This document shows, piece after piece, positions 1 to 64,000 of a stretch of 64,000 bases of DNA (within the stretch, counting starts at the first letter, position 1; each line of letters starts with the position of its first letter). The DNA is from Uloborus plumipes. Taxonomy: Eukaryota; Arthropoda; Arachnida; Araneae; Uloboridae. The notes beneath the pieces are model-generated. The model made no database searches and was not told where the DNA came from. It saw only the letters and a list, made by a program, of their open reading frames with translations. The stretch is taken from NCBI GenBank assembly GCA_038373865.1, contig JAXGGA010004504.1, forward strand, positions 1 through 64,000. The letters are read 5' to 3'. A program made the position numbers and the translations under genes.

Positions 1-1522
1 CAGTGAAATTTTTTTAGCAGCTTCAAATGGTTTGATGTTAGTTGTGTGCCTAAAGTAGATTTGACACAAAATAAAACATGGCTCAATTCTCCCAACATTA
101 CCATTAAAAATCGTTCGGTCACAAGTTTTAAATTCGACTTCTCCTTTTCTGCTGAGTCAAATAAAAATTATGAAACGCATCACCTCAAAGGTTAACAAGG
201 TATAATAAATGTTAAACTAGTCCCCTTACTAATCAACGCCATCCAATTTTTAATTTTATGATGTTCTATGATTGCATTACTGAATCAAAAAGCATAAGTT
301 AAAATTTATAATGCTTTTTGGCATAAGTCACCGCATTTTGACTTTTATAATGAAGAATAACGATGTGATACTAAAAACTGATTCCTTATCATTTGTATAT
401 TATAAAAAATGTACAGTTAAAAAATGCGCTGTAAAACTACTTGGTTCTTTACAGGAATTTAATGTTTTTGACAAAACCTTTTTTATCGTCTTTCACCTAC
501 TTAAAAGAACAACATTTTGCTTCGAGATCATTTCAGAATCGATTTTATGACTATCTGCAGCAGATATGAGTCACTTTCCGATGCTATTCAGAAAAGAACA
601 ACACAGTTCTTGCACCTTATTTTGTTTTAGAAAAGAAATCATGTTATCTTGTCCCATCGAAAAGAAAAGAAAACTCACTGAAAAAAAATGTATGTTTCTT
701 GAGCGCACTTTATGTAATATTGAAGCTGTGCGAAACTACAAATATGTTTTGGCCTGGGATTATTTTATTTGTATTAATTTTTCTCTGTTGCTTGTAAGCA
801 TATTCCAAATATTTAGTGATTAAGAAGAAATAAACAATTGTATGCCGCAAAACAGGAAAGTCGTGCGTAACAATTTTACGAGTTTCTTGTTTTGAGTAAT
901 TGAGAAAATTTGATCAAGATCTTGTTTGCTAGCTCTTGGATAAGAGATAGTCTCACTTAGCTCTTTGAAAAATTAATAACTTTTGTCACATTTAAATGAG
1001 AAGAGCTCAAAGTATCATAGAAATATTTGAAAATAAGTAAACATATACGCATTGTTCTTCAATTTGTGTTTATACACTTTACCCCCTTTAAAAGAGAAAA
1101 AAACTTTAACACCAATTTCACCACATATTTTGACCTGTCTCTGATTAGTTAATATCTTTGAGAGATCGGGAATCTGGGGACAATATTTCTCTGTTTCTCT
1201 TACAAAAGGCAGGATCGTCATTTAGAGAAATTAGGGAGGGGGGGGGGCGTGTCAATTGTCCGCCTAACTTTGGAAAATCAATGTATTTACATGTAAGTGG
1301 GCATGGTTTTTGCTGTTTTTTGGTGTCATTTACATTGAGTACACACCCTTTACCCCGCCCTCTTGGAAAAGCTCGAAATGACGGGCCTGACAAAAGAATT
1401 AGAGCTAGAAGAAGAAATCAAATGTTTTTATTAGAATACAAGACCAGAAAGGTTTTTTTTCTGTTTCACTAATCTTAATGCAAGGGAAAAACCTATTTAA
1501 TGTACCACTAATGTGTATATTA
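1..1522. other. AT-rich sequence, no supported gene
   Basis: I see no gene here. Open frames at 311-550 and 566-823 have ordinary AT-rich composition and no recognisable motif. A small GC-richer patch at 1160-1400 with a G10 run is open on both strands but resembles no protein I know. Confidence 0.5.
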
Positions 1523-2321
1523 TCTATATACATAAAAGACTACTTTTGAAAACGTATGTCCGGGGTAATCTTCCAAACTACTGAACCGATTTTAACCATT
1601 TTTTCACCGTAGATAGCTACAGTAACAGGGAGCAGGATAAGCTATAATTTATTTCTAAAACTCTTAGTTTAATAAAGTTATTATGGAAAACAGTTGATTT
1701 TAGGTCATTTCCCCATTAAATCATTAAATTTTCAACCCATTGTTGCAAAAATTTGGTGCCATGCAGCAACAATATTGATTATAATCATATTGAAAATTTT
1801 GAACCAAGGCTTCTCTGGAGAAAGTATGGAATTTATTGCCTTCTAAGGATTTTTATATTTATCTGAGCCAACAATCGCTAACGAGTAAAATAAAAAAAAA
1901 TGATTTTGGCAATAGTTAAAGAATAGAAAGTGTTTATAGTCAAAAAAATTTCTAAATTAGGTACATAAGATGTTTTCACCTCACCAATGTTGTCACGAGG
2001 ATAGAAACTGATAATGGGACTTATTTAACGAGCAATATTTGGAAATGGTTAATTTCAGTGCGATTGATACTGTAAATATATATTTATTTTAATACACCAA
2101 TCTAATAACATTTCCTATTTACTCAAACATTATTTGTAGCTTGCTATTTTTTTTTAGCTTGCATTATTATTTTTTATAGTTTATCCATAACATAGCCATT
2201 GTTTACAGAAGTAGCCATTATGTTTATAGATATGAACTTTAGTGTTGGGAAATTTATGAATGAGTTTCACTAAACCACCCTACGCCCACAGAAATCCGGG
2301 CAGCGCCGGGTACCCGGCTAG
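1523..2321 (+). mobile_element. Non-autonomous Helitron, ends intact
   Basis: It starts TCTATATACATAAAAGAC directly after a host A and ends CTAG before a host T. A GC-rich inverted repeat (CCGGG...CCCGG) sits just inside the 3' end. TC start, CTRR end, 3' hairpin and A|T insertion are the defining Helitron features. The subterminal text, with 'TGTCCGGGG' and 'CTACTGAACCGATTTT', is typical of arthropod Helitrons. It codes for nothing recognisable. Confidence 0.8.
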
Positions 2322-3292
2322 TGATTTCATAAAGGGTAATACATATTAATTTCATGAAATTAGATTTAAAAAAAAAAAGAAAACAAAGCGTAACAGTATT
2401 CCAATTCAAAAAGTAGTACCTTCGGTTATATCTTGAGTATTAAAGATTTCTAGTGATTTTCGCAAATAGTATCATGCAAAAAAAGGAAAAAATCCAACTT
2501 CTTCTTTTGGTTAAGACCTTATTCAGCAATTTCTTGTAATGATATTTATCTCAGTTTCAATGAAGAGTGAAGGAGTTTAATTCTTGTTCAAGTAGGTGGA
2601 AAATTGGTGGATTAGATCGCTACAACTGAGAAGGTATTAACTGCTCATTGAAAAAGAACTTTCACTGGGCTTTTTTCCCTCTCCAAGATTGCACCCTCAA
2701 GGTAAGGGCGCAGCTGTAATTACAAGGCTTACTGGACAGAATAAAATACTTTTCGTACTTACTAACTTGCAAGTTTATCTAATTCCCTTTTTCTGTCGGT
2801 CTTGGTGTCAAATAAAATAGTTGGCTGAGTGCAACAACTGGGTAAATACAAATTTGATAGCATATATAATGTTTCGCTTTTTTTAAAAAATTTTGTTTGA
2901 AAAAAGACATAAATATAGTGAAACACGGTTAGACGTCTATCCTTTTGATTTATACGTAGTTTTCTTGAAGTAACAAAGCATTCCTATTTCTTTTAATGCA
3001 TAAGTGCATCGTTTAAAGTCTCTCATTTATACGTCATTTTACTGAATTTGACTAGGTCTTTAATTTGACTAGACTAGTCTTTAATTTGACTAGGATCAGC
3101 CAAGTTGGGCCCAGAGCCTGCTGCTGGTCGCCACATTTGTATTTGTATTTGTATTTGAAGTCACAAACTATTCCTATTTCTTTTAATGCATAACTGCAAG
3201 TCTCTTTTTCTTATTTTTTAAAAATATTTATGTGTATTTTTTCTTCAAGTCCAAATTATTCCTATTCATTTTACTGCATAATTTCGTTATTA

Positions 3293-3780
3293 CTCCAAAT
3301 TACGAAAGGAATTTCGGGTCTATTCAATGTTTTTCAAAAAATCAAATTTTGAAGGAGTTACGAAATTGAAATTTTTATACAGCCCCCTAGTCTTATCAAT
3401 CATATTTAGTAAAACATTCTTGACACAGTAACGTTTAAAACTTTAAAAAAATCACTCTTCCACGACAAATATTGACCGAGTTATGAAGTTTTGAAAAATC
3501 AAGATTTTGCATTATTTCATGACGTCATCGAGAGATCGCTTAAGGAACCGTATGCGAAATCCTTCAAAATCTTGATGTTTCAAAACGCCATAACTCGGTC
3601 AATTTTTGTCGTAGAAGAGTGTTTTTTTTTTAATTTTTAAACGATACAGTGTTAAGAATGTTTTACTAAATATGATTAATACGACTGGGGAGCTGTATAA
3701 AAATTTAAATTTCGTAACTCTTTCAAAATTTGATTTTTTTTAAAACATTTCGTAGCCCAAATTCTTTTCGTAATTTGGAG
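3293..3780. repeat. Foldback palindrome, two ~220-bp arms
   Basis: The left arm (3293-3512) is the reverse complement of the right arm (3553-3780) with scattered mismatches. Matching landmarks include CTCCAAATTACGAAA at 3293 with its complement ending at 3780, TGACCGAGTTATG with CATAACTCGGTCA, and AAATCAAGATTTTG with CAAAATCTTGAT. The loop is about 40 bp and holds TGACGTCA. It is probably a foldback or MITE-type element; no target duplication was recognised. A possible outer boundary is GTGGACACCCTGTA near 3850. Confidence 0.75.
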
Positions 3781-4151
3781 ATTTTTTTCTAAATAAACTA
3801 TATGTTTATCTCTAACGGTTTAAAAATTAGCTATTGGGCCACGATAGTAGTGGACACCCTGTATACGTGATCAAAAAATAGTGATTTTAAAAAGTAGTGA
3901 ACGAAGTTTTTTGCCTATGAAGTCCCACACCGGTTTGTGATTTCTCAAACAACAGAATTTCGCGCATTGTCCTTTAAAATCACTACTTTTTAATGAAATA
4001 TATGAGCGCCACGTGCGGGACAAGAGGGCGGTGTTTTCATGGCATGACCCTATTGCTGTGCAATCAGAACGTCAGACAATTGTAAGATATGCAATGAGTT
4101 ACCGCCCGTAAGCCAGGGCTGAGGCAGAACTGTAGCAAATGCACCCACAGA

Positions 4152-4224
4152 TCGATCATAGCATCCGAAGACTGCAGTTTCGCCCTTATTATGGGCTCCT
4201 CAGTTAGGAATAGCCAATGATCGA
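4152..4224 (-). ncRNA. Type I hammerhead ribozyme motif (- strand)
   Basis: It has the same architecture as the + strand copy. The inner 5' strand of stem I reads TCCTAA here, but the strand after GTC reads TTCGGA, leaving one mismatch. Core CTGAGGA, stem II GCCC/GGGC, GAAA and the palindromic stem III ACTGCAGT are all intact. The cleavage position is between 4170 and 4169. The outer stem I pairing TCGATCAT/ATGATCGA is conserved. Confidence 0.72.
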
Positions 4225-4798
4225 GCCGGAGGCAAAAATCCTCTTATTGTAGCTAAGATAGCCAACAAACTGGTAGATAAAGTGAATTTATCTTACCAGC
4301 GAGCGTCCGCAAACTATGGTGCGGCTCAACTCGAAATTTGAAGGCTAAAGCTGGGTAATGTGCAATGAGTTACCGCCCGTAAGCCAGGATGAGGCAGAAC
4401 TGTAGCAAATGCACCCACAGATCGATCATAGCATCCTAAGACTGCAGTTTCGCCCTTAAGGGCGAAACTGCAGTCTTAGGATGCAACAGAACTTAGTCTT
4501 AGGATGCTATGATCGATCTGTGGGTGCATTTGCTACCGTTCTGCCTCAGCCCTGGCTTACGGGCAAGGGCGAAACTGCAGTCTTAGGATGCTATGATCGA
4601 TCTGTGGGTGCATTTGCTACAGTTCTGCCTCAGCCCTGGCTTACGGGCGGTAACTCATTGCACATTACCCAGCTTTAGCCTTCAAATTTCGAGTTGAGCC
4701 GCATCATAGTTTGCGGACGCTCGCTGGTAAGATAAATTCACTTTATCTACCACTTTGTTGGCTATCTTAGCTACAATAAGAGGATTTTTGCCTCCGGC

Positions 4799-4871
4799 TC
4801 GATCATTGGCTATTCCTATCTGAGGAGCCCATAATAAGGGCGAAACTGCAGTCTTAGGATGCTATGATCGA
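4799..4871 (+). ncRNA. Type I hammerhead ribozyme motif (+ strand)
   Basis: The core CTGAGGA fits CUGANGA. Stem II is GCCC(ATAATAA)GGGC, followed by GAAA. Stem III is the self-complementary ACTGCAGT, too short to be stable alone but able to pair between two molecules. The cleavage triplet GTC lies at 4851-4853. Stem I pairs TCCTA with TAGGA next to the core (one U-U mismatch). Beyond an internal bulge it pairs TCGATCAT (4799-4806) with ATGATCGA (4864-4871). This is the type I layout with an internal loop in stem I. Confidence 0.75.
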
Positions 4872-4900
4872 TCTGTGGGTGCATTTGCTACAATTGTAAG

Positions 4901-5390
4901 CTATATATTTTTAACTGATTGCCAGCACATACATTAAACCTTTTAGAGATGAAATTACATTAACAACTGCAGCTATGCCATTTCCCTGCGGCACAATTAT
5001 AGTATGACCACTGATGAGATGAAAAGGCTGACATCCGGTTTAGCGGCGGAAAGGAACGCATCTATTAGTTCTCATCAGTGCCAGATCTTGCATTTGTGTA
5101 TTAGCTTCTAAATAAGGCGGAGTGACATTGAAATGAGCGAAGCACGTGCATGCAATGTTCACCGCCTCCAAACCCCTTTATTCAGATAAACTCTACTTAA
5201 CTGGATGCTTGCCGATACCATAGCAACCGAGGGTAGACAGCATATAGTGCTCCTCTCGTAAGTTGAGCAATGACCTTGAGAGTGTGAGCCATTGTTTGAG
5301 GCGTTCAGTAAGAAAGGAACCGTGCTATTGGAGCGGGTTTGAGCTGGAATACTATATGAAACTAACCTAACTTAATTCAGTGCGAAACTA
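4901..5390. other. GC-richer block with a perfect hairpin, function unknown
   Basis: It directly follows the hammerhead element and is more GC-rich than the surroundings. An 11-bp stem CACTGATGAGA (from 5009) pairs with its complement ending near 5081. I found no open frame with recognisable homology. It may be the host or older repeat into which the hammerhead element inserted, because 4005-4075 has a similar composition. Confidence 0.4.
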
Positions 5391-7166
5391 TCATTCCTCT
5401 TATCCCCAAAAAAAGTCAACATTGTCAAGGTCATAGCCTCACTTTCTAATTAGCACTATACTAGAGCTTTTACTTTAGTTTTATAACAAAAAAGAGAGTT
5501 AAAAAAACTGGAAAAAATAATTGTTGTATTTTCTCAAGATCGCACCGCTCATGACCGCATACAGGCGCAAAGGCCATATTCATTGTAATAATTACGATTT
5601 GAACTCCCTCTTGACCAAAATCTCTTGATAATTTTTCATGCTCAAAGGTCTGTGCCTTTTCAACAACAATATTTCTCTCAAATTTATTTTCATAAAGGAA
5701 ATTTAAGGGGTCACAGTACCTCAAAAGTGACCAAAAGACCAAAACTTTTTTTATTGGTTATTTCAAAAGTAAAAGTTATTTAAAACACTCAGAAAAAATA
5801 CCATTGCTCTAGCTAAATTATTTAAAAAGTTATAAGTGGTTTTAGGGTATGCATGCTATGTGTTTTAATGGAAAAGCAAAACTTCAAAGTGCTTTTTCTC
5901 GATGATCGGATTTTAGTGTTTCTATGTTACTGGAAATGCTAAGGATTTTTTTCTATTAAGGATACGACTTTAAAGCAATATTTCTTACACTCAAGATAAT
6001 GTAATTAACAAAGCAGTACATTGAATAAGCATTTCATAAATTACTAAAATTTTTAGAGCTTGTTAAACCTCGAAAAACAAAGTTTTCTGAGAATTTTTTA
6101 CATAAAAGGTCACAAAATATTTTAAATCAATACATAAAAAAATGAATGCACAGATTTGTAGGGGTAATTCTTGGGATCATTTAGCAAAAGGAAATTTTGA
6201 AATTAGTGCAAAAAGAAAAAAAGCCTTAGGGTTTTTTAAAAATTGCAATTTTCTTAAATTTTTCAAAAATTTTAATGTTTGAAAATAATTTATTAATTGT
6301 TAAATAAGTGTGGAAACAGATATTTCAAAGAATTATATTTTTCACGTCAATTTAACAAAATTGTTTGAAAGGTACTGTAACCCCTGAATTCCCACAAGAC
6401 ACCAAATATGGCACCAAACAGAGAAATGCAGTATTACTTGAGCATAATCTTTCCCTTTTCTGGAAACACAACCGGAAATTGTTTTCTAATAAATACTTTT
6501 TAAATGTCTTCTAGCTAAAATCTTTCTTCAACTCTATGCTACGAATACCCCTCCATAATCTAGATACTCTCTGCGCGTATATAATATTCCCTTGAAAAAT
6601 CTTCACACAAGAAGTAACATGTTTGTACTGCTCTTCAGAAAAGTCCGGGCTCAGTAATGTGCATCTTTCAGAAGGGAAGAAAAAGATTCTATCTTGATGG
6701 CTACAAGCGCTCGAAAATGTTCCTCTGGGGAGGAGTTAAGAACAATTTGAAACGTTGCCAAAAGTTTGCCTTTAAACGCATCGAAAAAGATCATAGACGG
6801 AAAAGAATGCGGGAAGCATCATTCAAAATCGATCTATATTGCAGCATTATCAATAATGAAAGTTTTATGAGTTAATGTTAAATTAATGGGAAAAGTATTA
6901 TCAATGTACGGTTTGGATTTAAATTATGTATAAGGGTATTCTAAAAGACTCATTTATTTATCATATACATACATAATAAAAAATTAATTAAAACCTTTTT
7001 TTAACATTATTTTAAATTTTAATCCTAAAGTACATATTTAAAATTCTACTCAAACACAATTAAACAAAGCAACTAATAAATAAATGAATGAATAAAATAA
7101 AATACACGTACCCCACCAATCAAAAATTGCATTTTATTTCCTTATTTTTCTTCATTTATGCATTAA
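5391..7166. other. AT-rich spacer, nothing recognised
   Basis: Open frames at 5470-5742 (-) and 6657-6875 (+) show no motif I can name. No terminal repeats were recognised. Confidence 0.5.
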
Positions 7167-7872
7167 TCTATATATGTAAAGATGACAGGCTCTGTTTGTT
7201 TGTTTGTAGGTATGTTTGTAACCGATGACTAGAAGCCCCCACAGCACCTACAGACCTGAAACTTGGCACAAAATTCGAACGTATCCCCGTAATCTGCACC
7301 TTGAACGCCGAATTCTAAATTTCGAATTAGTTCTTTTCAAATTAATTAATTAGTCTCATTTTTGGTGTACCCAAGAAAATTGAAGGGGGAAAACTGTATC
7401 CTACCCCTTAACATTATACATCGTTGGAAAGAGTTTTTTTTTTTTCTGAAATAAAACATTATCACGTTTCTCTCCGTTAATTAGAACAGGAGATATTAAT
7501 TACTCAAATTTAGTCAATTTTCAAGGCTTAACTCTATACGAAAACCTGAAACACTAGGTCCATTTTCCAGACAAACTGCTCTTTTGTCCCTGAAGTTACA
7601 TAGTGGTTTAAATTTGCGTTTAGAGTTAAGCCTTGAAAATTGACTAAATTTAAATAATTAATATCTTATGTTACTTACTTAGTGTCTTTTTGATTTATTT
7701 GGCGAATTATTTTAAACTTTGACAGGACTTATATAGTGGAATTTAAAAGGTTATGGGGCACATTCGATTTAAATAATATAATTTTACTTCAGAGGGTCAG
7801 AGTGAATTTTACTTTATTTAGTTGACTTCCTTTACATTAACTGCACGGGCATCGTCGTGCGGGTACTGCTAG
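7167..7872 (+). mobile_element. Non-autonomous Helitron, ends intact
   Basis: It starts TCTATATATGTAAAGATG after a host A and ends GGGTACTGCTAG before a host T. The hairpin GCACG...CGTGC lies just upstream of the 3' end. An internal inverted pair (AATTTAGTCAATTTTCAAGG near 7508, complement near 7632) is also present. A second, decayed copy lies at about 32.26-32.90 kb. Confidence 0.82.
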
Positions 7873-9073
7873 TAAATAAATAAACGAGGAAAAATAATCA
7901 CGACTCATAATTCAATATTAGGAAAACTTGTTTAAGTAAACTAAAGCATTTTCCTTAGCAATGAAAACTTTAAACCCAACTATCTCAAAACATGATTTTT
8001 TGAGATGGGCTACTTTTGCAGTGCAAATAAGGACAACAACAATATCCATGATTTTAGAATTTTTGACACGCTTCAAGTGATAACTTTTTTTTAAATGTAT
8101 TTATTATTTTTAAGAGATAGGCATACTTTTGGAATGAAAAGCTAAAATATGTAAAAACATCATACGTCGAACTCAGTCAGGAACATAATAGATTTGACCT
8201 TTATGTTTATTTTAAAAATTCATCCAAAAGAAGCAATTATAGGCAGTAAATTTCAAGAAATAAAATATTAGTAAAACAACGCAACGAAATATGTAAGTTG
8301 TTTACGCCACGTAAACGTAATGGCGCAAAAATAGAGAGCCATTTATATTTTTAATGAAATTATTGGGATGAAATTGTTCCTTGTTTCGATTGTGATTAAA
8401 TGTGGCGTTCGCTATTGTTTTTTTATTATCATTTTATACAGATGTATGCACAACTAATTGTTCACAATGTTTTCGGTACATCCGATTTGTATTGCTACTT
8501 GGAGAACCATTTACGTCTTCTCTTTGGGAACGCAATTTTTCCTTTTGTCCCCTCGCAAAAAGCGCACTGGTGGGCCACATCAGACGAGATGACAAAAAAA
8601 AAAAAAAAATGCCGATAAACTAATTTAAATGCCAAATTTCACCAATATCATCGTAGCACTTAATATATTTTCAATCGACTGTTCAAATTGGGTACGTGGG
8701 ATTCAAACACCCTACATTTGCAAATTCTAGCTTATTTTTTTGTTTTGAGCTTTTACAGGTTTTATTTCAATGAATTTCAAGCCGGCATGATTCGTGAAAC
8801 CACAGTTGCTTCAACAGTTTTCGTCGATCATGCTGGATTTATCATCGACTAAGCATTTATAAGAGCAATTAAGGAAGAATAAAATACCCATCCTGTTTCT
8901 TTTGTTTAATCAGCTGAAACATTTTTTTTTTTTTGAAGAAAAAAGGAGCAACTCATGCTGCATTCATATATAATACCATCAGATGTAAGATATGCAACGT
9001 ATAGTAACGTAATACGATAAGTTTGCTGCCATTTGATTAAAAGGAAGGAGCAATTGACTTGCGAAGTAGACAA
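7873..9073. other. Region upstream of the lipase gene, no feature identified
   Basis: AT-rich DNA containing the expected promoter of the lipase gene. I could not pick out a convincing TATA box or initiator. The open frames at 8400-8623 overlap one another in two frames and have no recognisable motif. Confidence 0.4.
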
Positions 9074-9137
9074 ATGGCTAAATTGTATTTATTGATTGCG
9101 TTTATTATTCTCTACTTGCGGATTCGTTCGTCTAAAG
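9074..9137 (+). CDS. Lipase exon 1: start codon and signal peptide
   Basis: The ATG at 9074 opens MAKLYLLIAFIILYLRIRSSK, a short basic start followed by a hydrophobic core typical of a secretory signal peptide. The exon ends in phase 1 at a consensus donor (AAAG|GTAAGT). The G left over joins GT of exon 2 to make glycine. I chose this ATG because it is the only one that gives a signal peptide in the frame that splices cleanly to exon 2. Transcription must start upstream, but I saw no convincing core promoter. Confidence 0.7.
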
Positions 9138-12100
9138 GTAAGTTAATCGCAATCTACGTGAAGGATCTTTTTCACGCAAAGCTGTTTAAATACATATAAC
9201 ATACTATCGCCAATAGGCCTAAAATTAGTGTTCATAAATTGTTCCGAAATTTTCGAAAGAATGTTTATGTTGAGCAAGTAAGTATTTATACTACTAGCAA
9301 TAACAATTAAATTTTAGTTTGAAAAACTAAAAAATGCGCTTTTAGAGTTATTCAAACTATAAAGCTTTAAATCATGCGGTATTATTAGTTTACATGCACC
9401 TTATAATACATCAACATGTCTTGCAACTGACATTCAGATCGTCTGCAAGTTATTTTTAGCTTTCTCCTGCTTTGAATAAAATTAACTGAACTGAAGTGAA
9501 AAGAAGAACGCGATAAAAATAATAACAAATTGATGGAACGATTAGACACGATTAATTTAAGATGGAACATTCTGATCTGTTTTTTTTTGTTGCAGTTTTG
9601 AGATGTAAATAGCTAATATGTAAATAGTTTATTTTAAATATAATATTTGATGAAAAATTATTTCTCGTTTTTGAATACTCTTCACACGATTGCAAGCGCC
9701 CAACACGAAGCGGAAAATAGGTAAGATTTTACCTTCACAAAATTATTTTGAAAGATCCGCTAATACAACATGTAATATAGTCTAGCCCTCATTATTAATA
9801 ATAGCATTAAATAACATCAACATGTTATATTATAGTTTAGCCTTTAGTATTAACAATAGTATTAAATATATTATTTATATATTTGCAAAGAACGTGAATT
9901 TTATCTTTTATTCAGAGTCACATACATACTGGCAAACATACTCACATGTGAAACTAATAAAAGCGTATTATTATAGATTTATATGCTTTATTAAAGCGTG
10001 AAATGATACTTTAAACTGTCTGATCCGTTAAATTTACTTTAAAATAGAGATTAGATATGAAGGAATTGTTTTCATTGCCAAAGAAAGTGGATCTAGTGTT
10101 TTTATTATATCATTTTTATACACTAACTTATTGTCATATGTGAATCATAAAATATTTTAAACCTGTAATATTTGCTTCAAATACAGCAAATGAGGCTGCA
10201 ATTGAGCTATTTAAAAGTTTATTGATTTCAGTATCACTTTTTTATTTCATTATAGGGCCCATCACCAAAATAAATTACATCATAGCACTATATTGATATT
10301 AGGTTAGTCCAATTAAACAACTAAGTTTCATTGACGCTCAGGATATAAAAGGATATAGTCAGGGATCCCTGATAGAGATTTTTCTGTTTATTACTATCAA
10401 GCTAATTTTTCGTGAGGAGCTTCATTCTAATAAGACGCCCAACTTTTCCTCTTGCAACAATTCTCGATTGTGGTAGCTAACAGGGGTAGCAGGGATCAAA
10501 TATGTCGATTCTATAAGTCTCAAAAACTAATCACTAACTGTGACTTTTTTAATTAAATCTGAAGATAATTATTAATATTGTTGAAAAAAATATTTGTCCT
10601 ACAAGGTGTATGGTTTGATCAAAGAGTCCCCCTCCTCCCAACATGTTTTGATTACGAGGTCATCAAAAGTAATTACTAACAACCCAAGTTTTTTTCTACT
10701 GCTTACTTAATATGTATATAATTTAACAGTCACATTGTCCTACAAATTGTGTGGTACGTTATCTCGGTCCTACGATCAGAAATTGTTAGAACCACGAGAC
10801 CATTTTTTTCATTACTAACTGTAGGACAAAAATATTACATTATAGGTTAGTGCATTCTCTATCCAGATAAACCATTGTCCTACAAGAAAACAGGTAGGTA
10901 TCGCGAGTCCGACACGAATTGTAAATTTCGCTTTCTCTTTGGAATAAGTGAAAGCAGCTGTTTAAGTTTTACTAATTTTATTTTCCAGTTAAATTATTTG
11001 TGTATTGTCTTTGCATTCATAAAAAACAATTAATCTTCATCAGATTCTTCAGATAAATCATCATCTTCTTCACTAATCTCACTTTCATCTTCATCTTCTT
11101 CATTTTCGTCATTAGTGATATCTAACATTTAAAAATAAAGAAATTGCCCATTAATTAATAAACGAATAAAAATAAAAATACTATTAATAGGGGACCTTGT
11201 AAGTCAGAAGATAGTTCTTCAAAGGATGGACTTTTGTGGACCATCAAACAAATATTATTCGTATTTGCCGTCAGTTATCGTCCATCCATAGTTTTCCAGC
11301 AACTTTTTTGTGGGGCACCGCATGTGTGCATTGCACCATACGTTACAGATAAATACAGTTCGCTTAGTTTGTTGCAGTAGTTCTTGCTTTGTAGGCGGCA
11401 AACTCGAATGATCATATCCTACGATTTAATTTAAAAATTTTTCTTCTCTTTAATTTTTCGCTTTATAGCCCTTTTCAAACAATTGGTATCTACCTTTGTT
11501 GATGTCATTTTTCGTTTTTAATGAATATACTCTACATACGTTTCTTAAATGCTTCGAACTAACTCCTTCGATGTTGTTAATGCTGTATGTGCACTTCGCT
11601 ATGTACAACATCTTGATATTTGTGTTGATGCTTTCGAGCAGATAAAGTTTTGCAATGAAGCCAAATTTCTTTACTAAATTTCTTGACATATTTTCTTTTC
11701 CGTCGAAATGTAGGATTTTGCAAAACAAATTGCACAAAAAGCACTCCATTATTATTTTGGAGCATTAAAAAAAATCTTGACATTTGCTGTTAGAAGACAA
11801 ACACGCGGTCGAATGAAACTTTTTTTGCACAGTTATGGTCGACATTTACGGAGAATATATAATATGCTCTGGGCATGCGTACCGGCAAGGCTCAGCTATA
11901 ATGCCAAATTGTACACAGTAAATTCATTTTTACTTGTATTAATTTAAAATGTGTATTCAAATGGAGTAGTACCACCATAACGTACCACGAAATTTGAAGG
12001 ACAATGTGACTGTTAAATCAAATAAATATTAACTAAGCAAAAATTTAAAAATCAGATAATTTGTAATTATTCTTGATGATCTCGTAATCAATACATGCTG

Positions 12101-15100
12101 GGAAGAAAGGACTCTTTGATCAAACCATACATTTTGTAGGAAGAATATTTTTTCTACTAATGATAATAATTTCCTTAATATTTAATAAAAAATCAAGAGT
12201 AAGTATTAAATTTTTGAGAACCATTAAATCGACATATTTTATCCCTGCTACCCCTGTTAGCTAGCACAATCCAAAATTTCGTTTATGAAATTGTCGGGTG
12301 TCTCATTGAAACGGCGCAATTTCAGAAGATTCAGCTTGGTGCTGATTAGTTTTTCATCAGGGTACTACATTTTTAGAACGTAGGACCGGAATAACGTACC
12401 ATGCAATTTGTAGGACAATGTGACTTTCAAATTATACACATATTAACTAAGCAATAGGAAAAAACTCATCCGGTTAGTAATCACTTTGATGACCTCGTAA
12501 TCGATACATGTTGGGAACAGGGGGACTCTTTGATCAAACCATACACCTTGTAGGACAAATATTTTTTAAAACTATGTTAATAATTATTTTACGATTTAAT
12601 TAAAATTGCAACAGTTAGCGATAAGTTTTTGAGACCCATAAAATCGACACATTTGATCCCTGCTACCCCTGTTAGCTACCACAATAGAGAATTGTTGTAA
12701 GAGGAAAAGTTGGGCGTCTCATTAAAACGAAGCTATTCAAGAAGTTTCAGCTTGATAGTAATTATTTTTTCATCAGGCATTTGTACTACATCTTTAGATC
12801 GTAGGACCGGGATAACGTACCACACAATTCGTAGGACAATGTAACTGTTAAATTATATACATATTAAGTAAGCAGTAGAAAAAAACTCATGTTGTTAGTA
12901 ATTACTTTTGATGACCTCGTAATCGATACATGTTGGGAGGAGGGGGACTCTTTGATCAAACCATACACCTTGTAGGACAAGTATTTTTTTCAACAATGTT
13001 AATAATTATCTTCAGATTTAATTAAAAAAGTCACAGTTAGTGATAAGTTTTTGAGACTCATAGAATCGACACATTTGATCCCTGCTACCCCTGTTAGCTA
13101 CCACAATCGAGAATTGTTGTAAGAGGAAAAGTTGGGCGTCTCATTAAAATGAAGCTCCTCACGAAAAATTAGCTTGATAGTAATAAACAGAAAAATCTCT
13201 ATCAGGGATCCCTGACTAATATAGGTACAGGTTTGTATTAATTTTGAATGAGAACGATTAAAAATACAAAAGTTATGTTATAGTATTTACTTCAATGTTT
13301 TAACTCAGAAAATGTACGTGTCATAATGCATTTTAAGAATAACTTGAAAATTTTCTGTTGCTTTCGTATAAGAAATTCAATTGCTTTAAAAATGAATTTA
13401 TAAAAAGTAAAATAACTTGTTGTTTCCCTTGACCTGTGTTTTTCAGGTTGGTTTATATCAGTATATAAAACTTTGCGAATCAACTTTTCTTTTGATTGAA
13501 ATGTATTTTTACAATTTATATCACAACATATGCTAATTTATTTTCAAATAGAAAAAAAATTATCGTACTTTTTTTTTGTTGATATAAGACCGATTGCAAG
13601 GTTTTGGTAAAGGCATTCAAGGGTACTGTGTAATTTCTGTACTTTTAAAGTGTTTTCCAATAAAGCAAGATATTTTCACAAAGGCTGATATCTCTGTTTT
13701 TATGTTATTAGTTTGAAGATAATTTAAAATTATACATAGGTAACTTTTTTCAATGTCGCTTCTTCGTAACATCAGTCACATTTTGTTATTCACTTTAACT
13801 TCAGGGTCATTCCATAGAAATGTCAACCTCAACAGAAGAAAAAAAAATCTGGTATGGGTCCCACACTACTTCCTTTTACGTGTAAATTTCTTTGTAGATG
13901 CCTTAGTGTTAAATTTATGCTATGAGTGAGCAAGATATCAATTCGAACATTTACACCCCTAGTTTGCTTCGAAACAATGCAAAACAAATGTTTTACAATG
14001 ATTCATTTACTAAATATCGCCGATTTTAACATCATTCAGTGAATTTTTCGCAAAATATCGCCAATTGCGCCAAATTGAACCCAAATTCAAAAAAAAAAAA
14101 ATTCGCCAAATTTGTCGCCAACTTGGCGATATGTCGCCAAGTTGGCTCCAAACACTTGGCGACCAAAAGCTTGGCGACATAACGGAAAGTGGTCGCGCCA
14201 ATGCATATCTTTCCCTCTGCATTGAAATTAACACTGATTTTCCCCAAAAAAGGGGTAAAACACCCCCTTGAAAACATTCAAATGCAACCACAAGGGGAGG
14301 TGCACAACTAGACCATCCTCAGAGCCTACATACCAAGCTAGAAGCTTCTACGGCATATAGTTTTTGAGTTATGCGACCCACATACGCACACACGTACATA
14401 CAGACGTCACACGAAAACTCGTCGTAATTAACTCGGGGGTGGTTGAAAAATTTTTTTCGGCTGCTTATATGTTGGTAGGTACATATGCACGTGCTGACAG
14501 GTCAAAAAAACTAAGGAATTTTCATTCGGGGGTGAGCAAAATCAAAATTTAGATTCAAATTTGAGTGATTTTTTTTTTCGCGATCACAATACTTCCTTTA
14601 CTACGTAAAAGGAAGTAAAAATAACGAAGTGAAAAAAATATAAAAAAATAAGTAAATAAATAAATAAATAAAAATCATACAGCATAAGAAGTTTAAAAAA
14701 AATTGAAAAAGTGTTTTAATTATCACTAAGATTAGCTAATCTTATCAGTAAGATAAATAGTTTGTAGTGTGTTTACTGCTTGTTTTTCGATGGTTACGTT
14801 AGTCACGTTACGTTAGTCACACTCCATCTTGAGTAAAAGTGACATTTAAGACTGAAAAAAATAGGGATTTAATAAATATGTTTTATGTTTTTAAAAGTCA
14901 ACTTTACACATTTTTCAAATACATCATTCAATTTTTAACACTTGCTTAACTTTGAGAAATTTTTGCCTCACAATATGAGCATTCATTTTCAGGGCTGCAA
15001 AAATGTTACGTTAGTCACACTGCCCTTTTGGTTGAAAAAATATCTGTTGTCCGTAATTTTGTAAAAATTCTTAGCAGACATGATACATAGAGACCATGCA

Positions 15101-18100
15101 CATTGTAAACCCACCAGCGTAACTAAAAAATATTTTTTATCCCTTAAGTTACAAGTAAAAACAGTTACAAAATCAGCTCTGAATGTTACGTTAGTCACTA
15201 TGGAATTACCCTTCATGCAAAAAAAGTTCCTTAAGCCAAAAATCAAATGTGGGGGCATTGGTGCAAAATATCAAGATATTTTAGATCGATTTCAAAAGGA
15301 ACAAAACTTAATTTCAAAATAGTAATGAATTTAATTGTAAAAATGAAGTCAAATTGTAACGTCAGTCACCGTGGAATGACCCAAAGGGTAATTAGCACAA
15401 AATTGAGCTGTGGTACTTTCGTAGTCAGTTTGCAAAAGTACTCCAACTCAATTCCGAGGAAATCACTCTTTCATGTTACCCGAAAAGAGGGAAACATTTT
15501 TGTGGTATATCGAACTAACGTGTTAACATCATCGCAATCGGTGGTGACGTCATAGCTGATGTCACCAGAGAACGAACTGCGCAGGCGGTTCACCAGAGAC
15601 TGCAGAGAGAACGCCCCAGGTCAAGTGCGTGTACGCATGGCGACGTACTGGAAGAATTGTAATGTAAATAATTGTATATACATCTTTTGTATAGTTTATA
15701 GATAATCAAATGTTTAGTGAATAATCCATAGTTATGCTTGAAACCGCCTACATACATACCCGCGTAAAAGTTATGCATAAAAAAACATAACAATTTTCAA
15801 AGTCAAAGCTCAACTTTCCAGATGAGCATTTGAGTGCTTTTTTGTTGTCGTAAAAAAAGATTTCTGGATAAAGTGGCTCTACTAAACTAAAAGTATCCTC
15901 CAGCGACTGGCGACTAATTAAAAATTTGAATTTTCAGGTCTACATCTTCATCTGCCAAAAAATTAATTGGATCTCATCTTTACCATTCATTCCCCAGGTG
16001 CAGATCCTTTTGAATCTTTGCTGATTCGCTTCCAATGCTATGGTGCGGAGCAGTTAGGTTGCTGCAAAGACTTTATTGACGGGTATCCTGAATTTTCGTG
16101 GTCTTACAACAAGATGACCAGAGCAGATACCTTCATCTACCTGTTTACCCCCGAAAATCCTGAAGTTCCGGAGTTGTGGCACAAATGCGAGGGTCTGTTG
16201 CCACCAGGAAGCAAATTCAATCCAAGCTGCCCAACGGAATTCGTTATTCCCGGATGGCTTACTGGCACTTGTAATGTCGGCATAACACGAGCAAGTGATC
16301 TTATTTTTTTTTTAAGCAAAATTTCAACTGTCGATAAAAATAGAGAAATTTCGTAAAGTCTGCACAATTTTACTTAAACTTTTATGCCCCGATGTTACTC
16401 ACAAGTCCCGCTTTCATAGTTAAGTATTATGAATTCTAAATGGCTGGAATCATGTTGATGCTTTTAAATACCACTCCGTGTACTTTACCAAAATTCAAAC
16501 AATCTTGAATTAGTAAGTTCATATATTTCTGAGCCGGCCACCTTGTCTAGTGGTCAGAGCAGTCTGCCACGGATGGTGTGGTCCCGGGTTCGAGTCCCGG
16601 CTTGGGCATGGATGTGCTTTCTCTCTCCTGCCCTTGTCCTTTCTTTGTGTGAATGTGTTGTGCTGTGAAAGGTTGCTTAACCTTTTAACGGGTACCTATG
16701 GCATGCGTGTACTGTGGAAGTCGGACTGCACACCAAATTACGGTACAGTTGGAAAAGGGAAGCAGCTCATCGCAAATTGCCAGCTAGCTGGCACACGACA
16801 AAAGAAAAAGAAAAAAAAAAGAACATGTTTCTGAAGCTCTGTTTCGGCAACTCAATGCTAGCAGCAAAAATAAAAACATTTCCGGTTTTTCCCCCATTAA
16901 TGCCTAGCATCCCTTTTTAGGGACGGTCCAAAAAAGGATCTGCATTTCCCCAAAATGAACATTTCAACCAAATAATAGTGTTCAATCAGTACCTTGGTAT
17001 TGTTTCAGTTCGTTATTAACAAATTGCAGCATATAACCACTGTAAAGTGTGTTCTGTAGCCGTTTTAATATGATCTTTATCAAAAATGACATCGTTCACA
17101 ATCTCAAGAGAAAAAGCTAAGTATTCAAAGTTATTCCCAGCTTCCCAGTTTATGTTAATTGCTGATTTTATTTCTCTTTGTAAAATGTCTTTTTAAATAT
17201 TTTATCGTAGGCAGAAAAAAAAATTAGCAAAAAACATATGTACCTTCTGGGGTCTATCGTTCTAAGGGACGATTTTTCTTTTCTTAATAAAAAAAAATAT
17301 TTTTTACGTAACATGTTTTAAATATTTTTCCTGTCCATTAAACACTGTTTGTAACCAGTGTACAAAATATCGTTGAAAAAAAAAATGTCAGGCATTAATG
17401 AATTAAAGCGTATGAAGAAAGGCTGTGTTGTGGTCCAAGGTCTGCCAAGAAATGAAAAAATTGCTTAAAAAAATCGAAGAAACAGGTTCTTTTGAAGTGA
17501 AATTCGGTAAAGGGAAAAAACAGGGGGCTTGTAAAAATAGGAAAAGCGTTTAAAGTTGATTGCTGTGACCGTAATGCTGAAATTTTTCCTACTGAGGCTG
17601 GGTTAACAGTTTTTTTTTTTTTTAAGTAAAAACTAGGGATGCACCGATAAGCAAATTGGCCGATTACCGATTAATCGGCTGTTGATAATCGGTCGATTAA
17701 TGATAAGGATAATTGTTTTTCTACTACCAATTTTACCATTACTGTTTTTTATCTCTTATACAATTCCAAGTTTAGAAATAGTAAGTAATTTATTTCTGGG
17801 AGAAGATTTTTTTTTTCCATTTTCCTAGTTTTCACAAAATTATTTCAATTATTTTATCAAATTTCTTAGAACCAATTTTCCTATTAGTGTCAATAATATT
17901 ATTAACACATTGTTAGTTACGTTAATTGGAACTAAAAATTTATAAAAAAAAAAAAAAAAAAGGACGGAAGGGGGAGTATGTGGTGAACACTCCATTTTAG
18001 GAGTACCTTTAATTCATATATTTTAGTAATTAGTAGCAATTTAATGCAATACTTTTATTCTTTGAAAATTAAAGGTTATCTGAAAGCACTGTGCTAAGGA

Positions 18101-21100
18101 GAAAACTATCGCCACATGAAAAATGTTGAATCATTGTCTATGTATATTTATTCAAAGTAGGAGAATTAATTTTAAAAAAACTTTATATCAAATGTGAGGA
18201 TTATTATTACTGTTAATAAAATGATTCATCATAGTTTCCTCGTGAAAGCATACTTTTTAGAGCGATATCTGAAAAATATTTTTCAGCCGATTAATTACCC
18301 CGATTTTGCCGATTATTAATAATTGGGAACATGGCCGATTATGGTCGATTAATCGGTACTGCCGATTAATCGGTGCATCCCTAGTAAAAACCTTAAAGTT
18401 TGCATCAATATCATGCTTTAAAGGCACCCTAAAAAAGCAAGCCTTTAAAGCTAGAAAAAAGAAATTCGTAACATATGCGGAATAGTCTGAAATCGGATCA
18501 TTATTTTATGCCTATCATTTTATCTTAAGAGGGTTCATGTACTTAATATGTAAATGTTAATGTTTCTGGAATGTAAGATTTTACCGGCATTTGTAGGAAG
18601 TGAAAAATGAATTGCTCAAGAAAGGATGCTACAACGTTATTCTCGTGGACTACATGTGGGCCAACTCTCTCGATTACGTGGAAGCATCTCGGAATTTGCA
18701 CATAGTAGCTGATCAGATAGCTGAAGTCATCAGAATTTTGAAGGTAATGTTTGTTACATGTTGAAAAATAGGGAGACCGGGGCTATTTGGCATAAGGGGT
18801 ACGTGGGCACTGTGCCTTTATTTTCTAGTACACAGTGCCCACAGCACTACTGTCGTGGTGAGACATACTCGGCCACCTGCTGCGTCATCCACAACAGTTT
18901 TAGTGTCTTGCTAGCGTGCGTTCGAAGAATATGGATTTTTTTGTGTTTTTCTTTCTGGTGAGTAATTTTTTTTTCGATTTGCTTTTCGTTTTACAGTACC
19001 CTTGTTCAAGTACTCCAAGTTTATGATGGATACAGTAACTAATAGTCTGGGGAATGATGCAATCAACTGGATTCCCAGTCGTTTGTATTCTGGACAGGGC
19101 CTCCGTGTTTTCCAGAAAATATCTTTGGGGCTAGTTGGCAGAGTGAGCGTGGGGTATCTTGTCATATCGATCAATGACAACTTACTCAACCTTGATGTTG
19201 GCGGGACATCGCATAGTTATAGATACCTACACAGACCTACTTGCTGTCCCTTTTTCTATTACGGGTAATGTTGGTGTTAAAAATGTTCCTACTACAGGTT
19301 AGGGGTAGTACTAGTGTTAAAAATGCCCCTATCGCTGCTTTGCAAACCTGCTCCCCCAAAACATGTCGACTTGTGATCCTTAAAGATATTCATCCTTTTC
19401 TAAAAGCAGGGCTACGAAAACGGACAACCAGAGGAAAAAAGCAGAAGCACTGTACAATTCGAACCGACAGTCCAGTTGAAAATGAACTGACAAAAGAGAA
19501 AGCTGAGAAATTAAAATAAAACACTGTACGTTGAAGGGACAAAGAAAGAAAACAAAAACCATGACAATGAAATAAAAGAATATTGCAAAGAAACGTTCAC
19601 AGAATGAAGATATTAGTAGCACTGAAACTGAAGAGTCTTTCTCTGATGTTATACCGTATACTGTTATTGAGGATAGATATGCTTTCTTGTTCCCTCAGTA
19701 CAATGATGAGAATAAAGATGAGCCATTTCTACTGGATCTGGTCTGCCTCAACCTTCCTAACAACCCCCACCTGCAGATGAGACAGTATTAAATGCTGCTG
19801 TGGGAGCTGATTAGGTGAGTATAGGGTAGTAAAATATGGGGCCAGCAAAAAGTTTGGGCAAATACTTAAAGTCGATAGCGAGGACTTTTCAGTCTCCACT
19901 ATGGGGAAAACTACAAAGTATTGGAAGTGACCAGAGCCACCCGACACAATCTGGTACCCCAACAACAAAGTTCCGGGGAATATTACCTCTCCATTGAGAT
20001 GAATAAGAACCAATATTTTGCAGTTGACATGAAACATTTATAGTAACCTACCTACAATGCTCATACATGTTATTTAAAACTTTGTTTTGGCATATTACCT
20101 TATAATCTATTTAAATAAATATTTAAAAAATAAAAAAATGTTATTATTGCTGTAAATTTATCATTTTAAACTATATTATGCCAACTTACACCGACTCCTG
20201 GGTAAGTTGACACTGTTGAGGAGCCTGCAAAAATTATTTTTTTGTGAGTTTCCCGGTAAATTTTAGATGATGTTCCTATTGTATCCAAGATGTTACCCTA
20301 TCAGAGGCATAAATGTCTTTTACCATAAGTACAACAGAAAAAATTAGAAAAATTGAGAAGTAAAAACTATGCCAAATAGCCACTGTCCCCCCGACTTTTT
20401 TTTAAATTTCACACTTTCGACATTGATAATTGTTGTTGTTTTAAAGTGCAGATGTATTTGATATCGTTATTCAGAAGTTACTTTTATCAAAGGCAACTTC
20501 TGCCTCTTAATTTAGTTAATTTCTTAACTTTAAATAAAATTTAAATCGGACAAAAAAAAATTAGAAATGGAGTCATTGCTACGAATAGCCCCAGTAAAAT
20601 ACAGTGAAACTCCAGTACTTCGCGAAACTCAGAAACATTTATGTCTTCACTGGTTGGTTCAATAATGATTCCAATGGGCAAAATGTCTCTAACTTGACAA
20701 AAATTTACAGAAATCTCTGTAAGTCGACATCCATTTGCTATTTCAGTCCACTTTTCGAAACTAATATTCTCTTATATTGACTATTTTCTGAAAGTTTTAC
20801 ATTGCGGTTTCATTGTTAGACAATCCATTTTTACTTCCATTTACGTAGTAAAGGAAGTATTGTGATCGCGAAAAAAAAATCACTCAAATTTGAGTCTAAA
20901 TTTTGATTTTGCTCACCCCCGAATGAATGTTCAGTAGTTTTTTCGACCTGTCAGCACGTGCATATGTACCTACCAACATATCAGCAGCCGAAAAATCCTT
21001 TTCAACCACCCCCGAGTTAATTGCGACGAGTTTTCTCGTGACGTCTGTATGTATGTATGTGCGGATGTATGTGCGTATGTGGGTCGCATAACTCAAAAAC

Positions 21101-24100
21101 TGTATGCCGTAGAAGCTTCTAGCTTGGTATGTAGGCTCTGAGGATGGTCTAGTTGTGCACCTCCCCTTGTGGTTGCATTTGAATGTTCCCAAGGGTGTTT
21201 TACCTCTTTTTGGGGGGTAAATCAGTGTTAATTTCAATGCAGACTCAAGTGATATGAATTGGCGCGACCACTTGGAGATATGTCGCCAAGCTTTTGATCG
21301 CCAAGTGTTTGACGCCAACTTGGCGACATATCGCCAAGTTGAAGACAAATTTGGTGAAAAAATTATTTTTTAATTTGGCTTCAACTTGGCGCTATTGGCG
21401 ATATTTTGTGAAAAATTCACTGAATGATATTAAAATCAGCAATATTTATAAAAGTAACCATTGTAAAATATTTTTTGCATTGTTTCGTGGCAGATTAGGG
21501 GAGTAAATATTTGAATTGTTACCTTGCTCACTCCAAGCACTTTTTTTTAACACTTAAGGCAACTACTAAGAAATTTACACGTAAAAGGAAGTAGTGTGGG
21601 GTCCATACCAGATTTTTTTTTTTTTGGAAGGAGCTCTTTTAAAGGGTTGGAGCATTGTACTAAGAGAAAGAAGACACCACAATACTGTTTTTCATACACG
21701 TGGCAGCAGGACTTTTTAAAAAAATATATCTTACTCATAATGACTCTCTTATCATTTCAAAAATTATAGATTTGTTCCTCAAAAGGTTTTCACAATTATG
21801 CAATTTATTTTGTTTTGTACATTTTAAAAAAATCTGGTATGTGTCCCACACTACTTCCTTTTACGTGTAAATTTCTTTGTAGTGTTAAAATAGTGCTAGG
21901 AGTGAGCGAGATAGCAATTCGAACATTTACACCCCTAGTTTGCCACGAAACAGTGCAAAACAAATGTTTTACAATGATTCATTTTCTAAATATCGCCGAT
22001 TTTAACATCATTCAGTGGATTTTTCACAAAATATCGCCAATAGCGCCATATTGAACCCAAATTCAAAAAATATTTTTTTCGCTTAATTTGTCACCAAGTT
22101 GGCGTCAAACACTTGGCGACCAAAAGCTTGGCGATATATCGCCAAGTGGTCGTGCAAATTCATCTGCATTGAAATTAACACTGATTTACCCCCCAAAAAA
22201 AGTAAAACACGCCCTTAGGAACATTCAAATACAACCACAAGGGGAGGTGCACAACTAGACTCGTCTCAGAGTCTACATACCAAACTAGAAGCTTCTACGG
22301 CATATAGTTTTTGAGTTATGCGACACACATACATACGCACATACGACGCACATACATACGCACATACAGACGTCACGAGAAAGCTCGTCGTAACTAATTC
22401 AGGGGTGGTCGAAAATGATTTTTCGGCTGGTTATATGCTGACAGGTCGAAAAAACGACTCAACATTTATTCAATAGTGAACAAAATCAAAATTTTGACCC
22501 AAATTTGAAGAAAAAATTTTTCGCGATCACAATACTTCCTTTACTACGTAAAAGGAAGTAAAAAGGAAAGAAAAGAAATAAAAAATCATTTGCTGGAGCT
22601 TATTTTTATAACGTAAATAGACTAGTGAAAAATAGTGAATAGGCGATACAGAAAACTATAAGAATTGAAATCACAGAACCTCGATTGCTTAGTACGACAC
22701 ATTTTTGTGGCCTCTTGAGGTGTCAAATTATCGAGAATCCACTGTATAAATTTCCATAATAAACACCCCAATGTTTTTTTTTCTCCCATTACAGAGACGA
22801 TTTAATCTTACCCCAGAAGATTTCACCTGCACTGGTCATAGTTTTGGCGCACAAACTTGCGGTTTGATTGGTTATCGGGAACACATCTCAACCATTAATG
22901 GTAAGTAAAAATCAAATATTAATCTGACCCAAGTAGCACACTTCGTTTTTTAAAGGTTGTAAAATGGCTATTAACGTTGCAACAACCGCTTAAATACGTT
23001 TATAAAACGTTTAAAGGTTATTTGTGCTACCTGAGGATTTTATGCTTACGGTTCAAGTCAAGGCTTAATTTCTAACGAAACAGTTGTTGGCGATCTACAG
23101 TTCTCAAAACTTTGCGCGGTGCGTTAGCAGCCTGAGTGCCATCTAATGAGAAGAAATTCATATAAAAGTCAGACAAATGTAGGAGCTTAGTTCCATGCAA
23201 ATTATGCTCTGGATATGTTAAAACTGCAACTTTACTGATACAATATCACTGTTTCAATTAATTCTCGTTTTGTGCTACTTATTTTTTTAACTATTATACT
23301 GGTGCAATCAAAATTTACTTGTGGTTTCATTCAATACAAATAAATCAAAGAATTCGATTTGCGGTACATAAACTGCAAATTATTGCTTTAGAAAAACGTG
23401 GGAAACTGAAACATTACATTACTGCATATTAAAGGGTTGTTGGAGAAACTTGATATCGCTGCTTGAAATGAACAACGGCATATCTGCAAAACACGACTTT
23501 TCAGGAGAGCGTTTCAAAGTTTTTGCAGTAAAACGGCATTTTGAAGTAAAATGGTATTAAGGGTACTTATGTCGAATCAATTTACATAGACATAGATGAT
23601 AGACACTCCAAGCACTTATTCAGAACTGACACAATGGCGGCTGTGTCGTTGTTTACTGGGAAAAGCGCGCCAAAATAATAACTATGCACAACGATATTAA
23701 CGATTGCTGCGTGATATTTTGAAACTAGAGATATGCCGATAATACCACAAGAAAGAGTAAAAAAACAGAATATTTTGATGTAATAAAAAAAAAAGCGATT
23801 TTTGCAGATATGCCGTTGTTCATTTCAAGCAGCGATATGTAAATGATAGTTTAATAATAGTTTGGAGGATTCCATCCTACATAAACAAACATAAATGATA
23901 ATAGTGGACAATAGCGGTGATTATAGAAGATAAAAAGAGAGAAAAGTGAGAATTTACTAAAATATAATATGGCACTAATTCTTCATCTTGAACAGCTTAA
24001 CTCATTTGAAAAATGCTCGGAAATAAAATACAACACCAGCAACTCTTTTTTCTAGGGCTGGATCCTGCTGGGGGCGTTTTTACCGAAAATACACCGCTCG

Positions 24101-27100
24101 AGCAACGCCTAGATGCAAGTGACGCAGATTGCGTTCAGGTCGTGCACACTGACGCGGGGCAGTGTTTTCCAAGTCGTAAGTAAATCGAACGTTTTTGTTT
24201 TCTTGAGCAACGACGAATTGTGATTTATTTATTTATTCTTGGCCGCAGTTGTTACGTGGTTCCTTTTTCAGATTGGACCGCTGTGGGCGAACGGTGCTCC
24301 ACCTCCGCGCACGTCCATCGTGGTTGTTTGAGAATGGCGGGTTACCTTGTATTTCTTTTGAAAACTCGTAAATCCGCTTACTCTGTATAATGTGAGTTCG
24401 ATGAGTGATGAATTTTCTTTATAAAATGCGATAAATATTTATTTTAACACAACACTAAAAACTATGTACACAAGATGAATATTAAAGAGATATGAATTAA
24501 AGAATATTAGAATACATGAAGAGATACGATGCAAACGAACAACTTAAAACTCAGAATATGGAATTCTAAAAAACAAAAACCTTTTTTTTTAATCGTTGCC
24601 AAACGCGTGCAAGCAAAGCGCAATAATAATTAAATTAAAGGCTTAGCTGCGGCGCGTTCGACAAGAACTACCAGTGGTGTTTGCAGAAATATTTCTTTTC
24701 TTTTTTTTTTTGGTCCTCTTTTTATCTTTGTAATGAATTCATGGATAAGAATTTAAAAAATGAATACAGACTGTTTCTTAAAAGTAGTTAATGAGCATAA
24801 GGCCAACATGTATAGAACTACAGTGAACTCTCACTTATACGTCGGCCCAAGGGATCAACAGAAAAAGGCGCATAAGTGAGAGAGACGTATAAGTGAACAA
24901 GCCTATTTAAAGGACAAAAACGCAACAAAGGTTCTAATGAGAGAGTTAATAAGAATGTTTCTATATAGAAAATGAGCATATTGCTACGGTTTGGCAATGA
25001 CTGTAACGTAACTACAATGATAAAGAGAAAACAAAAATTGTAGCAAATCTAATTACTAACTGTTCCCATTAAAACGATTCATAATACATAATTGTCCCTC
25101 TCCGAACTCTAGTTCATGCAGGAAAAATGCCTTCCGTGAGCAATAAGGGCGTAAGATTAAAGAAGAAAGTAAAGAAAAATGCATATTTTTTGAAGAAAAT
25201 ATTTTTTTTTTCTTTTAGATTTTAGAAAAAACTCGGCGCTTAGCGACACGGAGGGTTAAAACCAATTTTTTGTAAATTTCAAGCATTCGCCTTGAAATTT
25301 TTACAGGATGATTATACTAAAATAAAAACAATTCCCACCAAAAATTTTAAATTTTCAACAGTAATTTCAAAAGTTATTAAATTTTTAAATTAAATTAAAT
25401 CGCGTTAATTAAAATGTTCCCAGCACATCAATCTACTTATATTAAAAACTGAGTATCTTTCTAACTATCTTTCTTTCTAACTATCTTTCTATGTCACGCT
25501 TCTTTCTCCTGAACGCCAATGAACTGAAAGTCGAACCAGGTACCGATAGATAGGTAATTTTTCAAGCTTCAATAGTTTCAATCTATATAATTATACGATT
25601 TTAATTAGCGAAGATATCAATTAATAAGTAGTCAAGTTTAAAGCGATTAAGCCTAATAAATGATTAAATATGAAATCCATTCTTGCAAACCGTCGTTGCT
25701 ATGAAACAGTGATAACAATGATAATGAGAATGTTGAATGAAGGCTTAACTAAATCAAACACGGAACTCATAAGCGGGCCACTTACGTAGAATTTTTATCG
25801 CTAGCTACTCGTAATATTTTGAAACATTTATTTGTTGAAGAGCCATCTACTTATATTAAAAACTGAGTATCTATGTCTGCTTTTTTCCTTTGAGCGAGCT
25901 GAACTTACTGAAACTTTCCTCACCATCTTGAAGGCGCGAACCATCTCAATAATTCGAATGATTTTTTTATATAGGAAAAAAGTAAAGGCGTGAAGCGCCT
26001 GTAAGCGAGCCGCCTTGGCGGGGAGTAGTTTCTTTAAATTTTTTTCTCACTACTTTCAGGGCACGAAGTGCCCGTGCAACGCCGGGCCACGTGCGTGGTA
26101 TGTCTTGAAATCGACTGAACATTAAATTATACCAAATAATACAACTTCAGAATGAGGTAAAAGTTAGAGAGGGGGACGTTATGCATCAACATGCCGCAGG
26201 AAGCTAATCTAGCTGCACTGGCAGCTAGTTTTGCATTAAAATTTGCAACAGTATCATAAAAGTATGCATTAGCATTATATTAATAAAGTGTTGAAGATAT
26301 TTAAGTATTGTGTGTAAATGGAAACAAATGCGAGATTTTTTTTTTTTTCAAAATCATGCTAATTTTAACTCGAAAACACACAGTTTCAATATTACAAATC
26401 TGGGTTTAAGATTATAATACTGCATAACTGAAAAAAAAAATCTCCCAAGAAACTGTTTATTGAACTACTTTTCACTGACTATGCAATTTTTAGGCAAATC
26501 AATGCTAAACTCTTATGCATGGAGCATATTGAAATCTACAGTCACACGTAAAATTGTCGTTTTGAGAAAATTAGAATTTTCAGTTTAGGAAAAGAAAATG
26601 AGGCCAAATGATGGAACTATCTATATTCATTAAAATTAGTAAATTCATATAGACTAATTTATTTTAATGCTTGTTTAAAAAGAATAACCTTGAAAAAGTT
26701 GCCTTTACCAAAAGTTCCAAGATTTTTACCAAACTTTTGCATATTACCGAAAAGATTACAAAGGGCGTGGTCATTCATAAAAGTACCCATATCTCGGTCA
26801 ATTTTTCACTGATTCGAAATTTTTTTTTTTTGCCCCACGTTCAGAAGTATTTCTTCTACTTAAAACAATAGTTAAATTTTTAAGATTTTGAAACCCCCGT
26901 GTCGCCTTAAGTGAAATATTTATCTTTAAAGCGACGCATAAACGAATGATACTATCATCATTTTTTTATGGAATGTGCTGGAACCATTCAAACTCGTCGT
27001 ATAAGGGAAAAAGGCGCATAAATGAGGCGATGAATAAGTGAGAATTCACTGTATTTGCGAAGAAGAGAACTTCGCTCTTAAAATAAATGTATATCCATTT

Positions 27101-30100
27101 ACCTTTTGTATGTATGTCCGGTAAATAGTCATTTTTGATTGTCCTATTGGTAGATTATGTCATCACCGTCAAGCAATGACGTCAGTGATGACGTTGTGGT
27201 GAATGTAGCAGCCTAGTAGTCAAATAAATTGCAAAATTGAATGATGATACAGTGGCCGATCTACAAGTACTAGATTAGTCCAAAAATAACAGCCTAAATA
27301 GGTAGACAAAATTAGATAGAGAAATATAGATACATATTATGTGTGTGTGTAATGTGCATTTTTATACATATTCATATGCATATGTCGGAGTTGATATTCT
27401 ATGCATATGCACGTACGTAAATCGTGATTTAAAAAAAAAGAAGGAAAACCAATAATAAAAAAAGCACAGTTACGTATCTAATACATGATTTCTCTAACTT
27501 ACCTTTTTCAGTTGGGTGCAATTTTTCCTGTGGCACAGTTGATATTTGGCCCAACGGAGGTCTGGTGCAAAAAGGCCAAGCGGAGGAAATACTTGAAGAC
27601 TTATTGAAGCAAGATTTCGTTTTTGGTAAGAAGCTAAGTAATAAAAAAAATAGTTTAGCACTTTTGTTTTAAGGGGATTTTTCATGTTAATTAACAGCTT
27701 GTTCATTATTTGGCTGGTTATTTAACTTATGGGGCTTTTAGTCTTGTTTCTGAGTTATTTAAAAAGTCACAATATAATATATGGCTCAGCCAAATAAGTA
27801 GTTTCATTATGAATTTGATCTAACCAATCGGCATAACGTGAAAAATAGTCGTCAAGCTTATAAATATGCTATGACGCAACTATTACTGAAAGGAACATGA
27901 TGTAAAAATTTCTTATATTGCTCTGCCTTAAATGGCATAGTAGTGTTTTGACGTATCAGTTTTTAATTAAAGGAAACTTTTAATCTTGTTTAATAGCTCG
28001 CTTAGTTTTAAAAGTAATTATTACTTCCTTTTACGTAGTAAAGGACGTATTGTGATCACGAAAAAAATTTCACTCAAATTTCGGTCTAAATTTTGATTTT
28101 GCTCACCCCTGAATGAATGTCGCGTAGTTTTTTCGACCTGTCAGCACGTGCATATGTACCTAACAACATACAAACAGCCGAAAAATCAATTTCGACCACC
28201 CCCGAGTAAATTACGACGAGTTTTCTCGTGACGTCTGTATGTACGTATGTGCGGATGTATGTGCGGGTGTATGTGCGGATGTACGTGCGTATGTGGCTCG
28301 CATAACTCAAAAACTATATGCCGTAGAAACTTCTAGCTTGGTATGTAGGCTCTGAGGGGGTTCTAGTTGTGCACCTCCCCTTGTGATTGCATTCGAATGT
28401 TCCCAAAGGGGTCTTTTACCCCTTTTTTGGGGTAAATCAATGTTAATTTCAATACAGACTCAAGTGATATGAATTGGCGCCACCACTTGGCGACATGTCG
28501 CCAAGCTTTTGGTCGCCAAGTGTTTGACGCCAAGTTGGCGACATATCGCCAAGTTGGCGATAAATTTGGCGAAAAAATTATTTTTTGAATTTGGGTTCAA
28601 TTTGGCGCTATTGGCGATATTTTGCGAAAAATTCACTAAATCATATTAAAATCAGCAATATTTAGAAAAAAAAACCATTGTAAAATATTTTTTGCATTGT
28701 TTCGTGGTAGATTAGGGGAGTAAATATTTGAATTGTTACCTTACTCACTCCAAGCACTTTTTTTTAACACTTAAGGCAACTACTAAGAAATTTACACGTA
28801 AAAGGAAGTAGTGTGGGGTCCATACCAGATTTTTTTACTTTAAAATTTAACAATTTTGGACTCCCTTTGATAAGCTGAGAAAAGTGTTGGTTGAATTACT
28901 TTGATTTTTTTCTTGAAAACTTTGAAAACGCTTCAAGTGCTTCACGTTTTTTAAATCTCAGAATTTCTATGCGTAAGTTGGCCTTATGAAGTGCTTTTAT
29001 CTTCCAAATATTTAAAATCTCTCGAATGCAACGGTTTTGTAATTTACAGGTATGTAACCGACAAGAAAAACGGGTAATCCGAAAAATAGCGAGGCATTTT
29101 GTTAATATAATACAATAGTAAATTGTTGCTATTAGTTCACTTCTCAATTACTACTTTCTTCTATGTACTTCTAGAAACGTAAACGCTACGTCCTAGGTTT
29201 ATTTATCTAATTTTTATTTTATTTGTCTATTTTTTATGTAAGCCTTATCTTCTTTCTTTCTTTCTGTCTTTATTTATTTATGTCTTAATTAATTTATTTA
29301 TTTATGACTTTATTTATTTGTTTAAGTCTTAATTTATTTATTTATTTATTTAATTCTTAATTTATTTATTTATTTTTTTTTAAGAAAAAAAAATTCCCCT
29401 TAAAATAGCAATTTGCAAATTCTTCAAATAGCGTTGCATAACAAGAGATTTCTTGCTCCGGTTTAAAAATAGACTGATTGTTACCATTTTGGAACAGAGA
29501 AATAATGGCCTGTTTAATAAATAACTGGACACGGGAAAATCTATTATTATTATTATTATTATTATGCATGCTTTTTTTTACTTATTTATCATTTTCTAGC
29601 CATTGCTGACATCTTAGCTTTCAACCACTTAGAGGCTTTCCGTTTTTATAAGGCATCGATTAATCCAGGAAATGAGGAATTCGTAGCTGTAAAATGCCAG
29701 AGCTACGAAGACTTTAAGAATAGAAGATGTTCCAGTTGTGGAAGGAGGGGTCGTCGGTGCATTCTAATGGGCGCTGATGCATGCGATTACTTGAAACGAA
29801 CTTCTCTTAGCAGACGATCTATGAATTTTTACTTGGAAACAGATTCCACGTGTCCGTACATCAGTAAGATAACTTTTTAATATGATTTGAGGTTTTTATG
29901 CCCTAGAAATAGGTTTGAATACAGTAGTCCTTCTTCGGGAGTAAGGGCCATACTCCACATCAGCGTAAAACGCGACCGAAACTGAAGGCAGAAACCGAAA
30001 ATCCGGGTACTTTCCATAGGAATACCATTGAATCCATTTTACGCTTCTACCTATTTTTTCTGCTTTACGTCGATGTGGAGCATTGCCCTAAGACTTAAAA

Positions 30101-31234
30101 TATGAGAAACAGGGTCAAAGCACCAGTAGTCGGCCATTTAAGAAGATCTTTTGTTGATCTTGGCTAACCTAGAACTTTCAGCTATCAATACAGCAACAAA
30201 AACAAGGTAAAACTTGCGAATGAACCTTTCTGATAGTAAATCACCTACTTGTTTTAGAAATTAAAAAAAAAATATGTTAAAATCCAAGCTGTTGTCAACA
30301 CTAGTAAATGCTCCAGAATCATCTTAGCTTAAAAATAAGCAGAATCGCAATCTTAAATGACGGGCACACCATTCAAAATGAAATGACTCATTACTAATTC
30401 AAGAAAATACCCAAAACTTAACTGCCACTGGTTGATGATTGAGGATAGGTACATGAATGTGTGAATGCGTCATATCTGATTTTGAATTAAAATGTACTAT
30501 TTATGAGGAGTTTTATGTCATTGTGGCCGACTACTGGAGACTGGCCGACTACTGAAGCATTTACCCTACCTGTTTTTGGATTTTAATATTGTAGCATTTA
30601 TTTTTGAAGCAGCGAAAAACGAAAAGCCTTTTTAAAACAAATGTGTTGCTTTGATTCGTAAAACTATACTTTTCCCAAAATCTCATAGTTTTGAAATGGC
30701 CAAAATAGAATGTTATTCCTCATGACACTGTATCTAATTTGGATGCATCAAAACAAATGACGTATGATACCTATTAGACACATTTTTTTACGAAGAATAA
30801 ATTCCATACGATGAAAATGATCAATTTTAAAATTCACATTTCTAACACTGGAAATGGTGATAAATATCAAGCAAAGTAGCTAAAATTAGAAATATTGGTG
30901 CATAAATAGACGGGTACGTTGTACGTTTTGTCGTTAAAAACTTTTACAGTATTGTAAACATAGGGAATTTTTTCTTCGTGCAACATATAACAAAATCAAA
31001 ACAATTGAATAGGAATTAGTAGAATTCTTCTGCTTTCAGAAATCGAGCATACATTTTGTATTTAATTTTTTATTATATCTACCATTTTTGCTCTACCGAT
31101 TCAGCACATTGCTTTCGATCAAAAATGAAGCACTATATCTAAGTTTTTCTAACAGACGTTTCTCTTTTCTTACAGACAATTCCAATATTAACCTGAGTGG
31201 ATTTCAATATGTGCCAAAGAAGATAGAAAAATAA
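9074..31234 (+). CDS. Secreted pancreatic-lipase-family protein, eight-exon gene
   Basis: Joined exons: 9074-9137, 15998-16270, 18597 (or 18601)-18743, 22795-22900, 24056-24175, 27512-27625, 29600-29863, 31176-31234. With exon 3 starting at 18601 the frame stays open through all junctions (1,143 nt, about 380 codons with stop). The product has a hydrophobic N-terminal signal peptide, then a single alpha/beta-hydrolase lipase domain with nucleophile elbow GHSFGA, acid motif GLDPA, WPNGG and the histidine in NHLE. It ends without a C-terminal PLAT/LH2 domain, so it resembles the lipase-domain-only or phospholipase A1-like members that are common in arthropods. The likely role is extracellular hydrolysis of acylglycerols or phospholipids (family knowledge; substrate not readable). 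Seven introns of 0.7-6.9 kb are full of transposons. Cysteine-rich segments suggest disulphides. The exon 2/3 junction is uncertain. Confidence 0.85.
9760..9935. repeat. Dispersed AT-rich repeat, copy 1
   Basis: The segment 9815-9930 (ATTATAGTTTAGCCTTTAGT ... AACGTGAATTTTATC) is closely matched in reverse complement at about 43841-43935. A partial tandem copy of its first part precedes it (9765-9815, ATATAGTCTAGCCC). Confidence 0.65.
11040..11130 (-). pseudogene. Acidic tail fragment of the same element protein
   Basis: Read on the minus strand this encodes about 30 residues that are almost all Asp, Glu, Ser and Asn (SEISEEDDDLSEESDED then stop). It is probably the acidic C-terminus of the protein whose fragments lie at 11290-11750, inside the large inverted-repeat element. 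The purine-rich repeat could also be a simple GAA/GAT repeat. Confidence 0.35.
11450..11749 (-). pseudogene. Remnant of element-encoded protein, CxxC motif near start
   Basis: It encodes ECFLCNLFCKILHFDGKENM, then a long segment with KLYLLESINTNIKMLYIAKC, SSKHLRNVCRVYSLKTKND and a stop. Spaced cysteines suggest a zinc-binding element protein. I do not recognise the family with certainty. A further minus-strand stretch around 11290-11425 reads SSLPPTKQELLQQTKRTVF in another frame, so the gene is broken. Confidence 0.45.
13802..15382. mobile_element. DNA element with GGGTCATTCCA ends and TACGTTAGTCAC repeats
   Basis: The left edge AGGGTCATTCCATAGAAA (13804) and right edge TGGAATGACCC (about 15371) are inverted. 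Inside, the motif GTTACGTTAGTCAC recurs near 14799, 14811, 15005 and 15184, with variants near 13770 and 15357. It is interrupted by a whole ACTTCC-type MITE. The frames over the motif (14989-15258 on -, 15080-15322 on +) repeat V-T-N-V-T but look like repeat translation, not protein. Confidence 0.6.
13845..14618 (+). mobile_element. ACTTCC-type MITE, copy A
   Basis: Its inverted ends are ACTTCCTTTTACGT (13868) and ACGTAAAAGGAAGT (ends 14616). As in the other copies, TCTGGTATGGG precedes the left end. The middle is a self-complementary array of TTGGCGAC/GTCGCCAA units (about 14055-14185). The right third has a short open frame (14364-14552) with THIRTHVHTDVTRKLVVI and GTYARADRSKKL that recurs in copies B and D. 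A hairpin ACTTCCTTTACTACGTAAAAGGAAGT-like palindrome forms the right tip. Confidence 0.75.
15383..15997. other. End of lipase intron 1, no element recognised
   Basis: A small palindrome GGTGACGTCATAGCTGATGTCACC-like lies at 15541-15566. Nothing else is recognised. Confidence 0.4.
15998..16270 (+). CDS. Lipase exon 2: N-terminal Cys-rich part and beta strand before the oxyanion loop
   Basis: The acceptor is TTCCCCAG at 15997. The reading frame begins GADPFESLLIRF and holds CYGAEQLGCC, which matches the Cys-containing N-terminus of pancreatic lipases (CYxxLGCF type). DTFIYLFTPENP is the usual first strand, and PTEFVIPGW occupies the place of the family motif FIIHGF/W. The catalytically important His of that HG motif is Pro here. 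The donor used is ACTT|GTAATG (phase 1, like all the downstream junctions). GTCGGC four bases further on (exon end 16274, phase 0) is a weaker alternative. Confidence 0.8.
16533..16827 (+). mobile_element. tRNA-derived SINE
   Basis: The head is tRNA-like: A-box-like TCTAGTGGTCAG near 16546 and a perfect B box GGTTCGAGTCC (16587-16597) inside a 5-bp T stem CCGGG/CCCGG. A pyrimidine-rich body and an A-rich tail (about 16800-16820) follow. TTTCTGA occurs on both sides (16526-16532 and 16828-16834), a probable short target-site duplication. It lies in lipase intron 2. The two open frames over it are not genes. Confidence 0.8.
17395..17570 (+). pseudogene. Fragment of mariner-type transposase N-terminus
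   Basis: One frame reads LLKKIEETGSFEVKFGKGKK, close to the HTH-linker segment of mariner transposases (EETGSFEVKxGRGRK). The preceding bases carry frameshifts. It lies just before the hAT element in lipase intron 2. Confidence 0.5.
17634..18383. mobile_element. hAT-type non-autonomous element with perfect 8-bp TSD
   Basis: The terminal inverted repeats are TAGGGATGCACCGAT and its complement. GTAAAAAC directly flanks both sides (17626-17633 and 18384-18391), the 8-bp duplication expected of hAT. The subterminal regions are rich in CCGATTAATCGG repeats, probable transposase-binding clusters. It is 750 bp, noncoding, in lipase intron 2. Confidence 0.9.
18597..18743 (+). CDS. Lipase exon 3: KNELLKKGCYNVILVDY segment
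   Basis: The segment encodes EVKNELLKKGCYNVILVDY, then YVEASRNLHIVADQIAEVI. This is the strand and helix between the oxyanion loop and the nucleophile elbow of pancreatic lipases. The donor is AAG|GTAATG in phase 0. Two acceptors are possible. TTTGTAG at 18596 requires a phase-0 partner. AG at 18600 gives phase 1 and joins exon 2 in frame. Family proteins have DW followed by glycines at the strand end; this protein has DYMWAN. Confidence 0.8.
18771..20391. mobile_element. Decayed pogo/Jerky-like element in lipase intron 3
   Basis: The left end GGGAGACCGGGGCTATTTGG and right end (complement GGGGGACAGTGGCTATTTGG) are inverted. It starts 27 bp after lipase exon 3. Inside lies the broken C-terminus of a transposase (about 19290-19800). 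Confidence 0.7.
19290..19800 (+). pseudogene. C-terminal remnant of pogo/Jerky-like transposase
   Basis: ILKDIHPFLKAGLRKRTTRG and HCTIRTDSPVENELTKEK match the C-terminal 'DIRPxPKAxxRK...TDTPxKxEL' region of pogo/Jerky-type transposases. After a stop at 19519, another frame continues with EDISSTETEESFSDV and YAFLFPQYNDENKDEPFLL. The DDE core is missing, so this is a relic. Confidence 0.6.
20827..21613 (-). mobile_element. ACTTCC-type MITE, copy B
   Basis: It has the same family ends and is inverted relative to copy A (hairpin tip at 20833, ACGTAAAAGGAAGT at 21579-21592, CATACCAGA edge near 21612). The conserved frame lies on the minus strand (20896-21348), with a longer expanded HIRTYIRTYIHTDVTRKL repeat. 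It is nested in a pogo-type MITE and lies 220 bp from copy C in head-to-head orientation. Confidence 0.75.
21831..22560 (+). mobile_element. ACTTCC-type MITE, copy C
   Basis: The left edge TCTGGTATGTGTCCC precedes ACTTCCTTTTACGT (21851). The right tip palindrome ends at 22559. The TTGGCGA array is present in shortened form. The conserved short frame is disrupted here. Copies B and C form a large inverted pair inside the pogo-type MITE. Confidence 0.75.
22795..22900 (+). CDS. Lipase exon 4: nucleophile elbow GHSFGA
   Basis: The acceptor TTACAG precedes RRFNLTPEDFTCTGHSFGAQ. The serine in GHSFG is the expected catalytic nucleophile (the family consensus is GHSLGA). The exon ends ISTIN plus one base at AATG|GTAAGT (phase 1). 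It begins only 50 bp after the right end of a pogo-type MITE. Confidence 0.9.
22930..23033. mobile_element. Short MITE with CAAGTAGCACA ends
   Basis: About 100 bp, with CCAAGTAGCACA at the left and TGTGCTACCTGAG at the right as inverted ends. GC-poor interior with AACGTTGCAACAACCGC. In lipase intron 4. Confidence 0.55.
23453..23838. mobile_element. 386-bp MITE with ~39-bp near-perfect TIRs
   Basis: The left arm ATATCGCTGCTTGAAATGAA (continuing to TATCTGCAAAA) is exactly complemented at 23801-23838. The interior is noncoding. In lipase intron 4. No target duplication was clearly recognised. Confidence 0.8.
24056..24175 (+). CDS. Lipase exon 5: catalytic Asp motif GLDPA
   Basis: The exon encodes GLDPAGGVFTENTPLEQRLD, then ASDADCVQVVHTDAGQCFPS. 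The Asp of GLDPA is the second triad residue, and the RLDxxDAxxVxVxHTD segment is a strong family signature. Splice sites are TTTTTTCTAG and AGTC|GTAAGT, phase 1 on both sides. Confidence 0.92.
24822..27051. mobile_element. Pogo/Tc1-type element with nested composite Helitron
   Basis: TA|CAGTGAACTCTCACTTATAC at the left; ATAAGTGAGAATTCACTG|TA at the right. CGTATAAG/CTTATACG-type repeats lie inside both ends. A Helitron occupies 25432-26227. There is no transposase frame. It lies in lipase intron 5. Confidence 0.75.
25432..26227 (+). mobile_element. Composite Helitron with two 5' ends, copy 1
   Basis: It begins TCTACTTATATTAAAAACTG after A and ends GGCAGCTAG before T, with the hairpin AGCTGC/GCAGCT at the 3' end. 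A second 5' start of the same type lies at about 25849. An internal GCCCGTGCAACGCCGGGC hairpin near 26070 looks like an older, inactivated 3' end. The same arrangement occurs at 51141-51941. Confidence 0.7.
27052..27511. other. End of lipase intron 5, no element recognised
   Basis: Contains a short TG repeat near 27339 and otherwise AT-rich DNA. Confidence 0.4.
27512..27625 (+). CDS. Lipase exon 6: WPNGG motif
   Basis: The acceptor is TTACCTTTTTCAG. The exon encodes LGCNFSCGTVDIWPNGGLVQ, matching the (G)HVDFYPNGG block of pancreatic lipases, followed by KGQAEEILEDLLKQDFVF. The donor is TTTG|GTAAGA, phase 1. Confidence 0.9.
28021..28833 (-). mobile_element. ACTTCC-type MITE, copy D
   Basis: Hairpin tip at 28023, inner array of GTCGCCAA/TTGGCGAC units at about 28470-28570, right edge GGTCCATACCAGA near 28830. 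The conserved minus-strand frame (28086-28310) has an expanded (IRTY)n segment from a 12-nt repeat. It lies in lipase intron 6. Confidence 0.75.
28834..29599. repeat. End of lipase intron 6 with simple repeats
   Basis: TTTATTTATT-type simple repeats at about 29255-29380 and an ATT array at about 29542-29566. No coding sequence was recognised. Confidence 0.5.
29600..29863 (+). CDS. Lipase exon 7: catalytic His (NHLE) and Cys-rich C-terminal part
   Basis: The acceptor is ATTTTCTAG. AFNHLEAFRFYKASIN carries the expected triad histidine (family CNHLRS/AcNHxRA). The exon continues with CQSYEDFKNRRCSSCGRRGR, an unusually Arg-rich stretch, then CILMGADACDY, and ends near STCPYI. The donor is ATCA|GTAAGA, phase 1. 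Confidence 0.9.
29944..30090. mobile_element. Short MITE (~147 bp) with AGGGC...ACTCCACAT ends
   Basis: The left AGGGCCATACTCCACATCAG and the complement of the right, AGGGCAATGCTCCACATCGA, are inverted copies continuing into CGTAAA. Lipase intron 7. Confidence 0.65.
30110..30572. mobile_element. MITE with CAGGGT...AGTAGTCGGCC ends
   Basis: The left end is CAGGGTCAAAGCACCAGTAG followed by TCGGCCA. The complement of the right end is CAGGTAGGGTAAATGCTTCA followed by GTAGTCGGCCA. The right subterminus has a doubled TGGCCGACTACTG. Pogo-like ends; noncoding. Lipase intron 7. Confidence 0.65.
31176..31234 (+). CDS. Lipase exon 8: C-terminus and stop
   Basis: The acceptor is TTTCTTACAG. The exon encodes NNSNINLSGFQYVPKKIEK followed by TAA at 31232-31234. 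AATAAA hexamers at about 31451 and 31461 are candidate polyadenylation signals, which would give a 3' UTR of about 230 nt. There is no PLAT domain after this exon. Confidence 0.8.
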
Positions 31235-31450
31235 CTGGAATCTCATACTGAATAGGCTTATTTGAATCTAGCTTTTAGTTGTTGCAATATGACCTATTAA
31301 AAAGAAAAAAATATCCTAAGAAGATATATCTCAACCTTCTTACTGGCTCTACTAGAATTTTGTTTTGTAGTGTTTCTTTCTTTCTTTTCTTTTTTTTTAA
31401 TTATTAGTTATTCAATACAACACTTGATAAACTAAAAAATTTAATGGAAA

Positions 31451-31466
31451 AATAAAAAAAAATAAA
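31451..31466 (+). promoter_or_regulatory. Candidate polyadenylation signals of the lipase gene
   Basis: Two AATAAA hexamers in an A-rich run lie about 220 bp after the lipase stop. The assignment is by position and motif only; AATAAA is frequent by chance in this AT-rich DNA. Confidence 0.4.
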
Positions 31467-31859
31467 CAAATGACAATTATTTAGACTTATTTAGACAAAT
31501 GAAAATGCGCCTAATCTAGCAGTGATGTTCTCAACCTGGGTAACGCGAAAACTTAAGGTTTCATGGAAATTTAAAAGCGATTCCGCAAGCAATCAATTTT
31601 GCTTATTCAAATCAATAACAGTTTAGTGAAACTTTATATACATTACATTTCAAACACATAAAAGAGTATTAGATATGGACTTATATTATAGGTCTTTCAC
31701 ATTTAAATTACTTTCGTACATTTACTATATTAAAAAAGTATAACCTTACTCCATAAATACGGTGGCAGCAATGCTGCCTCCATTACTATGGAATAACTTG
31801 ACCGATGTACCTGGTGTAAAGCAACACATCACTTGTGGAAAGTTACAGTTACACCATGG

Positions 31860-32165
31860 TCGTGTAACCATAGCGTAACGTTTCACCAATTTCTCTGCGT
31901 GTGTATGTGTGTAAGGTCACACCAGAATTATATGCCAAAAGAAATAAGAAGAAATAGCACTCATCAGGCTGGAAGATTACTTTTAATTCTTCGTTTATTT
32001 AATGTATATCAGGTTCATGGTTTTTCACTACCAATCAGCTTGACACAACTTCATAAGTTATTTTAGTGACACACGATAGGATTGAACCCAAAACCGTGAA
32101 CTTACCGCTCACAGATATCTATCAAAGCAAGCGCGTTTTTCCACTGGGCCGGTAAAAGCACATCT
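31860..32165 (-). mobile_element. Possible tRNA-derived SINE (minus strand)
   Basis: On the minus strand, CCGGCCCAGTGG (A-box-like, about 32144-32155) and GGTTCAATCC (B-box-like, 32080-32090) have tRNA spacing. The boundaries and tail are not clear. Confidence 0.4.
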
Positions 32166-32259
32166 TGGTTATGTTCATAAGACTTTAAGAGCTCTGCGCC
32201 GATGTTTGTCCAAACGCATGCGCTTTGAATGATCCTCCCGATAATTTCAACCCATGTTG

Positions 32260-32901
32260 GAAATGGCTAGAAACCCCCCGCAGCACCTACAAACCTGAAA
32301 CTTGGCACAAAAATTCAAACGTATCCCCGTGAAATGCACTTCAAAGGCCGAATTCTAAATTTCAAATTAGTTATTTTTAAATTAATTAATTAGTCTCATT
32401 TTCGGTGCATCCCGCATAATTGAGGGGGGGACTTTCCTCCAGCCCCTAATATTACACATTGCTGGAAAGGATTTTTTTTCTGAAAAAGAAAATGTTGGCA
32501 CGTTTCTCTCCGTTAATTAGAACGGGAGATAGTAGTAATCAAATTTAGTCAATTTTCAAAGCTTAACTCTAAACGCAAAACTGCAACACTAGGTCCATTT
32601 TCCAGACAAACTGCTCTTTCGTCCCTGAAGTTACATAGTGGTTTAAATTTGCATATAGAGTTAAGCCTTGAAAATCGACTACATTTGAATAATCAATATC
32701 TCTGGTTACTTGACTTTTTGATTTATTTGGCAAATTGTTTTAAACTTTAACAGGACTTTTAGTGGAATTTAAAAGGCTGTAGAGCACAGTTGAATTACAG
32801 AATATAATAATTTTATTTCAAAGGGTTGGAGTGAATTTAAATTTATTCAGTTGAGTTCCTTTACATTTATTGCACGGGCATCGCCATGCGGGTACTGCTA
32901 C
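32260..32901 (+). mobile_element. Decayed Helitron copy of the 7.2-kb type
   Basis: Long similarity to 7230-7872 (CAGCACCTACAAACCTGAAA, TTCCAGACAAACTGCTCTTT, GCACGGGCATCGCCATGCGG). The end reads CTGCTAC instead of CTGCTAG, and the 5' part is missing or altered. Confidence 0.7.
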
Positions 32902-33524
32902 TGTTAAATAATGAAAACTAGACAATAATTCTAAAAAACATAGTTTAAAATGAATAAATAAAAAGAGCAAAACATAAATACATATTAGAAAAAAAAGGCG
33001 TTAATGTATCATATATTCATGTTTTTAAGATCGGGATCTTAAAACTCGTACGCTTTCATTGGGGAGGGGGGGGCGTGGTTGTCTGGACTTTGAGAGCCTG
33101 TGTTTTAGATTATTTTAAAAGTTTGTTGCTTTGTTGAATAAAAACAAATCTAGTCTACATGGTCTAACCTTAGGATTTAAGCCAAGAGGTGAGGTGATGT
33201 GAAGAAAACTCTACCTGGTCTCAAAAAGTATAAATGCTTAAATCTTTATTGGTAAAAGAATTGTTTTCATATGTAATCCATGTTTAGAAAATTACAGATA
33301 TATTTTAAGTCATTGCCCAGCATTCCGTTTTTAGCCTACTTTCCCGTTAAAAATAAAAGAAAGACGAAAAAAGTATTAAAAATAGCTTAATGCATCTAAA
33401 AAATATCGCCAAGTCCAAAAAAAATCGCCAAGTTAAAAAAATAAAGAGGTAAAATGAATATCGAAAAATTAAAAATTTGAAAGTAGGGTATTGAGATGGG
33501 GAATTTGTCTGTCGGTCTGTCTGT
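32902..33524. other. Spacer, nothing coding recognised
   Basis: A G-rich run near 33060-33074. TCGCCAAGT words near 33408-33435 resemble the inner array of the ACTTCC MITE but have no ends. Confidence 0.4.
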
Positions 33525-33960
33525 CCCCCCCTAATAACTTTTGAATGAACATTCCGATTTGGACAAACTTTTTTTTGTTGGAAAGATCTTTTCAAGGATA
33601 CTTCATTACCGTATCTACGTTTTTGATTTGAACAATTTTTCGTTCAACATTGAACCGCTCAAACAAGCTCTCACCCCTAATAACTTTTGAGTGAACAGTC
33701 ATATTTAAACAAACTTTTTTTTGTTCGAAAGATATCGGCAAGGATACTTCATTACCGTATCTAAATTTTCAATTTGAACGTTTTTTCGTTCAACATTGAA
33801 CCGTTCAAGCAACCTTTCTCCACCTAATAATTTTTAAGTGAACCGTCTGAATTGAATAAACTTTTTTTGTTCGAAAGATCTCGGAGAGACTCGTTCCCAT
33901 ATTTCACTTTTCAATTTGAACCATTTTTCGTTCAATGATGAACCGTTCAGAAAATTTTTT
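33525..33960. repeat. Tandem repeat, three ~147-bp units
   Basis: CTAATAACTTTTGA-type unit starts at 33531, 33677 and 33824. Each unit contains GAACAAACTTTTTTT, GAAAGAT and TTCGTTCAA(C/T)(A/G)TTGAACCG. Confidence 0.75.
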
Positions 33961-34937
33961 AACATGAGCGCCTACTGGGAAATTTAAATTGAATGTTGAT
34001 TCTAAACTTAAAGGCGGATTTCCTTCAAACTAACTTTGTAAGAAAACAGTTTTGATAAAAAATGTATGTTAAGTACTTTTCTGAAAAACCTTCTGTCAGG
34101 ACTCTGATTCCGACTCCGCAAACATGGCGGAAATGCAGGCTCAGAAAAAAATGACTGACTGGGCAGACGATTTTTTGTTTATTTATTCATTTTTTTGTTT
34201 AATTTATTATTATTATTTTTATTTATTTATTTTTTTTGGCAGACGATATTTTTTTTTTGATTACAAAAATTGTTCATTCACGAGAGCATTTTATTCTTTA
34301 CTTATATTTAACAACTGACAACGGATTAAAAATAAAATTCGAGACATTTTATTAACGAACAAGGTTTTTTTCTTCGATAAAATGTGTTTTCATGCTCTTT
34401 GTACTTTTATTAACCGACTTCAACAAAGGAGGAGGTTATACAATTCGTCGGAGAAATTTTTTTTTTCGGTATGTTCCAAGATAACTCGAAGACGCCTGGA
34501 CCGATTTCAAAAATTCTTTTTTTGTTAGAAAGGTCTTTCTTTCCGATTGGTCCCATCCTCTCGTGGTCCGGGTTCGATAACGGGAATCTGCAGAAATCTT
34601 TCGAAAAAGAAATTGGGATCACAGTAATCGTAATAATGACCATTTTGAACGCCAGGCTTCTCTGGATTGCATAATGAAACTCCTTTCTATGGTCTTTTTG
34701 AAAATTTTAAACTGAGTATCTTTCTATGTCCTGCTTTTTTCTCCTGAACTCCAACGAACTGAAAGTCGTACCAGGTACTGATTGATTCGTAATATTTCAG
34801 GTTTTGTTTTGATAAAGGAATTCTGAAGAAAATGAGGAAAATCTCGAAATTTTGGCTCAAATTTAAAGCGATTTGTCCTAAATGATTAAATATGAAATCC
34901 ATTGTTACAGAACGTGATTAATATGAAACAGTTATTA

Positions 34938-35935
34938 TCTACTTATATTAAAAACTGAGTATCTTTCTAATTATCTTTCTATCTTTCTTTCTATCTTTCT
35001 TTCTATCTTTCTATGTCACGCTTATTTCTCCTGAACGCCAATGAACTGAAAGTCGAACCAGGTACCGATAGATAGGTAATTTTTCAGGCTTCATTAGTTT
35101 CAATCTATATGATTATTCGATTTTAATTAGCGAAGATATCAATTAATAAGTATTCAAATTTAAAGCGATTAAGCCTAATAAATGATTAAACTTCCAAGAC
35201 ATTTTTTCTTACCGTTGCCATCTCCATATATTATTTCTCTAAGCCGAATCCTATACCCGGTCGAAACTCGCTCATTTCTTTATCGAATTGCAAGAAAATT
35301 TATGATTTTGAAGCTTATCCCGCGGGCTATTGACGAAAATTGGACCCACCCTCTAAAAAGTGTCGGTTCGTTTTTTATTCGAACTTCAATTTTTGGGCAC
35401 AAAATTGACTCTATCTAGCGAAATAATTGTCGTATCGTCTCCATTTTGATTTCATTCGAAAGATTAAAAAAAATGCGTTCTTTAGAACGTTTCTCCGCTA
35501 GCGCCGCGTAACGAGAATCTCGAAAATCCACGTTTAAGCGACTTATAAGCGATTGAAGTTTGAAAAAGTTAAATTTTTTGCCCAACTGTCAAAATCGTTA
35601 CATTGTTGTTCAAATCAATTTTAAATGCGACATTTCAAGCCAAGGCTTAGCTCGGTAAACCTTAATTGTAACTTTTATTGTTTCAAAATACTATGGTAGT
35701 TTTGCGATAACGTTAGTATTTAGTTTAGTAGTAGCCTTGGGTATTTGATTTTAATATAGGGTATCACTTTTGTAGTAGTTGTAAAAGTGAACGTGTCTTT
35801 GATCTCCTTGAAAAGTTGTCAGAACGATGGTAGTAGATGGCGATGTTGTGCAAATGAAGCCAATAAAAATTGTCGTATTAAATTTTAAGTTTAGAGTTTT
35901 TTTTTTTTTAGCGGAATTCCGCACGGGTCACCTAG
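34938..35935 (+). mobile_element. Non-autonomous Helitron
   Basis: It starts TCTACTTATATTAAAAACTG after A and ends GCACGGGTCACCTAG before T. A truncated relative of the same 5' region lies immediately upstream at 34708-34930. Confidence 0.75.
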
Positions 35936-36830
35936 TTTTGAATTAAAACGTTAATTAAATTATTGAACTATTTAAAATTCCAAGATATTTATTTCTTTCC
36001 GTTGCGATTTTAAGGCAGGAATTCAAGTGAAACACGGACGATCGCAACTCACCAATGCAATCGCAAATTCCAAAATTTGGATTCAAGTGAAACGAATTCA
36101 CTTGAATTCGACTTACAGTAGCGGTTGCAATATGCGATCGCCTCGAAGCGACTGCAATGGTGTTTCACTTGAATTCGGCCCTAAGTTAAAACGTTAATTA
36201 AATTGAACTTTTTAAAATGAAAGAGTGTTATTTTTTTCCATTGTCATTTTAAATACGTGTTATAACAAAGTTCTAACAATTGTTTTTATTCTAATTATTA
36301 ATGACATATTTTTTCTCAGGTACCACTTTGAAAATGTGTTTTTAAATAAAATTGCAATTGCTGTTTTTAGAAGGGACTTTTTCTGGCTGCGATCCATAAG
36401 TAGTCAAATTTAAAGCGAATGTTTAATTAATAAATAGTCAAATTTAAAGAGAATGTTTAATTAATAAGTAGTCAAATTTAAAGCGATTAAGCCTAATCAA
36501 TGATTAAACTTCCAAGACATTTTTTCTTACCGTTGCCATTTTGAATTAAAACGTTAATTAAATTATTGAACTATTTAAAATTCCAAGATATTTATTTCTT
36601 TCCGTTGCGATTTTGAATTAAAACGTTAATCAAGTTGAACTTTTTAAAATGAAAGAGTGTTATTTTTTTCATTGTCATTTTGAATACGTGTTATAACAAA
36701 GTTCTAACAATTGTTTTTATTCTAATTATTAATGACATATTTTTTCTCAGGTACCATTTTGAAAATGTGTTTTTAAATAAAATTGCAATTGCTGTTTTTA
36801 GAAGGGACTTTTTCTGGCTTCGATCCAAAT
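35936..36830. repeat. Tandem block duplication
   Basis: TTTTGAATTAAAACGTTAAT through TTTCTTTCCGTTGCGATTTT occurs at 35936-36012 and 36539-36616. The following ~210 bp (AAAATGAAAGAGTGTTATTT ... AGAAGGGACTTTTTCTGGCT) occurs at 36184-36390 and 36614-36825. The left copy has an extra ~170-bp MITE between the two parts. Confidence 0.8.
36012..36183. mobile_element. ~170-bp MITE with GAATTCAAGTGAAACAC ends
   Basis: Inverted ends GAATTCAAGTGAAACAC at both sides, with (C)AGG or GGGCC outside. The duplicated partner (36614) lacks it, so the insertion limits are visible directly. Confidence 0.75.
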
Positions 36831-37273
36831 ATTAAAAGCACTTTTTCGTTTAGAATTTTGCAATTAATTTTACCGGAAGAAAGCGGTTTGGAAATAATTG
36901 TTTTTGGAAAGGAATTTTATTTGTAATTTAGAGAGAGTGCTAAGTATGCGCTACTTGACATCGTCTTTATTTTTGAGGAAGCATGTGCAAATAATTCGAT
37001 TGATTCTTTGATGCAGGAAAGCTTTTTAGCGAGCCGCTTTAGCGGGTAGTAGTTTATTAAACTTTTCCTTGGTACTTTAAAGGCGAGCCGCCTTGGCGGC
37101 GAGTAGTTGAATTGAAACTTTCCTCGCTACTGTAAAGGCGAGCCGCCTTGACGGCGAGTAAACTGTTTAAACTTTCCTCATTTCTTTAAAGGCGAGCCGC
37201 CTTGGTGGCGAGTAGTTTTCTCAAACTGCCTTCACTACATTACAGCCCGTGCAACGCCGGGCTACGCAGCTAG
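36415..37273 (+). mobile_element. Helitron 3' part ending CTAG
   Basis: The 3' end GCCCGTGCAACGCCGGGCTA then CGCAGCTAG before T is a classical Helitron terminus. Upstream, GGCGAGCCGCCTTGGCGGCG-type palindromes repeat three times (37080-37215). The 5' end is uncertain and may be the start at 34938. Confidence 0.6.
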
Positions 37274-37631
37274 TAATGACCATGAAAATTGTGAATGAAG
37301 GCTTAACTGAATCAAACATAAAACTCATTAGCGGGCCAACTATGTAATACGTCGTGAAATTTTATGAACTGCGAGGATCTAGTGTTGTTTTGAAACATAA
37401 ATTAGTTGAAAAGCCGTTAATATTTAGCCTTTAATTAAATTAGTACACAAATAAATACCAGAGAATAACAAGGATTATTTTTTAGTGTCAATCGTTTAAA
37501 ATTTTAGACGCGTTGATACTTTCTTTTTTTATGAAGCATTTGCTTAAGCAAATTAGGTGAAGTTTTGTAATGGAAACATTACCTTATTTCATATGTACAT
37601 TTACACTAAAAAGAATAAAATAAAATAGTTT

Positions 37632-38064
37632 TGAAAAAAAAAATTGAACCGACTTCGGAACTTCACTCAGCAAATGCTCTAAAAAGTAAAAAATAATTTT
37701 ATTCTTTGAACACCATCGATACTACATTTAAACATAAGTTTTGAAGTCGGCGCAAAAACTATAGGTAAAATGATGTTTACTATATTTTGCCAACATTTTC
37801 AGAGAAATCATTGAAAATTGAGAGCTGAATATTTGTACCATTATATAAATATGTATTTTTCAATGAATGCGAATGCGAATAAAGAACCTGGATTCATTTA
37901 AATTTATATTTATAGTTTCGAAGGATTCTATTTAGCTGTTTTGCGCCGACTTCAAAACTTATGTTTAAATGTAGTATCGATGGTGTTCAAAGAATAAAAT
38001 TATTTTTTACTTTTTAGAGCATTTGCTGAGTGAAGTTCCGAAGTCGGTTCAATTTTTTTTTTTC
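37632..38064. mobile_element. Foldback element, near-perfect ~125-bp arms
   Basis: The left arm 37632-37757 (AACCGACTTCGGAACTTCAC ... GAAGTCGGCGCAAAA) is the reverse complement of 37938-38064. The loop is 180 bp. The outer edges are runs of A and T. The AACCGACTTC word is shared with 34412. Confidence 0.8.
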
Positions 38065-40059
38065 AAAAATATTTTTATTTTTTTTTTTTTCATTTGAAAA
38101 CGATTGTGAAATTTTTCTACGGAAGAACTATAGCAGTTACATTCTTTAAAAGGTGCGACAAAACTTTATTTACTCGTTTATTTACTTTTTACGTGTCCTG
38201 ATCATCTGATGAGAGGGGTATATTTTGCTTTTAGAAATCAGCTTTAAGTGTTATAAAGGTAGGTTTGACATAATTTTCAGTTTCAGATATTCAAGAGAAT
38301 ATTGATTAGATGCTAGATTGCCGATGTCGATGTACGGGAAAGTAGGCTCGTTTAGTTCTTGACAGAACTTCTTGTTTAATTTTGAAAGAGTCAAACTTAC
38401 TTCAAATAAACAAAATAAGAAACGATATTTACTAGATTTTTAAAAGAACTTTTCCCAACGTTTATTGATCTCTTAGTACAAGAATAAAACTGTTTCGAAC
38501 CTAAAAGTGCCCGAAGCTTAAAACTCACATAAAATAGTCAGCGAAAGTTTACGGAAGTCAAACTTGCTTTTAAGTTAAATCAAAGATAATTAAAGATGAT
38601 AAGTTGAGTGCAGAGGGAGTTTACTCATATAATGAAATATTTAAATAAAGGATGGGGTAAGCCAAATACTTCAATAACCAAGTCAAAACAGCAATAAAAA
38701 ACATTTTAGTGATTACAAAAATTGATGTATGCCAACAGATTTCTTAACCAATATGTACTTAATGACTTTGAGCTATGAGTTTTTGATTGAGTTAAATGTT
38801 TTAAGATTAATCAAACTAATATTGTGGGCGGGTGCGCTTTAGTGCTAAGCGCAATTGAGCGCATTTTCCCCTGCTATTTGATTTATCAGTTGCCAGCTGT
38901 AGACAGGGACGGATACGAGGGCGGTCAAATGGGGACGGTTGGAGGGGCTCTCCCTCGAAAATATTTCGAAATTGAAGTATGAATCTTTTGTGACTAATAT
39001 TCGTAAGGCAGTATGCAATATGCATTGTAGTAAACAATTGAAAAGAAAAATCAATCGCCCTTCCCTTGAACCAATCCTGGATCCGCCCTTGACTGCAGAA
39101 CGCAGTCTAACTTCGTCCATTCGAACACGCTTAAAACGAACTACTGCTAAGACGAATTAAAGCCTGACCGCGGAGAGTTGGCGCCTGACCTTGAGGCGGA
39201 AACAGACGGCTTACTTTTAAAATAGGTAGCATCAGCAAGGGAATTAATTTTTTACAAAACTTAGTCCATTATAGTTTCTACTGCCTGTGCGATGTCTATG
39301 ATGCTGCCTGTTAAAAAATGAAGCAATTTGTTTCCGCCTGAAAGTCACCCGCCATCCCTCCGTTGTCAAGCTTTACACTTGAGAGCCCCTTCCCATTGTT
39401 TGCTGTTTATTTCTTTTTGCAAACTGCGGTTGAGACAACTGCTTTTAATAGTCCCTTTGAGTTTGTTTTAATGAGCTTTGACTATTGTGCAAGATGTCTG
39501 TCTACCCTCAGTAATACATCTTAGTTGTCAAGTCAAAATAAAAGCATCCCGGATAGATTTCATAGTCACATGTATCTGAAATGGGCAAAAGAATTCAATG
39601 TGTATGATTCAGTCAGTTTCTTTTGCTTTTGGAAGTTATTACTTCTTTTCAGCAAAGAAGTGAAGCAAATTATTCGTCGTGTTTTGATTGGGGTGTTTCT
39701 CATTTTTCACTATTAGTTTTTCTGAAAGAGAACGGTCGAAAACATGGGGTGAAAATTATTTTTTCAACTTTTGACTCATTTCCTTTCTTGAAAAATCTTC
39801 ATAGAAGCCCAGTCACTGTTTCATTTTCGCTGGCTGACATCACAAGTATACAAAATGCTCCAAGCAGGGTCTCGTTATAGACTCGCCGCCATTTAGGGGT
39901 CGAATTTTTCACTGTTGCGAAACTGCGGAGTTACCAGAAATCCAAGATGGCTGATGCGTCGGTCTGGCTTTGCACCAAAATGTCTCCCCTTGTTACACGC
40001 ACATACTACGAGACCTCGCTTCGTCTTAGAAGATGGACATTTAAAGAATTTATTGAAAA
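38065..40059. other. Spacer, no gene recognised
   Basis: Includes a GC-richer patch at 38830-39240 with overlapping open frames on both strands and no recognised motif. A pair of GAGACCTCG / GGGTCTCG words at 39866 and 40010 may mark another unrecognised element. Confidence 0.4.
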
Positions 40060-41048
40060 CTAGCGGCACCCGTACGGTTTTGCCCGTGATATAAAACTAA
40101 TTGGTCATTTAGTAATAAATTGATATCGCAGAAAGAATACTCAATTTTAGTTATAATTTAACTATAATTCCTTAAAACTATGATACAAAAATAAGACGTA
40201 AGAGAAAATAAAAACAATTTTGTTGCTTACAGTAACCAACAGAAATCTTACCAAAGTTTAAAAGAAGAAGGAAGTTTTCTTCCTTAGCTTTAAAAACAAA
40301 ATACATTTTACAAAAAGAAACGTTTTAGAAAGAACGTTGCAATACCGCAATTTATACGGTATTTTTATAAATTACCAAGTTTCAATTCCTTTAAAATCTG
40401 AGAAAATAAAAACAGACGATTTTTTTCAATTTTTAAAATATTTCATTTAACTCATTTTAATAAAGCTTAGAGTTTGGAATGCTACAAAAACAAACACCTT
40501 TTTTTAATTATTAAGTGAAAAAGAACGAAACAAATAAAAGGTATAAAATCGTAACCAAGGTAACAACATGAAATCTTCATTTCCGCTGATAAAATAATTC
40601 ATTTCATCTTTATTTTCAAATTTTATATTCTGTTGTTTAATCACTTAAAATCGTTTGGCTTGCTCAAGGCAAGCCTTGAATTCTGGGATTCTAAATATAA
40701 TTATTACAGCTCTTCCAATGCTCGTAGAGACTTTGAACTGTTATCATTTTTAGGAGAAAATTTTAAGCTTTCGAATGACATAAGACTTGAAAATGTGTAT
40801 GAAATATTCCTTCATAATCTTATCGAATTTTCATTTATCGAATTTGTATGAACTGAGAATTAAAATAGAAAAGGAACGAAATAGAATTTTCAAAAAAAAA
40901 AAAAAAAAATGCTTCGTAGTGCACACCCAATGCTACAAACTTTATGAAAATCGACCGAACGGTTTTGGCTTAACGCTCGTGACAGACAGAAAGAAGGAAG
41001 GAATGTAGGAAGGAAAGAAAGACAGATCCTCCTTCAGCTTTATTATCA
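40060..41048 (-). mobile_element. Helitron on minus strand, 5' end decayed
   Basis: On the minus strand the 3' end reads GTACGGGTGCCGCTAG before T. The 5' part (complement of CCTTCAGCTTTATTATCA near 41033) matches the Helitron at 52.4 kb. The body aligns to that copy and lacks its two insertions. Confidence 0.7.
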
Positions 41049-41053
41049 ATTTT

Positions 41054-41125
41054 CTGTTTTATTTATTTATTTATTTATTTATTTATTTTATTTTATTTAT
41101 TTATTTTTTTTTTTTTTTTTGCTTA
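41054..41125. repeat. TTTA simple repeat and T-run
   Basis: (TTTA)n with interruptions, followed by a long T tract. Confidence 0.8.
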
Positions 41126-44100
41126 TTCTTTCAATATCAGCGACTAAAAGTCGTTCTTTTGGCTGAAGGAAACACCCGAATGCTTCTTTTTATTCATTGT
41201 TGCCACACATAAGATATTATTTTGCGTTTTCAAGGCTTCCCTGCATCAAGTAGAACACACACAACACAGAAAACACAAGATTCTGTGCTCCATGTTTCCA
41301 AAAATGAATGTATTTCTTCCTCTATCGCTGTTGCAGTTACAAAGTAATGAACTTATTCAACATTTTTCATTCAAATGACATTTTTTTTCTTTTCTGTACA
41401 AATTCTGCTGAAATAATTCTACTTGGCTTCGAATGACTGCTTCTCTCCTGGAAGCACGCCAAATTTTGAAAGCTGCAGTTTCTGCGATATGAAAGTTTTA
41501 TGTTTTAGCTTTTTTTTTTTTTTGCACAGAGCTGTTTTGAAGCAGCAATTAAAGCATTCAGCCACAAAGCTAATTGCATGTGAGATAGTATCTCATATGT
41601 TAAAATATCTTTTAGTTAGAACATATAGGGATAGACCTGTTTTTTTTTTTTTTTTTTTTAGTTATGTTTATTTTTCATGACATTCACTTTTCATAGTGAA
41701 ACTTATATCTCGCTTTTTCCTTTATAAACTGATTTTTTGTTTCTTTTTTAAATCTATGTTTCATATTTTACGGCACTGAATTTTTAAATGATGTGTGTTT
41801 TCGCTATCTTGAAAGAAAAAAATACCTTTGCCATTTTTGTTTGTTTGTTGTTTAGGTTTACGTGCAAAATATGAAAAGTTTAAACTGAATTAACATGGTT
41901 TGTTAACCTATTAACCGATTGCCTGATTATACCGCGTTATCTCGGGGTCGTATGGGTTGCAGATAATTATTATCCCGAGAAAACTCGGATGAAACTAAAG
42001 GATTTTACACCAGTAAAAAATTTAAATTTTTAACTCAAAACCTACACATTTTGGTTGTTGAATACCTTTGTATTTAAAATTCAAATTAAAAAAAACATGA
42101 TTTTTTTGCAATTTTTTTTTCAAAAAAATGTGTAAGGAAAACGGTTAATGCATACGGTCGTTAAACCTGAAAATAAAAGCAATTTAAGCACCAAATATTA
42201 GCATCATGTTGCCCAAATATATGCAAACTTTGAAAAATAGTTTCCCTTCAAGCAAACATTTAATCACAACCAAATTAGACGTTTTCCAATTAAAATTTTT
42301 AAAAATACAATCAGATTATGCGTATATTTTCTTAATAATAAAGCAAAAGTTTCGAAACAACTAATTCATCCAAAATGTATTCATTATTATTTTGTATTCT
42401 TAATTCGTGAGAAAATAATGTAAAATAAGTACGAGGCGAAATAAGTACATGTTATGTTAGAAAATAATACATGGCTTCATAATTCCCAAATGTTTCTGTC
42501 ATTAAGACTAAGTGCTTCTAGCCTTCAAAACTCAAAATGAACAAAATTCACTGAAAAATACATTGTATCAGTAATTTTAACTTTTCTTGAAGCCTAAGCC
42601 TCTTAACATAGAATTAATAGCATTAAAATAAAAACTAAAATCAAAATCGGGAATTTCTTTATATTTTCCAATTTTTTGCCTTATTCTTTCAAAAGAATTC
42701 TGACTTTTTTTTCGCATTTGTTTTAAAACTTTTAAAAACATAGACATGTGTAGTACGATATTTGTAACGAAGATTAAAAATAACATTTTTTAATGTTTGG
42801 TTGTTCTATCGCATCAATAAATCGCACTTTTGTTTTTCATTTGCAGCTTCTTGTTTTCTTCAGCGCAAAAGTGAATTTAATTTTTATGCACAGAAATGTT
42901 CAAACCCCCCCCCCCCTCTCTCTTTTCTTTTAGTAGCTGAAAAAATCTTATATGTATACATGTTTTTTTGCTTCCACGTAATGACTTTTTCTTCTTTTTT
43001 ATGCCAAAAACTAATTAGCGTTCCCAGTGCTTTCTTTTTTTAAAGACTCGTTTGAAATTTTGAGTTAAATTAAGACGAGTATTTTCCCATTAGAAATTTA
43101 CAATTTGGCATTCAGTTCTATTTTAGTATATTTTAAAGTCATTGAAAAGCTTGTTTTATTTGTTGGTTTATTCTGCATTTTAGCTGCTTATTTTAATTAG
43201 TTAGCGAACTATTTTTCATTTTAATTGATTCTAATATTAATTAACTGTGAAACGACACTGGCACCGCAGAGCGATAAATGGCGAATCTATTCGCTAAGCG
43301 AGCCAATACTACCAACGGGTTGCCATAGAACTTTTTAAAATTCAGTCCACAGTTCGCCATGATACAGTTGGTCGCATAAAACGTTTGGTTGTGTATCTTT
43401 ACCTGAAAAGGGAATTTATTTCCCCTAAAAAGCAGTACTAAAAAGGCCTTCGGCATCAATTCACTGTGTACTCTACTTCAGTTAACTATATCAATATTTT
43501 TTAGCCTTTAAAGATAGAATAAACATCGCTTTTTGCAGCAGAAACAATATACTAATAAATGTAAACAAACATTTGGGTGATCCTTGTTCAGCGCTCTCTA
43601 GCGGGCAAATCTTCACCATTGATGTGTCGAGTAATGATACAGACTGTATAAAACGCTAGTGAAGCCTTGGTTAGGATGACTGGAACTTCAAAGTATACAG
43701 AAATCGAGATTTTATTATAACTTAATCATTGCAGTAGACAAGACAGAAACTCGCAATCTCCTTGGACTAGGCATCTAATCTGTTGTTTTTAGTGCGCTTT
43801 TACTGGATTCACATATTGCTATGTATGAAACTCTGAATAAAAGATAAAATTCACGTTCTTTACAAATACAAAGTAATAGATTTAATACTATTATTAATAC
43901 TAAAGGCTAAACTATATTAAATGTTGAGGTATGAGTTTATTTTATTTTCCTAGTTTCTAAATACAGTTTGCCTCAAAAGTAGCTCACAAAATCAAAACAT
44001 AGTTGCAAATCGGAAAAAAATATTCTCTCGTTTCATTTCTTGGAGTTTTTACTTTTATTGTAAAAAAAGTGTAAACAAAACACTTGAGCGACTATTTTCC

Positions 44101-46687
44101 TTAAACAGATGAGCTAAAAAACGGAACCGACTTTTTATTCCATCCATATAATTCTCATTTTCTTATTTAAAAAAGATGTTTAGCCCCTCGCTTCAAAATA
44201 GAATGAAACTAAGTGTATGACACTTTTCTTTTTTTTTCACATAATGTGATTTCAATTGCACTGAGCGCGTTTTTTCACCTTTTTATTTCTAAATAATGAG
44301 GGCGAAGCGTTTTCATTTCTAAAAACATCCCGTAATGAATATTATATTGAATATTCCATCCCGTAATGAATATTATATTGAGTATTGCATCGTTTGCCTA
44401 TCGTTTGCCCCATCGTTTGCCCATCGTTTGTATTGTATTATAAAAGCATCATGTTTAATTTTTTTGTGTTAGTGTCTTCAAGCATATCAGTTTCCCTTAA
44501 AACCGCATAAAAATATGCTTAAATGAAGCTTGTTTCTTTTTTTATTTCCTTTTCTTTTTTTTTTCTTTCTAAAATCTATTCTTTCATTGCATTTTTTTTT
44601 AAATTTAAGATGATTACGATTTTAATTTCTCCGTATTCTATTTGTATTCATTCAGTTTCGGAAATTTGAATATGAAATGAAAACATAAAAATAACTAATT
44701 AGTCAAATAAAAACGAAATTTAATGCTGGATTTTTTTCATCATTGATATTAAAATGAAAAGCGAAATTAAAAACGACCAAAACTCGTGTGAATGTTTATT
44801 TACTTTGTCCCTTGCTACTGAAATTAATTGGATTAACATAAAAAGAAATTAGGTTCAGTAAACTAAAATGGCTTTTGTAAACATATTCCTATTCCCTGAA
44901 AAAAAAAATCATGTTTTTTTAGCCTCTGACAAACACATAGCATTCTCGATTTCTTTTGAATAGAATTTACAAAGAGTTCTTGTGAATAGCCCTTATCCAT
45001 TTCCATCATCAAAATATTAGTAATTTTTCGATAATGGTTTTCCTATTAATAATTTTGGTGATACCACATGGTACTTCTGAACACATAATGATAAGAATTT
45101 CAAAATCAAATAAAACATTTTAAAAGTAAAACTAAAACCTTGGAACTAGATAATACTAACTGCAATAAAAGAAAAAAATGAATTTGGTTTTAATATTCAA
45201 GCTCAGAAAAAATAATTTTGGCAATAAAATCAAAGGAACAGCACCTTCCCCCAGACAGGAAAGTAGGCTCTTTTAGTTCTGAGAGGAAATTTCTGTTTCC
45301 TTTAATTCAAAGCAAGCTTGTGAAATCAAAGTTTTTAATTACGAATCAAATTCGTGCCATGTGTTTCTTAGGGTAGTGGTCGCCTACTGCTCTTTAGTTT
45401 AAACACTAAATACTTGAAATAAACAAATATCTTTGTGCATAAAAATAAAAGCATAAATACAACTTTGAACAGCAATTTGTGCTTCTCAACGTTGTATTTA
45501 TGCTTTTATTTGATATATTTGCCGCTACTCGTGAAGAGAGAATGGAAGCTTAAACATCTAAAGCTTTGGCAGGAAAAAGATTTAAAGTTCTAAAAAATAA
45601 ACCAAATGTTGACAGTTACTACAGCAAGATAAAAACCTGTTTCAAACAAACCATTTCCTCTTCATGTTATATACTTCGTCATTCAACAGTTTTATGTACG
45701 TAAAAGGTCCATACACCTGAATATTTATTTTAATCATAGTAATATATAAACAATCATTCATAAAAGTACTCAACAAATTTGCTGTTAATATGTAATTTTA
45801 TTCAAACGTTATAGCCAAAAAAAAAAACTAAAGTCAATATTAGTTACATCGGTTATTAAAATTATAAACAAGTGTGCAAAGAAAAATTAGAATAATCTGA
45901 TCAATCAGTTGTACTTTATACTCTATATTTAAGAACACCATTTTTGAAGATTTATTTTTTCTTTCTCACTTATGTTTACTTTTCCCACGTCTTCTGGTAT
46001 GGGCAAGAATGTTACTAGTAAAAAAGAACCTGCTTACAATATTTCAAGTTAACGATATTTTCTATTAAAAAAAAGAAAAACCTTTTATATTTTTTGTCCC
46101 ATTTTTTTTCCTTTTATACCTCAGATTCCTTTTTTTCCAAGTGTATACACAAACATCATTACATGTTTTCAAGAGAATAGTATATTCATTAAAATTAAAT
46201 TCCGGAAAAATTTCATGAAAGAAATTTTATTTTTTATGAGTATAATTAAAGTTTTACTACTCTTAGAAACTACTTCAGTCTTTCTTCAAGTTTTCTTCTA
46301 TTCGTGAATTTTGAACTGCTGTTTAATGATCTTACTGAGCACAAACATGTTATTATAAATCATTAAAAATACCAAGAAGAGTACTTAAAAACTCTCCGTG
46401 AATAGAAAAAAAATAATTAAAAAAACTTTCCTCAAAGAAAAAAAAGATGGAGAAACTTTTTTTGACTCCCTACGAGTATTCATGCAAGGTTTGTTGTTGG
46501 AATACACGCGTAAGCTTTTATTATCAATATAATTGATTTTTGGCTACCAGAGAAAAAAAAAAAACTCCCTCTATATTCGACATTTTCCTTGACATTTAGC
46601 AAATTGACTTGAGAAAAGAAACCCAAAAGATGTATCCAGTAATGGATATACTATAATTTCATATAGTTGAAAAGAGATATACATTCG
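41126..46687. other. Long AT-rich region, nothing supported
   Basis: No exon-like frame or terminal repeat was recognised over 5.5 kb. There are several T/A homopolymers, a C11 run near 42905, and a short direct repeat TAATGAATATTATATTGA (44333 and 44365) followed by ATCGTTTGCC repeats (44388-44430). Confidence 0.5.
43841..43935. repeat. Dispersed AT-rich repeat, copy 2 (inverted)
   Basis: This is the reverse complement of 9815-9930, including GATAAAATTCACGTT and ACTAAAGGCTAAACTAT. The family is unknown. Confidence 0.65.
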
Positions 46688-48192
46688 AGCCGATATAGCG
46701 AATCCTTAATATAGCGATCCCCCGGTTTTAACGAACTTGATAAATTTTATGAACTGAATCCCTAAGCCATTAACGTCATTTCAGACGCTTACGGTCCTCA
46801 AAAGCTAGAGTATCGGCCATAGCGATCCGAAAATTTCAAAAATTCTACTTCAAACAAATGTCATAAGAAAGAAATTTCGATTTTTAATATGTACAAAGCA
46901 TATTTTATGCTTATATGAGTTTCGGTATTTTCTAAAAAAATTTAAAAACCTTTACCGAGAACAGCTACTTGACAGAATACTGATCTCCTGATATTGATTA
47001 AGAGAAAAGATAAGTCCAGGATTATCGATTTCTATTCCAGTGATTTGATTTCTTTTTTTTTTTTTTTTGGTGACTGAAACCATAAATCAACAGGTTGTGG
47101 ATTTGTTTGAAATAGTTGACTAATATTTTACAAAATGCATAAAGAATTTACAAACTTGCAACTATATTAGACAGAAACTTAACTTGAAACTGAACGTCAC
47201 TACAGACGGAGCCAATAAGAGCTCACAAGCAGTCAACGGTCTCCTCTCATTCGCTAAGTAGGCTGTGACGTTTTATTTAGCTCGTTTTTCATAGGCTAAC
47301 GTCACGCAAACGTCGCGCTGACGTCACGATGTTTTTGTCAAGAAACATAGCAGGGTAGTATAGAGGTGTACCGATGCATCGCAGTTTAAAATACAATGAT
47401 TTTGATTATTAAATTATTTTTCCAGCAATTTTCACCCCCCCCCCCCCCAGTATTGCACTACCTAAAATAGTAAACGACCTTTTTCTTGCGGTTATAAAAA
47501 TGACTTCATTTTACTTCTCTATGTATTGTTTCCGCTACACTAGACATTTAAAGCTGCAAAACGACGGTTTAAAAAGTTCGCAATCCAAGTTTTCAAATGA
47601 TTCAAAACCATAATTGGAATATGATTTCTTAGGTTTCTTATTATCAATCTAATTATATTCATCTTGGGGATCCCGTTGAACTGTTCCTGGCTAAAGGTGA
47701 ATTTAACACAATTACATGTGATATGGCAAGAATTGTTACACGTAAATGCACATATATGCATTTGCACCATAAAAAAGACATAGGTCATGGCTAACTTTTA
47801 CCCTGTATTGGTTTTATAAGTGGATTTTTTTTTCTTTTAATTCATACATAGAATAGAGTTGTATTTAATGAATAAAGCAATTGTAAATGTTTCCAAACAT
47901 TTTGATACGTAGAAAAATATTCAATTTTTATAAGAGTACCTAAGTACCTGATCAAAATTTGGCCAAATGCCGAGTACTAGGCAAATTGGCCGAGTATCGA
48001 GTATTTACTGAGTACTCGTTAAACCACTACTTGCAACCGAAAAAAAAACATGTTTCTTCCATGTAATGACATTCCTTAGCAAAATGGAGTTTTTTTTTTT
48101 TTTTTGAAAATCGCATGTAACAATACCTCGGTTATAGCGATATCTTAAACTGGTCGATTGATGGTTTAATATAGTGGGGTTTGACTGCTGTA
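46688..48192. mobile_element. Possible Tigger/pogo-type element, decayed
   Basis: GAGCCGATATAGCGAATCC at the left, and at the right the complement AGTCAAACCCCACTATATTA with GATATCGCTATAACCGAGG, have the 'CAGTCAAACC...CTATAACGA' flavour of Tigger ends. The match between the ends is loose. There is no transposase frame. Confidence 0.4.
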
Positions 48193-50657
48193 TTTCCAGA
48201 TGGTGTTGAATGTACGAATATGCAAATTTCATATCTATTGTAATAGCACTTTCCTTACACTGCTGCCTAAAGCAGCTATTTAAAAAAAAAATTCCATATT
48301 GATGCGTCAACCTAAAATGACATGAGATTCGTTTCTGAAAATTCGCCTCTCTGTGTTGTATCTCCTGCCATCTGGGTCATAAAGGCAAACTGCACTGCAA
48401 ATGGATAGTTATCACTTCAGAAAAATTTTAGCAATTTATGAAAAAACACAACAACGTCATTTATTTTATGATTTTTGAACGTGTAGCTTCAAAAAAATTC
48501 AAAAATGTTTGTGACAAATAATGAAGTTATAAAAAATGCTATCTAATAAGAATGTCTAAACTTTATATCGCGTATAAGGTATAGTAAAAAAATAATCACA
48601 CTTTATGAGAAAAGTATATATTTTAAAATTGTTCCAAGAAATGTGTAATGAAACAAAGTAAAAACACTATTGTGCTGTTGCTTAATGCTTAGTTAATAAA
48701 TAAAATTCCAATAGTTTATAAAGCTAACCTCTAATCAAAAGAAACAAACTGTTGGAATATGTGAGTATTTCTTTCAAATTTTGATTCTGCAATAAGTGAT
48801 GAATTAATTCTTTTGTTCTCAATCATTTTGTGCAGTATTGTTTAACAGGACGGATGTATCCGTCCTATATGTTCCAAATCCAATCTAAAAAAAATAACTT
48901 TTTGAATAACTCTCTGTCTAGACAATAATTAGCGTTTTCCTGTTTTAGAGATTATTCATTTGACATTGCGTCAGCCTTGAAAATATCCATTCTTTCTTTG
49001 CTTTAATGTAGAAAAATTCGTTTTACTTAATGTCCATTTAAAAACTTTTACGGCTGTTAAAAATATTTTATAATAAGTATACTAACAATTTTTTAAACGT
49101 GTTTCGTGCCATCCTTCTATAAATAAAAATGAGCAGCAAAACGAAAACGTTGCCATTCTTCCTAATTGTGATTATAAGTTTGTGCAAAATGTACTAAATA
49201 AAAATATTTAATTTCGGTGTTTTAACATTTTTCCCAATTTTGTATATTTTTAACAGCAGGACGTACTTTAGTATTTGCTTTTAAAAACAAAGTAATTATT
49301 TTATTACTTCATTGTGATAAATAATAACTTCACCGACGAATGTAATTGCTTTAAAAAAAAAACTCTTAAATAATTTTTGTTTTGAATTACAATTCTTTGA
49401 GCAATTTTCTATGTTCAACAAAAGCACAAAAATCCTGAATATCAGTTGCAGTTGTTTTCCAAATTGAAAAAAACAAACGATTATTTCTAACATATTTCTT
49501 TCTCTTAAAAAGTTTCTTGTTTTTTCCAAAGAATAAATCGAGAAAGAAAATCCTTCTTTAATTCCTCTTTTGTTTTCTCCCAATGATGATTATCCCGTTT
49601 AGAATTTTTATCTGAATATCGTACTTTCATTGTGCTGCTTAAAAGTTCTAGCAAATAACTTCTAAACAGAGCTTATCTGGAAGAAAATCTAGGCATTCAA
49701 TTTTAAATTTCAGCACGCAAAAGCGTAACCCTGCCGTGGCGTAAAATGCGTTAAAACGCGAGGCGAGTCAAACCATTTAAAGAAAAGCCCTCAAGGATTA
49801 TATGCTTTGAATTAATCTTGAAAGCATTTCTTGGCATCTATAAAATCTTGAATAGACGCGATTAAAAGACTTGTAATGATTTTCATGTGATGTACTGTTT
49901 GTTTTCTTCTTTGCAAATTGCAGCACGCAGCTGTTTTTACTTTTCGTTTGCCTCGAGCTATTCAAAGGAAATGAAACAAAATATCGCAAACGATTGCAGT
50001 TAAAATATTCTAATAGATATTTTAGCTACTCTTATATCTAAACTTAGCTGTTTAAACTTTTTTTAAATATTAAAAGGAAATGTAACCATAATACAGGGTT
50101 AGTACAAATGACATTTTCGAGGTTCGATACAACACATTTACTACTCACACAGGAGCGCCCCAATGGGAAGTTACGGGTGGTCACTTAGACCTTCCAAAAA
50201 ATTCCTTACCTGACAATTTGGTCTCACGATTCGGAAAATTTGAGGACAGAATTGCATTATTTTAAAAGTTTAATGATAATTTTATCATTCTTTAAAATTT
50301 GGAGCTTTATTCGGCGAATAAAAAATTTTCCCCTTCCCAAAAATTTGAGTTCGATGCACCTCTATACTCAAATTGAAGATTTTAACTTGTTCAAGTAGAA
50401 AAGTTATCCTAGAAAAAAGTAGAATTATCTTGCCTTATTCTGGCTGATCTTGACATTTTAAAGTTAACATGGAACACATTTATACAGCAAATAATAGTTC
50501 CAACGTTCATGAGGCACTAATACGCAAGGATTGGAATAATAATTTGCAATCATTGTGCACTAAGGTATCTATTTTCTAAATTTATGCAGGTTTGAAATGA
50601 ATGAAAGATACTTTTAAACTTCTAAACGCAATATATTTTCTCGAACTGATGCAAGTA
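48193..50657. other. AT-rich region, nothing supported
   Basis: No exon, RNA gene or terminal repeat was recognised. Confidence 0.5.
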
Positions 50658-52118
50658 CAGTAGGACTTCGGTAACTCGACAAGCGGATAACTCGACAACC
50701 TCAGTAAGTCGACATTTAATCTTTCAATAGTTGGCCCAATGTTGATTTTAACGGGTGCTAACCTCTTTTCCTTGACACCCATTTGCAGGAAACTCTATAA
50801 GTCGACATCCACCTGCTATTTAAGTCTACTTTTGGCTACAATACTCTTTCACACTGGCTATTTCTGAGAATTATGCTGTTTACATGTCTGTTAACTCATT
50901 GTTTCCCGGAAAGAGCTACTTTTGATGATTCCCAACTGTACCCAGAGGACACACTGTTGCTGCAGTTGTCTCGGAAGGAATTGGTGAAATGCAAACTGGG
51001 TAGTTCAGAAGAGAAAGAATTCAGTACCAGCGCACCAAATGTTTTCCAAACAAGTGTGAACATGGCTTTTCTATTTGATAAGGACCTCTTATCTATTTTT
51101 AAAAATTGTGGATTTATTCCTAAAAAGTTATTAACAATTATCTACTTATATTAAAAACTGAGTATCTTTCTATCTATCTTTCTTTCTTTCTTTGTTTCTA
51201 CCTAAGTATGCTTCTTTCTCCTGAACGTCAATGAACTAAGAGTCGAAATAGGTACCGATAGATTGGTAATGTTTCAGTCTTCATTATTTTCAATTTATAT
51301 ATTTATAAGATTTTAATTTGCGAAGATATTAATTAATTAGTGGTCAAAATCAAAGCGATTTGTCCTAAATGATTAAATATGAAATCCATTGTTACAAAAC
51401 GTGGTTGCTATGAAACAGTAATAATAATGATAATTTTGAATGAAGGCTTAACTAAATCAAACATGAAACTCATTAGCGATCCACGTACGTAGTACTTTTA
51501 TCGCTAGCTACTTGTAGTTTTCTGAAATATAAATTAGTGGAAAAGCCATCTACTTATATTAAAAACTGAGTATCTATGTCTGCTTCTTTCCTTTGAGTAA
51601 GCTGAACTTAATGAAACTTTCCTCACCATCTTGAAAGCGCGAAGTGCCCGTGCAGCATCTCAATAATTCGAATGATTTTTTGACGCAGGAAAAAAGAAAA
51701 GGCGCGAATGCGCTTCTTAGCGAGCCGCCTCGGCGGGGAGTAGTTTCTTGAAACTTTCCTCACTACTTTCAAGGCACGAAGTGCCCGTGCAACGCCGGGC
51801 CACGTGAGAGGTATTTCTTGGAATCTAATGAACATTAAATTATATCAAGTAATATAACATTAGAATGAGGTAAAAGTTAGGGAGGGGTGACGTTATCCAC
51901 CAACATGCCGCAGGAAGCTAATCTAGCTGCCCTGGCAGCTATTCTTATTTATTTTGTGATGCTCTTTTCAAACATTAAAGAAAGGGAAAGAAAGGAAAAT
52001 TCAGCAATGCAGAAAACACTACAATGGATGAAATTATGGAAACTCTGTAAGTTGACACCTTCTTCACTCGGCATATTTTCGTGGTAACATGAGGTGTCGA
52101 CTTACCGAGGTTCCACTG
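50658..52118. mobile_element. Pogo/Tigger-type MITE P2, carrying a Helitron
   Basis: It is flanked by TA. The left end is CAGTAGGACTTCGGTAACTC and the right end CTTACCGAGGTTCCACTG, inverted copies. The left interior is homologous to P1. A composite Helitron (51141-51941) is inserted. The open frame 50873-51154 lies inside and has no recognised domain. Confidence 0.75.
51141..51941 (+). mobile_element. Composite Helitron with two 5' ends, copy 2
   Basis: It matches copy 1 from the first TCTACTTATATT to AGCTGCCCTGGCAGCTA. The terminal CTAG is CTAT here. The second 5' start is at about 51549 and the internal CGTGCAACGCCGGGC at about 51784. It is inserted in P2. Confidence 0.7.
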
Positions 52119-52514
52119 TACTTATTTTTAAAAATATGAACAAATCGGCGCGAATCTAAAGGAGTTCAAAGAAAACCGATTGAGGCTCGGAAAGAAAAGA
52201 CGGGGAAAATAATAAAACAAATAAATTGAAAGTAAAATCGTAGTGATATTGTTCCAGCTATGTGTTGCTATTCCTTTCTTTCATAGTTTTATTATGATAT
52301 CTTTAGTTTCCAGAAGAAATTTTTTTTCTTTGAGAAGGGGTTCTTATCTCTTTCCGAAGAATATGGATTTATTCCTAACTAGCGGTACCCGCACGGCTTT
52401 GCCCGTGGTATAAAATTTAAAGTTCTTTTGTAAAATAATTGATATAGCAGAAAAAATGCTCCATTTTAGTTATAATTCAACTATAATTCCTTCAAAGTAT
52501 ATGATATGAAAATC

Positions 52515-52946
52515 TGGTATGGACCCCACACTACTTCCTTTTACGTGTAAATTTCTTAGTAGATGACTTAAGTGCTAAAATAGTGCTTGGAGTGATCAAG
52601 ATAACAATTCAAACATTTATATCCCTAGTTTGCCACGAAACAATGCAAAAAAATGTTTTACAACGATTAATCTCCTAAATATCGCCGATTTTAACATCAT
52701 TCAGTGGATTTTTCGCAAAATATCGCCAATAGCGTCAAGTTGAACCCCCCAAAAAAATTTAAAAAAATCGCCAAATTGGCGACAAATACTTGGCGACCGA
52801 GGGCTTGGCGATATATCGACAAGTAGTCGCGCCAATTCATATTACTTGTGTCTGCATTGAAATTAACACCGATTGATTTACTCCATAAAAGGGGTAAAAC
52901 ACCCCCTTGGGACATTCGAATGCAACCCCAACGGGAGATCCACAAA
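52515..52946 (+). mobile_element. ACTTCC-type MITE, truncated copy E
   Basis: The left edge TCTGGTATGGACCCC and ACTTCCTTTTACGT match copies A and C. Homology stops after CAACGGGAGATCCAC, at about half length. It interrupts a minus-strand Helitron, and the uninterrupted relative at 40.06 kb gives the empty site (GATAC|AAAAATAAG), so both boundaries are well defined. Confidence 0.7.
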
Positions 52947-53299
52947 AATAAGCCAAAAGAGAAAATAAGAACAATTTTTTTGCTCACAGAAACCAACAGA
53001 AATCTTACCAAAATCTGAAAGAAGAAAAAAGTTTCCTTTCCTAGCTTTAAAAACAAAACAATACATTTGCCGAAATGAAACACTTTAAAAAGAACGATGC
53101 AATGTCGCAATTTATACGATATTTGGTTAATCTTTGTGCTTTGGGTACCCCTTTCTCGCTAAATGGGCGATAGACGTGCCTGCTACTGTTTCCAAACTTT
53201 GCCAAAATCAATATTGCTGAAATGCGAAATCTATGAAAATGAAAAAAAAAAAAAAAAAATCCGCCAAATCTTTTAATTAAGTCATTAGTATATTGGAAA

Positions 53300-53384
53300 C
53301 AGGGTTGCCAGAAAAATACTACGCTCCTTATTTGGGCCAAAAAAATACTACCGTGTTTTTAAAAATACTACGTCTGGCAACGCT
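53300..53384. mobile_element. Tiny hairpin MITE, ~84 bp
   Basis: CAGGGTTGCCAGAAAAATAC at the left and CTGGCAACGCTG at the right, with TACTACG on both inner sides. Absent from the Helitron copy at 40.06 kb. Confidence 0.6.
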
Positions 53385-54230
53385 GGAAAAAGAACGAAAC
53401 AAAAATAAGTATGAACACGTAACCATGGTAACAACATGAAAAGTTGATTTCCGTTGATAAAATAATTCATTTCATCTCTATTTTCAAACAAATTTTATTC
53501 TCTAACTCAACCATTTTAGAATCGTTTGGCTTGCTTTACTGAAGGTAAGCCTTGAATTCCGGGATTCTAAAAACAATTGTTACAGCTCTCCTGATGATCG
53601 TAGAAACTTTGAAAAAACTTCATTTTGTGCAGAAAATTTCAAGCTTTCGAATGACATAAGACTTGAAAATGTGTATGAAATATTTCTTCCGTATTTTATC
53701 GAATTTCCGCTAAGAATGCGAATAGAAAAAGAACGAAATGGAATTTTCGAAAAATCGCTTCGAGGTGCAAAACTACATGATACAGACTAATTTTGTGCCA
53801 AGTGCCATGAAAATCAACCGAACGGTTTTGGCGCTACGCGCGTAACAGACAGAAAGAAAGAAAGACCCACCTTCAGCTTTATTATTAGTAGAGATAAAGT
53901 ATTCCAAATTGTCCTATTTACTTTGTATATTCTTGAAAAAAATAAATCAATAAATAAATAAAGGAAATATGATTTAGCGAACTTATTTTTTATAACGTTG
54001 ATGATAAACACTAGGGAATAAGCAACACCGAAACTTGTGTCATTATATGTTGTAAACGTTTTATGCTTCGTGTTACTATTTGTTGTAATTGTCGTATTTT
54101 TTTTTGTAAAAATTAGATATTGTAATTGCTATTATTGTTCAATAAAAAGCCTCGAGGATGCCGTATCAGGTGAAGTCACAACAATGACAGGTACTGTGGC
54201 CCCTCGAGGAGTGAAGTGAAGTGAAGTCTA

Positions 54231-54330
54231 CACTGACTGAAATTATGGAATCTCGATAAGTTGACACTCGCTTAGCATGACATATTTTTGCGATCCCGTG
54301 AGGTGTCGAGTTATCGAGGTCTCATTATCT
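54231..54330. mobile_element. Right-end fragment of the P1/P2 pogo-type family
   Basis: AAATTATGGAATCTCGATAA and GTGAGGTGTCGAGTTATCGA match the right ends of P1 and P2. The final TIR bases are decayed (GTCTCATTAT). No left end was found nearby. Confidence 0.55.
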
Positions 54331-54374
54331 TAAATTATACAGTGGTTTATGTTATGGGACTTTGAAGTAAGCGG

Positions 54375-54720
54375 GTTGAAAAGAGGCACGTAACTGACTT
54401 CTTCACACAAGAAAGCATTTATTCTTACGACACCTCCTGCTGAACGATTTCAAATACAAAACATTAGTTTATTGAATACTTAAGAAGTAAAAAGAAAAAC
54501 TAAAGTTCAAAACTGCTTATTTTGAGCAGTTTTACAACAGATTCTATGTTGATTTCACGAAAGCTACTGGCTTTTAGCTAGAAAGTCTTTTGGTTACGAG
54601 ATATGCTAACGGCAGAGATCAGGCACATTATCTACAATTTCTTTCCAGGAACATCCCCCCCCCGTGTCCGTGTCCGACCGTGTGTCCGTGTGTCCGTGTG
54701 TCCGTGTGTGTGTCCGTGTG

Positions 54721-54818
<98 letters not shown>

Positions 54819-55112
54819 AGTGAAAGCATTGATTCAAAACTTTTGTTTGTTTCTCCTTGCATTTCAAATATACGGAAAGACATTATTTGTACACTGAAAA
54901 GACTTTCTTGCTAAAAGCCAGTAACTTTCGTGAAATCAACATAGAATCTGTTGTAAAACTGCTCAAAACAAGCAATTTTGAACTTTAGTTTTTCTTTTTA
55001 CTTCTTAAGAATTCAATATACAAATGTTTTGTATTTAAAATTGTTCAGCAGGTGGCGGCATAAGAACAAATGCTTTCTTGGGTGAAGAAGTCAGTCACGT
55101 GCCTCTTTTCAA
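54375..55112. mobile_element. Foldback element, ~220-bp arms around a GT microsatellite
   Basis: The left arm 54375-54597 (TTGAAAAGAGGCACGTAACT ... AGCTAGAAAGTCTTTT) is the reverse complement of 54898-55112. A long (GT)n run forms most of the loop. Open frames over the repeat are not genes. Confidence 0.8.
54664..54815. repeat. (GT)n microsatellite with CCGTGT interruptions
   Basis: CCGTGTGT-type units, then about 45 uninterrupted GT repeats. It lies in the loop of the foldback element. Confidence 0.95.
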
Positions 55113-55500
55113 TACTGAAAGCAGAAGTTTTCAGTATAAACTGTAAAAGCGCGGTAATAAACTGTAGAACTAGCTATATTACAGTTTATTACTGTAAAAT
55201 TAGCCATTTAACAGTTTATTACCATGAAATTAGCTGTATTATTCTGTAAAAACAACAGCGTAATACAGGCAGCAGAGGTTCAAGTTTAAAACTGTAAAAT
55301 GCACAGTATAAACTGCAAAACTACCAATTTTAGTTTATTAGTGTAAACTAGCAATTTTAGTTTATTACTGAAAACTAGCAATTTTAGTTTGTTACTGTAA
55401 CCTAGCAATTTTAGTTTACTACTGTAACATTAGCAAGCTCACAGTTTATTACTATAAAAGTACTATAAAATTAGCTGTTTCATACTGTTAAAGCAAGTCA
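55113..55500. repeat. Degenerate tandem repeat, ~29-bp unit
   Basis: Repeated 'AGTTTATTACTGTAAAATTAGC' and 'TAGCAATTTTAGTTTATTACTG'-like units, at least eight copies. Noncoding. Confidence 0.75.
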
Positions 55501-55759
55501 ATTTATACAGTTCAGTTTAGAACAGAGAATTATGTGCAAACAGCTTCCATGTCTAGTCCACAATTTCTATACTGACAAGGAGACGGCACGGCCGTGGGGT
55601 CGGAGATTCGGGTCAATTTTTTTTGTGGGGAAAGAGGACCATTAGTACCTCACGTGGTTGAAGTAATACGACGCACTACTCAGAAAATTTTGAGAAAAAT
55701 CGATTTAAAATGTCCGATTTTAAAGTTGAAGCCTTATCAATTTAAAATCTTCTTCTCCT

Positions 55760-55860
55760 AGCACGCCATCGTGGCTCAGTCGGAAGCGTGCCGGCCTTCT
55801 GATCCAGTGGTCAAGGGTTCGAGTCCACCTGCGGGGTTTTTTTTTTTTTTTTTTTTCTTT
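55760..55860 (+). promoter_or_regulatory. tRNA-like segment with pol III A/B boxes in left TIR
   Basis: A box TGGCTCAGTCGG (55772-55783) and B box GGTTCGAGTCC (55816-55826) are consensus, with tRNA-like spacing. A run of 22 T (a pol III terminator) begins 10 bp after. The cloverleaf does not close: the T stem and acceptor are poorly paired. I therefore do not call a functional tRNA. Transcription would point into the transposon. Confidence 0.65.
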
Positions 55861-56189
55861 TTTCCCTCCAAGTTATTGGTAATATTTCTCCTCCGAACCA
55901 AATTAAAAAAAAAATATTTGAGTCAAAGAACGCAAAGTTTTCCATTCGCTGGAAAACATTCGCGCTCGTTATTCTATCTGCTCATAGAACGTTCGGATCT
56001 TTATTTCTATCATTATTATTAATTTTTACACAGCAAATATTGAAACTGATCACATTCCTATATTATTTTTAATACTGTTTAGATTTTTTTTTTTTCAATT
56101 ATTTTCTTTTTCTTACAGCAACACAATTCATAACGGTGGGTTTATTTTATTTTTCATTGTAAATAATATGAGGAGGAACATTGGAACAA

Positions 56190-56565
56190 TAATGAGAATA
56201 AATTCAATATTTAAAAAAAAAATTATATACAAAACCCGCAGTGGTAATTACCGTTGAAAAAAACAAACTAATACTTTTAACATTGGGCAAATATTTTTTT
56301 TTTACAGTTATTATAACATTTTGATATTAATGAGGATAAATTCCATTTTTTTCACACAATAATTATATACAAAAACAGCAGCGGTAATTAACGAAGAAGC
56401 AAACAAAGCAATAATTTTTAAATGGTGCAAATAATTTTTACAATAATTATAACATTTGGATATTAATGAGAGTAAATTCAACTTTTTCAGAAAATAATTA
56501 TATACAAAAACCGCAGTGGTACTTATCGTAAAAACAAACAAAGCAATAATTTTTACGACATCTTG
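56190..56565. repeat. Tandem triplication of the transposase 3' end
   Basis: Three ~145-bp units share AATTATATACAAAA(C)CCGCAGTGGTA-like and TTATAACATTT(T/G)GATATTAATGAG blocks. The unit nearest the gene overlaps the last codons of the transposase; the other two are downstream. Confidence 0.7.
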
Positions 56566-58414
56566 CGCAACAAATGAAAGCAGATTTTTTACAACAGTAA
56601 GGAATTTGCAATTCATCTGTAGAGAAACAGACCTGATTGACGTTCATAAAAATATTTCGAGAAACTGATAATTTTGAGGCAAACCAAGCGTATCGAATCA
56701 TGTCTTGGAATATTGGGGACGATAATTGATGATGAATAATTGAATGAATTTTTATACAATCTTCCCGGGAATTTATTTCACGATTCTGCTCCAACAACTC
56801 GCTACAATTTTGCAAGCGCTTTATGAAATTTTTAACTTGTCGGTAGAAATAAACATCACAAGGTTGCACCAAGGGAGTGCATTTTGGAGGGATTACTTTT
56901 ACAAAGCAAGTTGGCATATTTTCTCCATCTTGGAAAATTTCATCATATATCTGTGGATTTGTCTGACCACCCCAAGAGTCAACGAGGAGTAAAAATTTAT
57001 TGTCCCCGACGTATGGTTTTAAACATTTCTGGAGAAAATTCTTGTATAAAACTGTAGTTAATTTTCCAGACTTTGATGATGTTATTGTAACATTCGTATA
57101 TGAAGTGGCGTAGCCATCTACTAATTGTTGAATTCGAGGTCCAAATTGGCCCCCCGACTCTTGCAGACACACGAAGACATGCGGGAGCAATTTTCCAGAT
57201 AATGCTATAGAATATTGGGCAGTATATGAATGGGTCACCTTATTTAAATCCGACTTTTTGACGAAAACTGTTTTACTCCCTTTTTGTGTAAGTGTCCTGT
57301 TGAGAACAGATTGATATTGGCATCCTGAAAAAAAAAGTGTTTTCAGTGTTGAAAAATCTTACACATGCCTACATGCACGCTTGCACAACACGGAAATACA
57401 AACACACACCTGCTCGAAAACACACGACACGCGCGCGCGAACACACACACACACACACACGCTCACGGAATTTTTATATAATTCATTTATGAATTTAGGA
57501 AACTTTTTATGTAATTCATTTCGAATTTGAACATTTTGCATCGGTAAAAACATTTGGTATGCAGAAAATTTGTATTTACCTGTTTGGTCAGTATTTAAAA
57601 CAAAATCTTCATGGTATTGAGGTATCAATCGGCACGTCTGCCGACGAAAGGTTTCCGCAGAGGCCAAGATTTCCTCCATTGATTCCGCCTCTTTTTTCGA
57701 AACTAGTTTTGTGATTTTTCGTTGAGAAATTCTGTGTTTCTGTTTAAATGCCGTGACCCATCGATCAGATGCCTTGAAATCGAAATCGGTGAATTGTGCA
57801 GCAGCAGCCAAAGCCCATTCTTGTAAATTTCTTGTTGTTACTTGCTGATATTGCTCTCTTGCTTCTACAAAACGGTTGTACGTCCACGAATCTATCGCTT
57901 CAAATTTGTCAAATATTGTTCCACCACTTTTAATATCATTCTCCCATTGTGAAAGATATTCTTTTTTCTTCAAGCGGCTGCATCCTTTCTTTTGCAATGT
58001 CACCAAAGACCATGTGGGATGTGCTTTAGCAATGTTCACGACTTTCACTTTGTAGGCGATGGAAATGGTTTCACTTTTATTTTTTTCCGGTTTTGGCTCG
58101 AATTCGTCCGAAGAAGAATCATTTTGGGACACATCGAACTGCAAGTCTTGAAATTTCTCTTGAACGTGAATCAATTCCTCTTCAACAACGATTTTTTTCT
58201 CGCTCAAGAGTTCCAATGTACTATTATAAAGTTCTTCCGCCAATATCATAGAATCGTGCGATATTTCGTCCGAAGGTGTTGAAGCAATTAAACCATTTTC
58301 CTTCAACATTTCTTGGTAATAATCGACTGCACCTTTCAATCGCGCCTTTGATTTTTTACTGTACATAGATTCTTCTTCCAATCCAGAAGAGCCAGCAACA
58401 TCTTCAGTCGACAT
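56498..58414 (-). pseudogene. Pogo-type DDD transposase, two exons, one frameshift
   Basis: Exon 1 spans 58414-57580 and exon 2 57325-56498; the intron has donor ACAG|GTAAAT and acceptor TTTTTTTTCAG. Exon 1 holds an acidic N-terminus, a helix-turn-helix region with RWVTAFKQKHRISQRKITKL (CENP-B-type second HTH) and ends in NTDQTG, the first catalytic Asp. Exon 2 holds LLLVDSWGGQ (second Asp), PPKCTPLVQPCDVYFYRQVK (third Asp) and a Cys-rich tail with CCKKSAFICCARCRKNYC. The product is about 550 aa, which would cut and paste the element in the nucleus. One extra base in a T run near 57300 breaks the frame between exon 2's first residues and NRTLTQKGSK. Otherwise the frame is intact, so the copy is young. 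Confidence 0.8.
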
Positions 58415-58547
58415 CTTTTAACATTAAATGAGTTTCAAGAAACCGTAGCGGTCTGTTCATGATAAGTTCGAAAAATACAGAGGCTGTTCGAACATTTTGC
58501 AGACGATTTTGATTAGCAGAAATAAAAAATCGTTTGCCCTACAAGAA

Positions 58548-58710
58548 ATGATTGCAATTGTACTGCTTATTTAAAAGCTAAAAATATCGTCTGCAGCTCA
58601 CGAGGTTTCCTTTTATTTATGTCGTTTTATTACAATTGTACTTTTTATTGAAAAGTAAAAATTATCGTCTGCTGCTTGAGAGGTTTGTTTTTATTCTAAA
58701 TGGCGATTTT
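58548..58710. repeat. Two direct repeats upstream of transposase start
   Basis: ATTGCAATTGTACT ... ATCGTCTGCAGCTCACGAGG and ATTACAATTGTACT ... ATCGTCTGCTGCTTGAGAGG lie about 83 bp apart, just upstream of the transposase on the minus strand. They could be transposase-binding or promoter repeats. Confidence 0.5.
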
Positions 58711-58859
58711 AACAAAACAGTGCTTTGAAGGGTATATTTATGCTCTTTTCGAAGAGCAATATTCACATTCAGTTATCGAAAAACAATGAAAAAGTCAGTG
58801 TTTTGTAATATTTAAAGTGTTGATAGGTGATATCGTCAACAATAAAGGGGAAAAAAACT

Positions 58860-59340
58860 TCAAATTGGAGTCTTAAAAGTAGAATATAAATAGAAAAATG
58901 AGCTCGAATGGTGTTCCGTGAATTAAAAAAACTTTGCGTTCTGTGACTCAAATATTCTTTTTTTAATTATGTTAGGAGGAGAAACATTACCAATAACTTG
59001 GAGGGAAAAAAGAAAAAAAAAAGAAAGAAAAAAAAAAGCACGGAAAAACATTACCAATAACTTGGAGGGAAAAAAGAAAAAAAAAAAAAGAAAGAAAGAA
59101 AAAAAAAAGAAGTCTTAAAAGTAGAATATAAATAGAAAAATGAGCTCGAATGGTGTTCCGTGAACAAAAAGAACGTTGCGTTCTGTGACTCAAATATTCA
59201 TTTTTTAATTATGTTAGGAAGAGAAACATTACCAATAACTTGGAGGGAAAAAGAAAAAAAAAAGAAAGAAAGAAAAAAAAAAAGCACGGAAAAACATTGC
59301 CAATAACTTGGAGGAAAAAAAGAAAAAAAAAAGAAAAGAA
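58860..59340. repeat. Internal duplications in the right TIR
   Basis: The block AGTAGAATATAAATAGAAAA ... GTTCTGTGACTCAAATATTC occurs twice (58877 and 59111). The block ACATTACCAATAACTTGGAG followed by an A/G-rich tract occurs four times (58984, 59047, 59226, 59294). Confidence 0.8.
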
Positions 59341-59425
59341 AAAAAAAAACCCGCAGGGGGACTCGAACCCTTGACCACTGGATCAGAAGGCCGGCACGCT
59401 TCCGACTGAGCCACGACGGCGTGCT
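59335..59425 (-). promoter_or_regulatory. tRNA-like segment with pol III A/B boxes in right TIR
   Basis: Inverted copy of the left one: A box at 59402-59413, B box at 59359-59369, followed on the minus strand by T-rich DNA. The T stem is slightly better paired here (GGG/CCC). Both copies are directed inward. Confidence 0.65.
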
Positions 59426-59610
59426 AAGAGCAGAAGATTTTAAACTGATAAGGCTTCAACTTTAAAATCGGACATTTTAAATCGATTTTTCTCAAAATTT
59501 TCTGAGTAGTGCGTCGTATTACTTCAACCACGTGAGGTACTAATGGTCCTCTTTCCCCACAAAAAAAATTGACCCGAATCTCCGACCCCACGGCCGTGCC
59601 GTCTCCTTGT

Positions 59611-60475
59611 GAGAAGAAACAATACATCCCTCTCAACTTGACAAGAGATAAATGCCTCGTTTCATAAGAAGTCCAATAATCCTCGTCAAATGCCCTTGCC
59701 TTTGATCAATGATACAGATAAAAACAAATAGCCCGGGTCACTGGAAATATATTACTGCCAAGAAATTGCCCATCACTTATGACTTAGTGCGCCCTTGACC
59801 CAAAATCTCGAGACTTTCTCTTTGTTTCAGAAACAAAATATTCGATTTTATTCCCATCAGGTATTATTTAAGGAAGGTTTCGCCCCCTCTTTTTCCCCCG
59901 CGTTCCAAGGGAGAAAGAAATGATGCTTGCATAAGAATCCGTTTTAAGCTGCTAAACTGAACTTGAATTTGTAATCTTTTCAACAACCGAGGAATTGCTC
60001 TGGGCCCCTAAAAGCTTTTAGAGATTTATGAATGTCAATGCGTCTATCCTTGTCTGATACTTTCGTGTTTTATGTAGTTGTTGTCGGGGAAATATGTTCG
60101 TAAAATATTTTGCAGATGGATGAATATCAGGAAAAGTGCCAATTTGACCATGAAAATTTTCAATTTTCAAAGATACCCAGAAAATAAAATTAATAGGGTA
60201 TTTCAAATGCACATTAGTAACAATTTTTTTTAATCAGTGGCATGGTCAAGGGAACATTTACCCCCATTTCAAGGGGGTTGTCTTTGAGCGTTACCGACAT
60301 GATGAGAATGCTACCGATCTGACAAATATAACAGATTTTACACTTAGTGTACAAAAGTAAACACTCTCACTACCTTTTTTGTTTAAAAAGAAAATAATTT
60401 TTCTTAGAATATAATAATATTTATAGAATATGAACGCTTTTTGTCTCAAAAATAAAATTAGAGAATAATTAAAGT
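59611..60475. other. Spacer, nothing recognised
   Basis: No supported feature. Confidence 0.5.
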
Positions 60476-60895
60476 ATTTTCACAAATAACTGACGAACCT
60501 ATGGGAAAATGTCTTGAAGGCTCATAAAGTGCACCTCAAAATGAGAAAAAGTTGTGCATAGTTCGTGATCTTAAATCTCCAAGCTCTGAGGATCAACAGG
60601 GAACTTGATGAAAGTATTTTAAACTAAAGTATGTGTATTTTCACAAACAAGTGACAGATCTATAGGCGGATGTTCTGGAGGCTCATAAAGTGCACCTCAA
60701 GATGAGAAAATTGCATGTTTTAACGACGAATCTAGTTAGTTGTATACACTTTGTGATCTTACGTCTCTGTGCACTGAGGGTCAACAGGGAAGTTGATGAG
60801 GATATTTTAAACTAGAGTATCTGTATTTTCACAAAGAAGTGACAGATCTATAGGCAGATGACCTATAAGCTCATAAAAGGCACCTCTTTTTTGTT
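60476..60895. repeat. Tandem repeat, ~160-190-bp unit, 2.4 copies
   Basis: TTTCACAAA(T/C/G)AA(C/G)TGAC starts units near 60478, 60639 and 60829. CTCATAAAGTGCACCTCAA and GGTCAACAGGGAA(C/G)TTGATGA recur. Confidence 0.75.
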
Positions 60896-60947
60896 ATTTT
60901 CTGTTCAAGTTTTGGTATTTTTTTGTTCTTAGGTAGCCTGCAGCTCG

Positions 60948-61245
60948 TCTTGTAATATTACTGTAAAAATGTAAGTTGTTTCCCACTCTATTAACTATTT
61001 CAAATTTGAGGTAAAAGATAACATGGCAGAGGCCCGAGCAAGTTTCACGTCTGGACAGTGGGCAGTTGTGGATAACGGTTTTTGTTTCTCCAAAGAAGTC
61101 CGATAAAGGACATTTCCACTGCAATGTCAGATAGGTGAGAATGAAACTTTTATTTCAACCTTGAACCTCTGATATGTTATCTTCTACCTCAAATTTGAAA
61201 TAGAATGGGAAACAATTTACATTTTTACTGTAATATTACAAGATA
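60948..61245. repeat. Inverted repeat, ~75-bp arms
   Basis: TGTAATATTACTGTAAAAAT ... TTTCAAATTTGAGGTA (60950-61015) is complemented at 61180-61243. The loop holds GC-richer DNA. Confidence 0.7.
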
Positions 61246-61987
61246 ACAAGCTTTCTTATGGTGACAAAAGATTTTTCAATTTGCTACTAGAAGGGCGCTA
61301 AGATATAGGAACTTTTCAGCACCCCGTAATAAAATCGTAAAAAAATATATTTCTTCTTTGCATTTTCGCCATTTTTAAATTTTAGTGAAAGCCTACGCAA
61401 CAGTTTATTTTTGTTTGCCATTGTTAGAAGTGGAAGATGAAAACATTGTTAAGAATTTAACACTTGCTGTCGATTGTTAACACAACAATATTTTGCTGCA
61501 GATATGATTTTTCCGTCTTTTGGAGAAAAGATTTTGAGTAGTAAACTTAAAAGCGAATTCTCTGCGACTTTTTGATTGCGATTTTTGAGGTAAGTCTAGT
61601 ACCGTAACTCTTCTTATTTTTTATACTCTTAACTATAAAAGGAGAAATATCCATAATATTGAAAACCAATTTCTTTAACTTTTTACTTATTTATTTCGCA
61701 ATTCAATGATACATTTCTAAACTGTAAATGCTAAAGTTATTCAAAAGAATTTGATGTTCTATCAATGTAATTTAAAATGCGTTATTAAAATTATTTGAAA
61801 TTAGAAAAACGTAATGCTTACTGCTTAGTGTTGTGAATTTCAGCTGTGCAAAAGGTATTATTCCAATTTTTCAATAAACGAAGATATGCATGTCCTCCCC
61901 AAACATATAATGCAACCCAGTTTTTATATTAAAAAAATTATGATTTATTTTTCAAAATGATAATAAAATATGGTACTTACTTTTTTA

Positions 61988-62143
61988 CTACACCGTAGCT
62001 GCAAATTTAGCGATAAAAACAGATTTGGAGGGTTTTTTGGCGGTTGTTGTTTTTGCGTGCTCGCATTTATCTAAAATCGCTAAAAAACAGCTAAATAAAC
62101 ATCCAAATCTGTTTTATCCGCCAAATCTGTTGCCGCGGTGGAG
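61988..62143. mobile_element. Hairpin MITE, ~156 bp
   Basis: CTACACCGTAGCTGCAAATT at the left, and the complement of the right CTCCACCGCGGCAACAGATT, are inverted and continue into GATAAAACAGATTTGG on both sides. Confidence 0.7.
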
Positions 62144-62582
62144 TAAATACCTAAGTACTTAAACGTAATGCTTAAATTTTGTACAAGTAGTTTTTCATAA
62201 GAGGACAGTAAAAAGCAAAAAAAAAAAAAAAAATCCCAATAAAGCCACCAGTTGAAAATGTTTAAATCATTTCAGTTTCAGTATATAAGCTTTTGTCCGT
62301 TATGACTGAGAATGATTAACTGTCAAAGAAAAATATTTTTTTAGTTGCGACTCAAGCACTTATAAAAACGAGTAATGTAAGTGAAATAACAGAGAAGTTT
62401 TTCGACTTTCAAACAGATCATCAAAACAATACTGTTAGATGACTGCTTCGATGACTGTTCACAAGCTGTTTTTTTTCCCACACCAGATTTGACTAAAGAT
62501 GGATACCATTGTAGATCCGGTGGAAAACTTGTATGTTTTTTATAAGTGTTATCTTAACACTTCCACCAAAAATGTAACAAAC

Positions 62583-64000
62583 TAGGGGAAGACCGCCTAT
62601 ATTGGACCACTGCTTAAATTGGACCTCGGGCTTAAAATCTAGTCCAGAGATCTATGCTACACTTTAACGGTAGAAATATAAAGTTTTAGGAATAAAATCA
62701 ATGTGTATGAAGTTTTACCAGTCTTCGAACTGCGTAGAGTGAGTTACGGCATGATTTATGTTGAAAACGTGTATGATCTTATTTCGCGGACTTGTATCTA
62801 GTAAGATAGTACTAAAGCTTGTAAACTGAGGTAAACTGCTGTTATACCATGATGATCTGTGTTTAATAAGGATTACATCTATGTATTAACATGCGCGATT
62901 GTGATTATTTTTGACAGAGCAATAAGCTGAAGAATAAAAAATGGCGTGTTATCCTTTATTGGACCGAAAAAAATTTCCTATATTGGACCGGTGGTCCAAT
63001 TTAAGAATATGATTTTAAACAAGACTTTTTGTTAATCGTAACGTAAAATAAGTGACTCATCTGATTTAATAGCGTAGTTAAAAATATTTTAAACATGCTT
63101 TAACACCTATTCACGATATTCATTTAAACTTTTCCATCAAGCACATTTTCTAGAAGCTGCAACTTCTTAAAATGTATGTTGTTTTTTCTCTTCATCCATT
63201 AAGCTGCCGATTCAGAAACATAGTTATTAACTGAAGTAAAATTTGTGCTGGTTTACCGAGACAAAAATATGAAATTCCTCGATATGTTCGAAAAGATTTT
63301 AAAAAGAAACAATTTATATGCTACTAAAATGTTCAATGTAGATGAAGCTGGACTTTTCACTGTCCAAGAGCCCCAAAATATATTGACGTATAAAGGTAAA
63401 CACCAGGTTGGAGCAGTAATGAGTGGTGAACGTGGTAGAAACACTCTGGCTATTTGCTGCATAAGTGCAACAGAATTGCTAACCCCCCCCCCCCTTCCCA
63501 TGTTTATTTTCAAACGATTACGTTCCATGTATTATATTATCATAAAAATATCCCCTGGTGTGCAATATGCTCTTTCAAAAGAATGTTGGATCATAAACGA
63601 TAATCCACACACTGATACAACATTTCATTAAAATCGTTAGGCCAAGCAATGTAAAAAAGATTGTCTTTCTATTAATGAATAGGCACAGCACTTACATAAA
63701 GAACATATATCAATAAACTTGGCTAACGAGAACGATATAATAATGCTTTCTCTTTAAGCACACCATGCACGTAGATGTGGTCTTTATTCAGTTTCTGTCT
63801 AGATATTTTAGTCGAGCATGTGATACATGGATGCGAGAACATCCAATGAGATCCATTACCCAATATCGCATAGGAGAACTGTTTGATAGCTCCTATGGTC
63901 AAACCGCAATCAAAGCCATGGCAAATGCAGTGAGGTGATTCTAAAGAACAGGAGTTTGATCTGTTAATTTACATGTGTTTAATGACACTGACTTGGCTGG
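62583..64000 (+). mobile_element. Decayed Tigger/pogo-like element, cut by window end
   Basis: A candidate left end TAGGGGAAGACCGCCTATAT with TATTGGACC repeats (62600, 62960, 62985) precedes a broken transposase. The ends resemble those of the element at 18771. The right end is outside the window. Confidence 0.55.
63245..63960 (+). pseudogene. Tigger/pogo-like transposase remnant
   Basis: The first frame holds MFNVDEAGLFTVQEPQNILT (first catalytic Asp), HQVGAVMSGERGRNTLAICC and PPPLPMFIFKRLRS, all typical of Tigger/Jerky-type DDE transposases. After frameshifts, a second part near 63760-63945 reads CDTWMREHPMRSITQYRIGE and GQTAIKAMANAVR, the segment after the third Asp. The middle DNHxSH region is degenerate. 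A C10 run near 63483 may be one frame-breaking site. Confidence 0.7.

Follow-up and report, generated by a model that had tools for sequence, protein, structure and literature searches.

Organisation of the block

The window, i.e. the whole stretch of 64,000 nt of Uloborus plumipes DNA that was analysed, contains a block of two inverted arms enclosed by a direct duplication of the target site, ACAATTGTAAG, which is exact over 11 bp on both sides (4076-4086 and 4890-4900), as the preliminary description had claimed. Allowing one mismatch, the left copy extends to 4090 and the duplication to 15 bp (14/15 identical), a reading that would also remove the mismatch beside the outer end of arm A; the first 3 nt of the right copy (ACA) may be either element or target. 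Equal 11-mers at the spacing of the duplication were found at 1/63,100 window positions, this one being the duplication itself, and at 1/20,000 random position pairs.

When read in the ribozyme sense, both arms begin at a common point, the centre of the block at 4457/4458, and run outward. Arm A (4087-4457, minus strand) consists of 18 nt, a 270-nt unit between predicted cleavage sites (4170-4439, minus strand) and 79 nt; if 4087-4090 are counted as duplication, its bounds become 4091-4457 and its length 367 nt. Arm B (4458-4889, plus strand, 432 nt) reads as 18 nt, 9 nt of unit, a filler of about 9 nt (AACAGAACT, 4485-4493) lying between the central palindrome and a partial unit (4495-4564, plus strand) that ends at +66 after the cleavage site, and then a second AAGGGC start, which gives an 84-nt direct repeat. 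This second start opens a run of 18 nt, after which come one 271-nt unit, delimited by predicted cleavage sites (4583-4853, plus strand), and 36 nt. The AAGGGC start, located in loop II of the hammerhead, is present at the centre of the block and again at the 84-nt junction. The spacing of the GTC sites is 270 nt in arm A and 107 and 271 nt in arm B, in agreement with the repeat of about 270-271 nt claimed earlier for junctions in both orientations.

Between the two full units there are 4 substitutions and 1 indel; partial units adjoin them, and two complete units never occur in one arm. The inverted arms are 98% complementary over 261 bp, and their head-to-head junction is a perfect palindrome of 54 bp (4431-4484) with zero spacer. 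On both sides the outer ends correspond to RNA 3' ends, which lie at +79 in arm A and at +36 in arm B relative to the cleavage site and are thus separated by 43 nt of the unit; the two arms accordingly stop at different places in it, their outer termini agreeing at 9/40 positions only. The GC fraction is 0.46 in the unit versus 0.33 in the window. The block lacks ORFs of at least 120 aa, and a comparison with the window revealed no second copy elsewhere, the matches outside the block measuring only 14 and 19 nt (E 0.55).

A six-frame Pfam scan of 1-14999 gave no Penelope-like element (PLE) protein domain, the lone match listed being Cytochrom_B_N_2 (E 0.0093), below its own cut-off. Likewise, the 7 ORFs of the window that reach 120 aa, through which alone 15000-64000 was covered, gave no match to reverse transcriptase or GIY-YIG. 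The reverse transcriptase ORF, usually with GIY-YIG, that defines an autonomous PLE was thus not found within the scanned range. A 129-aa ORF of the window had no homologue at E 0.001. At 56498-58417 (minus strand), two adjacent ORFs together make up a split transposase, with matches to DDE_1 and HTH_Tnp_Tc5; among the best 120 of 208 matches of the DDE_1 ORF, the named relatives belong to insects and spiders, and the closest match has 87% identity. These relatives point to a probable arthropod host, though only weakly, as transposons may pass horizontally between species. Tandem repeats occur at 11977-13184 (422 bp, 2.9 copies), 33528-33949 (146 bp, 2.9 copies) and 58869-59349 (242 bp, 2 copies), and a short inverted repeat, CACTGATGAGA...TCTCATCAGTG, at 5009-5080. 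Rfam, searched up to E 1, returned no match on 4900-5500.

Hammerhead motifs

The preliminary description had claimed a 73-nt type I hammerhead on each strand, and such motifs were found at 4799-4871 (plus strand, arm B) and 4152-4224 (minus strand, arm A). The claimed core, GCCC/GGGC stem II, palindromic stem III, GTC site and two-part stem I could all be read in both copies, in the order CTGAGGA, stem II GCCC/GGGC closing the 7-nt loop ATAATAA, GAA, ACTGCAGT and GTC. Both copies accordingly present the conserved core of a type I hammerhead (CUGANGA...GAA...GUC) together with stems I, II and III. Stem III is formed by 2 pairs (A-U and C-G) enclosing the palindromic tetraloop UGCA. In each copy, an internal loop separates the outer stem I, of 8 bp (TCGATCAT/ATGATCGA), from the inner one, which is 6 nt long and in the Rfam alignments carries one mismatch per copy, at different places: in arm B the mismatch is the first stem I pair (TCCTAT/TTAGGA), and in arm A it lies in TCCTAA/TTCGGA. 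Being of common descent, the two copies do not count as independent occurrences.

In a search of 1000 bases under an E-value threshold, RF00163 (Hammerhead_1) was the top match on both strands, with 30.9 bits over 4814-4859 on the plus strand (E 1.7e-5) and 26.3 bits over 4164-4209 on the minus strand (E 6.2e-4). Both scores fall short of the gathering score of this model, 34 bits, and at the gathering threshold Rfam gave 0 matches within the 64-kb window. A loose descriptor of the core plus stem II was found at 2 places in 64 kb compared with a mean of 0.18 in 100 first-order Markov simulations, and as these simulations reach a maximum of 2, the descriptor is by itself weak evidence.

Relatives of the unit were not found by exact-pattern scans of viral and genome contig collections, and a blastn search for distant matches of 4560-4900 against phages and plasmids returned none. 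The single genome-contig match to the pattern, on a Bacteroidales MAG contig, has no hammerhead core and was judged to be due to chance. Two IMG/VR contigs carry a lone type I hammerhead-like motif each (L002:12659-12688, minus strand; L003:3754-3783, plus strand), located shortly upstream of an ATG and having no Rfam hammerhead match at the gathering threshold. Both share the CTGANGAGCCC..GGGCGAAACTGCAG core with the block; their stem III is looped, no repeat covers the motif in the stretch examined, and they are not relatives of the unit.

Folding and predicted activity

Both units are predicted to fold more stably than their shuffled versions, with z -3.94 for the 271-nt unit (0/200 shuffles as good) and z -4.16 for the 270-nt unit (1/200), as expected of the highly self-paired RNA of a retrozyme. 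The minimum-energy structure of the unit contains stem II and the inner stem I, but in it CUGAG of the core is paired with CUGCAG. The full catalytic dimer is absent from both two-strand co-folds of the hammerhead segments, and dimeric action rests therefore on the comparison with the axolotl hammerhead HHR_Amex1, for which passages of PMC7229834 describe a single-pair stem III with a palindromic tetraloop, poor cleavage alone and good cleavage as a dimer. By this analogy, a hammerhead with a very weak palindromic stem III probably works best as a dimer, and dimeric action of the present hammerhead is plausible.

The upstream cleavage site in each arm is without its CTGANGA half, so that each arm holds one complete hammerhead. 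Judged by its sequence, this locus appears unlikely to release a 270/271-nt monomer, because each arm has this single complete hammerhead with a mismatch in stem I, stem III is weak and the core CUGAG is paired. A transcript running through the block is predicted to form a long hairpin of -684 kcal/mol, compared with a mean of -250 for 20 shuffles. Such a hairpin, if the block is transcribed through, could supply small-RNA silencing against its own family.

Probable identity and origin of the block

The hammerheads on both strands are those of one element inserted as two head-to-head arms within one duplication. Because a single duplication encloses both arms, these most simply entered as one event. 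The block had previously been called a rearranged multimer, a description that is better replaced by that of a two-arm insertion. The accompanying proposal of a retrozyme-like, retroposed ribozyme RNA of about 270 nt fits the scores, units, folds and duplication described above when these are set beside the portrait of metazoan non-LTR retrozymes given in parts of PMC7229834: RNAs of 170-400 nt, type I hammerheads, low GC, strong pairing and, when present, target site duplications (TSDs) of more than 4 bp, a size exceeded by the present 11 bp. In favour of a retrozyme are the hammerhead on each strand, the similar units, their compact fold, the one duplication and the unequal termini; against it stand Rfam scores below gathering, the core CUGAG paired in the fold and the lack of a second copy within the window. 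The GC of 0.46 sits at the edge of the range of metazoan retrozymes, which is given as below 45% in a legend and below 50% in the text of PMC7229834. Considering both sides, the block rather probably represents a single inserted non-autonomous metazoan non-LTR retrozyme, brought in by a Penelope-like enzyme acting in trans. A viroid-like RNA with ribozymes in both polarities was rejected, because the hammerheads are one sequence in inverted copies and not two sites within one unit.

The structure of the insertion matches that of PLEs, whose pseudo-LTRs also carry type I hammerheads and insert head-to-head. Instead of a retrozyme, the block might be an array of pseudo-LTRs, solo or with deletions, from an autonomous PLE of the host. 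According to passages of PMC3846280, such pseudo-LTRs measure about 180-220 bp and unrelated sequences have been captured between solo pseudo-LTRs with TSDs. This origin is nevertheless unlikely, as no PLE domain was found in the six frames of 1-14999, the unit is strongly folded, and the hammerheads of PLEs are described in part of PMC7761336 as minimal, usually without non-conserved helix III nucleotides or loop-loop contacts, whereas the block has an extra CUGCAG in stem III and a long, two-part stem I. Ordinary twin priming gives unrelated breakpoints. It would account for an insertion of the same retrozyme by a LINE, inverted truncated L1 copies with TSDs being its mark according to passages of PMC2837659, but in the block both arms start at one nucleotide, neither outer end bears poly(A), and the 3' ends both fall within the unit at a distance of 43 nt from each other, which resembles the tail of PLEs. 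Mobilisation of the retrozyme by a LINE is for these reasons improbable.

Arms of 261 bp that are 98% complementary, together with a flanking duplication, would also suit a DNA transposon that is bounded by long terminal inverted repeats and duplicates 11 bp of its target. Such transposons are of Mutator or foldback type. The outer termini of the block, however, are not inverted copies of each other (9/40 agree), and neither hammerhead cores nor a 270/271-nt period have a place in such a transposon, which was rejected as an exceedingly remote explanation. The perfect 54-bp palindrome without spacer could likewise arise from a fold-back chimera during assembly or amplification; here the 4 substitutions and 1 indel between the units, the differing lengths and ends of the arms and the direct, not inverted, duplication in the flanks led to the rejection of an artefact, which is very improbable.

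Proposed mode of insertion

From the observed anatomy of the block we infer both the enzyme and the steps of the retrozyme insertion. The block displays the insertion signature of PLEs, namely a head-to-head inverted repeat, a palindromic junction, a short TSD and a tail on one arm. The head-to-head arrangement had been taken as unusual; this does not hold for PLEs, in which it is the most frequently observed inverted form according to passages of PMC3846280. In the insertions described in further passages of that paper, direct pseudo-LTRs are accompanied by a neighbouring inverted one, palindromes mark the inverted junction, TSDs measure 8-10 bp but are lacking in part of the copies, and one inverted pseudo-LTR may bear a tail of 31 bp. 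The occurrence of such a form on a retrozyme unit makes PLE machinery, acting in trans, the favoured mobiliser of the block, a single locus that cannot settle the enzyme.

In the proposed course of events, the two 3' ends at a staggered cut, separated by 11-15 nt, would each have served as primer for cDNA synthesis with retrozyme RNA as template, the start points being +79 for arm A and +36 for arm B, counted from the cleavage site. The two cDNAs would have halted at one nucleotide in loop II (AAGGGC), and their ends would have been joined by end joining or by snap-back copying, yielding the head-to-head palindrome. A Penelope-like reverse transcriptase/endonuclease probably acted in trans on the retrozyme RNA in these steps. 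By analogy with the family, the hammerheads would cut tandem transcripts into unit-length RNAs, which a host RNA ligase may close.

Either two or three cDNA ends are located at AAGGGC, those of arm A and of the 84-nt junction and, unless it is a snap-back copy, the start of arm B at the centre. These shared ends point to a fixed 5' end of the template or to a strong stop. Moreover, both arms read past AAGGGC once and stop there the second time, so that a linear template longer than one unit would fit better than a circle, while the current retrozyme model has a closed circle as template. That PLE enzymes move metazoan retrozymes in trans, using both strands of a staggered cut and a linear template of more than one unit with its 5' end fixed in loop II rather than a closed circle, is on this basis a possible but still doubtful generalisation.

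Several published observations bear on these steps. In a part of PMC11167929, a purified PLE protein is described as cutting and extending both target strands and as starting internally at two adjacent sites, which accounts for a tail of 30-40 bp. Mutation of the hammerhead in the Anolis PLE left insertion in vitro unchanged and unprocessed RNA is suggested by the authors as the main substrate, both in line with the linear-template reading (passages of PMC11167929). For head-to-head PLE junctions, the authors of PMC3846280 prefer self-priming on an antisense template, and the portion of their text concerned with cross-mobilisation between PLE types reports none.

As mobiliser of metazoan retrozymes, LINEs or PLEs are named in passages of PMC7229834, where PLEs appear as a strong candidate on the grounds that they share type I hammerheads and tandem copies with retrozymes and co-occur with them. 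That such retrozyme elements exist is known; what is of note at this locus is a mode of insertion that hints at the reverse transcriptase moving them. In a limited literature search, no head-to-head arrangement was found described for a retrozyme, the retrozyme papers among the matches listed dealing with plants and not containing the term 'head-to-head'. PLE-like insertion marks (head-to-head arms, palindrome, tail and TSD) offer a sequence-level test for any retrozyme-bearing genome.

Comparison with known elements

Like the metazoan non-LTR retrozymes, as portrayed in parts of PMC7229834, the block has a unit within 170-400 nt, a type I hammerhead, a TSD of more than 4 bp and a compact RNA fold, and its stem III, very short and capped by a palindromic tetraloop, resembles that of the axolotl HHR_Amex1. 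Such retrozymes are further characterised by direct tandems of at least two units, by the lack of an ORF, LTR, PBS and PPT, and by multiple genomic copies and circular RNA; in the block, units of 270/271 nt have partial units beside them, and ORFs reaching 120 aa are lacking. It is unlike them, as far as these parts describe them, in its head-to-head arms, its palindromic junction and its one complete unit per arm. A short repeat with a hammerhead is also found in the newt hammerhead satellites (passages of PMC7229834) and in pDo500 of Dolichopoda (passages of PMC2837043), but these are described as satellite DNA repeats whereas the block is a single two-arm insertion.

With PLE insertions, as described in parts of PMC3846280 for Adineta vaga and of PMC11167929 for Poseidon of Anolis, the block shares the head-to-head arrangement and palindromic junction, a short TSD, a 3' extension on one arm and a hammerhead in the repeat. 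It differs from these PLEs in having a TSD of 11-15 instead of 8-10 bp, an extension of 43 instead of 30-40 nt, a less minimal hammerhead and no reverse transcriptase or GIY-YIG ORF nearby (six frames of 1-14999 and the 7 ORFs).
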